From positions 248,001 through 312,000 of the forward strand of contig NZ_JACHHZ010000006.1 in the NCBI RefSeq assembly GCF_014202975.1: a stretch of DNA of 64,000 nt, written 5' to 3'. Position 1 is the stretch's first letter, and the number at the start of each line of letters is the position of its first letter. Below the pieces are notes generated by a model. The model was given only the letters and a program-made list of their open reading frames with translations. It did not search any database and was not told the DNA's origin. A program made the translations under genes and the position numbers. The stretch comes from Povalibacter uvarum (GTDB lineage: Bacteria > Pseudomonadota > Gammaproteobacteria > Steroidobacterales > Steroidobacteraceae). Shown in pieces: positions 1 through 64,000 of this stretch.

Positions 1-2
1 TG

Positions 3-611
3 CTGAAGAGTGATCATGTCAGCGGGCCCGATGGCGCGCCCGGGCATCTCGCTTCGGCCGGCTGCATCGCAGCCGATGTCGAAGTCCGGATTGTCGACGA
101 CAACGGCGCCACCGTGCCGGACGGCGAAACCGGAGAAATCTGGATTCGCTCGCGCAGCACCATCTCTGGCTACTACGGCAATCCGGAAGCCACCCAGCAG
201 GAGTTCAGCGACGGCTTCTGGAAATCCGGCGACCTGGGTTATCGCGATGCGCAGGGCTATCTCTATATCGTCGATCGCAAGAAGGACATGATCATCACCG
301 GCGGATTCAACGTGTACGCGATCGAGGTCGAGAATGCGATCAGCACGTACCCGGGCGTCATCATGTCCGCGGTGGTCGGCATGCCCCATCCCGAATGGGG
401 CGAAGCCATTCACGCGGAAGTCATTCTGCGCGCCGGCACGACGGCGTCCGCCGAGCAGATCATCCAGCACGTCAAGGACCGGATCGGGAAGTTCAAGGCG
501 CCGAAATCCGTCACCCTTGTCGATGAACTGCCGCTCAGCGCGGCTGGCAAGGTACTGCGGCGCAAGGTCCGCGAGAAGTACTGGAAGGACCAGGCGCGAC
601 GCGTTGGCTGA
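3..611 (+). CDS. Acyl-CoA synthetase, C-terminal part (5' end outside window)
   Basis: The reading frame is open from the first bases, so the N-terminal part lies outside the window; about 202 residues are present. It is the C-terminal part of an ANL-superfamily AMP-binding ligase, which activates a carboxylic acid to its CoA thioester via an acyl-adenylate. Visible motifs are the conserved Gly-Asp near residues 76-77, the hinge motif DRKKDMIITGG at 91-101, and the C-terminal catalytic lysine in SAAGKVLRR (Lys about 183). The substrate cannot be read from this part. The following beta-oxidation and racemase genes suggest a fatty, isoprenoid or steroid side-chain acid. It converges with the sulfatase gene across 227 bp that show no gene. 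Confidence 0.9.
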   Translation: MKSDHVSGPDGAPGHLASAGCIAADVEVRIVDDNGATVPDGETGEIWIRSRSTISGYYGNPEATQQEFSDGFWKSGDLGYRDAQGYLYIVDRKKDMIITGGFNVYAIEVENAISTYPGVIMSAVVGMPHPEWGEAIHAEVILRAGTTASAEQIIQHVKDRIGKFKAPKSVTLVDELPLSAAGKVLRRKVREKYWKDQARRVG

Positions 612-838
612 TGGAAGACAAGCAGACTGTGGCGGACAGCCGTTGACGAGCTGCGCCAGCAGAGAGCCTGGCTTGCATGACCGCTGAGCTCATCTCACGC
701 CGTGACATCGACTTCCTGCTCTACTGAAGCGACTCATCGCAGCCACGATCGAACGCACCGGCGCGTCGGACCTGACACCGTTGGCCCAGTCGACCGGACT
801 TGCCTGGAGATGCAGCCGGCCTGGTTCTGAAGACAGGA

Positions 839-3232
839 TCAGTGCATCTCGAACCTCACCTTCTCGATCTCCCCTGTAAACCTGAACGGGGGCTTGTACG
901 AGAAGTCCACTGGCGAGCCGACGTCTTCGCCGATATCCATCCCTTCGTTGAGAGAGATCAGCGCGGGAATCGTCTTGCTCAGCCTGCCTTCGGCGACTTT
1001 CGCGCCCTTCACGGACAGGGTGATGACAGCGCCTTTGCCACGTTCTTTTGGGCTGCCCTGATATGAGAATTCGACTTCGATCTGGACCTTGCCGCTCGGC
1101 AGCGGTTGCTGGCTCGTCAGCATCAGTCGCTCCTCGGCAAGATAGTTGTAGACGAACGTTGGCTTTCCATCGCGCACGTACAGCGCGTAGCCACCGACCA
1201 TGCCGCCCTGAGTGACGATGATGCCGTTCACATCGGCACCGGATGAGTTGATGTCCGCAGTGACTGTCCAGGAGCGGTTGAGAACGCGGGGCGAGACATC
1301 ATTGGGCAGCCCGACCTGTCCTGGATAGTAAGTGAGCGTCTTCCCCGCACCGAGCGTCGGCCGCCCCATAAGGGCACCGTTGAACCGTTCGACAGTTCGC
1401 CAATCGAGGGGCAGCACGTTGTGGCGCGCGGCCTCCGCCCACCACAGGTCCTGCAATTCGCGCAGCTTCTGCGGGTATCGTGCGGCGAGGTCGACCGCCT
1501 GCGTGAAATCTTCGTCGATGTGATACAGCTCCCACTGCTGCTGATCGGGCACGAAGTCATTTCGCGGAAACCACGGCGCCGATCCCATCGCGGATGCCAT
1601 CCAGCCATCATGATAGAGACCGCGTTTTGAGCCGAGCTCGAAATACTGTGTCGTGTGCCGATCCTTCGCGTTCGCGTCGTTCAGCGAGTAGGCGAAGCTC
1701 ACTCCTTCGATGGGCTTCTGCGCAACGCCGTTCAGCATGGTCGGCGGGGTGATGCCGGTGAGCTCGTAGAGGGTCGGTACGATATCGACCACGTGCGTGA
1801 ACTGCGTGCGAAGCCCGCCGCTCTCCTTGATCTTTCCCGGCCAGGAAACAACCAGTGGATTGCGAATGCCCCCGAAGTGGCTCGCGATGCGCTTGGTCCA
1901 CTTGAAGGGCGTATTCATTGCGTGCGCCCAGGCGGCCGGAAAGTGATTGAAGTGCTTCGGCCCCCCGAGTTCGTCGATGACTTCGAGATTGTGCTGCCAT
2001 TTCTCGGAGAAGCCGTTCAACGCCATGTTCTCGTTGATGGACCCCTCGAGCCCGCCCTCCGCGCTCGCACCATTGTCGCCGGCGATGTAGATGAACAGGG
2101 TATTGTCGCCGCCCGGCAGCCGCTTCACCGCATCGACGATGCGACCCATCTCGTGATCTGTGTGCGCACCGAACCCGGCAAAGACCTCCATCATGCGCGC
2201 GTAGAGACGCTTCTGATCGGCATTGAGTGAATCCCAGGACGGCAGTCCTTCCGGTCGCGGAGTGAGTTGCGCATCGGCTGGAATCACGCCGAGCTTCTTC
2301 TGACGCTCGACGGTCAGCTCGCGATACTTGTCCCAGCCCATGTCGAACTGACCCGCGAATCGTTCAATCCATTCCTTCGGCGCGTGATGCGGAGCGTGAG
2401 TAGCACCAGGTGCCACGTAGAGGAAGATCGGCCGATCTGGAGCGATGGTTTTCACATTGCGCGCCCAGGAGATGGCGTGATCGGCGAGGTCGGGCGTGAG
2501 GTGATAGTCGGGGTCATTCGACGGCGGAACGAGATTGCGGTTCTCATAGACGACCGGATTCCATTGACTCGTGTCGCCACCGTTGAAGCCGTAGAAGTAG
2601 TCGAATCCCAGGCCATTGGGCCAGCGATCGAACGGGCCTGCCACACTCGCTTCCCATGTCGGTGTGTTGTGGTTCTTGCCGATCATCGCGGTCATGTAGC
2701 CGTTCTGACGCAGTACTTCGGCGATGGCGCCCGTGCTCTTCGGGATCACGCCGGTGTAGCCGTCATATCCCGTCGCCGCCTCCGCGATCACGCCCGACGA
2801 TGCCGAATGAGCATTGCGTCCCGTGAGCAGCGCAGCACGCGTCGGACTGCAGAGCGCGGTCGTGTGAAAGCGGTTGTAGCGCAAACCCTCGGCAGCGAGC
2901 CTGTCAATCGTCGGCGATGGCACGCCGCCGCCGAACGCAGCGAATTGCCCGAAGCCCACATCGTCGAGCAGGATCAGGACGATATTCGGTGCGCCCTCGG
3001 GCGCCCGCACAGGCTGCGGGAACTGAGCCGGATCGGAATCGAGATAGGTTCGCCCAACATTGCCTTGGAAGTGGAAGTCGGGACGCGGCAGGACGGTCGG
3101 CGTGGGCGGCTCGTCGGCGGCGCAGGTGGGCGAGACCGCGAGCAATGCCCATGCAGCGAGCGGGCGCAGGGCGAAAGGGCTGGAGGAAGTGTGGAAAAGA
3201 TCTCGAATCCGTCGTGTCATCAGTTCAAGCAT
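839..3232 (-). CDS. Exported arylsulfatase-type sulfatase
   Basis: A type I sulfatase of about 797 residues that would hydrolyse a sulfate ester, probably outside the cytoplasm. The formylglycine motif CSPTR is at residues 128-132, and metal-binding Asp pairs are visible in LILLDDVGFG (about 90-91) and in the later GDNGASAEGG. The N-terminus has Arg residues followed by a hydrophobic stretch ending TCAAD, a likely Sec signal peptide. I chose the ATG at 3232, which overlaps the stop of the racemase gene by 8 bp and has GGAG upstream; the in-frame ATG at 3220 is an alternative. The overlap implies translational coupling to the racemase and thiolase. Its length, with a long C-terminal domain, fits the large bacterial arylsulfatases. 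Natural substrate unknown. Confidence 0.92.
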   Translation of the reverse strand: MLELMTRRIRDLFHTSSSPFALRPLAAWALLAVSPTCAADEPPTPTVLPRPDFHFQGNVGRTYLDSDPAQFPQPVRAPEGAPNIVLILLDDVGFGQFAAFGGGVPSPTIDRLAAEGLRYNRFHTTALCSPTRAALLTGRNAHSASSGVIAEAATGYDGYTGVIPKSTGAIAEVLRQNGYMTAMIGKNHNTPTWEASVAGPFDRWPNGLGFDYFYGFNGGDTSQWNPVVYENRNLVPPSNDPDYHLTPDLADHAISWARNVKTIAPDRPIFLYVAPGATHAPHHAPKEWIERFAGQFDMGWDKYRELTVERQKKLGVIPADAQLTPRPEGLPSWDSLNADQKRLYARMMEVFAGFGAHTDHEMGRIVDAVKRLPGGDNTLFIYIAGDNGASAEGGLEGSINENMALNGFSEKWQHNLEVIDELGGPKHFNHFPAAWAHAMNTPFKWTKRIASHFGGIRNPLVVSWPGKIKESGGLRTQFTHVVDIVPTLYELTGITPPTMLNGVAQKPIEGVSFAYSLNDANAKDRHTTQYFELGSKRGLYHDGWMASAMGSAPWFPRNDFVPDQQQWELYHIDEDFTQAVDLAARYPQKLRELQDLWWAEAARHNVLPLDWRTVERFNGALMGRPTLGAGKTLTYYPGQVGLPNDVSPRVLNRSWTVTADINSSGADVNGIIVTQGGMVGGYALYVRDGKPTFVYNYLAEERLMLTSQQPLPSGKVQIEVEFSYQGSPKERGKGAVITLSVKGAKVAEGRLSKTIPALISLNEGMDIGEDVGSPVDFSYKPPFRFTGEIEKVRFEMH

Positions 3233-4343
3233 TCTCTTCGACTCCAAGCCACTCACGCAGCACCCATTCACGATCCGCTCCTCGCTCCGGAACCGGGCCG
3301 GGCGACGCCGCGGGCGTGCCAGAAAATCGCGGTGCCGGATTCGCCTGCAGCACCCCATCAGGACTCGAGTAGACGCCGCGCTCGACCATGTGCGGATGCT
3401 TCGCCGCAGCTTCCGGATCGAGTACGGGCGCGAAGCAGACCTCCGTACCTTCGAGCATCGCGCACCACTCATCGCGCGTGCGTTGCGCGAACACTTCGGC
3501 GAATCGTCGCTTCGCCTCCGGCCAGGTATGCCGATCGAACTGGTTCGCGAATGCAGGGTCTGCACCGAGCCCGAGCTTTCCAAGAAGCAGGCGATAGAAC
3601 TTTGGCTCGAACGACTGCACGGAGATGAACTGACCGTCGGCGCAGCGATACGTCGCGCTCCAATGAGAACCATCGAGGATGCTCCCGCCGCGCTCCGTCA
3701 CGAGCTGTCCGAGCGCACGGCCCCCGAGCAGGAGATTCAGCATGTGCGCCGAACCGTCGACGATGGCTGCGTCGACAACCTGTCCTAGCCCCGTTGCACG
3801 TGCACTCATCACAGCGGCGAGCACCCCAATCGTGAGGTACAAGCCGCCCGCCGCATCCCCATTGAGGGTCGGCGGTGTCAGCGGCGGCTCACCGGCTTGC
3901 CCCGCATACCAAAGCGCGCCGCTCAATGCGACGTAGTTGAGATCGTGGGCGGCAACGTGCGCCAGCGGACCGTCCTGACCCCAGCCGGTCATGCGGCCAT
4001 ACACGAGCCGTGGATTGCGAGCGAGACAGATATCCGGCCCCAGTCCCAGCCGCTCCATCACACCGGGACGCATGCCTTCGATCAGCGCATCGCATTGCTC
4101 TGCGAGCTGCAGCACCAGCGCGACATCCTGCGGTGATTTGAGATCGACCGCGATCGACCGCTTGCCGCGATTGCTGATGGCAGCGCGTCCCAGGTCGGTC
4201 ACCTGCGGATTCGGTTCGATGCGATCCGCGAGCACGACGTCGGCGCCAAGGTCTGCGAGCAGCATGCCGCAGAACGGCGCAGGCCCCAGCGCGGCGATTT
4301 CCAGAACCCGCAGCCCGGCGAGCGGGCCGGAGCGATCAGCCAT
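3225..4343 (-). CDS. CaiB/BaiF CoA-transferase family, alpha-methylacyl-CoA racemase type
   Basis: A 372-residue family III CoA-transferase fold protein whose sequence matches the alpha-methylacyl-CoA racemase branch, which epimerises 2-methylacyl-CoA thioesters so that branched chains can enter beta-oxidation. The racemase pattern GRMTGWGQ precedes AHDLNY (His133) and NGD (Asp163); these lie 30 residues apart, as do the catalytic His and Asp of the mycobacterial enzyme MCR. The ATG at 4343 was chosen over the upstream in-frame ATG because it overlaps the thiolase stop by 8 bp and begins at the conserved GLRVLE strand. It sits between thiolase and sulfatase in one tightly coupled transcript. 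A true CoA-transferase role cannot be excluded. Confidence 0.88.
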   Translation of the reverse strand: MADRSGPLAGLRVLEIAALGPAPFCGMLLADLGADVVLADRIEPNPQVTDLGRAAISNRGKRSIAVDLKSPQDVALVLQLAEQCDALIEGMRPGVMERLGLGPDICLARNPRLVYGRMTGWGQDGPLAHVAAHDLNYVALSGALWYAGQAGEPPLTPPTLNGDAAGGLYLTIGVLAAVMSARATGLGQVVDAAIVDGSAHMLNLLLGGRALGQLVTERGGSILDGSHWSATYRCADGQFISVQSFEPKFYRLLLGKLGLGADPAFANQFDRHTWPEAKRRFAEVFAQRTRDEWCAMLEGTEVCFAPVLDPEAAAKHPHMVERGVYSSPDGVLQANPAPRFSGTPAASPGPVPERGADREWVLREWLGVEENA

Positions 4344-5520
4344 TGCGATACATCGTGACGACGCAGGCCCCGCCCACGCCGAGGTTGTGTTGAAGCGCCA
4401 CGCGCGCACCCTCGACCTGACGCTCTCCCGCCTGTCCGCGAAGTTGCTGCGTCAGCTCGAAGCACTGCGCCAGGCCGGTCGCACCGATCGGATGGCCCTT
4501 CGACAGCAATCCGCCGGAGGGATTCGTGACGTACTTGCCGCCATACGTGTTATCGCCGTCATTGACGAACTTCTGCGCGCCCCCCTCCGGACAGAGACCG
4601 AGCGATTCGTACGTGATCAGTTCGTTGTGTGCGAAGCAGTCGTGCAGCTCGACAACATCGACGTCCTCAGGACCGATGCCGGCCTTCTCGTAAACCTTGT
4701 TCGCCGCTTCCCGGGCCATGCCGTAGCCAACGGCATAGCGCATGTCGTCGCCGAACGATGTGGGCCTGTCCGTCGTCAGGGATTGCGCGGCAATCCACAC
4801 GCGGCTGTCGAGGCCGCGTTTGCGAGCCGTCTCTTCGCTGCAAAGCACCGCAGCGGCAGCCCCGCAGGTTGGCGGACACGCCATCAGGCGCGTCATGACG
4901 CCCGGCCACATGATCTTGTCGGCCATGACCTCTTCAGTCGTGAGTTCCTTGCGGAAAATGGCCAGCGGATTCTTCGCTGCGTGCCGACTGGCCTTGGCGC
5001 GGATCCTGGCGAACGTCTCGAGTGGCGTGCCGTAGCGCTTCATGTGCTCGAGGCCCGCACCGCCGAACATGCGCAGCGCATTCGGCACCTCCGGCAGTTT
5101 CCCGAGCAGCGACTCGCGCGTCTGGTCGAAGCGATCAAAGGGGGACGGACGATCCGGGAAATTGATGTCGAGCGCGCCGGGATTCATCTGCTCGAAGCCG
5201 ACCGCAAGCACCATGTCGGCCTCACCCGACTCGATCGCCTGTCGCGCGAGGTGCAGCGCAGTCGAGCCAGTAGCGCAATTGTTGTTGACGTTGATGACGG
5301 GAATGCCCGTCATGCCCACTTCGTACAGCGCACGCTGACCGCTACAGGAATCTCCATAGACGAATCCCGCATAAGCGGACTGAATATCCCGGTAGTCGAC
5401 GCGCGCGTCAGCCAACGCAAGAGCGACCGCCTCGGCACCCATCTGCTCGTACGTCTTGCTCGCACCCGGCTTCGTGAAAGGAATCATGCCGACACCGGCG
5501 ACGACGATCTTGCGTGACAT
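4336..5520 (-). CDS. SCP-x/lipid-transfer-type thiolase
   Basis: A 394-residue thiolase-fold enzyme of the lipid-transfer protein (SCP-x thiolase) group, which cleaves 3-ketoacyl-CoA or, in Ltp-type aldolases, beta-hydroxyacyl-CoA of sterol side chains. The nucleophile is Cys82 in NNNCATGSTAL, and the C-terminal GHPIGATG places a catalytic His at about 343. The second Cys found near the C-terminus of classical thiolases may be represented by GVGGACVV. The start at 5520 has a good ribosome site (AAGGA about 6 bases upstream). It is the first gene of the thiolase-racemase-sulfatase unit. The specific substrate is inferred only from neighbours. Confidence 0.9.
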   Translation of the reverse strand: MSRKIVVAGVGMIPFTKPGASKTYEQMGAEAVALALADARVDYRDIQSAYAGFVYGDSCSGQRALYEVGMTGIPVINVNNNCATGSTALHLARQAIESGEADMVLAVGFEQMNPGALDINFPDRPSPFDRFDQTRESLLGKLPEVPNALRMFGGAGLEHMKRYGTPLETFARIRAKASRHAAKNPLAIFRKELTTEEVMADKIMWPGVMTRLMACPPTCGAAAAVLCSEETARKRGLDSRVWIAAQSLTTDRPTSFGDDMRYAVGYGMAREAANKVYEKAGIGPEDVDVVELHDCFAHNELITYESLGLCPEGGAQKFVNDGDNTYGGKYVTNPSGGLLSKGHPIGATGLAQCFELTQQLRGQAGERQVEGARVALQHNLGVGGACVVTMYRNG

Positions 5521-5589
5521 GTCAGTTCCTTGGTGAGGCGAGTCGAGAATCGTTGAGGCTGAAATGCTAGCGACGCTCGGCCGTTGCGA

Positions 5590-5669
5590 CTCCCCCCTGC
5601 GGGGAGGGGGCGATCGCAGGAAAGAAATGTCTCGCACCTGCGCCTTGCACCTCCTCAAGGTGAGGGGGC
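5590..5669. repeat. Two G/C-run hairpins between thiolase and esterase
   Basis: The divergent gap (5521-5767) holds two C-run/G-run hairpins, roughly 5590-5612 and 5647-5669, each pairing a CCCC or CACCTC arm with a GGGG-rich arm over a short loop. Similar hairpins occur at 7486-7515 and 11985-12061, so they look like a REP-like family in the catabolic part of the window. Confidence 0.55.
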
Positions 5670-5767
5670 ATCTGCGAACACTCCCGTTGCTATAAGGGAT
5701 TTGCTGAAGCTCTGTTCAGCCCCGGCTCGAACGGACTTCGCTGCACGAGCAACAAGCATCAGGGGGA

Positions 5768-7477
5768 ATGAACATGACGCGAAACATTCGCGCGATCTTT
5801 ATCATCGGTCTGCTATGGACGACCTCAGCGTCGCTCGCAGCACCCGGGCTGACAGCACCCGTCAACACTCAACAAGGCCCGGTCATCGGTCTGGCGAGCG
5901 GTCAGGTCGATCAGTTCTTCAATGTTCCGTTCGCGGCGCCGCCTGTCCGCTTCGCGCCGCCGCAACCGGCCGTCGTTCGCTCGGGTGAACTACACGCGAC
6001 CGGCACACCCGTCGAATGCTGGCGCGGGCCCACGGCGCTGACGCCCGAGGCGAAGGGTCAGGAAGACTGTTTGATGTTGCACATCACACGACCGGTCGGC
6101 GCCGCAGCCGGTGCGAATCTGCCAGTGATGTTCTGGATTCATGGCGGCGCGTTTGCGATCGGCAGCGGCGGACTGTATGACCCGCGCGCCCTGGTTCGCG
6201 AAGGCAATGTCATCGTCGTCACGATCAACTACCGCGTCGGGCCTTTCGGATTCCTGGCGCTGGATGAGCTGCAGGCCGAGTCGCCGTATGCCGGAAACTA
6301 TGGTCTCGCCGATCAGATCGCCGCGATGACCTGGGTGAAGAACAACATCGCCAGCTTCGGCGGCAATCCGAACAACGTCACGCTGTTCGGTGAATCGGCC
6401 GGCGCCATCAGCGCGATCATCCACCTCGGTTCGGACCGGTCGCGCGGCCTGTTTCATCGAGTCATCGCGCAGAGTCCGGCCCTGATGATCGAACAGATCA
6501 TTCCGCCGTTGGTCGCCGCCAAGAACTACGGAGGTGAGTTCGCTCAGAAGCTCGGCTGCGGTGCTGGCGACCGGCTCGCCTGCCTTCGCAACCTGGATCC
6601 GCAGATCATCGCGTCAAATGCGGGTTTCGGCACGCTGCTCGTACTTGAGAGCGGCACACGGCTGCCCTTCGCTCCTGTCGTCGACGGCTGGGTCGTGCCA
6701 CGCAATCCACTCGACTCGCTAACGCAGGGCAAGATCGCCCGCGTGCCTGTGATGATCGGGACGACGCGCGATGAGGCGAATCTCTTTGTCGCGATCATGG
6801 AGAAAGAGCTTGGACATCCCGTCGGTTTGGACGACTACACCAACTTCTTCCTCGAAGGGTTCAAGTATCCGATCGAAGGGGCGCTGGCCGCACCGGCGAT
6901 TCAGGCGCTCTACCCTGTCTGGGACTTCGACTGGGACTACGGTCTGTCGCTCGCACAGACACTCACCGACTTCACGTTCTCCTGCCCGAGTCTTGTGATG
7001 CGACGACGGCTGCGTCCATGGGTACCTGTCTATGGTTATGAGTTCGAGGATCCGAATTCACCGACCGTGCTCTCATTCGAGCGCGAACCGTTGCGCGGCT
7101 CGAATCACGCGGACGAGATCCCGTATCTGTTCAACAGCGTCACCGGCATCGGGGTGCCTGTCACTTTCACATCTCAGCAGAACGCACTCGCGGTACAGAT
7201 GCGCAAGTACTGGACCAGCTTCGCCCGTCACGGGCATCCGAACGGCATGGGCGGCCCGAACTGGCCGAAGTTCAACGACGAATACTACACATGGATCCCG
7301 CTGACCCTGCTCTGGGAACGTCGCAACGAGCAGATCCAGCGCCTGCATGTGGACGGCGTGCGCACCGCATACGAATCACCGAATCCGCTGAGCTGGAGCT
7401 ACTCCAGCAATCATAAGTGCGGATTGCTCACGCTTTCGACACCGCTGGTGCGACTGCTCCAGCCGGTATTGTTCTGA
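5768..7477 (+). CDS. Exported type B carboxylesterase
   Basis: A 569-residue alpha/beta hydrolase of the carboxylesterase B family. The signal peptide ends around residue 25 (SLAAP), pointing to the periplasm or outside. Catalytic residues are recognisable: oxyanion hole HGG at 125-127, nucleophile Ser210 in FGESAGA, acid Glu336 in TTRDEANLF, and His447 in GSNHADEIPY. The ATG at 5768 follows an AGGGGGA ribosome site. It lies between the thiolase unit and the acyl-CoA dehydrogenase run, suggesting that it releases an acid or alcohol from an ester for the same catabolic block; this is inference. The family is promiscuous, so the substrate is open. Confidence 0.92.
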   Translation: MNMTRNIRAIFIIGLLWTTSASLAAPGLTAPVNTQQGPVIGLASGQVDQFFNVPFAAPPVRFAPPQPAVVRSGELHATGTPVECWRGPTALTPEAKGQEDCLMLHITRPVGAAAGANLPVMFWIHGGAFAIGSGGLYDPRALVREGNVIVVTINYRVGPFGFLALDELQAESPYAGNYGLADQIAAMTWVKNNIASFGGNPNNVTLFGESAGAISAIIHLGSDRSRGLFHRVIAQSPALMIEQIIPPLVAAKNYGGEFAQKLGCGAGDRLACLRNLDPQIIASNAGFGTLLVLESGTRLPFAPVVDGWVVPRNPLDSLTQGKIARVPVMIGTTRDEANLFVAIMEKELGHPVGLDDYTNFFLEGFKYPIEGALAAPAIQALYPVWDFDWDYGLSLAQTLTDFTFSCPSLVMRRRLRPWVPVYGYEFEDPNSPTVLSFEREPLRGSNHADEIPYLFNSVTGIGVPVTFTSQQNALAVQMRKYWTSFARHGHPNGMGGPNWPKFNDEYYTWIPLTLLWERRNEQIQRLHVDGVRTAYESPNPLSWSYSSNHKCGLLTLSTPLVRLLQPVLF

Positions 7478-7485
7478 GTTCTTTC

Positions 7486-7515
7486 GGCCCCTTCTCCACC
7501 TGCGGGGAGGGGGCC
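7486..7515. terminator. Hairpin between convergent genes
   Basis: A GGCCCC arm (7486-7491) and a matching GGGGCC arm (ending 7515) frame a 12-bp stem with two wobble pairs and a 6-base loop. It sits 9 bp after the esterase stop and just before the end of the opposing crotonase gene, so it could end transcription in both directions. There is no long T-run. It also resembles the G/C hairpins at 5.6 and 12.0 kb. Confidence 0.5.
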
Positions 7516-7519
7516 GTAT

Positions 7520-8335
7520 CTACCGGCCCCGGAATTGAGGTGGTCGCTTCTCCAGAAACGCGCGGACTGCCTCGCGCGTATCCTCGGTCGTGATCGTCCG
7601 TGCGAGATGCAGTGCTTCGATGTCCAGCATCTGCTCGAGGCCGCCCTCCTCCGCCTCGTTGAGATTGCGTTTCAGGTAACGGTTCGCAACACGCGGACCA
7701 TTGCCGATCTGCGAGGCAATGGCGGCCGTGACTGATTCGAGCTGATCATCCGCAACGACGCGGTTCACGAGCCCGATCCGTAAGGCTTCCGCAGCATCGA
7801 GCTTCTCGCTCAGATAGAAGAGCTCCCGCGCCTTCGCCGTGCCGACCAGACGGGTCAGGAAATACGTCGCACCGAAGTCACCAGACAGGCCCACCTTGGC
7901 GAAGGAGGTCGTGAACGTCGCGCTTTCAGAGGCGATGCGCAGGTCGCAGGCGGCCGCCAGCGCCAGCCCCGCTCCCGCCGCGGCGCCTCGAATCATCGCG
8001 ATCGTCGGCTTCGAAATCTGATGCAGCAGTTGCGAGCAGCGCACCGCATGCCGAACTGCATCGGACAGCTGCTCAAGTCCGAGATCGGCATCGGCAGGCG
8101 GCAGTACGGCTCCGTCACGCAAATCTGCACCGACGCAGAACGCCCGCCCCGCACCCGTGAGCACAATGGCCCCGATGCTGGCGTCGGCCGCTGCCGCTTC
8201 GAGCTCGGTGCATAGCTCCTCGAGTACCTCTCGTGTGAATGCATTGAGAACCTCGGGACGGTTCAGGGTCAACGTGATAAATCCGTCCTCGCGGCGCACG
8301 AGAAGCGGGCTTGAATCGTTCTGCTCGAGATTCAT
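7520..8335 (-). CDS. Enoyl-CoA hydratase/isomerase family (crotonase) without the usual Glu pair
   Basis: A 271-residue crotonase-superfamily protein. The oxyanion-hole strands are present (GRAFCVGADL and IRGAAAGAGLALA). By eye alignment to rat hydratase, both general acid/base Glu positions are replaced: Ala in GAGLALA and Phe in the TTSFAKVGL segment. An Asp remains in GDFGATYFL, at the position where isomerase-type crotonases such as PaaG often keep one. An isomerase or other activity is therefore more likely than simple hydration. The ATG at 8335 has GGAG 7 bases upstream. It is the last gene of the minus-strand acyl-CoA dehydrogenase run, 25 bp after the previous gene. Confidence 0.85.
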   Translation of the reverse strand: MNLEQNDSSPLLVRREDGFITLTLNRPEVLNAFTREVLEELCTELEAAAADASIGAIVLTGAGRAFCVGADLRDGAVLPPADADLGLEQLSDAVRHAVRCSQLLHQISKPTIAMIRGAAAGAGLALAAACDLRIASESATFTTSFAKVGLSGDFGATYFLTRLVGTAKARELFYLSEKLDAAEALRIGLVNRVVADDQLESVTAAIASQIGNGPRVANRYLKRNLNEAEEGGLEQMLDIEALHLARTITTEDTREAVRAFLEKRPPQFRGR

Positions 8336-8360
8336 GTGGGCTCCGGTCTGCTTCAGAGCG

Positions 8361-9512
8361 TCAACGCGCCAGGCTTCGCGCAATGATGACTTTCTGAATG
8401 TGGCTCGTGCCTTCGTAGATCTTCGTCACACGCGCATCGCGGTAGTACCGCTCGACTGGGAAGTCATTCAGGTACCCGTAGCCACCGTGGATCTGCACGG
8501 CATCCGAACACACCTTCTCCGCGATCTCGCTGGCGAAAAGCTTGGCCATCGAGGCTTCCCTGCCGCATGCAATGCCTGCCTGATGCAATCGCGCGGCATG
8601 AATGACGAACTGCCGAGCGACCTCCACCTGCGTCGCCATATCGGCGAGATCAAAGGCGACACCCTGCAACTTGATGATCGGTGCGCCGTAGGCTTGGCGC
8701 TCTTTTGCGTACTGGACCGCGGCTTCCAACGCAGCGCGTGCAACACCGACAGCAACGGATGCAATGCCAATTCGCCCTTCCGAGAGCGTGGCCAGGATCC
8801 TCTTGTAGGCGGCACCTTCCTCCCCAAGGAGGTTTTCGGCGGGCACACGACAGTTGTCGAGCTGGATCGCAGCGACATGCGCCGACCGCTGGCCCATTTT
8901 GTGTTCGACGCGCGAAACAATGTACCCCGGCTCCTTCGGGTCGACGATGAACAGACTCCCACCCTTCCTTCCTTCTGGCGTGTCGGTGGTCGCTGCGATC
9001 GTTATGGCGCACCCCGCCTGATTGCCATTCGATATGAACTGCTTGCTGCCATTCAGCACGTAATGCGTGCCTTCACGGCGCGCTGATGTACGGAAGTTCG
9101 CAGTGTCCGAACCCGCCTGCGGCTCCGTCAGCAGACCGGCCGCAATCGCCTCGCCGGATGCCAGCGCGGGGAGGTATTTGCGTTTCTGATCCGCAGTGCC
9201 GAAGCGCGCCACCATGTCGGCCATGCCGTTGTGAACGTGAAGGATGGTTGCGAAACCCGCATCGGCCGCCGCGAACTCTTCGATCGCGAGGATGTACTCC
9301 ACGAAGCTCGCGCCCGAACCGCCGAACTCTTCCGGGACATGCATGCCTAGAAAGCCAAGCTCCGCCGCGGCCTTCAGCTCCTCCCGCGGCCACTCGCCAG
9401 TCCGATCACGCTCCGCAGCTGTGGTCGCCACGATTTCGGTGGCCACCTTTCTGGCGGAGTCGCGGATCATCAACTCCTGTTCGCTCAGGAAGGCCGCTGA
9501 TGTGTCGTTCAT
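8361..9512 (-). CDS. Acyl-CoA dehydrogenase, short/medium-chain type
   Basis: A 383-residue FAD acyl-CoA dehydrogenase with the canonical order: N-terminal helical domain, middle beta domain with AAGLLTEPQAGSDTA, and C-terminal helical domain with QIHGGYGYLNDFPVERYYRD. The usual catalytic Glu is present in KIYEGTSHIQ near the C-terminus, so it should be a self-sufficient homotetramer dehydrogenating at C2-C3. The ATG at 9512 is preceded by AGAGAGAA. Together with the next two dehydrogenase genes and the crotonase it forms a four-gene minus-strand run with gaps of 9 to 25 bp, likely one operon. Confidence 0.93.
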   Translation of the reverse strand: MNDTSAAFLSEQELMIRDSARKVATEIVATTAAERDRTGEWPREELKAAAELGFLGMHVPEEFGGSGASFVEYILAIEEFAAADAGFATILHVHNGMADMVARFGTADQKRKYLPALASGEAIAAGLLTEPQAGSDTANFRTSARREGTHYVLNGSKQFISNGNQAGCAITIAATTDTPEGRKGGSLFIVDPKEPGYIVSRVEHKMGQRSAHVAAIQLDNCRVPAENLLGEEGAAYKRILATLSEGRIGIASVAVGVARAALEAAVQYAKERQAYGAPIIKLQGVAFDLADMATQVEVARQFVIHAARLHQAGIACGREASMAKLFASEIAEKVCSDAVQIHGGYGYLNDFPVERYYRDARVTKIYEGTSHIQKVIIARSLAR

Positions 9513-9533
9513 GTGTTCTCTCTGGATTCTGTG

Positions 9534-10712
9534 TCAGGGTGCACGCGCATAGGTCGAGTCCGTACGCGCATCGGAAAATCGCTTCTGGAGCCGCCGCGCC
9601 GTGGCCATTTCACGAACCGTGCCGGTCCCAAGCAGCACATCTGCGACCACGGCACGCTTGAAGTAGTGTCCGACCGAATACTCCTCGGTCATGCCGATGC
9701 CGCCGTGCAGTTGGATGCCCTGCGCGCACACATTGCGTGCGACACCGCAGATGAAGGATTTCGCAGACGACAGGGTCTCGTATCGCTCGTTTGCGCATTC
9801 ATTGAAGAAGGAAGCGAGCGCCACGAACAGCATCGAGCGCGCGAGCTCAGTCTCCGCCGCCATATCGGCCATGCGATGCTGAAGGCTCTGGAAGGTTGCG
9901 ATCTGCACGTTGAACTGTTTGCGATTGCGCAGGTAGTCCGCCGTGATCTCCAGCGTTCGTTCCATTGCGCCGACCAGCTCGGCGCACAGCGAAAGCATCG
10001 CGTGCGACAAGCCTTCGCGCAGTGCCGGCAGTCCATGCTCAAGATCGCCCAGCATCTCCACCGCCAGCACGGCATCGAGAACGATCTCGGCGGCCTGGGT
10101 GCCATCGTGCAGCGGTAGACGTGTCGCAGTCAGTCCCGGCGCATCGGAGCGCACGAGGAACAGGCCCACGGATCCACGGCTCGTCGGGTGACTCGGCAGT
10201 CGCGCCGAGACAACGTAGCCATCGACCAGCGGGCCGCCGAGCACCAGCGTCTTGCGGCCGTGCAGGACATATCCGTTTGGCGAGTGATCGGCGTGAGTCT
10301 GCACGATCTCCGGCATCCCGTGAGACCACGGCTCGCTGTAGGCGAGCGCCAGACGCTGGGAACCGTCGATCAATCCAGGCAGCCAGCGCTCGCATTGCGA
10401 CGGCGTCGCTGCCGCAAGGAGAGTCTGTCCAGTGAGCACCGCGCACCCAAGATACGGTTCGACCACCAAGCCGCGGCCAAACTGCTGGCTGATGATCGCT
10501 GTCTCGATCGCGGAGCCGCCGAATCCGCTGAACTGCTCGGGTAGTGCTGCGCCGAGCCAGCCGTTGGCGGCGAAGCCCTGCCAGTTCGCGCCGCTACCAC
10601 CCTCATCAGCCTTCACCAGCGCGAGGCGTTGTGTGACGTCATAGTTCTCGGCAATGAAGCGCGCGACACTGTCCCGAAGCAGTTGCTGTTCGGAGCTCAA
10701 TTCGAATTGCAT
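9534..10712 (-). CDS. Acyl-CoA dehydrogenase, possible subunit of a heteromeric enzyme (I)
   Basis: A 392-residue acyl-CoA dehydrogenase-fold protein. The C-terminal block QLHGGIGMTEEYSVGHYF is intact. The segment that carries YEGT in canonical enzymes reads LLGTGTVRE, so the common catalytic Glu is missing there; a Glu in the helix AAETELARS could substitute. In heterotetrameric steroid side-chain dehydrogenases (the FadE28-FadE29 type) two dissimilar subunits share one active site, and this gene sits 9 bp from another divergent dehydrogenase. The pairing is inference from adjacency and the altered motif. Confidence 0.88.
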   Translation of the reverse strand: MQFELSSEQQLLRDSVARFIAENYDVTQRLALVKADEGGSGANWQGFAANGWLGAALPEQFSGFGGSAIETAIISQQFGRGLVVEPYLGCAVLTGQTLLAAATPSQCERWLPGLIDGSQRLALAYSEPWSHGMPEIVQTHADHSPNGYVLHGRKTLVLGGPLVDGYVVSARLPSHPTSRGSVGLFLVRSDAPGLTATRLPLHDGTQAAEIVLDAVLAVEMLGDLEHGLPALREGLSHAMLSLCAELVGAMERTLEITADYLRNRKQFNVQIATFQSLQHRMADMAAETELARSMLFVALASFFNECANERYETLSSAKSFICGVARNVCAQGIQLHGGIGMTEEYSVGHYFKRAVVADVLLGTGTVREMATARRLQKRFSDARTDSTYARAP

Positions 10713-10721
10713 GTCGTGCCC

Positions 10722-11915
10722 TCAGAATCCGTATAGCGCTTTCGCGATGATCCCGCGCTGCACTTCATTCGTGCCGCCGTAGATCGTCGAAGCGCGCCGC
10801 AGGAACATCTCACTCGCCGCGCCTGCGGCAAGCTCTTGCAGCGGCAGACTGGTCGCTGGTCCTTCGTGCGGGCAGGGATAGAACACGGCTCCGTAGTCTC
10901 CGAGCATCTCAACGATGAACGCACTCATGCGCTGTTGAAGATCGGTGCCGCGCAGTTTCAACATAGACCCCATGGCGTGAGCGATGGGGCTTTCCTGTCC
11001 ATGCAACGCTGCCGTGCGCTGAACCATCATCGAGACGGCCTTCATCTCGGTTTCGAAGCGAGACAGTCGCAGCGCGAACTCCGGGTGTTCGACCAGCGCC
11101 TTTCCGTCGAGCTGAATTTCGACCGCCAGGTTCTGCATGCGGCGCAGAAAGACCTGCAGCATCGGCAGCTCAGCGGTGCTCGCGTGCTCGTTGTTGAGCA
11201 GGTACTTTGTGATGCTCCAGCCCTCGCCTTCCCTGCCGATGAGATTGGCCGCCGGCACGCGTACATTGTCGAAGAACACTTCGTTGAGATGGTGCCGTCC
11301 GTCGATGCTCATGATCGGCCGCACGGTGATTCCCGGCGTCTTCATGTCCGCGAGAAGGAAACTGATACCCAGCTGCTTCTTTTCGGACTGACTCGTTCGA
11401 ACCAGGAGGAAGATCCAGTCGGCCCGATGCGCGTAGCTGGTCCAGATCTTCTGACCATTGACGACGTAGAAGTCGCCGTCACGCTGCGCACGCGTGCGCA
11501 GCGATGCCAGGTCCGATCCGGAGCCCGGCTCCGAGAAGCCCTGGCACCAGAAGCGCTCGCCCGCCAGCGTTGGCCCGACGTGTTCGGCGCGCTGATCGTC
11601 AGTCGCGAAATGGTTCAGTACCGGTCCAAGCAGCTTGTGTGCGAAGTTGTCGAGCGTCGGCGTTCCGGCGGCAGCGCATTCCTCATCGAAGATGATCTGC
11701 TGCTCCACGCTCCACCCCGTGCCGCCGCGATTCACCGGCCAGTACGGTGCTCCCCAGCCATGGGCGGTCAGCAGCCGCTGCCAGTCAGCGGTCTCTGAAC
11801 GCTCCGAGCTGATGCTGCGAGGCAGGTTCGCCAAGTCGCGCGGCAACTCGTTCCGCAGGAAATCCTGCACCGTTGTCCTGAAGGACACGAGCGCGGGATC
11901 GACGTTGAAGTCCAT
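10722..11915 (-). CDS. Acyl-CoA dehydrogenase, possible subunit of a heteromeric enzyme (II)
   Basis: A 397-residue acyl-CoA dehydrogenase-fold protein. The middle domain has QGFSEPGSGSDLASLRT and VNGQKIWTSYAH, typical of long-chain or steroid-type members. At the C-terminus the YEGT position reads IYGGTNEVQ, so again no Glu there; FETEMKAVS in the long helix is the likely catalytic position. I chose the ATG at 11915 (MDFNVDPAL) because the upstream extension is low-complexity and overlaps the hairpins. It is the promoter-proximal gene of the run and is divergent from the MaoC pair. With the neighbouring dehydrogenase it may form an alpha2beta2 enzyme. Confidence 0.88.
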   Translation of the reverse strand: MDFNVDPALVSFRTTVQDFLRNELPRDLANLPRSISSERSETADWQRLLTAHGWGAPYWPVNRGGTGWSVEQQIIFDEECAAAGTPTLDNFAHKLLGPVLNHFATDDQRAEHVGPTLAGERFWCQGFSEPGSGSDLASLRTRAQRDGDFYVVNGQKIWTSYAHRADWIFLLVRTSQSEKKQLGISFLLADMKTPGITVRPIMSIDGRHHLNEVFFDNVRVPAANLIGREGEGWSITKYLLNNEHASTAELPMLQVFLRRMQNLAVEIQLDGKALVEHPEFALRLSRFETEMKAVSMMVQRTAALHGQESPIAHAMGSMLKLRGTDLQQRMSAFIVEMLGDYGAVFYPCPHEGPATSLPLQELAAGAASEMFLRRASTIYGGTNEVQRGIIAKALYGF

Positions 11916-11984
11916 GCCTTGTTGCTCTCCAAAACCCAGTAGCGCCTTGGACTCCGAAGCTAGCGCTCGGGCACGGCACGGAGA

Positions 11985-12061
11985 ACCCCTCTCCTGAAGG
12001 GGGCATGACAAGTGCCTGGCTGAAGGGAAGCACGCGGCGCCCCTCCTCCTGAGGGGGTGCC
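11985..12061. repeat. G/C-run hairpins in divergent promoter region
   Basis: Two hairpins of the C-run/G-run type lie at about 11985-12003 and 12036-12061 in the 218-bp gap between the divergent dehydrogenase and MaoC genes. The second pairs a CCCCTC arm with GAGGGG around a CTCCT loop. They match the style of the hairpins at 5.6 and 7.5 kb. A shared regulatory role is only a possibility. Confidence 0.5.
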
Positions 12062-12133
12062 GGTAGCACAGCAGTGTGGATACTGGACGCGTGCACGACA
12101 CCACGTGCGCGGCTAAACACACGCGGAAATCTC

Positions 12134-12577
12134 ATGCTCGACAAGAGTCTGATCGGACGATCGCTGCATACCAGCACCATCCAGGTCGAGAAAGGTGCGC
12201 TGCGCCTCTTTGCCAAGGCGATTGGAGAATCCGATCCCGTCTACACCGATGAGGCCGCTGCCCGCGATGCCGGATACAGGTCTCTGCCCGTGCCGCCCAC
12301 GTTTCTCACTTGTCTCGAAGCACAGGCGTCCGATCCGCTTAAAGTGATCGAGCTGGCGAAGCTCGACCTGGGGCGCATCCTGCACGCCGAGCAGCAGTTC
12401 ATCCATCACGCCATGGCCTTCGCCGGCGACGAGCTCACTTTCGCCACGCACATCGCGGACATGTACGAAAAGAAGGGCGGCGCGCTCGAATTCCTTGTCA
12501 CCGAATCCCGCGTCACGAATCAGCACGGCGATTCCATCGCCGACATCCGCTGTTCGCTCGTGCAGCGCAATTCCTGA
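12134..12577 (+). CDS. MaoC N-terminal-type (hot-dog) dehydratase subunit
   Basis: A 147-residue single hot-dog-fold protein of the MaoC_dehydrat_N kind (compare mycobacterial HadA). The segment FAKAIGESDPVYTDEAAAR corresponds to the hydratase-2 motif but lacks its catalytic Asp/His arrangement, so it is probably the non-catalytic, substrate-binding half of a heterodimer. The ATG at 12134 (MLDKSLIG) fits the family start better than the upstream in-frame ATG. The partner gene follows after 10 bp. Together they would hydrate enoyl-CoA esters produced by the divergent dehydrogenases. Confidence 0.87.
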   Translation: MLDKSLIGRSLHTSTIQVEKGALRLFAKAIGESDPVYTDEAAARDAGYRSLPVPPTFLTCLEAQASDPLKVIELAKLDLGRILHAEQQFIHHAMAFAGDELTFATHIADMYEKKGGALEFLVTESRVTNQHGDSIADIRCSLVQRNS

Positions 12578-12587
12578 AGGGACGATC

Positions 12588-13007
12588 ATGAAAGAATTGC
12601 GTTTCGACGAGCTCACGGTCGGCGATGAGCTCCCCGCGCTGCCGCTGTCGCCGATAACGCGTACGACTCTGGCGTTGTACGCTGGCGCTTCCGGCGATCA
12701 CAACCCGATCCATATCGATCTGGACTTCGCACGTCAGGCCGGCATGTCCGATGTGTTCGCACACGGCATGCTCTCGGCCGCGTACCTGGGCCGCTTTCTC
12801 ACCGGCTGGGTACGACAGGAACGGATTCGCGAGATCAAGCTGCGCTTCACGGGCATCACTCATCTGCAGGACGCGCCTTTGTGCAGCGGGCGCATCGCCG
12901 AGAAATTTGAGCACGCCGGTGAAGAGCGTGTGCGGATCGAACTGAAGACCACGGTGCGCGGGAACATCGACACGATCGTGGGCGAGGCAGTGCTCGCTCT
13001 GAAGTGA
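12588..13007 (+). CDS. MaoC-like (R)-hydratase, catalytic subunit
   Basis: A 139-residue hot-dog protein with an intact hydratase-2 motif, YAGASGDHNPIHIDLDFA (Asp and His of the catalytic dyad), followed by FAHGMLSAAYLG. It would hydrate 2-enoyl-CoA, and the upstream small MaoC protein is its likely partner, as in HadA-HadB or the MaoC domains of ChsH1-ChsH2. The ATG at 12588 follows AAGGGA. It lies in a three-gene plus-strand unit with the upstream MaoC gene and the protein at 13021. Confidence 0.9.
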   Translation: MKELRFDELTVGDELPALPLSPITRTTLALYAGASGDHNPIHIDLDFARQAGMSDVFAHGMLSAAYLGRFLTGWVRQERIREIKLRFTGITHLQDAPLCSGRIAEKFEHAGEERVRIELKTTVRGNIDTIVGEAVLALK

Positions 13008-13020
13008 GCGGCGCATAAGG

Positions 13021-13503
13021 ATGGACTCACAGTACAAGGCCTACCTGCTGGAGCGATACCACGACGAAGTCGCGGGTGAATCGTTCTTCCGCACCCTGTC
13101 CGAACACGCCACGGACCCGGACCGGAACTACAAGTGGCAAGTGCTGACGCGTCTGGAGACCGAGACGCAGGAACTGCTCCGGTCGGCACTGAAAGAACTG
13201 GAACTCGAAGTGGCGCCGAGGCGCGAGGACATCGAACGCGGTCAGCGCGAGGCCACGAGATTCTCAGCCATCCCATGGATTGAGTTCATGAAAGGATTCC
13301 GGCCGGTACTCCAGAATTTCGTGCACATGTTCGAAGCAGCCGAAAGCCTGGCGCCGGATGTGCGCGACCGCACTCTCCTTCAGCACGTAACCGCACATGA
13401 ACGCGCCTTGCTGGCATTTGTCACCCGTGAGCTGGAGGGTTGCAGCGATGCTTCGCTGCAGCCGGTCCTCACGCTCCTCGAGAACCCGCCGCGACGGTTT
13501 TAG
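13021..13503 (+). CDS. Unknown helical protein, possibly ferritin-like
   Basis: A 160-residue, almost all-helical, charged protein with no signal peptide or membrane segment. Acidic residues and His spaced along the helices (LERYHDEVAGESFF near 9-22, LETETQELL near 44-52, VTAHERALLAF near 121-131) resemble a ferritin-like four-helix bundle, but I cannot confirm a metal site. It begins 13 bp after the MaoC gene and probably shares its transcript, so a link to the same catabolic step is reasonable but unproven. AAGG lies just before the ATG, closer than an ideal ribosome site. Confidence 0.7.
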   Translation: MDSQYKAYLLERYHDEVAGESFFRTLSEHATDPDRNYKWQVLTRLETETQELLRSALKELELEVAPRREDIERGQREATRFSAIPWIEFMKGFRPVLQNFVHMFEAAESLAPDVRDRTLLQHVTAHERALLAFVTRELEGCSDASLQPVLTLLENPPRRF

Positions 13504-13830
13504 GTTATCAGTGCGCGTGATGACGATGTCAGTTCTCACACCGCTGAGAGTCGACAGATCGCGGCAAGTGCTGATCGATCCATCGTGTGAGACAGACAAT
13601 AGCTAAGTGATCTCTTTCGCGAAATCACGTGTACGCGTTACTCGTTGTGGGATACGCGCGCGTGGCCGCCATGCTGAGCAAGTGCAAGTACCGACGGATC
13701 GACGATCCACGCCTTCCGAACGAGGCTGATCTTTTGTCAGCTATGTTCGCGGTGCCTTGAGCCGCTTGAGATTCTCCAAACACACACGAACGCGCCAGTT
13801 GAAGGCTTAGATGCCCATCGGGAAACACAT
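13504..13830. other. Intergenic, no gene seen
   Basis: About 330 bp after the MaoC unit. The open frames here have no family likeness and no good ribosome sites. No tRNA or clear terminator was found by eye. The right end leads into the promoter of the small membrane protein/XRE pair. Confidence 0.5.
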
Positions 13831-13884
13831 GTAAAGCACGCTTGACACGCGACCGCGGCAGCACCATAGTAAAGCGTACTTTAC
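13831..13884 (+). promoter_or_regulatory. Promoter with two palindromic operators for the membrane protein/XRE pair
   Basis: A consensus -35 TTGACA (13842-13847) and a -10-like CATAGT (13865-13870) are separated by 17 bp. Two 16-bp related sites flank and overlap them: GTAAAGCACGCTTGAC at 13831-13846 covers the -35, and GTAAAGCGTACTTTAC at 13869-13884 covers the end of the -10 and the start point. Both have GTAAAG arms, the second with the inverted CTTTAC arm, and they are 38 bp apart. The layout fits autorepression by the XRE protein encoded downstream; this is inference. Confidence 0.75.
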
Positions 13885-13903
13885 ATCGATCGCAGGTGGG
13901 CAC

Positions 13904-14260
13904 ATGCAGTATCTCGGCATGGTTCTTTACGTTGCCACAACGGGTGCAGCAGTCTTTCTGCTCAGCCGATTCGATATTCCCGAACCATGGCGATATCTCG
14001 TAGCTGGAGTAGCGGTGCTTCCAGCACTTCTCATCGTCTTCGGCATGCTCCGAACCATCAGGCGTCAGGACGAGCTATTCCAGCGCGTGCAGTTTGAAGC
14101 TATTGCCCTGGCGGCGGCCGTTGTCTGGCTGTTCACGTTCAGCTGGGGAGCATTGGAGTTCATGCAGCTCGTTCCCCGATTGCCGGCGTACGTTGTCGCA
14201 ACCGGCATTGTGTTTCTGTATGGGTTCGGCGGATGGTGGTTTCGCCGCCGCTACCAATGA
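13904..14260 (+). CDS. Small four-helix membrane protein paired with an XRE regulator
   Basis: A 118-residue protein with four predicted membrane segments (about 3-21, 28-49, 65-85 and 92-112) and a positively charged C-terminus (WWFRRRYQ). Small membrane proteins of this size are often found just upstream of short XRE regulators; their function is not established. The stop overlaps the XRE start (ATGA), so the two are translationally coupled. The gene lies 20 bp after the operator/promoter region and has AGGTG upstream. Confidence 0.85.
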   Translation: MQYLGMVLYVATTGAAVFLLSRFDIPEPWRYLVAGVAVLPALLIVFGMLRTIRRQDELFQRVQFEAIALAAAVVWLFTFSWGALEFMQLVPRLPAYVVATGIVFLYGFGGWWFRRRYQ

Positions 14261-14463
14261 AAAACCGGCTGCGAGAGCTTCGTGAACAGAAGGGATGGTC
14301 ACAGCAAACCTTGGCGGAGAAGCTCGATGTCTCCCGTCAGACCGTCATTTCGATCGAGCTGGGGAAGTACGATCCCAGCTTGCCGCTCGCCTTTGCGATT
14401 GCTTCAACGTTCTCGAGCAGAATTGAAGACATCTTCACTCCCGATGTAAGGCGCCGCTCATGA
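14257..14463 (+). CDS. Short XRE-family transcriptional regulator
   Basis: A 68-residue protein that is almost entirely one HTH_3 domain: RELREQKGWSQQTLAEKL (helices 1-2) and DVSRQTVISIELGKY (recognition helix), ending in FSSRIEDIFTPD. The ATG at 14257 overlaps the upstream stop. It most likely represses its own promoter through the two GTAAAG sites at 13831 and 13869, since autoregulation is common for this group. A sensing role for the membrane partner is possible but not shown. Confidence 0.9.
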   Translation: MKNRLRELREQKGWSQQTLAEKLDVSRQTVISIELGKYDPSLPLAFAIASTFSSRIEDIFTPDVRRRS

Positions 14464-14699
14464 GCCTTGACCGGCGACGGGAACCACCCGCAAGGCGCAT
14501 GACACGTGGCGCGAACGCCGAGCGTCCGCTTCTGGCCGTTGGCTAACTTCCGCTTCCGACCCAAACCAGACATGCGCCGGGCAGGGAACTTGTGTCGAAA
14601 TGCATATGCGGGGACCGCATGTCACCTCGCGCGGCGGGATACGGCCACTGCGGTAGCTGCCCGTAGGCTTCACGTGGTATCTGAGATCACGAGGGCGCC

Positions 14700-16025
14700 A
14701 TGAACCATCGCAACGCATTCACCCGACGTAGTTGCATTGCCCGCCTGGCCGCAACACTCCTGCCCCTGCCATCACTCGCCCGCGCGGCGACAGTGAGCGC
14801 ACCGCCCTGGCCTGCGCTCCAGAACGTTCTCGATGAATTCGTCATCGAACGCAGCGCAGTGGGGACGAGTGTGGCGGTCGCGCGATCAGGGACCGCGGCC
14901 TATCTCGACGCTGGGCGGATCGCTTTCGATTCCCCTGAGCCCTTCGACGAAAACAGCATCTGTCGCATCTATTCGATGACCAAGAACGTCACACGGATCG
15001 CGACGCTGCTACTGGTCGAAGACGGCAAGCTCTCGCTGGAACAGCCGGTCGCGGAGGTGCTGCCGGAATTCAGGAATCTTCGTGTAGCGATCGATATCGC
15101 GAAAGGCCTCGAATCCCGGCCCGTCACGCGCGTCATGACCATGCGTCACCTCATCACCAATACGTCGGGACTGGGGAACTGGACGCCAGGATCGGACAGC
15201 GGTGACGCACTGCATCGCCTGTATCGCGAAAGGGGCATCACGCCAGGATCCTACGGCACTGGACGCACGCGACCTGGCTACGGCGCGCAGCCGGCCACGC
15301 TCGACGAAATGGTCGCGCGAGTGGCCGAACTTCCGCTCGCCTTCGAGCCGGGCACGACGCTGCATTACTCGATCGGCTTCGACGTGATGGCGCTGGTGAT
15401 CGAACGCGTCACGGGAATTTCATACGACGCGTTCCTGCAGAAGCGCCTGTTCGAGCCCCTGCAAATGCATTCCACCGGATTCCAGGTGAAGCCGCATGAC
15501 GCCAGACGCCTCACGACCAACTACGATGCCACCGAACGCCAGGTGAATTCAGCCGAACACTCAGCGCAGGATCCCGCCTTGCCCGCGGGCTGGCGCGTCC
15601 AGGACGATCGCGCCGGCAGTGACTGGCTCAAGCCGCCTCACCTGCTGGCCGGCGGTGGTGGACTGGTTTCCACGTCGCGTGACTTCCTGCGCTACGCGCA
15701 GATGTTGCTTGATGAAGGCGCGCTCGGGTCGACACGGATCATGAAGGTCGACACTGCACGCATGGCCGTTGGCAACATCAATCCGCCCAATGCGGCGGAG
15801 CCAGATGAAGGTGTCGGTGCCGGCACTCGTGCGATGCTGAGGACGCCTCTGATCCCGCCCGGCACGATCGGAGGCGGCGGAGCAACCGGCACGCTCTTCT
15901 GGATTGATCCCAAACATCACACCGCGGCGGTGTTCATGGTGCAGGTGATGTATGGCGGCCCTGCGCGTTCACCATTCCAGAAGCGGCTCTTCGCGGCCAT
16001 CGATCAGGACATGGCCAGCGCGTGA
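14700..16025 (+). CDS. Exported serine hydrolase, beta-lactamase/PBP-like fold
   Basis: A 441-residue protein of the class C beta-lactamase-related family (esterases, D-aminopeptidases, PBPs). The SxxK motif is Ser92-Met-Thr-Lys95 in RIYSMTKNV; the Tyr motif is Y223-S-I in LHYSIGFD; a Gly-rich GGGGATGT lies where the third motif is expected. The N-terminus FTRRSCIARLA followed by a hydrophobic run is a possible twin-arginine or Sec signal, ending around ARA. It stands alone in the accessory region. Esterase activity is as likely as peptidase activity. Confidence 0.9.
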   Translation: MNHRNAFTRRSCIARLAATLLPLPSLARAATVSAPPWPALQNVLDEFVIERSAVGTSVAVARSGTAAYLDAGRIAFDSPEPFDENSICRIYSMTKNVTRIATLLLVEDGKLSLEQPVAEVLPEFRNLRVAIDIAKGLESRPVTRVMTMRHLITNTSGLGNWTPGSDSGDALHRLYRERGITPGSYGTGRTRPGYGAQPATLDEMVARVAELPLAFEPGTTLHYSIGFDVMALVIERVTGISYDAFLQKRLFEPLQMHSTGFQVKPHDARRLTTNYDATERQVNSAEHSAQDPALPAGWRVQDDRAGSDWLKPPHLLAGGGGLVSTSRDFLRYAQMLLDEGALGSTRIMKVDTARMAVGNINPPNAAEPDEGVGAGTRAMLRTPLIPPGTIGGGGATGTLFWIDPKHHTAAVFMVQVMYGGPARSPFQKRLFAAIDQDMASA

Positions 16026-16101
16026 TGGACATCCGTCCTTTGGAGTGTCCGGCTTTGATCGCCGCATCGGCAAGGTAGCGTTCGGCGCACGGAGGGGAGC
16101 T

Positions 16102-16623
16102 ATGTGGAGTCGTATTCTTGTCGTGCTTCTCATGGCGTGCCGTGGCATCGGAGCTTCCGCTCAGGAAACCCCTGCCGCGCGGGAGGCATCGCAAACATCC
16201 GCCGGAGATGGCATCCGGGGCGTGTGGAGGGTTACGGAGTTTGCCTCGCGAATTCCTGGCGCACAGTGGGAAAGTCGTGGCGCACCCTACCTGAGCCAGT
16301 ACATTTTCACGGAGAAGCACTACAGCTATCTGTATGTGCCAGGGCCGAACCCCCGGAAGAGGTTTGCTGGCGACCCAAACAAACCCACTGATGCCGAGAA
16401 GGTAGAGGCCTATAACTCCCTCGTTGCTGCAACAGGGACGTATTCGTTGTCAGGCCAGACTCTCACGCTGCGTGCGCTGGTCCACAAGAACCCCAATGAA
16501 ATGGGCGAAGTGCGGCTGACGTACACAGTTGATCTTGATGGCGACACGCTCCAACTGGTTATCGCCAACCCGCCATTCATGCCTGATCGTGAATGGCGCA
16601 CAGTGCTCACGAGGGTAGAGTGA
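16102..16623 (+). CDS. Exported lipocalin-like hypothetical protein
   Basis: A 173-residue protein with a signal peptide (VVLLMACRGIGASAQ, cut near residue 21). The body begins GVWRVTEF and alternates beta-strand-like segments (YIFTEKHYSYLYV, GTYSLSGQTLTLRAL, TYTVDLDGDTLQLVI), the style of lipocalin-like proteins. The ATG at 16102 has an excellent GGAGGGG site; the longer upstream frame overlaps the hydrolase gene and lacks such support. No ligand can be predicted. Confidence 0.8.
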   Translation: MWSRILVVLLMACRGIGASAQETPAAREASQTSAGDGIRGVWRVTEFASRIPGAQWESRGAPYLSQYIFTEKHYSYLYVPGPNPRKRFAGDPNKPTDAEKVEAYNSLVAATGTYSLSGQTLTLRALVHKNPNEMGEVRLTYTVDLDGDTLQLVIANPPFMPDREWRTVLTRVE

Positions 16624-16785
16624 ACACCTGCCCTGCGCTCGGATGAGTTCCGCTCCCGGGCCGAAGCCCGGCATCGACCCGGAGCGGACGTGGAAATCGA
16701 GACAATGCAAGAATGCCGGATGAAAGAAGGGGAAAAGAGCAGAAGAATATTGATGGTCAGAGGAGCCGCAGATTCCGTCTGTTGT

Positions 16786-17463
16786 TCACGGTGACGGGGA
16801 CGGTTCGAGGGTGATCCGGGCGTTCCTCAACAGCGTTAGACCGACGCCGATGAACCACGGGATCTGGCCGAGGCCGAATGCAGCACCCAGGGCACCGAGT
16901 GCGGGGATGGCAGTGAGGATTCCGGCGATTCCGACCAGTACGCCAAGCACGTTCAGCGCGCGCGGGAACACGCGTCGATTCAGTGCGGCTGCACTCACGA
17001 GCAATAACCAGACACCTCCTACGATCTCGACGCCACCGCCAAGGCCGTCCTGAATGACCGCAATCGTGCGCCAGTGCGTCGCGGCCTGTTCCATGTTGTG
17101 GGCGCTGAGCGCTGCAGCAGAGTCGAGTCCCACATTGGCGACCATGCCGCTCGCGACGACCATGCCGGCCCAGATCAGGCCGAACGGGGTCGCGATCTTC
17201 ATGAGGGTTGAATCGCTGGACAATCGCTCATGCAATGCGACGCTCAGCACGACCAGCGCGATGCCGAAATTCACATAGATGAAGAGCGTCCAGAGCTGGA
17301 ACAACAGCTTGTTGTCCAGAATGAAGGTGAGACGGTCCTCGCTGGTCCAGCCCTCTGATGCCGCCCCGGGATTGAGCGCCGTTGCCATGACGGCGAAACC
17401 GACGATGTAAGCCAGGGCTTCGAACAGGGCGGCAATGCCACCCGCTTGCTGCAAACGATTCAT
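16786..17463 (-). CDS. DUF4386-like integral membrane protein
   Basis: A 225-residue protein with about six hydrophobic segments and a large loop near 30-45. The pattern (short N-terminal Gln/Arg motif, AYIVGFAVMATALNP, then GLGQIPWFIGVGLTLL at the end) resembles the DUF4386 family, whose function is unknown. The ATG at 17463 starts just before the first membrane helix. A perfect 12-bp inverted repeat lies 46 bp upstream and could be its operator. Identification is by general resemblance. Confidence 0.75.
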   Translation of the reverse strand: MNRLQQAGGIAALFEALAYIVGFAVMATALNPGAASEGWTSEDRLTFILDNKLLFQLWTLFIYVNFGIALVVLSVALHERLSSDSTLMKIATPFGLIWAGMVVASGMVANVGLDSAAALSAHNMEQAATHWRTIAVIQDGLGGGVEIVGGVWLLLVSAAALNRRVFPRALNVLGVLVGIAGILTAIPALGALGAAFGLGQIPWFIGVGLTLLRNARITLEPSPSP

Positions 17464-17508
17464 GGTCGGGCACGAAGGAAAGCGGGGCCAGTCCCTTGAT
17501 CGATGACA

Positions 17509-17540
17509 CCTCTGGGCTGTCATTTGTTACAGCCCAGAGG
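17509..17540. repeat. Perfect 12-bp inverted repeat in otherwise empty gap
   Basis: Arms CCTCTGGGCTGT (17509-17520) and ACAGCCCAGAGG (17529-17540) are exact complements around an 8-base loop. It lies in the 369-bp gap 17464-17832, which shows no gene. Position upstream of the membrane protein suggests an operator; a terminator for something transcribed from the right is less likely, since there is no T-run. Confidence 0.6.
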
Positions 17541-17832
17541 AAACAACGGGCACCGGGCCGGGAAACCGGGAAGCTGCCATGACCCGAATCCGGAGTGTCG
17601 ATCTACTGACTTCCGCTTCTATCCGTTCGCGGACGGCGCCAAGGCCTACTGCGCCCAAAAGTCGCGCGAGCGGTGTTGCCTGCAAGTGCATGTGCCGCAG
17701 CGGCGATCATCGCGATGAGCACGTGCGCCTCCGGCGCGCGTGCTGCACGCGCACCGCAGTGGGCCACCTCTGGCAGGCAAAGGGGCCAGATCTATTTTCT
17801 TGATATGGGTCCCCCGTTCAGCACAACGTGCT

Positions 17833-18141
17833 CTACGGCAGCTTGAACTTTCGCATCGCGCGCTGCGGCCATATCGATGTAAATTGTGCACCGCCGATGA
17901 GCCGGAATGCTGCGGACATACCGCGCAGCGTTGCGTGCTTTTCAAGAACGCGCTTGATGCGCCGAAATGACTGCCTTGGATCGGCGGTGTTCACGAACAC
18001 ATTGATTTCCTCCGCCCTGGTGTCGTAGCCGTCGAAGACAGCGTCGCCGAGCACGTCCTTCAACCTGCTCTCGAGCGTCGCGAGGAACGCTTCATCTTCC
18101 AGAGACTTGCGCCAGAACTTGATGACGAGCTGGTAGTCCAT
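17833..18141 (-). CDS. Hypothetical protein, 102 aa
   Basis: A small soluble protein. The ATG at 18141 (MDYQLVIKFW) is preferred because the residues before it look non-coding. It reads as a mixed alpha/beta domain: a leading strand MDYQLVIKFW, a helix SLEDEAFLATLESRL, a strand EEINVFVNT, a helix SFRRIKRVLEKH and an end strand AQFTSIWP. I do not recognise the family. The fold order suggests a ferredoxin-like domain. It is flanked by gaps and divergent from the DUF1993 gene 137 bp away. Confidence 0.6.
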   Translation of the reverse strand: MDYQLVIKFWRKSLEDEAFLATLESRLKDVLGDAVFDGYDTRAEEINVFVNTADPRQSFRRIKRVLEKHATLRGMSAAFRLIGGAQFTSIWPQRAMRKFKLP

Positions 18142-18278
18142 CCGCAGATTGTAGGCCTGACATTGCAAGCGCCGTGAACATCGCGCGGTTCTCTACGCGC
18201 CACGCGATCTGCCCGGAACTGTTAAGGTTGCGAATCCCGCGACTCGCTCGCCGACTAACGATCGCTTCAGGAGTCTAC

Positions 18279-18782
18279 ATGACCGTCTCGATGTTTCAGG
18301 CCTCTGTGCCGCCGTTCATTCGTGCGTTGACGAATCTCGCAGGCATTCTCGACAAAGGGCTTGCGTATGTGCAGGCGCGCAAGATCGACGAAGCCGTATT
18401 GCTCACCAGCAGACTGTTTCCCGATATGTTTCCGCTAGTCCGTCAGGTGCAGATTGCAACCGACACGGTTCGAAGCGGCGCCGGGCGTTTGGCTGGCGTG
18501 GAATTCCCCTCATACGAGGACAAGGAAACGACGTTCGCCGAGCTCACCGTGCGGATTCAGAACACGGTGACGTTCCTGAAAACGCTGCAGCCGACGCAGA
18601 TCGATGGGAGCGAGAACAGGACGATCTCGTGGCAGAGCCGAAGCAGTACGAAGTCGATGCAGGGGCAGCCGTACTTGTTCAATCACTTGCTACCGAACAT
18701 CCATTTCCACGTGACGACGGCGTACAACATCCTTCGCCACAACGGCGTTGAGGTCGGCAAGAAGGATTTCCTCGGCCCGTAG
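18279..18782 (+). CDS. DUF1993 family protein
   Basis: A 167-residue soluble helical protein matching the DUF1993 family: the start MTVSMFQASVPPFIRAL, the middle DMFPLVRQVQIATDTV and FPSYEDKETTFAEL, and the end LPNIHFHVTTAYNILRHNG. Members are DinB-like four-helix bundles of unknown function, and the His residues near the C-terminus (HFHVTTA, RHNG) may bind metal. The ATG at 18279 follows CAGGAG at ideal distance; the longer upstream frame is not supported. Confidence 0.88.
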   Translation: MTVSMFQASVPPFIRALTNLAGILDKGLAYVQARKIDEAVLLTSRLFPDMFPLVRQVQIATDTVRSGAGRLAGVEFPSYEDKETTFAELTVRIQNTVTFLKTLQPTQIDGSENRTISWQSRSSTKSMQGQPYLFNHLLPNIHFHVTTAYNILRHNGVEVGKKDFLGP

Positions 18783-18921
18783 GGTGCAGAGGCGGGAACC
18801 GGGGGAAACCTTGAGCGCGGTCCCCTTCTGGCCGATTGCAGATACGGACGGTGGCCTGCTTCAGTGTATTGAGCCGAAGGCTTCATCGACCGATTGGACT
18901 ATTTCAACGCTGGCATCGGCG

Positions 18922-19242
18922 TCAGTGCTCGCACTTTGCCAGAAGGCTCGACGTGATCTTGTCGCGCAACTCTGCAAGCTGCTTGCGGCGCTGTGTTTTG
19001 CTCACCGCATCTGCGTCGATAGGCACGATCTTGAAATCGATGTCCTCCGACATGCGACTGATCAGCTTATGGGCGCGCGCCAAGCAGGTGCCGCCCGAGA
19101 ATACGAGCTGAAACGGCGCCGCATCTGTCGCAGCGATGGCGCGCATTGCGCGAATGATGTGCCAGTCTTTCTCAATCAGGACGGGGCGCGCGAAACCGAA
19201 ATACTCCTGGGCCTCGCGAATCTCGGCCGGACCATAGGTCAC
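18922..19242 (-). pseudogene. Truncated AbiEii/AbiGii-type nucleotidyltransferase toxin
   Basis: Only 106 residues, against roughly 250-300 for intact relatives. The nucleotidyltransferase core is visible: FSGGTCLARAHKL (GGT at 50-52) and SRMSEDIDF with Asp67-Ile-Asp69. It ends at a TGA after LLAKCEH, just where the family continues. Directly after the stop another frame reads STDADASVEIVQSVDEAF before its own stop, so a frameshift plus deletion is plausible; only about 140 bp remain to the DUF1993 gene. The start is GTG at 19242, overlapping the antitoxin-like stop (GTGA). Probably inactive. Confidence 0.75.
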
Positions 19243-19664
19243 GTGCGTCGCTCAACCACGAGGCTGTTGCCACCATAACCCAGACGTCGAGCGAAGCGGC
19301 CTTTGACCCGGACGACCGCATTGGCTGGCACCTGCGTTGACCGGCCCTCGTTGTATGCGCGCTCTGCTTCGGTGGGCTGCCAGTCGACGCCGAGCTTCGT
19401 CAACGCCTCCCGCGAAGCGCCAGCGAATCCGTCACGCGCGGTTAGAACCGGCCGGCCCGAAAGTCTCGACCGCTCGGCGCGTGCGTAGACACCATAGCCA
19501 AGTCGAACTAGCCGGCCTTCGCGCACCAACTCGCGCAGGGCTCGGATGATCTGGTCCTCACCTCCCAGACGGGCGAACTCGCGCGTTAGAAACACATCGT
19601 CGCCCCTGCGGGCGATCGCTGCTTCTACCCTGTCACGCAATGTCTTCCGAGTTCGAGGACGCAT
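19239..19664 (-). CDS. AbiEi-type antitoxin-like protein (DUF6088-like)
   Basis: A 141-residue protein with an N-terminal winged-helix region (FARLGGEDQIIRALRELVREGRL is broken up as helix, turn and wing, then LVRLGYGVYARAE) and a C-terminal region ending VVRVKGRFARRLGYGG. This matches the antitoxin/regulator partner of AbiEii-like nucleotidyltransferase toxins. The ATG at 19664 lies after an AT-rich leader (19665-19745) unlike the surrounding DNA. It is coupled by a 4-bp overlap to the truncated toxin, so it may now be an orphan antitoxin. Confidence 0.75.
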   Translation of the reverse strand: MRPRTRKTLRDRVEAAIARRGDDVFLTREFARLGGEDQIIRALRELVREGRLVRLGYGVYARAERSRLSGRPVLTARDGFAGASREALTKLGVDWQPTEAERAYNEGRSTQVPANAVVRVKGRFARRLGYGGNSLVVERRT

Positions 19665-19793
19665 AGAAATATACTTGCAAAAACCCGACAAAACACAAGG
19701 CACAACCACTCTCTAAGTTATTGATTTTAAATAAAGTACAAACAATAACCCCGATACTCTGGCAACGAAGATATCGGAAGCCGGACAGACGAG

Positions 19794-19875
19794 AAAATAG
19801 CCGATCGGCTATTTTTAGCGGCGGCTGAGCTCAAGGCAGCGGAAACGAGCCGACCGGCTATTTTTTTCTCGGCTC
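19794..19875. repeat. Perfect 22-bp palindrome and partial second copy upstream of the AbiE pair
   Basis: Positions 19794-19815 form a perfect 22-bp palindrome with half-site AAAATAGCCGA. A degenerate copy, AGCCGACCGGCTATTTT, begins near 19849 and lies inside a GAGCCG/CGGCTC hairpin with a T-run (19848-19875). These sit 130-210 bp upstream of the antitoxin-like gene. They could be its operators or a terminator remnant from lost neighbouring DNA. Confidence 0.6.
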
Positions 19876-19905
19876 GGACTCGAACCCAGAACCATTTTTT
19901 AAGGC

Positions 19906-20110
19906 AGGGGTACCGGTCAGGGGTACGTCAAAATCAGAGTCGCGCAAACGCCTGTAATTTCGGCCTTTTCTTGAGGAATGCGAGTCCCACCCTAGCCACC
20001 ATTCGATTCGCCGGCGCGGTCCGGACACGTCCCAGAAATCCGACACCTATAGATTGCCACCGATTCGCGTCGAAACACGGCATCGAGCAGGGGGTACCGG
20101 ATAGAGGTAC
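19906..20110. repeat. Direct GGGGTACCGG repeats enclosing a tRNA-3'-end-like segment
   Basis: Two direct copies of GGGGTACCGGNNAGNGGTAC lie at 19907-19926 and 20091-20110 (17 of 20 bases equal). Between them, 19982-20001 reads GAGTCCCACCCTAGCCACCA: a 3' T-stem strand, a 7-base acceptor strand, one discriminator base and CCA, as at a tRNA 3' end; no complete tRNA is present. Together with the broken AbiE pair this resembles the att debris of a departed integrative element. The gap 19665-20148 has no other gene. Confidence 0.5.
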
Positions 20111-20148
20111 TTCGAACTTGCAGCCGCTGCGGGGGCATTGAAGACATC

Positions 20149-20559
20149 ATGGAGCGCATCCTGTTCCTGTGCGTCGCCAACTCCGCTCGCAGTCAGATGG
20201 CCGAAGGACTCGGCCGGATGCTGCTTGCCGATCTGGCAATTGTAGCGAGCGCCGGCTCACAGCCCTCGAAGGTCAATCCCTATGCTATCGAGGTCATGAG
20301 GGAACTTGGCACGGACATTTCGTTGCACCATTCCAAGTCCGTAGGTGACTTCGACGTTCAGAACCTCGACCTCGTGATTACCTTGTGCGCCGAGGAGGTA
20401 TGCCCGGTGCTGCCGGGGAATGTGCGCCGGCTCCACTGGCCTACGCCAGATCCTGCCAGCAATGACCCCGCACTCAGTCGTGAGGACATGCTGCATCGCT
20501 TTCGAACCGCGCGTGATCAGATTCGGAAGAAGATTGAAGCGTTGCGCACGGAACTGTAG
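20149..20559 (+). CDS. arsC: Arsenate reductase, low-molecular-weight phosphatase type
   Basis: A 136-residue protein of the LMW protein-tyrosine phosphatase fold. The P-loop is Cys8-VANSA-Arg14 in [12 protein letters not shown], and HWPTPDPA supplies the general acid Asp101. Two further Cys, 80 and 85 in [12 protein letters not shown], sit where thioredoxin-coupled arsenate reductases carry their redox pair, so arsenate reduction to arsenite is more likely than protein dephosphorylation. Spacing of the pair is shorter than in Staphylococcus (C82/C89). No ArsR, ArsB or Acr3 gene is adjacent. It converges with the acetyltransferase gene. Confidence 0.85.
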
Positions 20560-20576
20560 ATCGCGCTTGATGACAC

Positions 20577-21083
20577 CTACGGATTCAGAATCCGCTCCCA
20601 GTACGTGACATCGATCCATCGACCGAACTTGAATCCCACTTCTCTGAAGTGAGCCACCTTTTCAAAGCCCAGCTTCTCGTGAAGGCGGAGGCTCGCGTCA
20701 TTGGGTAGCGCCACGCCACCGATCACTGCATGCACGCCAGCGACTTGAAGCGCGGCGATCAGATGGCGATACAGTTCACTGCCAATACCCTTGTGAACCT
20801 GTCCGGCTCGCAGATAGACCGTCGCTTCCGCGGAAAACTTGTAGGCGGCGCGCGCCCTCCATTTCGACGCGTAGGCATAGCCGATCACCGCTGAATCACT
20901 CGTCGCGATCAACCAGGGCAACGGGATCGAACGAACATCGAGGATGCGCCGCGCCATTTCCGGCGCGTCGACAGGCTCTTCCTCGAATGTAATCGTGGTG
21001 TTCAACACATAGTGATTGTAGATCTCGACGATCTGCTCAGCGTCTGCGCTGGTGGCGGGGCGAATGGATACCTGTTCTTTCAT
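20577..21083 (-). CDS. GNAT acetyltransferase, phosphinothricin/ArsN1-like
   Basis: A 168-residue GNAT N-acetyltransferase of the PAT group: IRPATSADAEQIVEIYNHY at the start, TFEEEPVDAPEM, the YAYASKWRARAAYKFSAE block typical of phosphinothricin acetyltransferases, and the acetyl-CoA loop VHKGIGSELY. PAT-like enzymes in arsenic gene sets (ArsN1) acetylate arsinothricin. Adjacency to arsC, tail to tail with a 17-bp gap, supports such a role, though PAT homologues are common elsewhere. The ATG at 21083 is the conserved family start. Confidence 0.85.
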   Translation of the reverse strand: MKEQVSIRPATSADAEQIVEIYNHYVLNTTITFEEEPVDAPEMARRILDVRSIPLPWLIATSDSAVIGYAYASKWRARAAYKFSAEATVYLRAGQVHKGIGSELYRHLIAALQVAGVHAVIGGVALPNDASLRLHEKLGFEKVAHFREVGFKFGRWIDVTYWERILNP

Positions 21084-21215
21084 CGGCAGCTCTCTACCCG
21101 TGTCTCCGGCCTTGATCGATGAGATGAGGAGTATTGACGCCAGCATGGGATACAGCCACTCGGCACGGCAAGTAGGGGCTTGCTTGCCAGCAGGCGGCGC
21201 ACATTGCGCGGGACG

Positions 21216-21581
21216 CTAAGAATCAAAATGGAGTACGCGACGGCCAAAAAGACGTGCGTCGATTGAATAGGCACCGGCACCCAGCAGGCAGATCGCGATC
21301 ATATTGAGCGCATGGATCGCGATGATCGCGCTGCTCCAGTCGTGCTGTGTCAGCCCGACCCCTCCAGTGATCGCCGCGCACGCAAGCGCGACAACGCGAG
21401 TGCCCAGTCCCAGCAGCAGCAACGCAATGAACAACGCGAGCGCGACTACCACCCACCGACTGTGCGCGCCTTGAATCGCCAGGTAGCAGACGCAGGCGAT
21501 GCATAGTGCGGCCGCGACCCGAAGTAGTAACAAAGCTGCGCCAGCAACTCCGGCAGGATGTTCTGAGAACGAGTACGTCAC
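21216..21581 (-). CDS. Small hydrophobic membrane protein, unknown
   Basis: A 121-residue protein with three or four membrane segments (about 13-36, 44-60, 62-80, 88-103) and no recognised motif. The start is a GTG at 21581; no in-frame ATG exists nearby and the ribosome site is weak. The size and arrangement recall DoxX-like or DUF-type inner membrane proteins, but I cannot assign it. It is divergent from the sensor kinase 167 bp away. Confidence 0.6.
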   Translation of the reverse strand: MTYSFSEHPAGVAGAALLLLRVAAALCIACVCYLAIQGAHSRWVVVALALFIALLLLGLGTRVVALACAAITGGVGLTQHDWSSAIIAIHALNMIAICLLGAGAYSIDARLFGRRVLHFDS

Positions 21582-21748
21582 TCCATGGGTTTTAATGCAA
21601 CGAAGGGCTGGAAGCCCGCCTCTTACGCCGTGTTCCGTACCCCCTCTTTTGGGGATGTGTACCGCGCCCCCATTGAGGCATCATGCGGGATGATTTGCCC
21701 GTCAGCGGCATGAAATTCTAACGACCGCGGCCAAGTGCTCGCCGAAAC

Positions 21749-24700
21749 ATGAACCGACTTATCGCGAGCGCGGCTGCACTACTCATCTGCTCTCACGCGT
21801 GGGCTCTGGATCCGACACGCACCATCGCCCAGTTTCACCACACTTCCTGGACCGTGGCCGATGGAATGCCCGCGGATATCCTGGCCATCGCGCAGTCCCA
21901 GGAAGGCTACATGTTCCTGGGTTCGGTCAACGGGCTGTATCGGTTCGATGGTGTGCATGTAGAAAGATACGCCGCGGATCTGCTCCCCAGTCCGAGTATC
22001 CACACGCTCGTAACCACACCCTCGGGCGGACTATGGATCGGATACGAGCGCCCTGTGGGGCTTATTTCGTATCTGCACAACGGCGTGGTGACCAATTATC
22101 CACTGCACGCCGACACCACGACTCGCGTCGTACAGATCATCGTGGCGCCCGATCAGACAGTATGGGCGGCGACACCTGACACCATGTTCAGATTTGATGG
22201 ACAGGAGTGGGTCGCAATGGAGAGCGACTGGGGTTCCGCTCTGGGCCAGACACCGGGGGGCGTATGGTCATTCGGGATCGGCCGCGACGGGACGGTCTGG
22301 TCGAAGAACCGGCTCGGGCTCTACTACCTGCCGCAGGGCCAATCTCGGTTCCTTCTCGCGCACGGCTATGCCGGCGGTCCGGAAGCGTTCATGAACACGC
22401 CCGATGGAAGGCTCTGGACGACTGATACAACCGCACACCGGCTGTATGCGCTGCCCGATCTCGATCCGGATATGCCCGTGCCGCCGCCGCCTCTTGTCGG
22501 CGTTCGCGTGGCCGACACATTGCAGGCGCCGATGCTTCTGGATCGAGACGGTACGCTCTGGTGCGCGAGCCTGGTCGACGGTGGCATCTGCAGGATTCTC
22601 ACGAAGTCGATTGCGTCGGATGAAAACCATCAGGGGCGACTCGACAAGTTCAGGGATGGCCTCTCGTCGAATCTGGTGCGCACGTTCTTCGAGGATCGCG
22701 AAGGGAGTATCTGGGTCGGCACCAGTCTCGGCCTCGACCGGTTCCGGCCCGCAAACGTTGTCCACGAGACGCGTGTCCCCGCCGGATTCCGGGCGCGATT
22801 CGTGCAACGAACGCAGAACGTGCTCTACGCATACACCGGCTGGTCAAATTCGGCGACGCGCGCCTCTGATGGCACCGAGTCATTGTATCGGGTGCTCCCG
22901 CACCAGGCTCCGGAGCTGTTGATACGAAACATTGGTCGCCTGCGGACGATGCATGCGAATGAGACCACCGGATCACTGCTTGTCGTGACGAGCAATGGGG
23001 TGCAGCAACTCGAGGGCAGCAATCTCGGTCCGCCAGTGACGCTGCCCCAGGGCGTCAACGGGGATTTCATCTACTCCGCAGTGATGGATAACAGTGGCGA
23101 GTTATGGATATCCGCGTTCTACAAGGGCGTGTTCCGCCGGCGCAGCGATAAAACCTGGGAGTCGGTCGACATCCGTTCGAAGTACGCCGCCACGGCAGTA
23201 CTGATTGCCACGCCGGACGGCGCCGTGTGGGCGCGCTATTCCGGGGGAACCCTGTTCCGCCTCCACGGCAACTCGACTGAGGACTTCTCTGATCGCCAGA
23301 TAAAGATCGGAGATATCACCCTGATTCATCCGTACGCCCATGGCCTCATCTTCGGGGGCGAGGGCGGCATGTCGTTCTTTGACGGCAAGACATTTCATTC
23401 GCTGAGCGCCCTTGATGAGCCGGTTCTCAACGTGGTCACGGGAATCGCCGAAAGCCAGGACGGCAGCACCTGGGTCTTCACACAAGCTGGCGTGCTGCGC
23501 ATGGACCGCGACAACCTGCTCTCCGCGCTGCTGAAATCGGATGCAAAGGCGTTGCGCTATCACCTGATCGACTCTCGCGACGGCCTGCCCGGAGCACCGT
23601 ACGGCGCCGTGTACGGCAGCACTGTCGCCACCGGTCCGGATGGGCGCGTTTGGTTCACTACCGGCGAAGGCCTTGCGTGGATCGACCCCACGAATCTCTA
23701 CCGCAATCCCCTGCCCCCTCCGGTCGATATCCAGTCACTCTCCACTGCTGGACACGAACTTGATGCGCAGCGCGCGCTGTCACTTGCTGCCGGGACGCGC
23801 AATGTCGAGATCAACTACACGGCGCTGAGCCTTTCGATTCCCGAACGCGTGCAGTTTCGATACAGGCTGGATGGTGTCGATGAGGACTGGGTGGATGCAG
23901 GCAACCGGCGGCAGGCGTTCTATACGCAGCTTGGACCAGGGGAGCACCAGTTCCAGGTCATTGCGGCGAACAGTGATGGCGTCTGGAACAGCGAGGGCGC
24001 AACGCTGATCTTCACGATTCCGCCGACGTTCGTGCAGACAAAGACTTTTCTCGCCCTTTGCATTGCAGGCTTCGCCGCCCTGCTGACGATGCTCTATCGG
24101 GCACGGCTGACGCAGGTCTCGGCTCGTATGCGGTTTCAGCTCGAGGCACGCATGGCTGAGCGCGAGCGAATCGCGCGGGAGCTGCATGACACGTTGTTGC
24201 AGGGATTCCAGGGACTGATGCTGCGCTTCCAATCCGTGGCCAACAGAATTGCTCCCGACCAGCCAGCGTACAGGCTCATCGAAGAGGCGATGACCCGTGG
24301 CGATGAGGTCCTGGCCGAAGGACGCGATCGCGTGCGCAGCCTGCGAGGTACAGAAATCGCAGAGAGCCTGCCCAATGCGCTTCAGAAGCGCGCCCAGGAG
24401 CTCTCCGCGGGGTCCGATGCCGAAGTGCGCGTCGTCATCGAGGGAACAGTGCGAATGCTTCATCCGGTCGTGAACGACGAACTGGTAGCCATCTGCAACG
24501 AGGCGCTCACCAACGCGTTCAGACATTCAAGAGCAAAAAACATAGACATCGACATCGTATATCGCCGACGCAGTCTCGATGTCCGGATCCGCGACAACGG
24601 AATCGGCATCGATGCAGCAGTGCTCGCTCATGGCCGGCAGGGTCATTTCGGCCTCGCGGGCATGCGCGAACGCGCACAGAAGATTCGGGCAACGCTGCAC

Positions 24701-24817
24701 CTTTCCAGCCGCAGCAATGCGGGGACGGAAGTCGAGATCGTCGTGCCGGCATCAGCTGCTTATGCCAAGCGACTGGTGCGTGTCGACAAAGGAACGCTGC
24801 ATGCAGCAGACCAGTGA
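21749..24817 (+). CDS. Sensor histidine kinase with periplasmic two-propeller/Y_Y_Y sensor
   Basis: A 1022-residue membrane kinase. After a signal peptide (1-20) come repeated Reg_prop blades (for example GYMFLGSVNGLYRFDG, GLWIGYE, SIWVGTSLGLDRF), probably two seven-bladed propellers to about residue 640. A Y_Y_Y domain follows at about 660-760 (FRYRLDGVDEDWVDAG), then one membrane helix at 764-785. The cytoplasmic part has a HisKA_3 segment with the phospho-His near 812 (RELHDTLLQGFQ) and a HATPase with N-box NEALTNAFRHS, G1 DNGIGID and G2 GHFGLAGM. Such sensors often detect sugars or other ligands outside. It overlaps the response regulator gene by 17 bp. Confidence 0.93.
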   Translation: MNRLIASAAALLICSHAWALDPTRTIAQFHHTSWTVADGMPADILAIAQSQEGYMFLGSVNGLYRFDGVHVERYAADLLPSPSIHTLVTTPSGGLWIGYERPVGLISYLHNGVVTNYPLHADTTTRVVQIIVAPDQTVWAATPDTMFRFDGQEWVAMESDWGSALGQTPGGVWSFGIGRDGTVWSKNRLGLYYLPQGQSRFLLAHGYAGGPEAFMNTPDGRLWTTDTTAHRLYALPDLDPDMPVPPPPLVGVRVADTLQAPMLLDRDGTLWCASLVDGGICRILTKSIASDENHQGRLDKFRDGLSSNLVRTFFEDREGSIWVGTSLGLDRFRPANVVHETRVPAGFRARFVQRTQNVLYAYTGWSNSATRASDGTESLYRVLPHQAPELLIRNIGRLRTMHANETTGSLLVVTSNGVQQLEGSNLGPPVTLPQGVNGDFIYSAVMDNSGELWISAFYKGVFRRRSDKTWESVDIRSKYAATAVLIATPDGAVWARYSGGTLFRLHGNSTEDFSDRQIKIGDITLIHPYAHGLIFGGEGGMSFFDGKTFHSLSALDEPVLNVVTGIAESQDGSTWVFTQAGVLRMDRDNLLSALLKSDAKALRYHLIDSRDGLPGAPYGAVYGSTVATGPDGRVWFTTGEGLAWIDPTNLYRNPLPPPVDIQSLSTAGHELDAQRALSLAAGTRNVEINYTALSLSIPERVQFRYRLDGVDEDWVDAGNRRQAFYTQLGPGEHQFQVIAANSDGVWNSEGATLIFTIPPTFVQTKTFLALCIAGFAALLTMLYRARLTQVSARMRFQLEARMAERERIARELHDTLLQGFQGLMLRFQSVANRIAPDQPAYRLIEEAMTRGDEVLAEGRDRVRSLRGTEIAESLPNALQKRAQELSAGSDAEVRVVIEGTVRMLHPVVNDELVAICNEALTNAFRHSRAKNIDIDIVYRRRSLDVRIRDNGIGIDAAVLAHGRQGHFGLAGMRERAQKIRATLHLSSRSNAGTEVEIVVPASAAYAKRLVRVDKGTLHAADQ

Positions 24818-25457
24818 TGGGGAACCTCGGAACAGCACCGATCGCATTCGTGTGCTGACCGTGGACGATCATCCCATGCTCAGGGAGGGCATCGCCGCAG
24901 TGGTACAACCACGCGCCGACATGGTGCTGGTCGGTGAGGCGGAGGATGGAGCACAAGCGGTCGACGCATTCCGCCAGTTGAGACCGGATGTGACGCTGAT
25001 GGATCTGCAGATGCCCAATCTCAACGGCGTCGACGCCATCATCAAAATCCGCGCGGAGTTCCCGACGGCGCGGATCATCGTTCTCACGACTTACGCAGGA
25101 GATGTGCTGGCGCTACGCGCACTAAGAGCGGGTGCGGTCGGGTACCTGCTGAAGGGCACGTTGCGCAAGGAACTGCTGGACGCGATTCGCACAGTCCATG
25201 CAGGGCGCAAGCACATCCCAGTGGAAGTTGCGCAGCAGATTGCTCTGCACGCTGGCGAAGACAGCCTCACCGAGCGCGAAATCAGCGTGCTCAACCTTGT
25301 GTCAACAGGCCATGCCAACAAGGAAATCGCGCGGGTGTTGTCCATCTCGGAAGACACCGTCAAGGGCCATCTGAAGAGCATCTTCAGCAAGCTCGACGTC
25401 GGTGACCGGACCCAGGCCGTGACCCTTGCCGCGAAGCGCGGGATCATCGACCTCTGA
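24801..25457 (+). CDS. NarL/FixJ-type response regulator
   Basis: A 218-residue regulator with a receiver domain (acidic pair VDDHP at 21-25, phospho-Asp68 in TLMDLQMPN, Lys in GYLLKGT) and a C-terminal LuxR HTH (LTEREISVLNLVSTGHANKE, then ARVLSISEDTVKGHLK). The ATG at 24801 follows AAGGAA and lies within the end of the kinase gene, so the two are co-translated partners. The next gene on the opposite strand is a TonB-dependent receptor, a likely target, although no binding site can be named. Confidence 0.95.
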   Translation: MQQTSDGEPRNSTDRIRVLTVDDHPMLREGIAAVVQPRADMVLVGEAEDGAQAVDAFRQLRPDVTLMDLQMPNLNGVDAIIKIRAEFPTARIIVLTTYAGDVLALRALRAGAVGYLLKGTLRKELLDAIRTVHAGRKHIPVEVAQQIALHAGEDSLTEREISVLNLVSTGHANKEIARVLSISEDTVKGHLKSIFSKLDVGDRTQAVTLAAKRGIIDL

Positions 25458-25464
25458 TCGTAAG

Positions 25465-27891
25465 CTAGTAGCGAACGCTGAGCTCGAGGCCCAGATAGCG
25501 TGCGCTGTCACTGCCCGGCGTCCAGCGTGTCGCGTCGCTCGTCGGTGCGGCAGCTGCGCCGTAGGGGTTGATATTCCAGGCGCCATCGCGGCCCCTGGTC
25601 AGGGAATAATTCTGATCGAGCACGTTGACGCAGAACGCCTTCAGCCTCCACCGGTTGCTCTCGATTCCGACGGCGAGATTGAGGAGTCCGTACGAGTCTT
25701 GCACCGACATCGGATCCTGCAGCAGGCTATGCATGACGCTCGATTGCCAGTGCCAGCTTGCGGCAGCGAAAGCTGAGTAGCCGTTGATGAGCGGTTGCTC
25801 GAACTGTCCATCGAGACTGAATTTCCACCGGGGTGCATTCGGCAATGGCCGGCCCGAAAGATCCTGCTTTCCGGCGACACAGCCCAGGCCCGGCGTCTGA
25901 CTCGAAAAACACGGTGCACCGGGAAACTCGTCGATCGTGGCTTCGTTGTAGCTGCCGCTGGCAGTCAGCGACAGCCGCTCTCCCAGCGATGCTGTCACCT
26001 CCGCCTCGACACCACGGGTCGTCGCCTGCTCGATGCTGTTCAGAATGTTCTGCTGCGTGAGCTCATCGCGACTTTGAGCCTGAAAGTCATGAAACACCTG
26101 GTCAAACAGCGTCAGACTCCAGTACAGCCGAGGGTTCAGCTGCCCCTTCACGCCAAACTGATAACCATCGACGGTTTCCGGCGCGACCGGCTGCTGAGCC
26201 GCGACTGCGTCCCCAATGGGAAAGCCCTGGTAGGGGCCTGTCGCTGTGACGGGTGAGCGCATCGTGTAGGTGCTGGTCAGATCGTAGGCTGCGCCCTTGT
26301 ACCCCCGGTCATAGCCCGCGAAGAGCATCATGGCGGGCGTGATTTCATAGGTGATCGCCACCTTTCCAGAAAACGAATCGAAGTCATCGCACGTTGACAC
26401 CGCCAAGCCGCTGGTCGTCGATGTCGAGCAATCTGGAACCCCGAACGTGACCTGATTGAAGCGATCGATCAACGAGTAGCTCAGCTCCTCGTGATTGACC
26501 CGCATGCCTGCAACGATGCCGAAACGACTCGTCACGTCGAACGAGGCGGTTCCGAAGAGTGCGTAGTTCGTTGCACGGGCATTGGCAAGGTACGTTGAGT
26601 ATGCGGAGCCCGTCGCGGGTACCGTGGTCAACGTTCCGTACTGCGTCAGCGTATTGGACCCGCGAACGAACGACCGTTCCGAATCCGTCTGATTGAAGTA
26701 GAGTGCGGCGAGGAACCTGAAGCGATCCTCCTGGGGCGATACGAGTCGCAATTCCTCGGTGATGGAGTCGACCTGGAACCATCCTCCGTTCGCGGACCCT
26801 CCGGGAATGGCGCCAGAAATCCCAGCTCCTCCGGGCCCCCAGTTGAAGGCTGTGCCATCGGTATCCTGCCTGTCCTCGAGTTGATACCGGTTCAACGCGG
26901 TGATTGAAAGCAGCGAGAGTTCGCCGATGCGTCGTTCAACCTTCACGCTCCCGCCGTAGTCGACCGCATCCCCGCGTGGGTCAACGTCCGCCGAAATGAG
27001 TCGATTACTCGAACCCGGCGTAATGCCGTTCAATACATCCGCCTGAGGAGCCCGATAACCCTGGAACCTGCCGAAGGTGACGCCGGGGCTCACGGATTGA
27101 GACGCCCATGTGCAGCACGAGGCTTCGGTGTCACTCCAGTACGCGGACAGTGCGACAGTCCACGGCTCAGAGGGCTCCCAGAGAAGCTTTGCACGCGCGA
27201 AGACATCGCGATGACCGTTGACCCAGTTCTGCGTAAAGGTGTTGTAGAGGTTGCCGCGATCAGAGACTGCACCCACAAACAAACGAGCACTCAGCTCATC
27301 GGTCACCGGACCTGACAGGAAGCCACTGAGACGGCTTTCACCATCATCGGTCGCCATGGCCTTGCCCCCGGCCTCGAAGACCGGGCCGGGGGAATTCGTG
27401 GTGATGTTGACCACACCCGCCGTGGCCGAAGTTCCGAAAAGCGTGCTCTGCGGACCTCGCAGGATCTCGACCTGGGAAACGTCGGCGAGCGCCTGGAACG
27501 CCTGTGCCTGAAAGGACTGGAGAACATCATCCACGATGACGGAAACGCTGGGTTTCGTCGCGATGGAAAACGCATAAGTCCCTACGCCACGGATATTGAT
27601 GCTGTTGTTCGCCGGCTGGGTCGTTTTGGTGATCGTCAGCGACGGCGCTATACGCACCAGATCATCGAAATCGCGAACCTCGCTGCGCGAAAGATTCTCC
27701 TCCGTCGCGACCCAGATCGATGCTGGAAGATCCTGGAGCCTCTCGCGGTGCTTGCCGGCGGTAACGATGATCGACTCGAGAACATCGGAGCCGGGAGCAT
27801 CGACCTGTGTCTGTGCCCCTGCAGTCGGGATGGACGCGGCGACGGACACCGCCATCAAGACGGTCTTCAGTGAAACGGCGGTGGTAGGCAT
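25465..27891 (-). CDS. TonB-dependent outer membrane receptor
   Basis: An 808-residue receptor: signal peptide ending AGAQ, a TonB-box-like LESIIVTAGK, the plug domain (NINIRGVGTYAF style, QVEILRGPQSTLFG, GVVNITTNSPG) and a 22-strand barrel ending with aromatic YLGLELSVRY. The final Tyr fits outer membrane assembly. The long loops and the order of motifs resemble receptors for organic substrates in sphingomonad- and Steroidobacter-like bacteria more than siderophore receptors, but the ligand is unknown. It is divergent from the exported propeller protein across a 120-bp shared promoter region and tail to tail with the response regulator. Confidence 0.93.
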   Translation of the reverse strand: MPTTAVSLKTVLMAVSVAASIPTAGAQTQVDAPGSDVLESIIVTAGKHRERLQDLPASIWVATEENLSRSEVRDFDDLVRIAPSLTITKTTQPANNSINIRGVGTYAFSIATKPSVSVIVDDVLQSFQAQAFQALADVSQVEILRGPQSTLFGTSATAGVVNITTNSPGPVFEAGGKAMATDDGESRLSGFLSGPVTDELSARLFVGAVSDRGNLYNTFTQNWVNGHRDVFARAKLLWEPSEPWTVALSAYWSDTEASCCTWASQSVSPGVTFGRFQGYRAPQADVLNGITPGSSNRLISADVDPRGDAVDYGGSVKVERRIGELSLLSITALNRYQLEDRQDTDGTAFNWGPGGAGISGAIPGGSANGGWFQVDSITEELRLVSPQEDRFRFLAALYFNQTDSERSFVRGSNTLTQYGTLTTVPATGSAYSTYLANARATNYALFGTASFDVTSRFGIVAGMRVNHEELSYSLIDRFNQVTFGVPDCSTSTTSGLAVSTCDDFDSFSGKVAITYEITPAMMLFAGYDRGYKGAAYDLTSTYTMRSPVTATGPYQGFPIGDAVAAQQPVAPETVDGYQFGVKGQLNPRLYWSLTLFDQVFHDFQAQSRDELTQQNILNSIEQATTRGVEAEVTASLGERLSLTASGSYNEATIDEFPGAPCFSSQTPGLGCVAGKQDLSGRPLPNAPRWKFSLDGQFEQPLINGYSAFAAASWHWQSSVMHSLLQDPMSVQDSYGLLNLAVGIESNRWRLKAFCVNVLDQNYSLTRGRDGAWNINPYGAAAAPTSDATRWTPGSDSARYLGLELSVRY

Positions 27892-28011
27892 GGGGACGCG
27901 AACTACAAACCATCGCTGTGCCCCGGTCAACAGGCCCCGGAACCGCACGCATGTCCAATCTGTACGGGCCCGATTGGCCAATGATCAGTCTTCACTGGGC
28001 AGGGAACAACC

Positions 28012-29076
28012 GTGACACGAACAACATGCACTCTGTTTCTGGCGATCGCGCTCGCGTCCACACAGGTTCACGCCGAAGGCCCGCTCCGGCTCGATGTCGA
28101 ACAGTTTGTGTCCCTGCCTGCGGATGTGCGCCATCCGGAGAGCATCACAAGCGACCCCGAGACACGCGAGATCTATGTGGCCACGTTCGACGCGCGGCTA
28201 CCGCAGAACGAACGCAACAACCAGCTGCTGCGATACTCCGAGGACGGGCGCCTTCTTTCCCGTCGAGGCTTCGGCGCGACACCGTTGACGGGAATCGAGT
28301 TCCGGGACGGGTACGTCTATGTATTGAACTTCGGTGCATCCAGGCTTCAACGGGTGCCTGGCCGCTTTCATGCGGCCTCCGAGATCGTGGACGTCGCGAG
28401 TTTTGGGGCACTGGCACCTCCTGCTCCTGCCCCACGGCTCGTGTCCAATCCCGATGGAAGCAAAGACGACATCCGATTCGGCTCGGCGGGGTTGCCTGCG
28501 ATCAACGGTTTGAAGTTCGATCGCAGTGGCACCCTCTATGTGTCCGATTCGTTCCAGGGCGCAATCTACCGAATCGCTGACGCAACGACCTGCAAGCCTT
28601 GCAAAGTTGAAACGCTGGTCAGAGATCCGCTATTGGCAACGGCGGGTGCACTACCCTTCGGCGCTAACGGTCTTGCGCTGAACGCGGCTGAATCGATCCT
28701 CTATATCAACAACGCAGGTGACGGCCGCGTACTGCGCATGCCCCTGCCCAGTGGACCGATTTCTGTCCTGGCCGAAAGCGTGCACGGCGCCGATGGGCTC
28801 ATGTTTCATCGAGGTATGTTGTGGGTCGCTGCAAATCAGGCCGACGCTGTGGTCGCACTGGACGAGCAGGGACGTGAACGAGTTCGCGCGGGCGCGTTCA
28901 TGGGAATCGACCAGCACGGCGCGCCGACCGGACTCCTGTTCCCCGCCAGTACGACCGCTGTGGGTGATTGGATGATTGTCGCTAACCTGGCCCTGCCACT
29001 GACGCCTACTGCGGGTGACGAGTGGGAAGAAGACGTGACCCGATGGACGCTCGCGCGGTTCAAACTCCCGAAATGA
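28012..29076 (+). CDS. Exported SMP-30/NHL-like beta-propeller protein
   Basis: A 354-residue protein with a signal peptide (LFLAIALASTQVHAE). The body repeats propeller blades such as PESITSDPETREIYVATF, GIEFRDGYVYVLNFG, GLKFDRSGTLYVSDSF, GLALNAAESILYINN and GLMFHRGMLWVAAN, the style of SMP-30/gluconolactonase proteins. A CKPCK pair lies near 204-208. It could be a lactonase acting on the imported compound or a binding protein. The start is GTG at 28012 with AGGGAA upstream; no better ATG exists. It is divergent from the TonB receptor. Confidence 0.85.
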   Translation: MTRTTCTLFLAIALASTQVHAEGPLRLDVEQFVSLPADVRHPESITSDPETREIYVATFDARLPQNERNNQLLRYSEDGRLLSRRGFGATPLTGIEFRDGYVYVLNFGASRLQRVPGRFHAASEIVDVASFGALAPPAPAPRLVSNPDGSKDDIRFGSAGLPAINGLKFDRSGTLYVSDSFQGAIYRIADATTCKPCKVETLVRDPLLATAGALPFGANGLALNAAESILYINNAGDGRVLRMPLPSGPISVLAESVHGADGLMFHRGMLWVAANQADAVVALDEQGRERVRAGAFMGIDQHGAPTGLLFPASTTAVGDWMIVANLALPLTPTAGDEWEEDVTRWTLARFKLPK

Positions 29077-29101
29077 CGCCATCCTGCGCACTGATGCGGT
29101 A

Positions 29102-29131
29102 GACCGGCCACGATCGGCCGTGCCGCCGGTC
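29102..29131 (+). terminator. Hairpin after the propeller gene
   Basis: GACCGGC-CACG (29102-29112) pairs with CGTG and GCCGGTC (29119-29131) across a 6-base loop, with a 2-base bulge. It begins 25 bp after the stop at 29076. No T-run follows, so function as a terminator is tentative. Confidence 0.4.
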
Positions 29132-29204
29132 ACAGGCGTCGGACCGCTCACCATGCCGTCTCGACCGTTCGACACCGAGAAGTGACTTCTTTGTCCCGAC
29201 GCCT

Positions 29205-30311
29205 ATGCTGGCGGCCATGGTGTACGAATATCTCGATACCGACGCCCGCCCCGCCGACGCGCGCACCTACTGGGCGTGTCAGTTCGCAGGCTGGGGCCTC
29301 TATGGTCTCGCGCAGTTGTACAACGCGATCGAAGCGCTCCACGTACCGGCTGGTCGCGCACTGGCGGAGATCGCAGCGTTGAATGCAGCAGCCATCGCGC
29401 TCACGCATCTGCTGCGAAACTTCATGCGACGCCATCGCTGGTCAACGATGCCGTTGCGCGCACTCCTGCCGCGGAGCCTGGCCGTCAGTGTTGCCCTTGG
29501 CACGCTGCTCGGCCTGGCGATGCATTTCACATCGATCGCTCCCATGTGGGTGCTCGGTGATGAAGTCGTTCTGCCGCAGATCCCAGGTTTCCTGCTGGAT
29601 CCGATGTTCGTGCGCACCTGCAACTGGAGCCTGGCGTTCTTCTTCTGGATCGCGATCTACTTCGGACTCACCTCGCTGCGCGACCAGCACGTTGCGATGC
29701 TGCGGCAGTCCGAGCTCACCCGGGCGCTGCAACTCTCCGAGCTGCGGCTGCTCAAGTCGCAACTCAATCCGCATTTTCTGTTCAATAGCCTCAACAGCGT
29801 ACGTGCGCTCATCGCAGATGATCCGGAGTGTGCACAGAATGCAGTTACGCAACTGGCGCGCACACTGCGCTACACGCTGCGTTCGGGTCAGGAAGAACTC
29901 GTGACCCTGGAGCGCGAGCTGGAGATCGTCGACGATTATCTGGCGCTCGAATCGCTGCGCTTCGGTGACCGGCTGCGTATCGAGCGTCGCATCGAAGCGA
30001 GCGTCCTCGGGGTGCGCATTCCCGTCATGCTGTTGCAAACGATCGTGGAGAATGCGATCAAGCACGGCATCGCGCATCTTCTCGAAGGGGGCACTTTGAC
30101 GATCTCGGCAGCGCTTCACGGCGACACCCTGCATATCGAGGTGAAGAACCCGCGGCCCGCGAGCGAGCACCCCGCCAGCCCGGATGGAATCGGTGTACGC
30201 AACTCCGCGGAGCGCCTGCGATTGCTGTTCGGTGCCCGCGCGAGCTTCGAGCTCGACCTCTCGCACGCCGACCTGGCACTGGCGCGCATCAGCATGCCTC
30301 GCGAATCATGA
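29205..30311 (+). CDS. LytS/YehU-type sensor histidine kinase
   Basis: A 368-residue kinase: about four membrane segments (24-42, 53-71, 88-108, 138-156) then a His_kinase domain with phospho-His190 in LNPHFLFNSLNSVR and an ATPase region with IVENAIKHG and GIGVRNSAERL. No extracellular sensor domain of note, so the signal is probably sensed in the membrane. ATG at 29205; an in-frame ATG at 29217 is also possible. Its stop overlaps the start of the LytR-type partner by 4 bp. Confidence 0.93.
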   Translation: MLAAMVYEYLDTDARPADARTYWACQFAGWGLYGLAQLYNAIEALHVPAGRALAEIAALNAAAIALTHLLRNFMRRHRWSTMPLRALLPRSLAVSVALGTLLGLAMHFTSIAPMWVLGDEVVLPQIPGFLLDPMFVRTCNWSLAFFFWIAIYFGLTSLRDQHVAMLRQSELTRALQLSELRLLKSQLNPHFLFNSLNSVRALIADDPECAQNAVTQLARTLRYTLRSGQEELVTLERELEIVDDYLALESLRFGDRLRIERRIEASVLGVRIPVMLLQTIVENAIKHGIAHLLEGGTLTISAALHGDTLHIEVKNPRPASEHPASPDGIGVRNSAERLRLLFGARASFELDLSHADLALARISMPRES

Positions 30312-31018
30312 AAGCAATGATCGTGGACGATGAGCCGCTGGCACGTCGCGAACTGCGACGTTTACTGGCGTCGTTCCCGACCATCGAGATCGTCGGCGAG
30401 GCTGCGAATGTCGAAGAGGCCGTCGCAGGCGTCGAGCGCTGGCAGCCCGAACTGCTGTTTCTCGACATCCAGATGCCGGGCGGCACGGGCTTTGATCTGC
30501 TGGCGCGCCTCGATCAGGCTCCGCAAGTCATTTTCACGACGGCGTACGATCATCACGCCGTGCACGCATTCGAGGTCAACGCACTGGACTATCTGCTGAA
30601 GCCGATCGAGCCGGAGCGGCTGGCAGCCGCGGTCGCGAGGCTTCACGCTGCGAAGTCACACCAACTTCAGCCCACCTCGCAGGAGCCGGCAATCGAGCGC
30701 CTGTTCGTTCGCGACGGTCCGAGGTGCTGGTTCGTACCGCTTCAGGAAGTGAGCCTCATCGTTTCTGAAGGCAACTACGTGAGACTGCATTGGGGCAAGG
30801 CCCAGCCGCTGCTTGCGCGCCCATTGAGCAGCCTGGAACAACGTCTCGATCCGCGGCGGTTCTTTCGCGCCAACCGCCGCCAGATCATCAACCTCGACTT
30901 CATCGAGAGCGTCGACCTCGGCGTCGGCGGGCAGCTCCATGCACAGTTGCGCGATGGACCGGAGATCGAGATCTCGAGACGGCAGGCCCGGATTTTCCGC
31001 ACGCTGACGACGATCTGA
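30308..31018 (+). CDS. LytTR-type response regulator
   Basis: A 236-residue regulator with a receiver domain (VDDEP at 6-10, phospho-Asp53 in LFLDIQMPGG, YLLKPIE) and a C-terminal LytTR DNA-binding domain from about 135 (SEGNYVRLHW, RPLSSLEQRL, FFRANRRQIINLDFI). It is the partner of the kinase just upstream (ATGA overlap). The next gene, tail to tail 9 bp away, encodes a serine hydrolase with a membrane tail; LytTR pairs often control cell-envelope or secreted functions. Confidence 0.95.
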   Translation: MKAMIVDDEPLARRELRRLLASFPTIEIVGEAANVEEAVAGVERWQPELLFLDIQMPGGTGFDLLARLDQAPQVIFTTAYDHHAVHAFEVNALDYLLKPIEPERLAAAVARLHAAKSHQLQPTSQEPAIERLFVRDGPRCWFVPLQEVSLIVSEGNYVRLHWGKAQPLLARPLSSLEQRLDPRRFFRANRRQIINLDFIESVDLGVGGQLHAQLRDGPEIEISRRQARIFRTLTTI

Positions 31019-31027
31019 CCCAAGCGC

Positions 31028-32935
31028 TCAGTAGCGCAAGGTCAGACCGATCAGATTGAACGCGAGACCGAACCACACGACGGCGAGCATTGCACCGACG
31101 AGGGTCACGCTCCAGAGCTTGCTCCACCACTTCGCGCCGCTCGTGAACACGAGCTTCGCGTTCCAGATCGTCACGCCGATACCAGCGATGCAGAGCAGGC
31201 CCACGATGTGGAGCAGCGTAAGCCCACCATTCAACCTGCCGTCGAACGAGGCAAGGTTCGACAGACCCGACTGGACCACCACCATCCATCCCACCAGGAA
31301 CGTGAGCCCCAGAATCGCGACGACGCGCACCAGGCGATGCGCGAGCTTCGCCAAGCCCGTCCGATCAAGAGGCGCACGGTAGTAGCGGCGAGTCAGCGCT
31401 CCGACGGGCCATGAAACAACGGCAGCGATCAGAATAGCGATCGTCACCAGCATCAGCGGTTTGATCCACGCCGAGGACCGCGACGCCGGAACGGGCACAA
31501 GGACCTCGATTCCGCCGGCCGAATCGAATCCGAGGAATCGGATCTTGCCGTCCTCGATGCGCGCCGCGAGACGTTCATGCCCACCGACTTCACGCCAGAC
31601 ATACGGTGCGACCTCGCGCCACGACTTCGGCTCACCGTTGGCGCCAGTCAGATGCGGAATGACGAGCGTACCGTCCTCTTTGGCGACGACTTGCGTCTGC
31701 CCGACCAGCGACACCACGTTGAAGAATGTCGTTTCAGCTCGGCGCGAGGTCGCGTAGAGCCCCGCGACCTCGCGAGCGTGCTCGACCGCAGTACTCGTCG
31801 CAGGTTCATTCGGCACCGCAGCTGGAAAATAGCGATCGGCGAACAACTCGAACAGCGCATCGCGGAGCCGATAGGCAGCACCTTCCTTACCCTGGCTGTT
31901 GAACGACATGAACAGCCCTACACCGTCATCCGCGAACAGTAGCATGTCGCTGTGGAAGAACTGCGTATCGCCTGCGTGACCGATGACGCGCCGGCCATTG
32001 CGGCTGCGGTCGAAGAAACCAAGTGAGTTGCCGTGAGTCGGTGGCGCAGCCTGGAACATCGATCGGTACATCAGCCGAGCCGTGTCCGGCCCCAGCAGGT
32101 CCGGACGCGCTCCACTCTCGAGTTGCAGATGGGCAATCATGAATCGCGCCATGTCGGCACCGCTCGAGGTGAGACTGCCCGCGGGTGCCGGACCGACGAG
32201 CTCGAAGTACCCGGCGGGCGACGAGCCCCTTCGATAGCCCTGTGAAAGGTCCGCGCTCAGCGCCTGGGGCACGGGCTGTCTGAATGTCGACCGCTTCATG
32301 TCGAGCGGTGCGAAAACATGCCGGTCGAGGTAGTCATCGAAATCTTCGCCTGACACGCGTTGCACGACGTAGCCCGCGAGCGCGACACAGTAGTTGCAAT
32401 ACGAAGGCACTTCGCCCGGCGGGAAGATCGGGTCGGGCTTGGTTTTCTTCACGAACGTTTCGAGGTTCGGCAACGTGTCCGGATCGCTGAACATCAGGCC
32501 GTGGAGCATCTCCTCGTAGCCGCCGGTGTGCGTTATGAGATTCCGCACGGTCACTGGCTTGCCAAGGGTCGGCACCTTGAAATCCAGGTACTGGTTGACG
32601 TCGGCATCGAGGTCGATCTTGCCTGCCTCCACCTGCTGCATCACCGCCGTGTCCGTCACGAGCTTCGCGACGGAACCCAGACGGAAAAGAGTGCGCTCAG
32701 GATCGACGGGCGTCTGCGTCGTAACGTCCGCGTATCCATAGCCCTTCTGTGCCAGAACCTCGCCGTCCTTGACGACCACCACGACAGCGCCGGCGATGTC
32801 ACCGCTGCGTAGTGCATTGGGCATCAAGCCATCAAGCCAGGCTTCCAGATCGGCCCGCTCGAGCGGCGCTGATATCGCCACACCCGCCAGCAGCAGATTC
32901 AGAAACATCGATCCCACGAACGTGGCCAAACGCAT
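31028..32935 (-). CDS. Serine hydrolase (beta-lactamase fold) with membrane-spanning C-terminus
   Basis: A 635-residue protein: signal sequence (1-23), class C beta-lactamase-related domain with Ser88-VA-Lys91 in LGSVAKLV, Tyr179-Cys-Asn181 (SYCNYC) and His320-Ala-Gly322, a middle lipocalin-like segment, and about five membrane helices from residue 490 to the end. The catalytic domain should face the periplasm. Related multi-helix hydrolases are found as peptidases or esterases beside regulators and transporters. RBS and promoter were not obvious. It is convergent with the LytTR regulator. Confidence 0.9.
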   Translation of the reverse strand: MRLATFVGSMFLNLLLAGVAISAPLERADLEAWLDGLMPNALRSGDIAGAVVVVVKDGEVLAQKGYGYADVTTQTPVDPERTLFRLGSVAKLVTDTAVMQQVEAGKIDLDADVNQYLDFKVPTLGKPVTVRNLITHTGGYEEMLHGLMFSDPDTLPNLETFVKKTKPDPIFPPGEVPSYCNYCVALAGYVVQRVSGEDFDDYLDRHVFAPLDMKRSTFRQPVPQALSADLSQGYRRGSSPAGYFELVGPAPAGSLTSSGADMARFMIAHLQLESGARPDLLGPDTARLMYRSMFQAAPPTHGNSLGFFDRSRNGRRVIGHAGDTQFFHSDMLLFADDGVGLFMSFNSQGKEGAAYRLRDALFELFADRYFPAAVPNEPATSTAVEHAREVAGLYATSRRAETTFFNVVSLVGQTQVVAKEDGTLVIPHLTGANGEPKSWREVAPYVWREVGGHERLAARIEDGKIRFLGFDSAGGIEVLVPVPASRSSAWIKPLMLVTIAILIAAVVSWPVGALTRRYYRAPLDRTGLAKLAHRLVRVVAILGLTFLVGWMVVVQSGLSNLASFDGRLNGGLTLLHIVGLLCIAGIGVTIWNAKLVFTSGAKWWSKLWSVTLVGAMLAVVWFGLAFNLIGLTLRY

Positions 32936-33052
32936 GTGCGCTCTCCCGAAACGACGAATGCCGTCGCGGGGCCAATCTAAGCGGTGCCGCTGGCGCTTCC
33001 GTTGCGGCGTGAGGAACGGTCGAAATCGGCACTCGAACGGCGAATTTCGGGC

Positions 33053-33385
33053 CTAAGACAGCTCCTGAAGTGGCCATACCTCGACCACCCCATGGGCGAC
33101 CGCGCATGGAGTCTTCGAGACCAACGCGATGGCCTCTTGCATGTCCTCTGCCTCGATCACCGCAAATCCTGCAATCGGCAGACTGCTGCGCATGTAAGCG
33201 CCAGGCGCCGTCTGAAGACTCGCGTCGTCGTGATTGCGCACTTGAACGGGCGGGCCCGCCATACCAATCAAAGCACCGCCGGCTTTCATGCTCGCATCAT
33301 GCGCATGTGCGGCATTCCGCACGGCTGAATCCGTCCGCTCGTAGCCCTTCTCGTCGCCGTACCCGACAGTGATGAACTTCGCCAT
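33053..33385 (-). CDS. YCII-related domain protein
   Basis: A 110-residue dimeric alpha/beta-barrel type protein with the YCII features: MAKFITVGYGDEKGYERT at the start, HAHDASMKAGGALIG in the middle and GFAVIEAEDMQEAIALV near the end. Proteins of this kind are common and mostly uncharacterised; some are associated with sigma factors or catabolic enzymes. The ATG at 33385 has GGAGG five bases upstream; a GTG two codons earlier is less well placed. Isolated gene. Confidence 0.88.
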   Translation of the reverse strand: MAKFITVGYGDEKGYERTDSAVRNAAHAHDASMKAGGALIGMAGPPVQVRNHDDASLQTAPGAYMRSSLPIAGFAVIEAEDMQEAIALVSKTPCAVAHGVVEVWPLQELS

Positions 33386-33555
33386 GACCACCTCCGCGTC
33401 AATGCTGGAAGAAGGTTTGGCGTCAGCTGAAGTTCCGCGACCGCTTCTGGCCGCTCCTGCATCGACCTACTTCCGAGGTAGCGAACAGTCTCTCCAGCTT
33501 GGGCGTGACTGGAACAGCGCGCGCCGGTCAGCACAATGACCGGCGCGCAGACTAC

Positions 33556-33780
33556 TCAGAACCACCGGCACCCGTACGGCGAAAAATCGCAGGGCCACGG
33601 GTCCGGCGGCGGCGGATCGACGGGCTCTGGATTGCATTGTGGCAAGTACGGCTTCTTCATGCAGATGGGCGGATCATCTCCGAACTCATCAGCTTGAATC
33701 ACTGGCGCGTTCAACAGCACGACCACGGTGCATGCCTGCAGCACTCGTTGTGCGGCTTGCTTGACGATGCTCGATTTCAT
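33556..33780 (-). CDS. Tiny exported Cys/Pro-rich peptide
   Basis: A 74-residue open frame with a strong ribosome site (GAGGAGAC about 5-12 bases upstream of the ATG at 33780) and a clear signal peptide (VLQACTVVVLLNAPVIQA). The mature part of about 44 residues begins DEFGDDPPIC, holds four Cys (about ICMKK, PQCNP, PCDFS, GCRWF) and a run of Pro (VDPPPPDPWP), and ends in RWF. Two disulfides are likely. No family recognised; it could be a small secreted or cell-surface peptide. Confidence 0.7.
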   Translation of the reverse strand: MKSSIVKQAAQRVLQACTVVVLLNAPVIQADEFGDDPPICMKKPYLPQCNPEPVDPPPPDPWPCDFSPYGCRWF

Positions 33781-34106
33781 ATCAGTCTCCTCGAGTTGAT
33801 GAACTCTGCTCAGGCGCACGTTGCCGAGCAGTGAGGAAGACCGTAGCGAGCATGTCCCTGGGAGTGAACTGGACTGAATAGTTTGCGTGGGATGTCGCTC
33901 CCTTCTCATCGATCTCGTTATTGCACGTGCAATGCCAATGAACGCGACGTAGCTGGGTTCTTTGGTACATCGGAGTTCGACCGACGAGAGTCGTTCGGCG
34001 AGCACGGACCAGACCAGCACATGGAAATTTCCGAAGGCGCAGCCTGGCCGGAGGACGAGCTGATGTCGACATTGGCCGCGTGCAAGCAGCATTCGCGGCG
34101 ACCTCA
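33781..34106. other. Intergenic, no gene seen
   Basis: The 326 bp between the exported peptide and pcaG contain only short frames without family likeness. The right side must hold the 3' end signals of the pcaH-pcaG unit, but no strong hairpin stands out; the left side is the leader of the small peptide gene. Confidence 0.5.
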
Positions 34107-34589
34107 TCAGCACTCCAGAAACACCGTTTCGCCTTCTCCGGCGAACCGGATATCGAAGCGATAGCGCCGATCCCCCGTCGAAACCGCGACCAACGTGGGC
34201 CGCCGTGCGTAAGGCACGAGGCTCAAGATCGGGTCATTCCCATTGATCGCTGTCGGGTCGAAGTAGATTCGTGTGTAGAGCCGCTTGAGCAGGCCGCGTG
34301 CGAAAACTCCAACGCACAGATGAGCCGCTGCATCCGGTCCCATCGACACTGGCCGCGAAGTCTCGAAAGCAAAGCGGCCCGTCGAGGGATCAGTCGCGAA
34401 TCGGCCGAACGCTTTGTTGTCCGGCTGCCAGATCTCGATCATTGCATCGGTAACGGGCACGCCTTCGGCGTCGAGCACCGAGCCTTCGATTGTGATCCGC
34501 TCGCCGTTGCCAGCCAGGCTCGACCAGCGTTCGTGGATCAATCCGATCTGAAAATACGGACCGACGGTCTGCGACGGCGTGACGCTCAT
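34107..34589 (-). CDS. pcaG: Protocatechuate 3,4-dioxygenase alpha subunit
   Basis: A 160-residue intradiol dioxygenase subunit. It has the PcaG start SVTPSQTVGPYFQIGL, GVPVTDAMIEIWQPDN, the beta-sandwich middle HLCGVFARGLL (with some substitution), LYTRIYFDP, and the end YRFDIRFAGEGETVFLEC. It lacks the iron-ligand Tyr/His set, as expected for the alpha subunit. It is somewhat shorter than usual (about 190-200). The ATG at 34589 overlaps the stop of pcaH by 4 bp. With PcaH it cleaves protocatechuate to 3-carboxy-cis,cis-muconate. Confidence 0.92.
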   Translation of the reverse strand: MSVTPSQTVGPYFQIGLIHERWSSLAGNGERITIEGSVLDAEGVPVTDAMIEIWQPDNKAFGRFATDPSTGRFAFETSRPVSMGPDAAAHLCVGVFARGLLKRLYTRIYFDPTAINGNDPILSLVPYARRPTLVAVSTGDRRYRFDIRFAGEGETVFLEC

Positions 34590-35296
34590 CGGCCATGCTC
34601 CATCGGTGTTTCTTCGGGTCCGCGCAGGACGATGTCGAAGCGGAATCCCAGCGCCCATTCGGGGCGAGTCGCCTGCAGGTCGAATCGGGCGATCATGCGT
34701 TCACGGGCTTTCGCATCCGGGACCGAATGAAAGATCGGATCGAACGGGAACAACGGATCGCCCGGAAAATACATCTGCGTCACGAGCCGCGTCAGGAAGC
34801 ACGGGCCGAAGAGCGAGAAGTGGATGTGTGCCGGGCGCCAGGCGTTCGGATGATTCCCCCACGGATATGCGCCGGGACGGATCGTCGTGAACTGATAGCG
34901 GCCTTCCGCGTCCGTCAGGCAGCGCCCCGCGCCGAAGAAATTGGGATCGAGCGGCGCGTCATGCTGATCGCGCGCGTGCCGGTATCGTCCCGTCGAATTC
35001 GCCTGCCACACCTCCACGAGCGAGTTGGGGATCGCGCGGCCCTTCTCATCGAGCAGCCGGCCGTGAACGATGATGCGCTCACCGATCGGCTGCCCCTGCC
35101 CGTGTGCCGTGAGATCGGCGTCTTCCGGTCGAACATCGGAATGCCCGAATGCCGGGCCGCTCAACTCTGAAAGCGTATGCGGCACGATGACCAGCGGTTC
35201 GCGAGGCGAACGCAATCGCGTCGAGGCATACGGCGGATGCAGGTACGGCGGATCGGCCTGCAATGCCTCGCGTGAGTAGACCGGCAGCGAACTCAT
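34586..35296 (-). CDS. pcaH: Protocatechuate 3,4-dioxygenase beta subunit
   Basis: A 236-residue catalytic beta subunit. The four non-heme Fe(III) ligands are recognisable: Tyr105 (TGRYRH), Tyr144 (PGAYPWGN) and His157/His159 (RPAHIHF), with the same spacings as Tyr408, Tyr447, His460 and His462 in the Pseudomonas enzyme. It opens the aromatic ring between the hydroxyls. It is followed on the same strand by pcaG (4-bp overlap) and preceded 9 bp away by a thioesterase gene, so the three are probably one transcript. Confidence 0.95.
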   Translation of the reverse strand: MSSLPVYSREALQADPPYLHPPYASTRLRSPREPLVIVPHTLSELSGPAFGHSDVRPEDADLTAHGQGQPIGERIIVHGRLLDEKGRAIPNSLVEVWQANSTGRYRHARDQHDAPLDPNFFGAGRCLTDAEGRYQFTTIRPGAYPWGNHPNAWRPAHIHFSLFGPCFLTRLVTQMYFPGDPLFPFDPIFHSVPDAKARERMIARFDLQATRPEWALGFRFDIVLRGPEETPMEHGR

Positions 35297-35305
35297 CGCA
35301 ACACC

Positions 35306-35764
35306 TCAGTGCGCAGAGTTGAATCGGTCGATCACTTCCTGTGGTACCGGTTTGGTCCTGATGCCGCCCGGCTTCTCCGGGTCCTTTCCCGCCCAGACGC
35401 GGCTTTCGTAGCCTTCGACAGCCACTTTGCCCTCTTTCAGCAACCGGTGGTCGACGCGCAGACCGGAGCGGCGCCACTCGCCGATGCGGCTCTCGACGGT
35501 GATGCGGTCGCCGAACGTGGAAGGCATGAAGAACTTCGCCTGCACATCGACGATCGGCATGCCGACGATGTCGTAAGTCTTCACCAGCGTGGGCTTCGGC
35601 AGGCCGACGGACTCGAACAGGTACGCGGTGTTCGCATCGAACAGTTCGAGGTAGCGCGGGTAGAACACGATCCCCGCCGGGTCGCAATTGCCCCATTCGA
35701 TCCGGACTTCGCGCCGGAAGATCGCACCCACCGGAGGGGGAGGAGCACTGCCGCCTGTTTCCAT
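35306..35764 (-). CDS. 4-hydroxybenzoyl-CoA thioesterase-like protein
   Basis: A 152-residue hot-dog thioesterase. The family signature EWGNCDPAGIVFYPRYLELF holds the catalytic Asp (about 28), and later KFFMPSTFGDRITVES matches. It is the first gene of the unit with pcaH and pcaG. 4-hydroxybenzoate feeds into protocatechuate, so hydrolysis of an aromatic acyl-CoA to its acid just before ring cleavage would make sense; this is inference. The ATG at 35764 has no good ribosome site and the N-terminal APPPPVG is unusual, so a later start is possible. Confidence 0.85.
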   Translation of the reverse strand: METGGSAPPPPVGAIFRREVRIEWGNCDPAGIVFYPRYLELFDANTAYLFESVGLPKPTLVKTYDIVGMPIVDVQAKFFMPSTFGDRITVESRIGEWRRSGLRVDHRLLKEGKVAVEGYESRVWAGKDPEKPGGIRTKPVPQEVIDRFNSAH

Positions 35765-35889
35765 AATTGTCTGGGCACCTTACTGTATGCGCTGGCGCCG
35801 TTATACGGGATCGACACAATGTCGGCAAATCACGGCACATCGGCCGATGCCCGCACGCGGCCGCTCCTTTAATATGAGCCCATTCGCGG

Positions 35890-37269
35890 ATGGCAACGCC
35901 GCAATCACAGGGTAAGCGATTGGACGCTCAGTTTCACAGCACAGAGGTTGCTGGCCTGTTCGCCGCCGAACGGCAGATTGCGCACATGCTCGCCTTCGAG
36001 GGTGCGCTCGCACGGGTCCAGGGCGAGCTCGGATTGATTCCCGAACCCGCTGCCCGGGCGATCGCGGATGCTTGCGCGGATCGCAAGCTGATCGCACGCA
36101 TCGATCTTTCGGCGGCGCGAGTTGCCGGCAATCCCGCGATTCCCTTCGTGAAGCAACTCACCGCACTGGTCAGAGCTTCGGATCCCGAGGCTGCGGCGTG
36201 GGTTCATCACGGCGCGACCAGCCAGGACGTCATCGACACGGCGACGGTTCTATCGCTACGCGAAACCTTCGCGGCGATCATTCGTGATCTCTCGCAGTTG
36301 CGCGAAGCGATCGCGACGCTCGCTCATGCTCACGTTCGCACGCCCATGATCGCCCGCACCCTGCTGCAGCACGCAGCGGCGACGACGTTCGGTTACAAGC
36401 TCGCGGCGGCGCTCGCGGGACTCGATCAATGCGCGCAACGAATGATGCAACTGATGCAGACGCACTTCTGTCTGCAGCTCGGCGGACCCGTCGGTACGCT
36501 GAGCACCGCCGGCCCCCTCGCTCTCCCACTCGTCCGCGGCGTCGCCTTGCGACTGGGACTGCAACCCGCGGAAATCTGCTGGCACACGAATCGCGTGCGC
36601 ATCGTCGAATGCGGCACAGCGCTCGCAACGCTGACGGGGCATCTCGGCAAGATCGCGCACGACATTGCGCTGCAGATGCAAAGCGATGTCGCTGAGCTCG
36701 CAGAGGCACCGGCGCCCGGCAAGGGCGGGTCGTCGGCGATGCCTCACAAGCACAACCCGGTGGATTCGGTTGCTGCGAGTGCCGCCGCTATCGTCACTCC
36801 GCAACTCGCCAGCACGCTGCTCGCCGCGATGGTTCAGGAGCACGAGCGCGCCGCCGGAGCCTGGCACGCAGAATGGATTGCATTGCCTCAGCTCTGCAGC
36901 CTCACTCACGGCGCCGTACTCGCGGTGACTCAGAGCTTTCGAGGCTTGCGCGTCGATGTTCAGCGAATGCAGGCGAATCTCGATGCCGCGCTCGAGCTTA
37001 TCGGCGCGAGCGCGGTTGCCGAAGCGCTCGCTCCCGCAATGGGGCGCGATGTTGCTCACGATACGGTGCAGGAGTGGACGCGCATCGCGATTTCCAAACA
37101 TCGTCCGTTGCGGGAGGTCGTCGCGCAGGAACTGCGCAACGCACCTCATGCACTGCCGCCGGAGCAGCTCGATGCGCTGTTCTCCATTGATCGCAACGTC
37201 GCTGCTGCCGATGCCGCCGCACGGCACTATCTCGAACAGCGAACAGCTTCCCCGGGCGGAAATTCATGA
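35890..37269 (+). CDS. pcaB: 3-carboxy-cis,cis-muconate cycloisomerase
   Basis: A 459-residue member of the fumarase/aspartase superfamily. The signature GGSSAMPHKHNPVDS at about 278-291 is characteristic of PcaB (as in adenylosuccinate lyase relatives), and VHHGATSQDVIDT supplies the conserved active-site segment. It converts 3-carboxymuconate into 4-carboxymuconolactone. It is divergent from the pcaH unit over 125 bp, a shared promoter region with no clear operator visible, and overlaps pcaC by 4 bp. The ribosome site at 35890 is weak. Confidence 0.94.
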   Translation: MATPQSQGKRLDAQFHSTEVAGLFAAERQIAHMLAFEGALARVQGELGLIPEPAARAIADACADRKLIARIDLSAARVAGNPAIPFVKQLTALVRASDPEAAAWVHHGATSQDVIDTATVLSLRETFAAIIRDLSQLREAIATLAHAHVRTPMIARTLLQHAAATTFGYKLAAALAGLDQCAQRMMQLMQTHFCLQLGGPVGTLSTAGPLALPLVRGVALRLGLQPAEICWHTNRVRIVECGTALATLTGHLGKIAHDIALQMQSDVAELAEAPAPGKGGSSAMPHKHNPVDSVAASAAAIVTPQLASTLLAAMVQEHERAAGAWHAEWIALPQLCSLTHGAVLAVTQSFRGLRVDVQRMQANLDAALELIGASAVAEALAPAMGRDVAHDTVQEWTRIAISKHRPLREVVAQELRNAPHALPPEQLDALFSIDRNVAAADAAARHYLEQRTASPGGNS

Positions 37270-37652
37270 ACGAGAAAGAGCGCCACGAACTCGGCATGCA
37301 GCATCGCCGCGCGGTACTGGGCGATGCGTGGGTCGATCGCGCGACCGGCAATCTCAACGACTTCAACCGCGAATTCCAGGACCTGATCACGCGCTACGCT
37401 TGGGGTGAGATCTGGAGCCGGCCCGGGCTCGATCGCAAGACGCGCTCCTGCATGGTGCTCGCTACCTGCATCGCTCTCGGCCGGTGGGAGGAATTCAGGC
37501 TCCACGTCCGCGGCGCGTTCAACAACGGGCTCACGCAGGACGAGGTCAAGGAGGTCATCCTGCAAAGCGCGATCTACGCCGGTGTCCCAGCCGCAAATAC
37601 CGCGATCCATCACGCACAGGCAGTCATCTCGGAACTCAACCCGCCGCCGTGA
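37266..37652 (+). CDS. pcaC: 4-carboxymuconolactone decarboxylase
   Basis: A 128-residue protein of the CMD/AhpD-like family. ITRYAWGEIWSRPGL and LDRKTRSCMVLATCIAL at residues about 41-72, then HVRGAFNNGLTQDEVKEVIL and AIYAGVPAANTA, are the typical PcaC blocks; a conserved Cys lies in KTRSCMV. It decarboxylates 4-carboxymuconolactone to 3-oxoadipate enol-lactone. It starts inside the end of pcaB (ATGA) and precedes pcaD by 25 bp. Confidence 0.95.
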   Translation: MNEKERHELGMQHRRAVLGDAWVDRATGNLNDFNREFQDLITRYAWGEIWSRPGLDRKTRSCMVLATCIALGRWEEFRLHVRGAFNNGLTQDEVKEVILQSAIYAGVPAANTAIHHAQAVISELNPPP

Positions 37653-37677
37653 TGTTTGGACTGCAAGAGGGTTCCCG

Positions 37678-38478
37678 ATGAAGCTCATTCAATCCCAGGA
37701 CGTGCAGCTGCGCTGCGACCACACGCCGCGATCCGGCGCCCCGGCGCTGCTCATGATCAATTCACTCGGAACGACCCTCGAGATGTGGGACGACCAGATG
37801 AGCGCGTTACAGGAGCGGTTCGAAGTCGTGCGCTATGACGCGCGTGGCCACGGTGAATCGACCGCCGGATCGCATACGACAGCAACAATCGACGATCTTG
37901 CCCGAGACGCGCTCGCCATTCTGGACGCGTGCGGAATCGCTCGCGCTCATCTGTGCGGCCTGTCGCTCGGCGGAATGACGGCTATGTACATCGCGCAGAA
38001 ATGGCCGGATCGCGTGCTGAAGGCAGCACTGTGCAATACATCGCCCTACATGCCGCCGAAAGACGGATGGGACTCGCGGATCGCGACGGCGAAGAAGGAA
38101 GGCATGGCGGGACTGACCGAAGCCGTGCTCGGCCGCTGGTTCACCCCGGAGTTCCGGTCGGCACAACCCGAACGGGTCGAGCGTGTCCGGCAAATGCTGC
38201 TGAACACTTCAGTGCAGGGTTACGTCGCGTGCTGTACGGCAATCCGGGACATGGACCAGCGCGAGTCCATCAAGTCGATCCGCACCACGACGCTCGTGAT
38301 CGGCGGGTCGAAAGATCCCGCCACACCGCCGTCGGAAGCCGAATTGATCGCGAGCTCGATTCCCGACGCGAAGCTCACACTGCTCGACGCGGCGCATCTG
38401 TCGAATATCGAGCAGGCGGACGAGTTCACCCAGACGCTGGTGGAGTTTCTCGGCGGCGGTGAGACGATGACCGAGTGA
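37678..38478 (+). CDS. pcaD: 3-oxoadipate enol-lactonase
   Basis: A 266-residue alpha/beta hydrolase with nucleophile Ser96 in LCGLSLGGMTA, an Asp in IGGSKDPATPP and a His in LLDAAHLSNIEQ. The order after pcaB and pcaC identifies it as PcaD, which opens the enol-lactone to 3-oxoadipate. The ATG at 37678 follows AGAGGG. The final transfer and thiolase steps (pcaI, pcaJ, pcaF) are not in this window. The stop runs into a small repeat segment before ychF. Confidence 0.94.
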   Translation: MKLIQSQDVQLRCDHTPRSGAPALLMINSLGTTLEMWDDQMSALQERFEVVRYDARGHGESTAGSHTTATIDDLARDALAILDACGIARAHLCGLSLGGMTAMYIAQKWPDRVLKAALCNTSPYMPPKDGWDSRIATAKKEGMAGLTEAVLGRWFTPEFRSAQPERVERVRQMLLNTSVQGYVACCTAIRDMDQRESIKSIRTTTLVIGGSKDPATPPSEAELIASSIPDAKLTLLDAAHLSNIEQADEFTQTLVEFLGGGETMTE

Positions 38479-38502
38479 TCGCTCGATCACCCGATCGCTT
38501 GC

Positions 38503-39594
38503 TCACACATTGAACCGGAAGTGCATCACATCGCCTTCGTGGACGATGTACTCCTTGCCTTCGAGCCGCAGCTTCCCGGCTTCCTTGGCCCCTTGCTCGC
38601 CCTGGTTCGCGATGTAGTCGTCATAGGCGATGACTTCCGCGCGGATGAAGCCCTTCTCGAAATCGGTATGAATGACGCCGGCGGCCTGCGGCGCCGTTGC
38701 ACCAACCTTGACGGTCCAGGCGCGCACTTCCTTTTCACCCGCGGTGAAGTAAGTCTGCAGTCCGAGTAGCTTGTAACCCGCGCGGATCACGCGGTTCAGG
38801 CCGGGCTCGTCGAGCTTCAGTTCCGCGAGGAAATCCGCACGGTCGGCCTCTTCGAGCTGCGCAATCTCCGCTTCGATGGCGGCGCAGACAGCAACGACTT
38901 CCGACCCTTCTTCCACGGCGCGAGCCTTCACTGCATCGAGATGCTTGTTGTTGGTGAAACCGTCCTCTGCGACGTTCGCCACGTACATCAGCGGCTTCAG
39001 CGTGATCAGCTGCAGTTCCTGGATCAGCTTCCGCTCTTCGGGATCCTTCACCAGCGAACGGGCGGGCTTGCCGGAGTCGAGATGCTCTTTCAGCTTCTTG
39101 AGCAGGTCACGCTGCTTGATCGCGTCCTTGTCGCCGGCCTTCGCCGCTTTCTCTGCTCGCAGCAGACCGCGGTCGACGGTATCGAGATCGGCGAGCGCCA
39201 GTTCCGTATTGATCACTTCGATATCATCGAGCGGCCCGATGCGACCGGACACGTGCACGATGTCATCGTTCTCGAAGCAGCGGACGACGTGAGTAATGGC
39301 GTCCGTCTCACGGATGTGCGACAGGAACTTGTTACCCAGCCCTTCGCCCTTGCTCGCACCCGCCACGAGACCCGCGATATCCACGAACTCCACCGTCGCC
39401 GGCAGGATGCGCTCGGGACTGACGATCTTCGCGAGCTCATTGAGGCGCGGATCCGGCACCGGCACGATGCCGACGTTCGGATCGATGGTGCAGAACGGAT
39501 AATTCTCCGCCGCGATCTGCGCACGCGTCAGCGCATTGAAGAGTGTGGACTTGCCTACGTTAGGCAGACCAACGATGCCGGATTTGATGCCCAT
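38503..39594 (-). CDS. ychF: Ribosome-binding GTPase/ATPase YchF
   Basis: A 363-residue Obg-family P-loop ATPase: G1 [14 protein letters not shown] at 9-22, switch-like [17 protein letters not shown]3 [18 protein letters not shown], and a C-terminal TGS domain ending [11 protein letters not shown]. YchF binds ribosomes and hydrolyses ATP. The ATG at 39594 lies 6 bases from the arm of a heptad inverted repeat; the sequence before the ATG is pyrimidine-rich with no ribosome site. It is the downstream neighbour of pth. Confidence 0.96.
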
Positions 39595-39599
39595 AAGGA

Positions 39600-39735
39600 G
39601 AGAAGCGGTTGGCGGTTAGCGGTTGGCGGTTAGTTCGGAATCGGAAGGGCGGGAAGAGTTGTCAGGTCGCGCTGAGAGAGTCATCTTCTGATCTCTGACT
39701 AACCGCTGACCGCCAACCGCTAACCGCTTCTCTTC
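39600..39735. repeat. Heptad inverted repeat element (RGCGGTT units), ychF-pth
   Basis: The left arm 39601-39633 carries AGAAG then four heptads of the type RGCGGTT. The right arm 39702-39734 is its inverted counterpart, matching at 29 of 33 positions across a spacer of about 68 bp. The left arm ends 6 bases from the ychF ATG, and the right arm encodes the last codons and TAG of pth (stop at 39720). One of a family of such elements in this window. Confidence 0.85.
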
Positions 39736-40307
39736 TGATGCAATCCATTCATGGCTTTCTCCGGGCCTTGCTGGAGGAAAACATCCAGGGCGTCCAGAGA
39801 AGCAGCGACAGAGGCGAGAATTTTCTCTTCCTCTTCTTTCGGAGCGCGGCGCAGAACGTAGTCGATTACCTGCGACTTGTCGCCTGGGTGACCGATGCCG
39901 AGGCGCAGTCGCCAGAAATCGGCGCCGATGTGAGTAATCGTGTCGCGCAAGCCGTTGTGACCGCCGTGGCCTCCGCCCAGCTTGAAGCGGGCGTCGCCGA
40001 CGGTGAGGTCGAGCTCGTCGTGAACGACCAGCGTTTCGCCGGGCGACACTTTCAGATAGTCGGTGAGTGCGCGGATCGCCAGTCCGCTGCGGTTCATGTA
40101 CGTCGACGGCTTGAGCAGCGTGACTTCATCGCCATTCAGCTGAATGCGGCAGATCTCGCCCTGGAAGCGGGTGTGACTGCGGAAGCGGCCGCCGAGCTTC
40201 GACGCGAGCGCATCGACGAACCAGAATCCCACGTTGTGACGCGTGAGCACATGCTCGGGCCCGGGATTGCCGAGTCCGACGATGATCTTGATGGGAGTGG
40301 CAGGCAT
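39720..40307 (-). CDS. pth: Peptidyl-tRNA hydrolase
   Basis: A 195-residue Pth: IIVGLGNPGPEHVLTRHNVGF at the start with catalytic His24, then LLKPSTYMNRSG, VVHDELDLTVGDARFK and GGHGGHNGLRDTI. It frees tRNA from prematurely released peptidyl-tRNA. Its last residues (HQKRSG) and stop are supplied by the heptad arm downstream, so the native C-terminus may have been rewritten by the repeat. It is downstream of rplY, the usual gammaproteobacterial order. Confidence 0.97.
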   Translation of the reverse strand: MPATPIKIIVGLGNPGPEHVLTRHNVGFWFVDALASKLGGRFRSHTRFQGEICRIQLNGDEVTLLKPSTYMNRSGLAIRALTDYLKVSPGETLVVHDELDLTVGDARFKLGGGHGGHNGLRDTITHIGADFWRLRLGIGHPGDKSQVIDYVLRRAPKEEEEKILASVAASLDALDVFLQQGPEKAMNGLHQKRSG

Positions 40308-40324
40308 GGGAGCGAATGGCTGAC

Positions 40325-40395
40325 TGACGATTCACAATGGGCGATGAAGAAGGGCGTGTCGCACTCCCCTGCCCATCGTGAATCCTCAATCGTGC
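40325..40395. repeat. Heptad-like inverted repeat (CGAT-containing units), pth-rplY
   Basis: The left segment 40325-40345 (TGACGAT, TCACAAT, GGGCGAT) and the right segment 40371-40395, read in reverse complement (GCACGAT, TGAGGAT, TCACGAT, GGGC), are inverted heptad arrays around a 25-bp spacer. They are less perfect than the other elements. Confidence 0.65.
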
Positions 40396-40407
40396 ATGGT
40401 GCATCCG

Positions 40408-40435
40408 CGAGCGGCCGGCAGAAGCCGGCCGCTCG
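40408..40435 (-). terminator. Strong hairpin after rplY
   Basis: CGAGCGGCCGGC (40408-40419) and GCCGGCCGCTCG (40424-40435) are perfectly complementary with a 4-base loop. It starts 7 bp after the rplY stop on the minus strand. No T-run follows, so it may attenuate rather than end transcription toward pth. Confidence 0.6.
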
Positions 40436-40442
40436 CAACGCA

Positions 40443-41156
40443 TCACTTCTTGCCGCCTTCCTTCTTCGCAGCGCCAGCGGCCGGCTTGGCCTCTTCCTTC
40501 TTGGCATCTGCAGCAGGAGCCGCACCGGCAGCAGGAGCCGCCGCAGCAGCTTCGGTCGCTGCAGGCGTCTCTGCCTCTTCCGCACGCGGGTGATGGATCG
40601 ACACCACCGGTTCGTCGCGGCCGTGCGCGAGCGCCACGAACTGCACGCCCGCGGGCAGCGGCAGGTCCGACAGACGCTTCATGTCGTTGATGTGCATCTC
40701 GGACATGTCGACTTCGACGAACTCAGGCAGATCCTTCGGCAAGCAAAGCACTTCGACCTGGTTCAACAGGTGCGACACGATGCCGCCTTCGGTCTTCACG
40801 CCCGGCGAGCCGGCCGCGCCCTTGAAGTGCAGCGGAATGCTCATGCGGATCGCTTCGTTGTCGAAGACGCGCTGCAGATCCATGTGCAGGATCTGGTTCT
40901 TGGCGGGATGGCGCTGCACATCCTTCAGGATGGCCGCCTGCTTCTCGCCGCCGATGCTCAGCGAGAGGATCGTCGAGTAGAAGCGTTCGTTGACGAGCAG
41001 CGTCAGCAGGTTCTGGTGATCCAGAAGGATCTGACGCGGGGCCTGCGGGCCCCCGTAGAGAATCGCCGGGACCTTACCCGAACGACGCAGGCGGCGGCTC
41101 GCACCCTTCCCCTGCGCGTCGCGTGGATCGGCGACGAGATCAAATGAGGTTTTCAT
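40443..41156 (-). CDS. rplY: Ribosomal protein bL25 (CTC form)
   Basis: A 237-residue bL25 of the long TL5/CTC type, which binds 5S rRNA. The L25 domain (RRLRRSGKVPAILYGG, NERFYSTILSLSIGG, RHPAKNQILHMDLQRV) is followed by the C-terminal beta domain (VDMSEMHINDMKRLSDL) to about residue 190. The last 45 residues are an Ala/Lys/Glu/Pro tail of low complexity ending AAKKEGGKK, often seen in this family. It starts 20 bp from a heptad inverted repeat arm. Confidence 0.96.
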   Translation of the reverse strand: MKTSFDLVADPRDAQGKGASRRLRRSGKVPAILYGGPQAPRQILLDHQNLLTLLVNERFYSTILSLSIGGEKQAAILKDVQRHPAKNQILHMDLQRVFDNEAIRMSIPLHFKGAAGSPGVKTEGGIVSHLLNQVEVLCLPKDLPEFVEVDMSEMHINDMKRLSDLPLPAGVQFVALAHGRDEPVVSIHHPRAEEAETPAATEAAAAAPAAGAAPAADAKKEEAKPAAGAAKKEGGKK

Positions 41157-41175
41157 GAAAAAGACTCCAGCAGAA

Positions 41176-41362
41176 AGTGATGAGGTGATCAGGTGATCCC
41201 GTGATGACGCCGGAGCGCCTTGCGGGACTTACCCATCCACTTCATCGAAAAGCGACATCCGCTCCGCGACCAGAAAACGAACATCGCGCCAAAACGACGA
41301 GGCGATCGCGCGATTCGTGATGCTCTTGCGTCATCACCGGATCACCCGATCACCTCATCACC
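41176..41362. repeat. Octad/heptad inverted repeat element (GGTGATN units), rplY-prs
   Basis: The left arm 41176-41209 and the right arm 41329-41362 are inverted repeats with 31 of 34 positions matching, built from units of the type GGTGATC/GGTGATGA. The right arm ends 3 bp past the prs stop, and the left arm begins 20 bp before the rplY ATG. The segment CTCTTGCGTCATCACC (41323-41338) just inside the right arm recurs nearly unchanged at 56979-56994. Confidence 0.88.
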
Positions 41363-41364
41363 AA

Positions 41365-42318
41365 TCAATCGATATACAACGAACTGACACTCTCCTCGTC
41401 CCGGATACGACGCATCGTTTCCGCGAGGAGGCCCGCAACCGACAGCTGGCGGATCTTCGAACACGCCCGCGCGGAATCACGCAGCGGGATCGTGTCGGTC
41501 ACGACCAGTTCGTCCAGTTCGGACTTGCCGATGCGATCGATCGCCGGGCCCGAGAGCACGGCGTGGGTGATGTACGCCACCACGCGCTTCGCACCGGCGT
41601 CTTTCAACGCCTTCGCCGCATGGCACAGCGTGCCGGCGGTATCGACCAGGTCGTCGATGAGCACGCACGTCTTGCCGCGCACTTCACCGATGATGTTCAT
41701 GACTTCCGACTCGTTCGCCCGCTGGCGGCGCTTGTCGATGATCGCGAGGTCCGCATCATCCAGCCGCTTCGCCAGCGCTCGTGCGCGCACCACACCGCCG
41801 ACGTCAGGCGACACGACGATCAGATCGTCGTACTTCTGCTTCCAGGCATCGCCCAGCAACACCGGCGACGCGTACACGTTGTCGACCGGAATGTCGAAGA
41901 AGCCCTGGATCTGGTCCGCGTGCAGATCGATCGTCAGCAATCGATCCACACCCGCACCCGCAATCATGTTCGCGACCAGCTTCGCCGTGATCGCCGCGCG
42001 CATCGCGCGTGGGCGGCGATCCTGCCGGGCGTAGCCGAAATACGGCACCACAGCGGTGATTCGCGCTGCCGACGCACGACGACAGGCGTCGGCCATCACC
42101 AGCAGTTCCATCAGATGATCGTTCGCCGGCGGCGACGTCGGCTGCACGATGAACACATCGCGGCCGCGCACGTTCTCCAGCAACTCCACCGTCGTCTCGC
42201 CGTCGCTGAACCGGCTCACCGACGCGCGGCCGAGCGGCACCGTCAGATGACGGGCGATTTCGAGCGCAAGCTGCGGGTTGGCGTTGCCCGAGAACACCGC
42301 CATCGTTGAACGATCCAT
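41365..42318 (-). CDS. prs: Ribose-phosphate pyrophosphokinase
   Basis: A 317-residue PRPP synthase: [32 protein letters not shown], the RQDRR flexible loop, the ATP-binding region, and the PRPP/R5P loop [13 protein letters not shown]. It makes PRPP from ribose 5-phosphate for nucleotide, His and Trp synthesis. I chose the ATG at 42318 with GGGGAG upstream; the second ATG at 42303 is the alternative. The usual gene order follows: tRNA-Gln and ispE upstream, rplY downstream. Confidence 0.97.
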
Positions 42319-42340
42319 CCACGCTCCCCGAAACGAAAAC

Positions 42341-42415
42341 TGGCTGGGGCGGAAGGATTCGAACCTCCGGATGGCGGGATCAAAACCCGCTGCCTTACCG
42401 CTTGGCGACGCCCCA
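42341..42415 (-). tRNA. tRNA-Gln (TTG anticodon)
   Basis: A 75-nt cloverleaf including encoded CCA. The acceptor 5' strand TGGGGCG pairs with CGCCCCA at the 3' end; the T-loop TTCGAAT and D-arm GCCAAGCGGTAAGGC are canonical. The anticodon is TTG (42381-42383 complement) in the loop TTTTGAT. It lies in the usual place between ispE and prs. Confidence 0.97.
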
Positions 42416-42478
42416 ATTCGTACTGCTCGACCGATCCGCGCTTCGCGCGAATCGCACAACTGTTCCTGATCCCCGCGG

Positions 42479-43351
42479 TCAGGCCGGTTCAGCCGCGAGT
42501 CGCGCCAGGAGCGGCGACTCGTTCAGGCTTTTTACGACATACCCTGACCAGCGCATCGGCAAGCGCTCCAGGGCCGCGCGCATGATGGGCGGGGACGAAA
42601 TGGCAGCGAATACGCAGGCACCGGTTCCGGTCAACCGGGCTGAGCCAAATTCTCCAAGCCAATCAAGCGCTTCGGCGACTTCTGGATAACGCCCGCGCAC
42701 GGTGGAGGTGCAGTCGTTGCGGCCACCCCCCGCGAGAAAGGCGCGTATTGTCGTGACGGGGGAATTACGTGTCAATTCAGCAGCCTGAAAGATTTCCGCC
42801 GTGCTCACCGCGGCTTGAGGTTTGAGAACCAGGTAGCTGTTTTCAGGTGGATCGATGGGCGTCAGCACCTCTCCCACCCCCTCCGCCCAGGCTGCGTGGC
42901 CGCGCACGAAGACCGGAACGTCCGCGCCCAGTTGCAGACCGAGTCTCGCGAGCGAATCGACATCGAGTCCCGTCCGCCATAACCGGTTCAGTGCCACCAA
43001 TGTCGTCGCCGCGTCCGAACTGCCGCCGCCGAGACCGGCCTGCGCGGGAATGTTTTTAACGACTTCGATGGCAACGCCTGTGTCCGTGCTGGTGTGCGTC
43101 GCAAGCAGGCGCGCTGCCCGCACGACCAGATCCTTTTCGGCGGGCACGTCGTGCAATCCACCGAGACGATCGATGACGCCCGCGGGACGCTGGAAGAATC
43201 GCAGCTCATCCGCGAGATCGATGAACTGGAACGCCGTCTGCAACAGGTGATAACCGTCAGCGCGACGCCCGATGATGTGCAGGCAGAGATTGAGCTTCGC
43301 GGGCGCCGGCCACGGGGCGGGCGATCCCAGCGGTTCACCCGAGGAAATCAT
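42479..43351 (-). CDS. ispE: 4-diphosphocytidyl-2-C-methyl-D-erythritol kinase
   Basis: A 290-residue GHMP kinase: [20 protein letters not shown] at 17-36 with the catalytic Lys/Asp region, and the ATP loop [17 protein letters not shown] near 95-111. It phosphorylates CDP-methylerythritol in the non-mevalonate isoprenoid pathway. The start overlaps the stop of lolB by 4 bp (43348-43351), so both are co-translated; the tRNA-Gln gene follows downstream. Confidence 0.97.
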
Positions 43352-43998
43352 TGTCCGAGCTGCCAGCGGTCGACGACGATCCGCACACGAGTGTCGCCGC
43401 TGCTCGCGCGCATGCGGACCGGAACATGTGCGCCCGGCTCATCCGAGTACTGCTGATAGTCGATGCGCCAGCCGTCCTGCTCGAGGATCTTCGCGTCCTG
43501 CTCCGCCGCGCCTTGCCACAGATGGTCGCCGGGTGCGGCAATGCCGAGCATCCAGAAGCGCAGCCGCCCCGCGGGAACCTGCGCGCCCAGGCGTGTTTCG
43601 AGTTCGTCCCAGGCTGCCTGGGATTCAAGCTTCACGCCGTCACTCGTTTCGAGCGTGACATGCGGATCCTGCGCGTCGCCCTGAACCTGCAGTCGTACGC
43701 TGCCGATTCCTACCGGGCCGCGAATTTCGACATCCGCGCGATCGCCCCGCTGCTGCCACTGAAAGGAACCCGAGCCGCCGCCTGCCGCACTCGACACGCC
43801 GATGCGGCCGCGCGCCTGCCATTGTTCGAGCTGATTCAGATCCGACGGAATCGCAACGAGCGGACGCGATGGAGCGTGAGTGCAACCGGAGATGAGAATG
43901 ACGGTCGCAACGACTGCGAGGACTGCGCGACTCAATACAAACAGGACCTGTGCGGGCAGGACCCGCAACTCCCGGCTTTCCGCCATCGACCCCGCCAT
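43348..43998 (-). CDS. lolB: Outer membrane lipoprotein receptor LolB
   Basis: A 216-residue lipoprotein with lipobox ISGC (Cys39) after a long N-terminus; the true start may be the second Met. The mature part begins LNQLEQWQARGRIGVSSAAG, then GSFQWQQRGDRADVEIRGPVG and RLRFWMLG, typical LolB blocks. LolB receives lipoproteins from LolA and inserts them into the outer membrane. Gene position upstream of ispE is conserved in gammaproteobacteria. It starts 2 bp from the end of the TPR lipoprotein gene. Confidence 0.93.
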   Translation of the reverse strand: MAGSMAESRELRVLPAQVLFVLSRAVLAVVATVILISGCTHAPSRPLVAIPSDLNQLEQWQARGRIGVSSAAGGGSGSFQWQQRGDRADVEIRGPVGIGSVRLQVQGDAQDPHVTLETSDGVKLESQAAWDELETRLGAQVPAGRLRFWMLGIAAPGDHLWQGAAEQDAKILEQDGWRIDYQQYSDEPGAHVPVRMRASSGDTRVRIVVDRWQLGQ

Positions 43999-43999
43999 A

Positions 44000-45694
44000 T
44001 CAGTTCGGCAGGGACTTCAGGCGAGCCTGCAGATCCTCGTTCTCGGGATAACGCTGGCTCGCTTCCTTGAGCAACTCGAGCGCCTCGTCCTTGCGACCGA
44101 GCGCAAGCAGCACGTCGTAGAGATGCACATCGACTTCAGGATCGTTGATGCGGCGCTTCGCGTGCTGGAGATACGTCAGTGCTTCCTCGTTGCGCTTCAC
44201 CCGATGCAGCGCCCAACCCATGCTGTCGAGCACGGCGCCGTTGTCCGGCGTTTGCGCGAGCGCCTGCTCGATGAGCTTCAGGCCTTCGCGCGACTTGCTC
44301 GTGCGATCGACCAGCGTGTAGCCGAGCGCGTTGGAAGCGAGAGGATCGCCGGGCCGGTCCGCGACCAGCTGTCTCAGCGCACTCACGGCCTCATCGACTT
44401 TGTCGGCATCCTCGAGCTGGAACACGCGTGCAAAGCGCAGCTCCGCCGAGTCGGGATACGTCTTCAGCGCGTTATCGAGAAGCGCAATGGCTCCCGTCGC
44501 ATCGCCATTCGAGGACAACAGCGCGGCGCGGGCAGTGATGGCATCCAGCGTGTATTGCGGGCGCGTGCTCGCGAATTCTTCGAGATGCTTGAGACCGGCG
44601 TCGACGCCTTCCTTGCGGGCCTTCAACCGCGCGACCCTGGATTGAGCAGCCATCGCCAGATCGCCGCCGGTCACGCGGGTGTAGATCTGGATCGCTTCAT
44701 CGGTTGCATCGCGCGTTTCGGCAATGGCGCCGAGATAGAACAGCGACTCGTACACGAAGCGTCCGTTCGACACGAGATTGCTGTAGCGCGTCGCCGCCAC
44801 GTCACGATTGCCCAGCTGGAAATCGATATCAGCGAGAGCGCGCTCGGCGATCGCACCGGAGTCGCCCGCGGTCAGCGCCTCAAGGTCCTTGCGGCCTTCT
44901 TCGTCGCGGCCCGCCTGCAGCTTCATCAGTGCGTATTCGAGGCGATAGGAGTCCTGGCTGTCGTGATCGACGACGGTTTTCGCCGTGGCCAATGCCGCAT
45001 CGTTCTCGCCGCGGGCCAGCTGAACCTGCGCGAGCAGTAGTCCGGCGGGTGCCCAGTAAGGCCCGAGCTCACGCGCCTTCTGCGCATGCTCCAGAGCAAG
45101 CGCAAAGTTGTCGGACTGCAGCGCTGCGCGACCAAGCGCGTAGTGAGCTTCGGTCAGGTCGGGATACTTCAGGACGAGCTTCTGGAGAACGGCGGTTGCC
45201 GCGGCAGCCGAACCCTCATCGCCCAGTTGCGGCAACAGCGCGAGAAATCCGGCGGGCGGATTGATGAACGCGGTATCGAGCAGGAAACCCAGGTGCTCAG
45301 CGGCCCGATCGATCTGATAGAGATGAAGAGCCGCGAACGCCGCGAAGCGTCGCGCTTCTTCGTTCGTCTGGTTCAGCTGCAGCCAGCGCTCGGCGCCGGC
45401 CAGCACCAGTGACCATTGATGATGTTCGTAAGCGATCTTCGTCGCCTGCTCGGCGAGCGTTTCGTCATTCGCTGCCTGGGCCGCCTTCACGTAGGCCTTC
45501 GACGCCTCCAGGTACTGCCCGCGCTGCAGAGCGACTTCAGCGCCGAGCACGAGCGCATTCGGGTCGTCCGGCAACGCATCGGTCGTCTTCTGGGCGGGCG
45601 TCCCGGCGCATCCCGCGAGGACGATTGCGGCCGCAATTGCCGCGATCGGGTGCCGCCAGCACGTGAAAAAAGCAGGTTTGGCAGTCGGATACAT
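44000..45694 (-). CDS. TPR-repeat lipoprotein
   Basis: A 564-residue protein with lipobox LAGC (Cys29) and TPR units throughout (for example ALVLGAEVALQRGQYLEASK, AHYALGRAALQSDNFALAL, LRFARVFQLEDADKVDEAV, DNGAVLDSMGWALHRVKRN). This gene usually lies upstream of lolB and next to divergent hemA. A scaffolding role at the outer membrane is likely, but the function is not known. Divergent from hemA over 89 bp. Confidence 0.9.
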   Translation of the reverse strand: MYPTAKPAFFTCWRHPIAAIAAAIVLAGCAGTPAQKTTDALPDDPNALVLGAEVALQRGQYLEASKAYVKAAQAANDETLAEQATKIAYEHHQWSLVLAGAERWLQLNQTNEEARRFAAFAALHLYQIDRAAEHLGFLLDTAFINPPAGFLALLPQLGDEGSAAAATAVLQKLVLKYPDLTEAHYALGRAALQSDNFALALEHAQKARELGPYWAPAGLLLAQVQLARGENDAALATAKTVVDHDSQDSYRLEYALMKLQAGRDEEGRKDLEALTAGDSGAIAERALADIDFQLGNRDVAATRYSNLVSNGRFVYESLFYLGAIAETRDATDEAIQIYTRVTGGDLAMAAQSRVARLKARKEGVDAGLKHLEEFASTRPQYTLDAITARAALLSSNGDATGAIALLDNALKTYPDSAELRFARVFQLEDADKVDEAVSALRQLVADRPGDPLASNALGYTLVDRTSKSREGLKLIEQALAQTPDNGAVLDSMGWALHRVKRNEEALTYLQHAKRRINDPEVDVHLYDVLLALGRKDEALELLKEASQRYPENEDLQARLKSLPN

Positions 45695-45783
45695 CGTGCT
45701 GGCACTATATCAGGGAACACCCTCAAAACTTGTCATTCCGGACAGGTTCGGCGGACAATCGCGGCCGTTTTGCGACACTTCAC

Positions 45784-47133
45784 ATGACATTCGTCGTCAT
45801 CGGCATCAATCACCGCACGGCTCCCGTCGAAATCCGCGAGAAAGTTGTCTTCGCGGGTACGGAGCTGCCGGACGCACTGCGGGCACTCAACGGCATTCCC
45901 GGCGTACGCGAGTCGGTGATTGTCTCAACGTGCAATCGCACCGAACTCTATTGCTTCACCGACGACCCTCTGGGCAACGCGCCCGCGCAGCCCCTGGTTC
46001 AATGGCTGGGCGAATGGCATGACCTTGCCGCGCATCAGCTCGACCTGAATGATTCGCTGTACCAGCTGCAAGGCCAGTCGGCCGTGCAGCACGTCTTCAA
46101 TGTCGCCAGCGGCCTCGATTCGCTGGTGCTGGGTGAGCCGCAGATTCTCGGACAGCTCAAGGACGCTTATCGCGCCGCACTCGATCACGGCGTCACCGGC
46201 CCGTTCCTCAACCGGCTGCTGCAAACCGCGTTCTCCGTCGCCAAGCGCGTCCGGACCGAGACGCGCATCGGTGCGAGCGCCGTTTCGGTCGCATCCGCCA
46301 CGGTCGCGATGGCCCGGACTGTCTTCGAGAGCTTCGAACCGCATACGGCGCTGCTCGTCGGCGCGGGCGAAACCATCGCGCTCGCCGCACGCCACCTGCA
46401 CACGAATGGACTGCGCCGGATGATCATCGCGAATCGCAGCCTCGACCGCGCCCAGGAACTGGCGAAGGAATTCGACGGCTTCGCCATCGGCCTCGATGCG
46501 CTCGCGACGCATCTGTCCGAAGCCGACATCGTGATCAGCTCGACGGCGAGCCCGACTCCCGTCATCACTCACGACGCCGTGCGGACCGCCTTGAGGGCAC
46601 GCAAGCGCAAGCCGATATTCATGGCCGACATCGCCGTGCCGCGCGATATCGAACCGGAAGTCGCGAAGCTCGAAGACATCTATCTGTTCACGATCGACGA
46701 CCTGCAGAACGTCGTGAACGAAAACATCGAATCGCGACGCGAAGCGGCGCGGGACGCCGCACAGTTGATCGCCGCGGAAATCGCTCTGTTCGAACAGCAA
46801 CTCAAGACACTCGATGCGGTACCGACGATCCGGCGATTGCGCGACGACGCCGAGGCCCTCCGCGCCCAGACGACCGAGCAGGCGCGAAAGATGCTCGCCG
46901 CCGGACGCGATCCCCGGGAAGTCATGGACTTCCTCGCAGCGACACTCACGAACCGGCTGCTGCATGGCCCCAGTCAACGATTGCGCGAAGCCGCCGAACG
47001 CGGCGACGGCGATCTGATCCAGGCTGCGAAGGCGCTGTTCGCGCCGGAGCCGGAACGATCCAGGAGAGAAGCAGATCTCCACGGGGGGCACGGGGAACAC
47101 GGGGCAGAGAAGGAGAAGTCATCTGCCAGCTGA
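45784..47133 (+). CDS. hemA: Glutamyl-tRNA reductase
   Basis: A 449-residue GluTR, first step of heme and tetrapyrrole synthesis from glutamyl-tRNA. The catalytic Cys50 is in VIVSTCNRTELYC; NHRTAPVEIREK and LDSLVLGEPQILGQLKDAY are the conserved blocks; a nucleotide-binding GAGETIALAARHL and a C-terminal dimerisation helix follow. The ATG at 45784 lacks a clear ribosome site. The last 20 residues (Gly/His-rich, about 430-440) are encoded by the left arm of the 47075-47215 inverted repeat, so the end is a repeat-derived extension. Confidence 0.97.
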   Translation: MTFVVIGINHRTAPVEIREKVVFAGTELPDALRALNGIPGVRESVIVSTCNRTELYCFTDDPLGNAPAQPLVQWLGEWHDLAAHQLDLNDSLYQLQGQSAVQHVFNVASGLDSLVLGEPQILGQLKDAYRAALDHGVTGPFLNRLLQTAFSVAKRVRTETRIGASAVSVASATVAMARTVFESFEPHTALLVGAGETIALAARHLHTNGLRRMIIANRSLDRAQELAKEFDGFAIGLDALATHLSEADIVISSTASPTPVITHDAVRTALRARKRKPIFMADIAVPRDIEPEVAKLEDIYLFTIDDLQNVVNENIESRREAARDAAQLIAAEIALFEQQLKTLDAVPTIRRLRDDAEALRAQTTEQARKMLAAGRDPREVMDFLAATLTNRLLHGPSQRLREAAERGDGDLIQAAKALFAPEPERSRREADLHGGHGEHGAEKEKSSAS

Positions 47134-47215
47134 CGGATTCCGATGCCTTCCTCGCGGCCTCTTCTTGTCGATTGAAAACTCTTACCCCGTGCTCCCCGTG
47201 TCCCCCGTGGAGATT
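47075..47215. repeat. Inverted repeat element (CACGGGGNN units), hemA-prfA
   Basis: Units of nine, CACGGGGNN, form the left arm 47075-47104; the right arm 47186-47215 is its inverse, 28 of 30 positions matching, across an 81-bp spacer. The left arm lies inside hemA and yields the peptide HGGHGEHG; the right arm lies 15 bp before the prfA ATG. Confidence 0.85.
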
Positions 47216-47229
47216 CTTACTCCGTTCTC

Positions 47230-48312
47230 ATGAAAGACTCGATCAGAAACAAACTGGAAAAACTCGTCGATCGTCACGAGGAAGTGAGCGGCCTGCTCGC
47301 CGATCCGCAGATCATCTCGAACAACGACAAGTTCCGCGACCTGTCGATGGAGTACGCGAAGCTCGAGCCGGTCGTCAGCCGCTATCGCGACTATCAGAGC
47401 CTGCTCACCGAGCGCGCGCAGGCGCAGGAGATGGCGGACAGCAGCGATCCGGAAATGCGCGAGCTCGGCCAGGAAGAACTGAAGACGCTCGATACGCGCA
47501 TCGAAAACGAAAGCGGCGAGCTGGCGAAACTGCTGCTGCCGAAGGACGCCCGCGACGAGAGCAACATCTACCTGGAAGTGCGCGCCGGAACCGGCGGCGA
47601 TGAAGCTGCGATCTTCGCCGGCGATCTGTTCCGCATGTACTCGCGTTACGCGGACGGTCAGGGCTGGCGCGTCGAAGTGCTGTCGGAGAACGCCGGCGAG
47701 CACGGCGGTTACAAAGAGGTCATCAGTCGCATCGTCGGACGCGGTGCGTTCTCGCGGCTGAAGTTCGAAGCCGGCACGCATCGGGTGCAGCGCGTGCCTG
47801 CCACCGAGGCCCAGGGACGCATTCATACGTCCGCCGTGACGGTCGCGATCCTGCCGGAACTGGCGGAGATCGAAGCGATCGACCTCAACCCCGCCGATCT
47901 GCGGATCGACACGTACCGCTCCTCGGGCGCCGGCGGCCAGCACGTGAACAAAACCGACTCGGCGATCCGCATCACGCATCTGCCGACCGGCATCGTCGTC
48001 GAGTGCCAGGACGAGCGCTCGCAGCACAAGAACCGGTCCCGGGCCATGTCCTTGCTGAAGGCCAGGTTGATGGCGGCCGAGCAGGAGAAGCGCGACCAGG
48101 CCGAAGCCCAGTCGCGCAGATCCCAGGTCGGATCCGGCGATCGCTCGGAACGCATCCGGACGTACAACTTCCCGCAGGGCCGGGTGACCGATCACCGCAT
48201 CAACCTGACGCTGTACAAGCTCGCCGACGTCATGAACGGCGACATCGAGCCCGTGATCGGGCCGCTCCAGCAGGAGTACCAGGCGGAACAGCTGGCCCGG
48301 ATCGTCGAGTAA
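47230..48312 (+). CDS. prfA: Peptide chain release factor 1
   Basis: A 360-residue class I release factor. The GGQ motif is in [17 protein letters not shown] (about 235-237), and the PAT tripeptide that reads UAA/UAG is in [10 protein letters not shown] (about 187). It directs hydrolysis at the ribosome. The ATG at 47230 has no good ribosome site, and the 81 bp before it are the spacer and arm of the repeat. PrmC, which methylates the GGQ Gln, is not adjacent here; it is found at 58.5 kb. Confidence 0.97.
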
Positions 48313-48479
48313 TCCCTGCCGGGGCGTCGGCCCCGGGGAGGCGCGGTGCCGCGCTGCCACAACCGCCGCCCGGAGATGCTTTCACCTGGCCGACCGTGCA
48401 GAATCGATAACCAATGCCTCGCCAGCGAAGCGGGGCTGAAATCAGAATTGGGTTGCACGGGACAAACAGGGAGCACCAG

Positions 48480-49007
48480 ATGAACGCGTCGACAGAACCG
48501 AACAATAATCCGTACGCGCCGCCGACTGCCGAAGTAAGCGACGCCGTAGACACGACCGCAGTTGAACACGCCGACCGGCTGACGCGACTGGGAGCCGCCA
48601 TCATCGATGGCGTGATCAGCATCCTGGTCGTCGTGCCGATGGTCGTCAGCATCGGTACCGACTTCTGGTCCAACCCAGACGCGGGTTTCGACGATGTCTC
48701 CTTCGGCTCGGGCGTTTTCGTGACGCTGGCGCTGGCAATAGCGCTGATCGGCTACACGATCCATCTCGTTCACAAGAACGGCCAGACCGTCGGCAAGAAG
48801 CTGCTCACCATCAAGGTCGTCCGTTCGGACGGATCGCGCGCTTCGCTTGCACGCATTTTCTGGTTGCGCAACGTGGTGAACGCGCTGCCGGGCATGATTC
48901 CGGTCGTCGGCTACATCTACAACCTGGTCGATCATCTGTGGATCTTCGGCGAGAAGCGTCAGTGCGTGCATGACAAGATCGCCGACACGATCGTCGTCAA
49001 AGCCTAA
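48480..49007 (+). CDS. RDD family membrane protein (first of two)
   Basis: A 175-residue protein: hydrophilic N-terminus NNNPYAPPTAEVSDAV, then RDD-type helices beginning RLTRLGAAIIDGVIS and ending WIFGEKRQCVHDKIADTIV. RDD proteins are mostly small transport-related or unassigned membrane proteins. The start at 48480 has GGGAG. It begins a plus-strand gene string to 55.7 kb, though the first gap of 167 bp is larger than the later ones. Confidence 0.88.
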   Translation: MNASTEPNNNPYAPPTAEVSDAVDTTAVEHADRLTRLGAAIIDGVISILVVVPMVVSIGTDFWSNPDAGFDDVSFGSGVFVTLALAIALIGYTIHLVHKNGQTVGKKLLTIKVVRSDGSRASLARIFWLRNVVNALPGMIPVVGYIYNLVDHLWIFGEKRQCVHDKIADTIVVKA

Positions 49008-49018
49008 GCCTCCCGCTC

Positions 49019-49720
49019 GTGGCCGGTGAGGTTCTGGACACCGGCGTCTCGACCGAGACGCCGGAGGGCATTCTGATCGAGTTGCGTCCGGCCGGTCTTA
49101 CGCCGCGTCTCTATGCATTCCTGATCGATCAGTTCATCCGCCTCTGCATCCTCATGGCCATCGGTACCGTCGCCACCTTCATGGAAGGCGTCGGGATGGG
49201 CCTTTATCTCATCATCGCGTTCCTGCTCGAGTGGTTTTACCCGGTGCTGTTCGAGCTCAGCCGCTGGGGCACGACGCCAGGCAAGCGAGCGCTGAAGCTC
49301 AAGGTCGTCATGGACACCGGCCTGCCGATCACACCGGCGGCATCCTTCACCCGCAATCTGCTGCGCGTGGTCGACTTCCTGCCCCTGCTGTACGGATTCG
49401 CAGCCATCAGCATGCTCACGCGCAGCGACTTCAAGCGCCTGGGCGATATCGCGGCGGCGACGCTCGTCGTCTACCAGCCGCAGCCTTCTTCCAAAATCAC
49501 CCTCGAAAGCATCGCCCCGCTCGCGCCCGCGATGGCGCTCAGCCCGAGAGACCAGGCCGCAATCATCGCGCTCGCAGCGAGAGCATCGCGACTCACGGCA
49601 GACCGGATGGATGAACTCGCTGCGATTGCCGCTCCCGTGAGTGGCGACGCGGGACGCTCGGGCCCCGAGGTCACACGGCGCGTGCTGGCAGTCGCACAGT
49701 GGCTGCTCGGGAGACGCTGA
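49019..49720 (+). CDS. RDD family membrane protein (second)
   Basis: A 233-residue RDD protein: RLYAFLIDQFIRLCILM, ELSRWGTTPGKRALKLKV, FTRNLLRVVDFLPLLYG and RLGDIAAATLVV, with a C-terminal soluble part to LLGRR. The start is GTG at 49019, 11 bp after the first RDD gene. RDD genes next to SpoIIM, DUF58 and MoxR genes are a recurrent bacterial arrangement; their joint function is not known. Confidence 0.85.
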   Translation: MAGEVLDTGVSTETPEGILIELRPAGLTPRLYAFLIDQFIRLCILMAIGTVATFMEGVGMGLYLIIAFLLEWFYPVLFELSRWGTTPGKRALKLKVVMDTGLPITPAASFTRNLLRVVDFLPLLYGFAAISMLTRSDFKRLGDIAAATLVVYQPQPSSKITLESIAPLAPAMALSPRDQAAIIALAARASRLTADRMDELAAIAAPVSGDAGRSGPEVTRRVLAVAQWLLGRR

Positions 49721-49721
49721 C

Positions 49722-50696
49722 GTGACGCCGCTGCAATTCGAACAGCAGTACGAGAGCGACTGGCAGGAGCTCGAACGAGGACTGACGCAGCTGCGCACCG
49801 GCGACAGGAAGGAACTTGCAGCCGTCGCAGGCGGGCAGTTCGCCGCGCTCTACCGCCGCGTTTGCGAGCATCTGGCGCTGGCGCGAGCGCGGTCGTACCC
49901 GGCGTATCTCACGGAACGACTCGATCGGCTCACCGGCGATGCGCATCAGGTGATCTACCAGCGCAAGGAATTCGGACTCGTCCGGCTCAAGGACCTCGTA
50001 GCACGCGAGATCCCGCAGGCAGTTCGCGCACACGCGGTGTACGTGTGGATCGCGACGGCCGTATTCGTTCTGCCCACGATCGTGATCGGTCTGCTCGTCT
50101 ATTTCCGACCGGAACTCATCCTCTCGGTCGTCGATCCGGCCACCGCCGCGCAATTCGAAGAGATGTATTCGGACGACGCCGACTCCATCGGCCGGCTTCG
50201 TACCGCTGATACCGACTGGATGATGTTCGGCTTCTACATCCGCCACAACATCGGCCTGGCTTTCCAATGCTTCGCGGGCGGGCTGCTGTTCGGCGTCGGC
50301 AGCCTCTTCTTCCTCGCGTTCAATGGCGCATTCTTCGGCGCACTCGCCGGCTTCCTCACGGAGCGCGGCCTGTCGTCGACGTTCTACTCGTTCGTCGTGA
50401 CGCACGCAGCCTTCGAGCTGACTGCCATCGTTCTCGCAGGCGCCGCCGGCCTGCGGATCGGTCATTCGTTGCTGGCACCTGGGCGGGCAACACGAATGCA
50501 GTCGCTGGTCGCGGCCGCGCGCGAAGCGATCGTCATCGTGTACGGCGCCACCGGCATGCTCCTGATCGCCGCGGCGGTCGAGGCGTTCTGGTCGTCCGCC
50601 CAGTGGATACCGCACGTCGTCAAATACAGCGTCGCGGCCGTGTGCTGGATCGCCGTCATCGGTTACCTCTCGCTGCAGGGCCGTCGTGCGCGTTGA
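49722..50696 (+). CDS. SpoIIM-like stage II sporulation protein M homolog
   Basis: A 324-residue membrane protein with a long soluble N-terminal part (FEQQYESDWQELERGL, YRRVCEHLALARARSYP) and about six helices (IGLAFQCFAGGLLFGVG, FFGALAGFL, FYSFVVTHAAFELTAIVL). This is the SpoIIM/DUF95 fold, here in a non-sporulating organism. Start: GTG at 49722 with GGGAG. It lies directly after the second RDD gene (stop at 49720). Confidence 0.87.
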   Translation: MTPLQFEQQYESDWQELERGLTQLRTGDRKELAAVAGGQFAALYRRVCEHLALARARSYPAYLTERLDRLTGDAHQVIYQRKEFGLVRLKDLVAREIPQAVRAHAVYVWIATAVFVLPTIVIGLLVYFRPELILSVVDPATAAQFEEMYSDDADSIGRLRTADTDWMMFGFYIRHNIGLAFQCFAGGLLFGVGSLFFLAFNGAFFGALAGFLTERGLSSTFYSFVVTHAAFELTAIVLAGAAGLRIGHSLLAPGRATRMQSLVAAAREAIVIVYGATGMLLIAAAVEAFWSSAQWIPHVVKYSVAAVCWIAVIGYLSLQGRRAR

Positions 50697-51420
50697 CGCA
50701 TTCGTAATCCGCTTGCGACGCCGCACGAACATGGAAGCGGCGGACCTGGGCGTGCGGCTCTGCCAGTATTCGGCTCGCAGCGTCTTCTCGTGCTACCTGA
50801 TCGTGCTGTTGCCGGTGACGATCTTCTCCCTGGCCCTGATCGAGATCGTCGATTGGCTGCCTGCCCTCGTCTTGTGGTGGGCGAAGCCTTGGCTGGATCG
50901 CACGATCCTTTTCGTCCTGTCGCGCGCCGCCTTCGGACAGAAGACGAGCATCCGCGATCTCTGGGAAGCGCAACGACAGGTCTGGTGGGGACAGATCATC
51001 CGCACGTGGACGACGCGGCGGCTGTCGCCGTGGCGTTCATATACGCAGCCCGCATATCAGCTCGAAGGACAGCGTGGCAGCAAGCTGCGTAAGCGCATCG
51101 CACAGCTTCGGCGCGGGCACACGAGTTCGCCGCTGCTGATGACGAGCGCGTTCAGCTTGGCCGAGCTCGCGCTGACGTTCGCGCTGCTGTCGCTGATCTA
51201 CTGGTTCGCGCCGCAGGGATATGAGCCGGATCTCACCGGCCTGCTGGACGGCACCGGCTCGACGCACCTGCAGTTCGCATATGCGCTGGCCTACGCGTTC
51301 GTGATCGCGTTCCTCGAACCCTTCTACGTCGCCAGCGGTTTCGCGATGTATCTCAACCGGCGCGTCGAACTGGAAGCGTGGGATATCGAACAGGAGTTCC
51401 GGCGTGCGTTCGCGCAGTGA
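50686..51420 (+). CDS. Membrane protein of the MoxR/SpoIIM cluster, unassigned
   Basis: A 244-residue membrane protein with three to four helices (VFSCYLIVLLPVTIFSLAL, LAELALTFALLSLIYW, FAYALAYAFVIAFLEPF) and Arg-rich loops (RTWTTRRLSPWRSY). I do not recognise a family. The start is GTG at 50686 within the end of the SpoIIM gene, and its end overlaps the DUF4129 gene by 17 bp, so it is a fixed member of the cluster. Confidence 0.75.
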   Translation: MRVDAFVIRLRRRTNMEAADLGVRLCQYSARSVFSCYLIVLLPVTIFSLALIEIVDWLPALVLWWAKPWLDRTILFVLSRAAFGQKTSIRDLWEAQRQVWWGQIIRTWTTRRLSPWRSYTQPAYQLEGQRGSKLRKRIAQLRRGHTSSPLLMTSAFSLAELALTFALLSLIYWFAPQGYEPDLTGLLDGTGSTHLQFAYALAYAFVIAFLEPFYVASGFAMYLNRRVELEAWDIEQEFRRAFAQ

Positions 51421-52174
51421 CCCGTCGCGCAAGCGAGTCGCGCTGTCGCTGCTGGCGTCGGCAGCACTGTTCCTGGTCACGAATCCGGCAATCGCCGCGG
51501 AAGGCGATCCGCCCACCGAAGAGGCTGTGACCACCGCCGTCGAGAAGCTGAAGGCCGATCCGAACCTCGCGAGCGAACGGACGACGCGAATCCTGCGCTG
51601 GGTGGACAGCGACGATCCCAAGCCCAAGGAAGAACCCAGCTCGTGGCTCGAGTGGCTCGCGGACCTGATGCGATGGATCGCCGACAGCAGCCGCATCATC
51701 GTCTGGTTGATCGTCGCGACACTCGCGGCCCTGCTCGTGCTCTTCATCGTTCGCTTCCTGCGCCAGATGGGACCGAACGCAGCCGCACGTCGCTTCGAGG
51801 CGCCGACGCACGTGCACGATCTGGACATCCGACCCGAGAGCCTGCCCGACGACATCGGTGCCGAAGCGCTCGCCCTATGGCAACGCGGTGAGCATCGAGC
51901 GGCACTTTCCCTGCTCTATCGCGGCCTGCTCTCGCGTCTTGCCCACGGTCACGGATTGGAGATCCGCCACTCGACGACCGAGAACGACTGCATCGATCTC
52001 GCGACGCGGCATCTCACTGCGGATAGCGGCGCGTATGTCTCGCGACTGGTGCGCATGTGGCAGCTCGCCGTCTATGGCGGCCACGAGCCCGCGACGGACG
52101 ATGTGCAGAGTGTGTGCTCGCACTTCGCACAGGCCCTGGCACCTCCTGTAACTCAGGAGACTCAGGCGCGATGA
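51404..52174 (+). CDS. DUF4129-type exported/membrane protein
   Basis: A 256-residue protein: signal or first helix (RVALSLLASAALFLVTN), a soluble segment, a second helix (IVWLIVATLAALLVLFIV) and a C-terminal DUF4129 domain (HRAALSLLYRGLLSRLAHGH, HSTTENDCIDLATRH, YVSRLVRMWQLAVYGG). DUF4129 proteins regularly accompany MoxR and DUF58 genes. Start (GTG/ATG-like at 51404) lies in the previous gene; its end overlaps the next by 4 bp. Confidence 0.82.
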   Translation: MRSRSDPSRKRVALSLLASAALFLVTNPAIAAEGDPPTEEAVTTAVEKLKADPNLASERTTRILRWVDSDDPKPKEEPSSWLEWLADLMRWIADSSRIIVWLIVATLAALLVLFIVRFLRQMGPNAAARRFEAPTHVHDLDIRPESLPDDIGAEALALWQRGEHRAALSLLYRGLLSRLAHGHGLEIRHSTTENDCIDLATRHLTADSGAYVSRLVRMWQLAVYGGHEPATDDVQSVCSHFAQALAPPVTQETQAR

Positions 52175-53402
52175 ACCGCAACTGGATCATCAGCGCGATC
52201 GTACTGGCGGGCGTCGCACTCCTGGCGACCTGGATCGCCCACAACACGTACTGGGACACCATCCGGATTCCGACGAGCCTGAAGGGCGAAGCCGCGAGCA
52301 ACCCGTTTTACTCGCGACAGCGGCTCGCTGAAGCGCTCGGCGCTACGACGGAACATCGCCACGCACTCGGCACGTTGCCCGAGGGAGGAATCGTCGTTCT
52401 CTCGCACTGGCACTGGAGTGTGATCGACAATCGGCGAAGACAGCTCGAGGAATGGGTTGAAGCAGGTGGGCGCCTGATTCTCGATCACACCCTGGTCGGC
52501 GGAGAGAAGGAGCTCCAGCGCTGGTCCGGCATCGCCCGGAAGATGGCCACCGAGCAGGAGCAGGAACAGGACGAACCAGAGAAGAACGAAACCCAGGAAG
52601 AGTCTCCCGACGAAGAGAGCGAGCCCTCCGATCCTCTGCCCGAGCTGCTGTGGGCGAACGATGGCGTTTGTGGCGTCCTGCTTGCCCAACCCATCAGCCT
52701 GCGCGACGAGTACCACGTGTGCGGTATCGCCAACGACGCATGGCTCACTGCCGATCGGAAGACTGCCTGGGAGCTGCGGGACAAAGAACATCTGCAGGCT
52801 GCCCGCGTGAACGTCGGCAAAGGCAGCGTCACCGTTCTCAATGCAACTCCGTTCGGAAACCGCGAACTGCTGGAGATCGACCACGCACTCCTGTTTGCGG
52901 ATGTCACCCAGCTGACGGCCGGCGATGAGATCGTCTTCCTGTCCGAGGAGAAGCGCGCCTCGCTGCTCGCGTTGATGTGGCGATACGGTGCTCCCGTCGT
53001 CACGCTCTCGCTCGTGCTGCTCGCGCTGGCATTGTGGCGTGGCGCCGTGCGCCTCGGCCCTCTCGCGGCGGCGCCGGCTGCGGCACGCCGCTCCATCGGC
53101 GAGCAAATTCGCGGCACGGGTCAGTTCGCCCTACGCTTCGGTGGCGGCGTAGAACTGCATGCTGCCTGCGTGCGCGCCCTGCATGAGACGGCGCAGCGAC
53201 GCATTCCCGGTTATTCGCAGCTCGACGCCGCCGAGCGCGTGGCGCGAATCGCGCAGATCGCGGACGTGGACGCCGATACCTTGTCCGCAACAGTGAACCA
53301 TACGGGCTCGCGCCGCCGCGCTGAGCTGCGAAATGCCGTCATGGTGATCGAATACACCCGACGACGCCTGTCGAACGCCACCCGCGCCAGAGAGACCTCC
53401 TG

Positions 53403-53403
<1 letters not shown>
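52171..53403 (+). CDS. DUF4350-type membrane protein with acidic insert
   Basis: A 410-residue protein: one helix at the N-terminus (IISAIVLAGVALLATWI), a DUF4350-like domain (ASNPFYSRQRLAEALG, GIVVLSHWHWSVIDNRRR, GGRLILDHTLVGG), a striking acidic stretch rich in Glu, Gln and Asp near residues 125-150, and a second helix near 275-290 (PVVTLSLVLLALALW). DUF4350 proteins are typical of the MoxR/DUF4129 cluster; function unknown. The ATG at 52171 overlaps the DUF4129 stop by 4 bp. Confidence 0.82.
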
Positions 53404-54377
<974 letters not shown>

Positions 54378-54379
54378 CG

Positions 54380-55738
54380 ATGAGGATGCGGCTTGCTCCA
54401 AGCGGCGTGATGCTGGCGACACTGGGCGCCGGCGCTGCAATCGCGCTGGTGGCCCTGATCGGCGGTTTCTCTGCAGCCGGAGTCGCTGTATTCGCCGCGC
54501 TGTGGTTCGGATCACTCGCGACACTCGGCCTCGCTGACTACGCGTTGTCGAAGCGCGCGTGGGACGCGGCTGCTGTGACCATGACGCGTCATCTGCCTGC
54601 GGCGTTCGCGTTGGGCGTGCAAAAGCGCGTGCAGTTGCATTTCACTGTGAGCGGCCAGTATCCCTGGCAAGTGCGCCTCCACGATCATGCGGATGCGACA
54701 GTTACCACCGACGGCCTTCCCGCAGCGGTGGAACTCATTCCCGAGAAGCTGACGGTCGTCGAATACGCAGCCGGCCCCACACGTCGCGGCACCGCTGCAT
54801 TCGCACCGGCGGACATCGCGATCCGGTCGCGGCTCAGGCTGTGGGAAATTCTCGAAAGGATCGGCGAGACGGAGCACCGCCGGGTGTATCCGGACTTCGC
54901 GCAGGTTGCCCGCTACGCGTGGCTGGCGGGCGACCGGCGACTCGCGGAGATCGGTATCAAGACCTACCTCCAGCGCGGAGAAGGCACCGACTTCAAGCAG
55001 CTCTCCGAATACCGGATCGGCGATCCCGTGCGTCACATCGACTGGAAGGCGACCCTGCGCTCGGAAAAGCTGGTCGTGCGCCAGTTCCAGAACGAGAGAG
55101 ACCAGTGCGTCATCCTCCTGATCGACTGCGGTCGCCGCATGCGGGCGGACGACAAGCAACAGGGAATCGGCGCGGGACACTTCGATCAGGTTCTGAATGC
55201 CACCATGCTGCTCACCTACGTCGCGCTGCGCCAGGGCGACGCCGTCGGAGCGATGACCTTCGGCACTCCACCAGGCGAGGAGCGCTGGTTCGCCCCCCGC
55301 AAGGGAGCCGCAACATTGAACGCTTTGATGGGCGAGCTCTACGCAGTCCAGCCGACACCCACGCACTCGGACTACCTGCTTGCCGCGCAGGATCTGTTGC
55401 GACGACTGCGAAAGCGGGCGCTCGTGATCTTCATCACGAACTTCCGCGACGAAGATACGGGTGAGCTGGAGCAGGCACTGCGTCTGCTGCGATCCCGGCA
55501 TCTCGTGCTCACCGCGAGCCTGCGCGAACGTGCGGTGGGTGAACTGATCGCACAGCCCATCAGTACGGTGGAATCAGCACTGGATGTCGCGAGCGCGCAT
55601 CTCTACGAACAGGGGCGCCGTACCGCGTTCAACCAGATTGCCGCTCGCGATGCGTTGATGGTCGACGCCGAGCCACAGCGACTCGGCGTCGAGCTGGTGA
55701 ATCGCTATCAGGCCGTCAAGAAGGCCGGAATGATCTGA
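54380..55738 (+). CDS. DUF58 domain protein
   Basis: A 452-residue protein: two N-terminal helices (VMLATLGAGAAIALVALIGG, AAGVAVFAALWFGSLA), a beta domain, and the DUF58 signature FKQLSEYRIGDPVRHIDWKA near 213-232 with LVVRQFQNERDQ. A vWA-like fold follows; its metal motif reads ILLIDCGRRM, so the usual D-x-S-x-S is degraded. DUF58 proteins are partners of MoxR ATPases. Last gene of the cluster; convergent with cystathionine gamma-lyase (6-bp gap). Confidence 0.92.
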   Translation: MRMRLAPSGVMLATLGAGAAIALVALIGGFSAAGVAVFAALWFGSLATLGLADYALSKRAWDAAAVTMTRHLPAAFALGVQKRVQLHFTVSGQYPWQVRLHDHADATVTTDGLPAAVELIPEKLTVVEYAAGPTRRGTAAFAPADIAIRSRLRLWEILERIGETEHRRVYPDFAQVARYAWLAGDRRLAEIGIKTYLQRGEGTDFKQLSEYRIGDPVRHIDWKATLRSEKLVVRQFQNERDQCVILLIDCGRRMRADDKQQGIGAGHFDQVLNATMLLTYVALRQGDAVGAMTFGTPPGEERWFAPRKGAATLNALMGELYAVQPTPTHSDYLLAAQDLLRRLRKRALVIFITNFRDEDTGELEQALRLLRSRHLVLTASLRERAVGELIAQPISTVESALDVASAHLYEQGRRTAFNQIAARDALMVDAEPQRLGVELVNRYQAVKKAGMI

Positions 55739-55744
55739 AGGCGC

Positions 55745-56908
55745 TTACTGCAACGCATCGCCCAGATCGGCGATCAGGTCTTCGACATCTTCGATGCCCA
55801 CCGACAGCCGCACCAGCGAGTCGTCGATCCCCAGTTCCTTGCGCTTGTCGGCAGGAATGGACGCGTGCGTCATGAGCGTGGGATGGTCGACGAGGCTTTC
55901 CACGCCGCCCAGGCTCTCGGCGATCGTGAAAATACTCAGGCGTTCGAGGAATGTCTTCGTCTCCGCGAGTCCGCCTTTGACGAAGAACGTCACGATGCCG
56001 CTCGACCCGTTCTTCATCTGGCGCTTGGCGAGCTCATGCTGCGGATGGCTCGGCAGGCCGGGATAGAGCACGCGGCTGACCTTCGGATGCTTCTCGAGCC
56101 ACTGCGCAATCTGGATCGAGCTCTCGCTCGTCTGGCGCATGCGCAGCGGCAGCGTCTTCAGGCCGCGCAGAGCGAGGAAGCTGTCGAACGGGCCGCTGAT
56201 ACCGCCAACGGCGTTCTGCAGGAAGCCGATCTTGTCCGCGAGCTCGCTGCTCGCCGCCACGGCAATACCGCCAACCATGTCCGAGTGACCGTTGAGATAC
56301 TTCGTCGCCGAATGCACGACGATGTCCGCGCCGAGCTCGATCGGCCGCTGGATCCACGGACTTGCGAACGTGTTGTCGACGACGGTGAGGATGCCGCGCT
56401 TGCGGGCAAACTCCGCGACCTGCGCGATGTCGACCAGCCGCAGCGTCGGGTTGGTCGGCGTTTCGATCCAGATCAGCTTCGTCTCGGGACGCACCGCCGC
56501 GGCGAGCGCTTCGGGTTTCGAAAGATCCGCGAAGGTGATGTCCAGGTTGGCCGTGCGACGACGCACGCGCTCGAACAAACGGAACGTGCCGCCGTACAGG
56601 TCGTCCATCGCGACGATGTGACTGCCTGCATCGAGCAGTTCGATGACAGTACTGGTCGCCGCCATCCCCGACGCGAAGGCGAAGCCGCGCACACCACTCT
56701 CGAGATCGGCGATGCAACGCTCCCACGCATTGCGCGTCGGATTGCTGGTACGCGAATAGTCGTACCCCTTGTGCACGCCCGGGCTGGACTGTGCGTAGGT
56801 CGACGTCGTGTAGATCGGCGGCATCACCGCGCCCGTGGAGGGATCGGGTGACTGGCCGGCGTGAATGGCGCGTGTGGCGAAACCGAGGCGGCGGGTGGAT
56901 GAGGACAT
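55745..56908 (-). CDS. Cystathionine gamma-lyase/synthase-type PLP enzyme
   Basis: A 387-residue Cys/Met metabolism PLP enzyme. PLP-Lys203 is in HSATKYLNGHSD; FASGMAATSTVIELL, YDYSRTSNPTRNA and SLGGVESLVDHPTLMTH are the usual blocks. The neighbouring cystathionine beta-synthase gene suggests reverse transsulfuration: cystathionine split to cysteine. The gamma-synthase activity cannot be ruled out by sequence alone. The ATG at 56908 is preceded by GATGAGGA-like sequence in reverse orientation only, and no strong ribosome site is seen. Confidence 0.9.
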   Translation of the reverse strand: MSSSTRRLGFATRAIHAGQSPDPSTGAVMPPIYTTSTYAQSSPGVHKGYDYSRTSNPTRNAWERCIADLESGVRGFAFASGMAATSTVIELLDAGSHIVAMDDLYGGTFRLFERVRRRTANLDITFADLSKPEALAAAVRPETKLIWIETPTNPTLRLVDIAQVAEFARKRGILTVVDNTFASPWIQRPIELGADIVVHSATKYLNGHSDMVGGIAVAASSELADKIGFLQNAVGGISGPFDSFLALRGLKTLPLRMRQTSESSIQIAQWLEKHPKVSRVLYPGLPSHPQHELAKRQMKNGSSGIVTFFVKGGLAETKTFLERLSIFTIAESLGGVESLVDHPTLMTHASIPADKRKELGIDDSLVRLSVGIEDVEDLIADLGDALQ

Positions 56909-56949
56909 ATGTAACGAATGGATGATTGATGATGGTCAGTGGGCGGAAT

Positions 56950-57006
56950 TGTCACTCAGGGCGGCGATCCGGGTGAGACTCTTGCGTTATCACCTGATCA
57001 CTCCGC
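56950..57006. repeat. Degenerate heptad element between CGL and CBS genes
   Basis: The string CTCTTGCGTTATCACC (56979-56994) matches 15 of 16 bases of 41323-41338 in the rplY-prs element and is followed by TGATCAC and TCCGCC heptads. An imperfect inverted counterpart (GGCGGAATTG, GGGTGA) lies to its left. It looks like a decayed relative of the rplY-prs element. Confidence 0.55.
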
Positions 57007-57013
57007 CGCGACT

Positions 57014-58381
57014 TCAGCATTTCACCTGCCGGCGCAGGTAGTTCAGCACGTCCGATCGCGTAACCAGGCCGAGGAACTTGTCCCCGTCCATGACGGCCGC
57101 GGACGAGCGCACCTCGAGCATCGCGACCAGGTTGTTCATGGACGTGCTCTTGTCGACGCGCAGGAACGCTTTGGTCATCGCGTTGCGCACCGGCTCGTTG
57201 AAACATTCCGGGCGACCGAACGCGAACCGCAGGATGTCGTCTTCGGTGACGATGCCGATCAGCTTGTCGTCGTCCATCACCGGCAGCTGCGAGAAACCTG
57301 CATTGCGCAGACGATTGTGTGCAGTCGTCAACGCATCGTCCGGACCCACCGTGATCGTCGCGCGCTGGCCATGAGGCCGTCCGATCAGGTCGCGCAGATC
57401 GCCGAAGGTCTCGCGCTGCGTGAACCCCTGGTCTTCCATCCAGAAATCGTTGAAGAGCTTGGAGAGATAGCGGGCGCCCGTATCGCAGGCGAGCGTGACG
57501 ACGCGCTTCGGTGTCTTCTGTTCGCGGCAATAGCGCAACGCAGCGGCCAGGAGTGTTCCGGTCGACGAACCCGCGAGCACGCCCTCCTTCTGCAGCAGCT
57601 CGCGTGCAGTGGAGAAGGATTCGCCATCGGGAATCCGGTACGCGCGCTTCGTCAGCGAGAAATCGCAGATCGCGGGAATGAAATCCTCGCCGATGCCCTC
57701 GACGAGCCACGACCCCTTCTGCGTCATCTTGCCGGTATCGATGTACTCCTTGAGGATCGAGCCCTGCGGGTCGGCGAGCACGAGTTCGACATGCGGCGCG
57801 TGCTTCTTGAAGTAGGCCGCAAGGCCCGCGATGGTGCCGCTCGAGCCGACGCCCACGACGATGGCGTCGACATTCTGCTTCATCTGCTCCCAGATTTCCG
57901 GCGCGGTGGTTTCTTCGTGCGCCTTGGGATTGTCGGGATTGGCGAACTGGTTGATGAAATAGGCGCCCATCTTCTTCGCGATGGCCGCGCCGAGATCCTG
58001 GTAGTACTCGGGATGGCCCTTGCCGACATCGGACCGCGTCAGTACGACTTCCGCGCCCATCGCGCGCAGGTTGAAGATCTTTTCCTGGCTCATCTTGTCC
58101 GGCAGCACCAGGATCATTCGATAGCCTTTCTGTGCCGCGACGAGCGCGAGCCCCAGGCCGGTGTTGCCGGCCGTCGCCTCGACGATCGTGTCGCCCGGCT
58201 TGAGCTGGCCGCGCTTTTCTGCTTCCTGGATCATGGAGAGCCCGATGCGATCCTTGATCGATCCGCCCGGATTCATCATCTCGAGCTTCAGGAACAGCTC
58301 GCAGGGACCGGTGTCGAGGCGGTTGATCCTGATCATCGGCGTACGGCCGATCATTTCGAGCGCATTGGAATAGACGTGCAT
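57014..58381 (-). CDS. Cystathionine beta-synthase
   Basis: A 455-residue fold-type II PLP enzyme with C-terminal CBS domains. PLP-Lys43 is in NPGGSIKDRIGLSM; ATAGNTGLGLALVAAQKGY and GSSGTIAGLAAYFKK bind cofactor and substrate. Two CBS domains (about 335-450: DDALTTAHNRLRNAGFSQLP, SMNNLVAMLEVRSSAAVMD) are usual for cystathionine beta-synthase and may sense a nucleotide or SAM. It makes cystathionine from homocysteine and serine. ATG at 58381. A much longer frame continues upstream but runs antisense through prmC and is not used. Confidence 0.93.
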   Translation of the reverse strand: MHVYSNALEMIGRTPMIRINRLDTGPCELFLKLEMMNPGGSIKDRIGLSMIQEAEKRGQLKPGDTIVEATAGNTGLGLALVAAQKGYRMILVLPDKMSQEKIFNLRAMGAEVVLTRSDVGKGHPEYYQDLGAAIAKKMGAYFINQFANPDNPKAHEETTAPEIWEQMKQNVDAIVVGVGSSGTIAGLAAYFKKHAPHVELVLADPQGSILKEYIDTGKMTQKGSWLVEGIGEDFIPAICDFSLTKRAYRIPDGESFSTARELLQKEGVLAGSSTGTLLAAALRYCREQKTPKRVVTLACDTGARYLSKLFNDFWMEDQGFTQRETFGDLRDLIGRPHGQRATITVGPDDALTTAHNRLRNAGFSQLPVMDDDKLIGIVTEDDILRFAFGRPECFNEPVRNAMTKAFLRVDKSTSMNNLVAMLEVRSSAAVMDGDKFLGLVTRSDVLNYLRRQVKC

Positions 58382-58401
58382 TGAGAAAGACTCCGGGAGG
58401 G

Positions 58402-58440
58402 GCTGCTGGCGACTGGCTGCTGGCCAGATCGGATGGCCAG
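58402..58440. repeat. Heptad repeats (CTGGCNN units) between CBS and prmC
   Basis: The segment carries CTGGCGA, CTGGCTG and CTGGCCA heptads. The last one pairs in a hairpin: CTGGCCA (58420-58426) with TGGCCAG (58434-58440). It lies in the divergent gap between the CBS gene and prmC. Confidence 0.6.
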
Positions 58441-58495
58441 GGCGGACGCGGATCGCGCGGATCGGATAATCTGTGCGTCGATTGTACGTGACTTG

Positions 58496-59374
58496 ATGCG
58501 CCCAATGCCCGCCGCCGATTCCTCGCAAACCATTTCCGATGCGCTGCATACCGCAACCACGATGCTGTCGCGCACTTCCCCTTCCGCCCGACTCGACGCC
58601 GAGCTGCTGCTCGAGCACGTAACGGGGCTTTCGCGCACGGCTTTTCGCAGCGCACCTGAGCGACAGCTCCCGCCGAAGGCCGGGTGGTCGTACCAACAGC
58701 TCATCAAGCGCCGGCTGCAGGGCGAGCCTGTTGCATACATTCGCGGACAGCAGGAATTCTGGTCGCTGCTGCTCGAAGTCACACCCGCGGTCCTCATTCC
58801 GCGACCGGAGACCGAACTCGTCGTCGAGCGCGCGCTCGCACATTCCGCGAAGGACGCTGCCATCGACGTCGCCGATCTGGGCACTGGGAGCGGCGCCATC
58901 GCAGTCGCGATCGCGCACGAACGACCGGCCGCGCGTCTCGTTGCCGTCGATGCGTCGAAGCCCGCGCTCGAGATTGCAATGCGCAACCTCGCACGACTGC
59001 AGGTCGCCAACGTTACGTTGCTGCACGGAAGCTGGTTCGCGCCGCTCGAAGGTCGTCGCTTCGACCTCGTCGTGTCGAATCCCCCTTACATCGCGAGCGA
59101 AGATCCGGATCTCGCGCCGGACGTCCGCCGCAACGAACCGGGGATGGCATTGATCAGCGGACGCACCGGGCTCGAAGCCATCGAACACATCGTTGGCACG
59201 GCGCCCGATCACCTCGCACCCGGCGGCTGGCTCATCCTCGAACACGGCTGGAAACAAGCGCCCGCGGTCAGCGACTTGCTTGTGCGCGCAGGCTTCAGTC
59301 ACGTAACCTCACACACCGATCTGGCCGGCCACCAACGGGTAACAGAGGGAAGCTGGATGGCGGATAGCGGATAG
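58496..59374 (+). CDS. prmC: Release factor glutamine methyltransferase
   Basis: A 292-residue SAM methyltransferase that methylates the GGQ glutamine of release factors. The signature VVSNPPYIASEDPDL has NPPY at 195-198; SAM site VADLGTGSGAIAVAIA and the N-terminal helical domain (LDAELLLEHVTGLSR) fit PrmC. I chose the ATG at 58496 (MRPM); the next at 58505 is an alternative, and no strong ribosome site exists. The C-terminus SWMADSG and its TAG are encoded by GGATAGC heptads of the following repeat. Confidence 0.94.
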   Translation: MRPMPAADSSQTISDALHTATTMLSRTSPSARLDAELLLEHVTGLSRTAFRSAPERQLPPKAGWSYQQLIKRRLQGEPVAYIRGQQEFWSLLLEVTPAVLIPRPETELVVERALAHSAKDAAIDVADLGTGSGAIAVAIAHERPAARLVAVDASKPALEIAMRNLARLQVANVTLLHGSWFAPLEGRRFDLVVSNPPYIASEDPDLAPDVRRNEPGMALISGRTGLEAIEHIVGTAPDHLAPGGWLILEHGWKQAPAVSDLLVRAGFSHVTSHTDLAGHQRVTEGSWMADSG

Positions 59375-59436
59375 CGGATGGGTGAAGACGCTCCGCTGTT
59401 TCCATTCCGACCCATCCGCTATCCGCTATCCAACTT
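59355..59436. repeat. Heptad inverted repeat element (GGATRGC units), prmC-ppiB
   Basis: The left arm has four heptads (GGATGGC, GGATAGC, GGATAGC, GGATGGG; 59355-59382); the right arm (59411-59436) has three inverted heptads plus AACTT. Its spacer starts TGAAGACGCTCCGCTGTTTC, and 21 spacer bases (59383-59403) recur in inverted orientation at 60009-60029 with one difference. Its right end is 14 bp from the ppiB ATG. Confidence 0.9.
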
Positions 59437-59450
59437 CTTCAGGTACTCCC

Positions 59451-59954
59451 ATGCTCGAATTCAAAACCTCCAAAGGCACCTTCACTGTCCAGCTGTTCGA
59501 CAAGCAGGCGCCGATCAGCGCTGAAAACTTCCGCAAGTACGCCGAGGACGGCTACTTCGACGGCACGGTTTTCCATCGCGTGATTCCGGGGTTCATGGTG
59601 CAGGGCGGTGGAATGACCGCTGACCTCAAGCCCAAGGCCGGTCAGCGGCCGGCGATCAAGAACGAAGCGACCAACGGTCTCAAGAACAAGCGCGGCACGC
59701 TGTCGATGGCGCGCACGAGCGACATCAACAGCGCCACCTCGCAGTTCTTCATCAACGTCGTCGACAACGATTTCCTGGATCACAAGGGTGCCGCGAATTT
59801 CGGCTACGCCGTCTTCGGCCGCGTCGATTCCGGCATGGAAGTGGTCGATGCCATCGTCGGCGTGAAAACCGGCAGCAAGGGCGGCCACCAGGATGTGCCC
59901 GTCGAGCCGATCACGATCGAGTCGGTGACGGTGGTTCCTGACAAGGAGGCTTGA
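59451..59954 (+). CDS. ppiB: Peptidyl-prolyl cis-trans isomerase, cyclophilin type
   Basis: A 167-residue cytoplasmic cyclophilin: FDGTVFHRVIPGFMVQGGG (catalytic Arg), SMARTSDINSATSQFFINV and NFGYAVFGRVDSGMEVVD. There is no signal peptide, so it is PpiB rather than PpiA. The ATG at 59451 is preceded by an AGGT site within the repeat leader. The gene is bracketed by two heptad elements in opposite orientation. Confidence 0.95.
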   Translation: MLEFKTSKGTFTVQLFDKQAPISAENFRKYAEDGYFDGTVFHRVIPGFMVQGGGMTADLKPKAGQRPAIKNEATNGLKNKRGTLSMARTSDINSATSQFFINVVDNDFLDHKGAANFGYAVFGRVDSGMEVVDAIVGVKTGSKGGHQDVPVEPITIESVTVVPDKEA

Positions 59955-59971
59955 GGGCACGAGGAGCCATA

Positions 59972-60071
59972 AGAAGTTGGATGGCGGATAATGGATGGCG
60001 GATAGGCCGGAAACAGCGAAGCGTCTTCACCCATCCGCCATCCGCTATCCGCTATCCGCTATCCAACTTCT
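59972..60071. repeat. Heptad inverted repeat element (GGATRGC units), ppiB-mtgA
   Basis: The left arm (59972-60006) has AGAAGTT then four heptads of type GGATRGC or GGATAAT; the right arm (60030-60071) has five heptads, inverted, ending with the complement AACTTCT. The spacer 60009-60029 is the inverse of the 59383-59403 spacer (20 of 21 bases). It ends 2 bp before the mtgA ATG, with no ribosome site between. Confidence 0.9.
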
Positions 60072-60073
60072 CA

Positions 60074-60766
60074 ATGCGCCGTATATCCCGCATCGCCGGC
60101 TGGCTGCTGCTCAGCTGGATCGTTCTGACGGTGTCGGCGGTGCTCCTGATGCGATGGATCGATCCGCTCACGTCGGCATTCATGGTTCGTGAGCGCATCG
60201 TCGCTTCGACCTCGAAGCCGCAATACGCGGTGAGGCAGCGATGGGTCGACGCGAAGGACATTTCGCCGCAGATGAAGCTGGCGGTGATCGCGTCCGAGGA
60301 CCAGACATTCCCGGACCACTACGGCTTCGACTTCAAATCGATCGACAAAGCACTCGACGAACGCGAGAGCGGCCGGCGTGTGCGGGGCGCGAGCACGATC
60401 TCGCAGCAGGTCGCGAAAAATCTGTTTCTCTGGTCCGGCAAGAGCTGGATCCGCAAAGGACTCGAGGCCTACTTCACGGTGCTGATCGAGACGCTCTGGC
60501 CCAAGGAGCGGATTCTCGAGGTGTACCTGAACATCGCCGAATTCGGTAAAGGCGTGTTCGGCGTGGGTGTCGCGAGCGAGACCTACTTCAAGAAGCCCGC
60601 GGTTCGATTGAACACGTACGATGCGGCACTGCTGGCAGCCGTCCTGCCGAATCCCAAACGATTGCGTGCGAACGCACCGTCGCGCTACGTGCGCTCACGC
60701 CAGGAATGGATCGTCGGTCAGATGCGCGGCCTCGGCGGCACGGCATTGCTGAAGCGGCTGGACTGA
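60074..60766 (+). CDS. mtgA: Monofunctional peptidoglycan transglycosylase
   Basis: A 230-residue GT51 glycosyltransferase with one N-terminal membrane anchor (IAGWLLLSWIVLTVSAVLL). It has the catalytic Glu in LAVIASEDQTFPDHYGFD, GASTISQQVAKNLFLW and YLNIAEFGKGVFGV, standard motifs for lipid II polymerisation without a penicillin-binding domain. The ATG at 60074 follows the inverted repeat immediately, so the leader is the repeat arm. Convergent with the next gene (1 bp between stops). Confidence 0.95.
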   Translation: MRRISRIAGWLLLSWIVLTVSAVLLMRWIDPLTSAFMVRERIVASTSKPQYAVRQRWVDAKDISPQMKLAVIASEDQTFPDHYGFDFKSIDKALDERESGRRVRGASTISQQVAKNLFLWSGKSWIRKGLEAYFTVLIETLWPKERILEVYLNIAEFGKGVFGVGVASETYFKKPAVRLNTYDAALLAAVLPNPKRLRANAPSRYVRSRQEWIVGQMRGLGGTALLKRLD

Positions 60767-60767
60767 A

Positions 60768-62075
60768 TCAGGGCCCCGCTTCGACCGCAACGGAAGCCGC
60801 GATCTTCGGCGCTGCCGGTTTGTTCAGCGCGCTCGACAGTCTCGAAGCCGCATCCATGAACCTGTGGCCGTCGGGTGTGATGGAAGCCATCTCGATCGCG
60901 GGCAGAACGAAACGCCCCAGATTCAGTTTGCGAACGGACGCCACGATCCGCTGCTGCTCGTGCGCGTTCGCGGAATCGAAAGCGACGATGTCCCGATGCA
61001 GCTGGCGCGATATCGACGGCATGACGATTTCCGCCCGTCCGATCATCACGCGCACGATCGTGTCGGGTCGCGGCTCGATATCGAGCGGCAGCATGCGATC
61101 GGTCCACGCAGCCGGCAGCACGTAGAGCACTCGCGTGCCCTCCTCCTCGAACCACTGATCCTTCCAGGTCTCGACCATCGCGAGCGCTTCCTTCGGGAAG
61201 AGTCCCTGGGAAATGAGCGTCGCGACCATCTCCTTCATGACACGCCCCTGCACATTGATTGCAGCGTCGAAGGGCTCGACATCGAGCTGCACGAGGCGCT
61301 CAGCGCCCGGGGTGAGCGATCCCAGCTCGTGAAAGCGCATCATGTCTTTGCGAATCGTCAGTACGAACGCCGCGGGAACCGGCTCCTCGCTCGCCAACGC
61401 AAGTGATGAATCGTCCGCCGAGACCTTCACTTTGAGCGGCGCGGATTGATATCCGATTCCGCGATAGAACAGATCACGCTCGTACTCGGCTTTGCTCCGG
61501 GCATGCGGCGACTGTGTGCGCAGAAGATTGGCGTCCGTCGCACGGGCTGCGTAGTAGTGACGCGCATGCGCGTCCTCGCGATCGCGAATCAACTCGTCGG
61601 CGCTGATTGCGTTCGACGCAGGCCCAAGAATCCGCACACCCTTCCATTCGATGATCGAGCGCCGGTCAAAGCGGGTATAGCCATCGACAGCCACGGAGTA
61701 AGGACCAATGCTGTCCGCCTGCGGATACCACTCGGTGATTCGGCCCGTCGGAAAGGACACGCGCACGTCGACATCGAGTTCCCTGTCGGAATAGAAGTAG
61801 ATGACTGGCGTCTCCATGCGCAGGACACCGACGGTCTGATCCTTCCGCGTCTGATCGACGAGCACAACGTTGGCGAAGCCGCCGTTGCGCGTCGCGCTGC
61901 TGTAGACGAAGTCAGGAAGGTCCGCCGCGATGAGCGGCTTCCAATGCTGCTGCACGCCATCGGCACCCTGGACCGAAGTGAACGTGCCCCACTCGTGGAC
62001 GATGAGACTCTCTGCGCAGTGCGCCTGCGAAACCGCGCTCAGCAGCGCACATGCCAGGAATTGCCGGATGTCCAT
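60768..62075 (-). CDS. Exported hypothetical protein with VHEWGTFTSV motif
   Basis: A 435-residue protein with a signal peptide (FLACALLSAVSQAHCAE). The N-terminal motif LIVHEWGTFTSVQGADG recurs in a family of exported proteins found in diverse bacteria, function unknown. Later parts are mixed alpha/beta (VLRMETPVIYFYSDRELDVD, WFEEEGTRVLYVLPAAW, IGRAEIVMPSISRQL). No catalytic motif is recognised. The start at 62075 fits the signal peptide. A strong hairpin (62110-62136) lies between it and msrA. Confidence 0.8.
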   Translation of the reverse strand: MDIRQFLACALLSAVSQAHCAESLIVHEWGTFTSVQGADGVQQHWKPLIAADLPDFVYSSATRNGGFANVVLVDQTRKDQTVGVLRMETPVIYFYSDRELDVDVRVSFPTGRITEWYPQADSIGPYSVAVDGYTRFDRRSIIEWKGVRILGPASNAISADELIRDREDAHARHYYAARATDANLLRTQSPHARSKAEYERDLFYRGIGYQSAPLKVKVSADDSSLALASEEPVPAAFVLTIRKDMMRFHELGSLTPGAERLVQLDVEPFDAAINVQGRVMKEMVATLISQGLFPKEALAMVETWKDQWFEEEGTRVLYVLPAAWTDRMLPLDIEPRPDTIVRVMIGRAEIVMPSISRQLHRDIVAFDSANAHEQQRIVASVRKLNLGRFVLPAIEMASITPDGHRFMDAASRLSSALNKPAAPKIAASVAVEAGP

Positions 62076-62109
62076 GAGCCAACCCTCTCGAGTCGCCTGA
62101 ACCCCTCAT

Positions 62110-62136
62110 CGACGGGCCGCGTTGCGCGGCCCGTCG
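62110..62136 (-). terminator. 12-bp stem hairpin between msrA and the VHEWGTF gene
   Basis: CGACGGGCCGCG (62110-62121) and CGCGGCCCGTCG (62125-62136) form a perfect stem with a 3-base loop (TTG). It lies 16 bp past the msrA stop. No T-run follows, so termination is likely but unproven. Confidence 0.65.
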
Positions 62137-62151
62137 GAAAACGCATCAACC

Positions 62152-62808
62152 TTACTGTTCGACCGCGAGACCGATCGGGCACGTCACGCCCGTACCGCCG
62201 ATACCGCAGTAGCCCTTCGGATTCTTCGCCAGGTATTGCTGGTGATAATCCTCGGCGTAGTAGAACGTCGGCGCGTCCTCGATCTCAGTCGTGATCGCCG
62301 CAGCGTGACCCGCTTTGCGCAGCGCCTCGCCGTAGCGCTCACGGCTCGCTTCCGCCGCAGCTCGCTGTTCAGCATCGTAAGGATAGATGCCGGACCGGTA
62401 CTGGGTGCCGACGTCGCCGCCCTGCCGCATGCCCTGGGTCGGATCGTGCGATTCCCAGAACACCTTCAGCAGCTCGTCGTACTCGATGTCCTTCGGGTCG
62501 TAGATGACGAGCACGACTTCGTTGTGCCCGGTGTAGCCGCTGCAAACTTCCTCGTACGTGGGATTCGGCGTCGATCCGGCGGCATAACCGACGGCCGTGC
62601 TGTAAACGCCGGGCAACTGCCAGAACTTGCGCTCGGCGCCCCAGAAGCAGCCGAGCCCGAACATCGCCTTTTTCAGTCCCTGCGGAAACGGCGCGACGAT
62701 GCGGTTGCCGTTGACGTAATGCTGATGGGGAACGGACATCGAAGCGTCCCGGCCCGGCAGGATGTCGGCCGAATCGGGCATGACAGCTTTCTTGCGGAAC
62801 GAATACAT
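62152..62808 (-). CDS. msrA: Peptide methionine sulfoxide reductase A
   Basis: A 218-residue MsrA. Catalytic Cys54 is in [51 protein letters not shown] and [14 protein letters not shown] are the family blocks; C-terminal Cys pair ([14 protein letters not shown]) likely act as resolving thiols. It reduces the S-form of methionine sulfoxide. The ATG at 62808 gives a short N-terminal extension; 62739 is another possible start. It is followed by a strong hairpin. Confidence 0.95.
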
Positions 62809-62900
62809 GGGTGACCTCGACAGGGGACGATGGCGGTCAGTGAGGGAAGACTACGGAGATTGACTTGATGGGGGCAATGGGGCGGGTTTCACCCCCGGCT

Positions 62901-62967
62901 GTCACCCCCGCGAAGGCGGGGGGTCCAGCTTGGCGACCGGATGGATCCCCGCTTTCGCGGGGATGAC
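62901..62967. repeat. Paired REP-like hairpins upstream of msrA
   Basis: The first copy, 62901-62927 (CCCCCGC-GAAG-GCGGGGG stem), and the second, 62943-62967 (ATCCCCGC-TTTC-GCGGGGAT stem), are inverted with respect to each other, with a 15-bp spacer. This is the widespread GTCATCCCCGCGAAAGCGGG-type intergenic repeat in a tail-to-tail pair. Confidence 0.8.
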
Positions 62968-63062
62968 GGACTTGCACTTGATCGCTCCGCCCGGAGTGCT
63001 ATAGATGCGGTCGACCACGGGAAAAACCAGCGCTCCCGGCGCGACGAAGTCGTCAGGTAGTC

Positions 63063-63578
63063 ATGCGGATCCGGCGTCTGCGATGGGGATGGATGGCGGC
63101 AGCGATGGCCTGCGGCATCGCCCCGTGGACGTTGGTTTTTGCCGAGACGGCATCGCCAGGCGCCGCCACGGTGCTCGGCGCCAATCCTCAACTCTCCGAA
63201 GGCGCACAGGCGATGCTGTCGGGCGACTGGCAACGCGGCATCGAGCTCACCGTGCTCGGACTGAGTGCCGCGGTTTCACCGGCTGACCGGGCTGCGGCTC
63301 TCGCGAATCTCTGCGCCGCTCATGCGGCACTCAAGCAGTACGACAAAGCATTGGTCTTCTGCGATCAGTCCCTGGCGATCGACGAGGACAACTGGGAAGC
63401 GTGGCAGAACCGCGCGGCCTGCCACCTGGGGCTGAACAAGATTGAAGAATCGCTGCGGGACCTGCAGCGCGGCCTCGCCCTCAATCCGGACTCCGACGCG
63501 CTACAGAAGACCCTGACGATCGCGCGTGACCGGGAGAAATTGCAGCAGGAAAGGTTGAGGCACCTGGTGGAGTCGTAG
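63063..63578 (+). CDS. Exported TPR-containing protein, unknown
   Basis: A 171-residue protein with a signal peptide (WMAAAMACGIAPWTLVFAE) and two TPR-like units (DRAAALANLCAAHAALKQY, DNWEAWQNRAACHLGLNKI, EESLRDLQRGLALNPDSDAL). A Cys pair (NLCAAH, VFCDQS) and a third Cys lie between helices. No enzyme motif. ATG at 63063; no strong ribosome site. It is convergent with the AraC-type gene, 6 bp apart. Confidence 0.8.
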   Translation: MRIRRLRWGWMAAAMACGIAPWTLVFAETASPGAATVLGANPQLSEGAQAMLSGDWQRGIELTVLGLSAAVSPADRAAALANLCAAHAALKQYDKALVFCDQSLAIDEDNWEAWQNRAACHLGLNKIEESLRDLQRGLALNPDSDALQKTLTIARDREKLQQERLRHLVES

Positions 63579-63584
63579 CGCAAG

Positions 63585-64000
63585 CTAGTGCGCGACCGCC
63601 TCCGCCCGCCGCGGCGTATTGTCATCCGCCACCCACTGCGAGCCTCCCCCACCCACATTCCCCATGAACACCGGGGCCTCCGCGGCATTCCGGCATTCGC
63701 GTGGGGTGACGCCATGGAATCGACGCAGGGCACGGAACAGCGTCGAGCGTGAATCGAAACCGACTTCCTTCACGACTTCGTCGACTTGCCGCTGACTGCT
63801 CCGCAGCAGGCGCGCCGCGACGGATGTGCGCTTGCGCTGCAGGTATTCATGGGGCGTGACTTCGTGAATCTGCTTGAACAGCCGCAGGAAATGATGCCGC
63901 GAAAGGAAGGCCGCGCGCGCCATGTCGGTGAGCATCAGCGGGCGTGAGAAATTCGAATGAATGAAATCGGTCGCGAGCGACACGCGACGCAGGATCTCGC
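63585..64000 (-). CDS. AraC-family transcriptional regulator (5' end outside window)
   Basis: The frame is open to the window edge, so the N-terminal part is missing; 138 residues are seen. It contains an AraC HTH pair: RPLMLTDMARAAFLSRHHFL and FKQIHEVTPHEYLQRKRT, then VDEVVKEVGFDSRSTLFRAL with FHGVTPRECR. The tail (GGGGSQWVADDNTPRR) is low complexity and not part of the domain. The sensor part and target are outside the window. Confidence 0.85.
   Translation of the reverse strand, partial: EILRRVSLATDFIHSNFSRPLMLTDMARAAFLSRHHFLRLFKQIHEVTPHEYLQRKRTSVAARLLRSSQRQVDEVVKEVGFDSRSTLFRALRRFHGVTPRECRNAAEAPVFMGNVGGGGSQWVADDNTPRRAEAVAH

What the first reader, a model, noticed from the sequence alone, without database searches (positions are those of the whole stretch)
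59355..60071. ppiB is bracketed by two opposite-facing copies of the same element
The spacers 59383-59403 and 60009-60029 are reverse complements of each other with one mismatch in 21, and both elements use GGATRGC heptads with an AACTTCT end. Two copies of one element in opposite orientation about 640 bp apart around ppiB could pair and invert the segment, or could have moved as a unit.
Basis: seen in the sequence. Interest (0 to 1): 0.7.

Follow-up and report, generated by a model that had tools for sequence, protein, structure and literature searches.

The report
Inverted heptad-repeat pair around ppiB
The two repeats around ppiB are real and belong to a large set of short repeats, built from seven-letter units, that sit at the ends of genes in this bacterial lineage; one is an inverted copy of the other, and nothing seen here suggests that ppiB flips.

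Summary
Observation confirmed. Two hairpin elements (59349-59437, 59973-60070) flank ppiB and share a 21-nt spacer, inverted, with one mismatch; the spacer pattern occurs only here in the 6.3-Mb genome. The heptad arms are everywhere: GGATRGCGGATRGC matches 153 times, reversed control 0. Elements are convergent pairs of mostly four 7-nt units with a GAAG cap, at the edges of gaps between genes: 162 of 201 arms lie within 40 nt of a predicted gene end. The class occurs in Steroidobacter and two more genera of its family, in differing dialects.

Inversion is not supported: ppiB has one orientation relative to prmC in 14 of 14 genomes of the genus. Local copying of a whole element is supported: all four ppiB arms carry a cap variant found in 5 of 98 other sampled arms, and theirs is the only substantial spacer match among 41 two-armed elements apart from inner caps and REP-like repeats. 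No Y1-transposase link.

Closest known kind: GGGAATC heptads of Xanthomonas and Nostoc. In five Steroidobacter genomes 0 of 209 arms have four GGG tracts, so quadruplexes are not required. Function unproven.

The parts
58433..59374 (+). prmC (release-factor glutamine methyltransferase); its TAG stop (59372-59374) lies inside the left heptad arm of element 1
   Evidence: ORF; PrmC_N 1.9e-19 and methyltransferase domains; stop read
59349..59382 (+). element 1, left arm: GAAG cap and GGATRGC heptads
59383..59409 (+). element 1, spacer (59383-59403 shared with element 2)
59410..59437 (-). element 1, right arm: inverted heptads ending in CTTC, 13 nt before the ppiB start
   Evidence: RNA fold of 59349-59442: -52.1 kcal/mol, z -7.4
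59451..59954 (+). ppiB (cyclophilin-type peptidyl-prolyl isomerase)
   Evidence: Pro_isomerase 6.3e-49
59973..60006 (+). element 2, left arm: GAAG cap and heptads, one irregular unit
60007..60029 (-). element 2, spacer; 60009-60029 is the reverse complement of 59383-59403 with one mismatch
60030..60070 (-). element 2, right arm: inverted heptads ending in CTTC, 3 nt before the mtgA start
   Evidence: RNA fold of 59972-60072: -64.4 kcal/mol, z -11.7
60074..60766 (+). mtgA (monofunctional transglycosylase)
   Evidence: Transgly 1.9e-50

Best explanation
Both features are members of a class of gene-end heptad brackets: a GAAG cap, about four 7-nt units (general form GNGRNTR; here GCGGATR), an inner GTCAGA-like motif, then ordinary spacer DNA, then the same arm inverted. 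Most arms stand at the outer edges of the gap between two genes, G-rich strand pointing away from the gene (shown on the sampled arms). The element between ppiB and mtgA and the one between prmC and ppiB are inverted copies of each other (shown by sequence). The prmC-ppiB one is probably the source, since in the relatives examined only that side of ppiB carries arms (inferred). The copy was most likely made locally, by replication template switching or gene conversion between the inverted heptad arms about 0.6 kb apart, not by a transposase and not as a flip switch (inferred from one event). If the three genes are co-transcribed, each element would form a long RNA hairpin between cistrons; a plausible effect is to separate the prmC, ppiB and mtgA messages and to leave translation starts without a Shine-Dalgarno site (inferred, weak).
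For: The spacer is unique to this pair. All four ppiB arms carry the cap variant GAAGNTGGAT, seen in 5 of the other 98 sampled arms of this genome. Among 41 two-armed elements sampled in this genome, other spacer matches are runs at the inner cap, REP-like repeats, and two chance-level mid-spacer matches of 11-12 nt (E 0.009 and 0.03); the ppiB pair (23 nt, 96%, E 2e-7) is one of only 4 pairs lying in one fetched locus, out of 820 possible pairs. Consecutive arms within 330 nt are convergent in 72 cases, divergent in 3, in tandem in 4, over five genomes. Of 201 arms with a predicted gene outward, 162 lie within 40 nt of its end (94 of 101 3' ends, 68 of 100 5' ends); medians over all are 6 and 13.5 nt. 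The prmC-ppiB gap has both arms in G000, G011 and G012 and one regular arm in G007 and G010; within 300 nt downstream of ppiB arms were found only in G000. PF01797 is absent from G011, which has 110 arm matches, and 0 of 12 PF01797 loci carry arms. Starts behind an arm lack any SD match of 3 nt or more in 22 of 34 cases against 9 of 57 window genes, p 4e-5.
Against: The local mechanism rests on one event; the three other neighbouring pairs share no spacer. Complementarity between the two arms of one element barely exceeds that between arms of different elements in G000 (23.2 against 22.1; 55 of 2000 permutations reach it), clearly does in G012 (2 of 2000), and is below it in G011 (1994 of 2000 reach it), so pairing is not clearly maintained. 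Elements also lie between divergent and convergent genes (5 and 3 of 37), where one message would not hold both arms; co-directional enrichment is not significant (29 of 37 against 36 of 59, p 0.12). The SD deficit follows partly from the arm occupying the SD window. 39 of 201 arms lie further than 40 nt from a predicted gene end. No expression data were available.
Confidence: 0.6

Rival explanations
1. The element is a non-autonomous mobile element (MITE- or REPIN-like) moved by a transposase in trans; the ppiB pair is a recent short-range transposition.
For: Capped inverted ends, a copied unit at ppiB, many copies, patchy occurrence among species.
Against: Spacers of different elements are unrelated apart from caps and REP-like repeats. 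In the gap with the four-helix-bundle gene the same content exists with and without recognisable arms in close relatives. No PF01797 link; other transposase families were not searched. No target duplication was noticed by eye; not tested formally.
Confidence: 0.25
2. The arms are binding sites for a DNA- or RNA-binding protein whose specificity drifts between species; selection puts them at gene ends, and the ppiB copy is an accident of gene conversion.
For: Unit length, cap, number of units and gene-end placement persist while the letters change; four junctions are occupied in both G000 and G012 samples against 0.46 expected, P 0.001, assuming 5000 junctions.
Against: No candidate protein was looked for or found; the functions of the neighbouring genes were not surveyed; arms are not recognisable in close relatives that keep the same gap.
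Confidence: 0.25
3. The two elements form an invertible switch around ppiB.
For: Inverted repeats of 49 nt at 94% about 0.6 kb apart.
Against: One orientation in 14 of 14 genomes, one per species; the same arms occur all over the genome. The adjacent genes are prmC, ppiB and mtgA; other genes of the window were not scanned for recombinases.
Confidence: 0.03
4. The arms are DNA or RNA G-quadruplex elements, as proposed for the Xanthomonas and Nostoc heptads.
For: Same unit length, number of units, strand and placement as described in PMC4692102. In the GGGG dialects of two other genera (G040, G042) 12 of 16 loci read hold an array of four or more GGGGNTR units.
Against: 0 of 209 sampled arms of five Steroidobacter genomes have four GGG tracts; these arms were picked by GCGGWTV-like patterns. 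Two-tier quadruplexes from GG tracts were not tested.
Confidence: 0.08

Closest known systems
GGGAATC / GGGGA(C/T)T heptad repeats of Xanthomonas and Nostoc (Rehm et al. 2015, PMC4692102; abstract and sections 10, 13, 14, 16 read)
   Same: 7-nt units, mostly four per array; mostly intergenic; 70 (Xcc) and 75 (Xac) convergent pairs; most often within 50 bp after stop codons on the coding strand or before starts on the non-coding strand; 83% of positions shared between the two Xanthomonas; generally not linked to mobile elements; function unknown.
   Different: No sampled Steroidobacter arm has four GGG tracts; there is a GAAG outer cap and a GTCAGA-like inner motif (not mentioned in the sections read); several dialects occur in one family and even in one genome; arms bracket whole gaps, one of them with a gene inside; a whole element was copied at ppiB. 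Divergent gaps are not clearly avoided (5 of 37 elements, 11 of 59 window neighbours).
REPINs (Bertels and Rainey 2011, PMC3116915; abstract and part 1 of section 10 read)
   Same: Many copies, extragenic, two inverted arms with a less conserved spacer, able to form hairpins.
   Different: Arms are tandem heptads instead of REPs; the distance between arms varies from 18 to 175 nt in this genome; no RAYT link.
TAACTGA heptamer repeats of marine Beggiatoaceae (MacGregor 2015, PMC4679880; abstract and outline read)
   Same: 7-nt direct repeats a few nucleotides before start codons; canonical ribosome binding sites rare there too, by a section heading.
   Different: Other unit; [quoted passage not shown]
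GTAG / CGTC tagged REPs and TIRs of tyrosine transposases (Di Nocera et al. 2013, PMC3733652; abstract and section 16 read)
   Same: Short repeats in high copy between genes, often in opposite orientation close together.
   Different: Palindromic units with a tag; the heptad arms flank none of the 12 PF01797 loci fetched.

Membership tests
Heptad repeats of the Xanthomonas/Nostoc kind | tandem 7-nt units, usually four, dispersed | tested here: met
   Four units in 51 of 102 (G000) and 50 of 70 (G012) arms; in G011 the mode is five, 13 of 22
Heptad repeats of the Xanthomonas/Nostoc kind | placement close to gene ends, G-rich strand leading away from the gene | tested here: met
   162 of 201 arms within 40 nt of a predicted gene end in the outward direction; convergent pairs 72 of 79 consecutive pairs
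Heptad repeats of the Xanthomonas/Nostoc kind | GGGNATC-type unit able to give four G3 tracts | tested here: not met
   0 of 209 arms in five Steroidobacter genomes; the GGGG dialects of G040 and G042 could, 12 of 16 loci
REPIN | each arm a REP, palindromic by itself, with a GTAG-type tag | tested here: not met
   Arms are tandem heptads; in the RNA folds of both elements the arms pair with each other
REPIN | cognate RAYT gene flanked by the same repeats | tested here: not met
   No PF01797 match in G011 despite 110 arm matches; 0 of 12 PF01797 loci carry arms
MITE (features recalled) | copies share an internal sequence | tested here: not met
   Spacers unrelated among 41 two-armed elements except the ppiB pair, inner caps and REP-like repeats
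MITE (features recalled) | target-site duplication | tested here: inconclusive
   None noticed by eye; no formal test
Invertible DNA switch | both orientations found among relatives | tested here: not met
   14 of 14 genomes one orientation, one genome per species
Invertible DNA switch | both orientations in one population | not testable with these tools
   No reads available

The most novel reading that the evidence does not exclude
Steroidobacteraceae carry an unrecognised process that writes or keeps a capped array of about four heptads at gene ends on both sides of a gap, whatever lies in the gap and whichever way the genes point, and that re-writes the letters of the unit from species to species while keeping cap, length, number and orientation.
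Probability: 0.2. Interest if true: 0.85.

Novelty: new variant of a known kind. Interest (0 to 1): 0.5.

Why it matters
Heptad repeats at gene ends have been described in Xanthomonas and Nostoc without a function, and four units were linked to the need for four G-tracts. Here much the same anatomy persists without GGG tracts, which separates the anatomy from the quadruplex idea. The change of dialect between relatives, and one gap seen with and without arms, give natural experiments on how such arrays arise. The ppiB pair shows one copying step.

Tried and rejected
Inversion switch: rejected on 14 of 14 orientations. RAYT/REPIN mobilisation: tested with PF01797 and an arm search at its 12 loci, not supported. 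The four-helix-bundle (PF05635) gene as mobile driver, because arms flank it in four species: rejected, since the four copies with arms sit in one conserved gap, the same gap in three species has the gene without recognisable arms, and 16 of 20 PF05635 loci have no arms. Quadruplexes: with the exception. Rfam: two microRNA matches (25.6 and 22.6 bits) far below their gathering scores. The class survey used a wrongly built pattern (one base too many before the first unit) and is not used; repeated correctly.

Limits. In one search the reversed-pattern control is high in heptad-rich genomes (G000 70 + 70; G040 44 + 40, more than its 35 + 35 matches; G042 35 + 27), I think because heptad arrays in another phase satisfy it; G040 and G042 were therefore checked on 16 loci, of which 9 have both convergent arms. 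In one search the control is 5 + 13 for G000 and at most 5 in any other genome. The sample of this genome is incomplete: the 57 regions come from the matches and the listed part (100 of 153), and the GCGGTTR dialect seen is represented by 10 loci, 4 of them with both arms. Gene ends come from a simple codon-usage caller written here and trained on the window, not from a standard gene finder. The arm finder is built on GCGGWTV, so other dialects are under-counted.

Full report
What is there. ppiB lies between prmC and mtgA, all on the + strand. Each of the two gaps holds a hairpin element. Element 1 runs from GAAG at 59349 to CTTC at 59437, element 2 from 59973 to 60070. The spacer pattern is found only at these two places in the genome of 6,321,800 bases (see for the BLAST). 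As RNA the two elements fold at -52.1 and -64.4 kcal/mol, z -7.4 and -11.7 against shuffles. The stop codon of prmC (59372-59374) is a TAG inside a heptad, and the mtgA start lies 3 nt behind the CTTC of element 2.

A class spread over the genome. The 14-mer GGATRGCGGATRGC occurs 75 times forward and 78 times reverse, reversed control 0 and 0. In 57 regions I found 37 elements with both arms and 28 single arms. The arms have a GAA(G) outer cap and a GTCAGA-like inner motif. Within 330 nt, consecutive arms in the sampled loci of five genomes are convergent in 72 cases, divergent in 3 and tandem in 4. A capped three-unit pattern counts 82 + 66 arms in this genome, controls 0 + 2; the part listed includes a second dialect, GCGGTTR.

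Placement. Of 209 sampled arms in five genomes, 201 have a predicted gene of at least 90 aa on their outward side within the fetched stretch, and 162 of these lie within 40 nt of its end: 94 of 101 gene 3' ends and 68 of 100 gene 5' ends. Medians over all are 6 and 13.5 nt. In one search, which counts only genes with their stop in the stretch and within 40 nt, 27 of 94 3' ends but 2 of 49 5' ends lie inside the arm; prmC is such a case. In G000 the 37 two-armed elements lie between ++ 20, -- 9, -+ 5 and +- 3 gene pairs; the window has 36 of 59 co-directional neighbours, and the difference is not significant, p 0.12. Starts behind an arm lack an SD match of 3 nt or more in 22 of 34 cases against 9 of 57 window genes; the arm itself occupies much of the SD window, so this is a consequence as much as a clue.

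Relatives. A three-unit GCGGWTV pattern matches in 9 of 79 genomes, all in the genus: own 339 (control 18), G012 234, G011 110, G006 22, G007 18, G003 13, G002 3, G008 1, G010 1. With the general unit GNGRNTR, G004 (165, control 20; its one locus read has a GTGARTR dialect) and, in other genera of the family, G042 (278, control 62) and G040 (70, control 84) stand out; G013 (38, control 1) and G002 (19, control 0) were not looked into. The control is not clean in heptad-rich genomes, so I read 16 loci of G040 and G042: 9 have both convergent arms, several with arms a few nt from predicted genes. In a class-wide sample, 2 of 273 other genomes have any capped match, 1 and 2 matches; this sample held only one other member of the family, without a match.

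The prmC-ppiB gap in 14 genomes. The arm finder gives both arms in G000, G011 and G012 and one arm in G007 and G010, where the other arm looks irregular by eye; none in the other 9. Spacers of the three two-armed cases share nothing longer than 7 nt by BLAST. Within 300 nt downstream of ppiB arms are found only in G000; G002 and G012 have the mtgA motif there without arms. In all 14 the prmC C-terminal motif precedes ppiB in the same orientation. G012 has one arm in each of two dialects here. So the prmC-ppiB site is probably the older one, and the ppiB-mtgA element the copy.

How the copy arose. All four arms at ppiB have the cap variant GAAGNTGGAT, which 5 of the other 98 sampled arms of this genome have. 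The inverted alignment of the two elements scores 118.5 against at most 96.5 for element 1 with 35 other elements in both orientations. Among 41 two-armed elements, other spacer matches are runs at the inner cap, REP-like repeats, and two mid-spacer matches of 11-12 nt at chance level. Only 4 of the 820 possible pairs lie in one fetched locus, and the one copied pair is among them. This points to local copying. Template switching between inverted repeats is stated to homogenise arms and invert spacers (PMC8604942, start of the abstract seen in the listing; a yeast paper). It remains an inference from one event.

Arms and gap content are separable. A gap between a UDP-glucose dehydrogenase-like and an epimerase-like gene holds a PF05635 four-helix-bundle gene in seven species with both flanks shared. 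Arms stand at both edges of this gap in G000, G003, G007 and G011 and are not recognised in G001, G008 and G010, while the content can be aligned across all seven. A small tree puts G001 with G011 (support 0.79) inside a group with G003, so arms were lost in G001 or gained more than once, without replacement of the gap. I cannot tell which; the left edge of G010 and the right edges of the species without arms may be decayed heptads (my reading by eye).

Shared positions. Of the sampled junctions of G000 (57 regions) and G012 (40 regions), four are occupied in both: L035/L250, L046/L244, L081/L234 (both flanks by BLASTP) and prmC-ppiB (ppiB by BLASTP, prmC); a fifth shares one flank (L061/L256). 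About 0.46 are expected by chance with 5000 junctions, P 0.001. With G011, L033/L276 shares both flanks.

Compared with what is known. The closest match is the heptad class of Rehm et al. 2015 (PMC4692102; abstract and sections 10, 13, 14 and 16 read): mostly four units, convergent pairs, the same strand rule at gene ends, most positions shared between two species, function unknown, quadruplexes suggested. Here none of 209 arms sampled in five Steroidobacter genomes has four GGG tracts, yet the modal number is four in G000 and G012; in G011 it is five. Against this stands that the GGGG dialects of G040 and G042 do offer four G-tracts in 12 of 16 loci, and that two-tier quadruplexes were not tested. 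Paper searches for Steroidobacter with repeats and for heptamers showed no description of this lineage's repeats among the titles listed; the lists were capped and the library holds only open-licence papers.

Verdict. Observation confirmed; the flip is not supported; the copying is. The pair is one instance of a lineage-wide variant of a known kind of repeat. My odds: identity of the class about 0.9, local copying about 0.6, any mRNA function about 0.3.

Noticed in passing
L036 / L289 (G000:C1:525504-526071): A four-helix-bundle (PF05635) gene in a conserved gap is bracketed at both gap edges by heptad arms in four species and by none recognised in three.
   Followed up: yes
L048, L049, L056, L060, L065, L068, L075, L083, L084, L089: Two other REP-like repeats (GTGGGTCCGGCTTTAGCCGGAC type and GTCATTCCCGCGAAAGCGGGAATCC type) lie in or near heptad gaps.
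   Followed up: no
L055 (G000:C2:1090479-1090693): A 14-unit left heptad array, the longest in the G000 sample, followed by copies of a 10-nt repeat GGATAGGGGC; possibly a length-variable locus.
   Followed up: no
G012 loci L228-L267: One genome carries several heptad dialects (GCGGTTA, GCGGATR, GGGGATA/GGCGATA); the two arms of an element agree in TT/AT type in 17 of 20 pairs (permutation p 0.008).
   Followed up: partly
L302 (G004): The genus member nearest in ppiB shows a GTGARTR dialect with its own convergent pair.
   Followed up: partly
window 59372-59374: The prmC stop codon lies in a heptad; 27 of 94 gene 3' ends within 40 nt of an arm lie inside the arm.
   Followed up: yes
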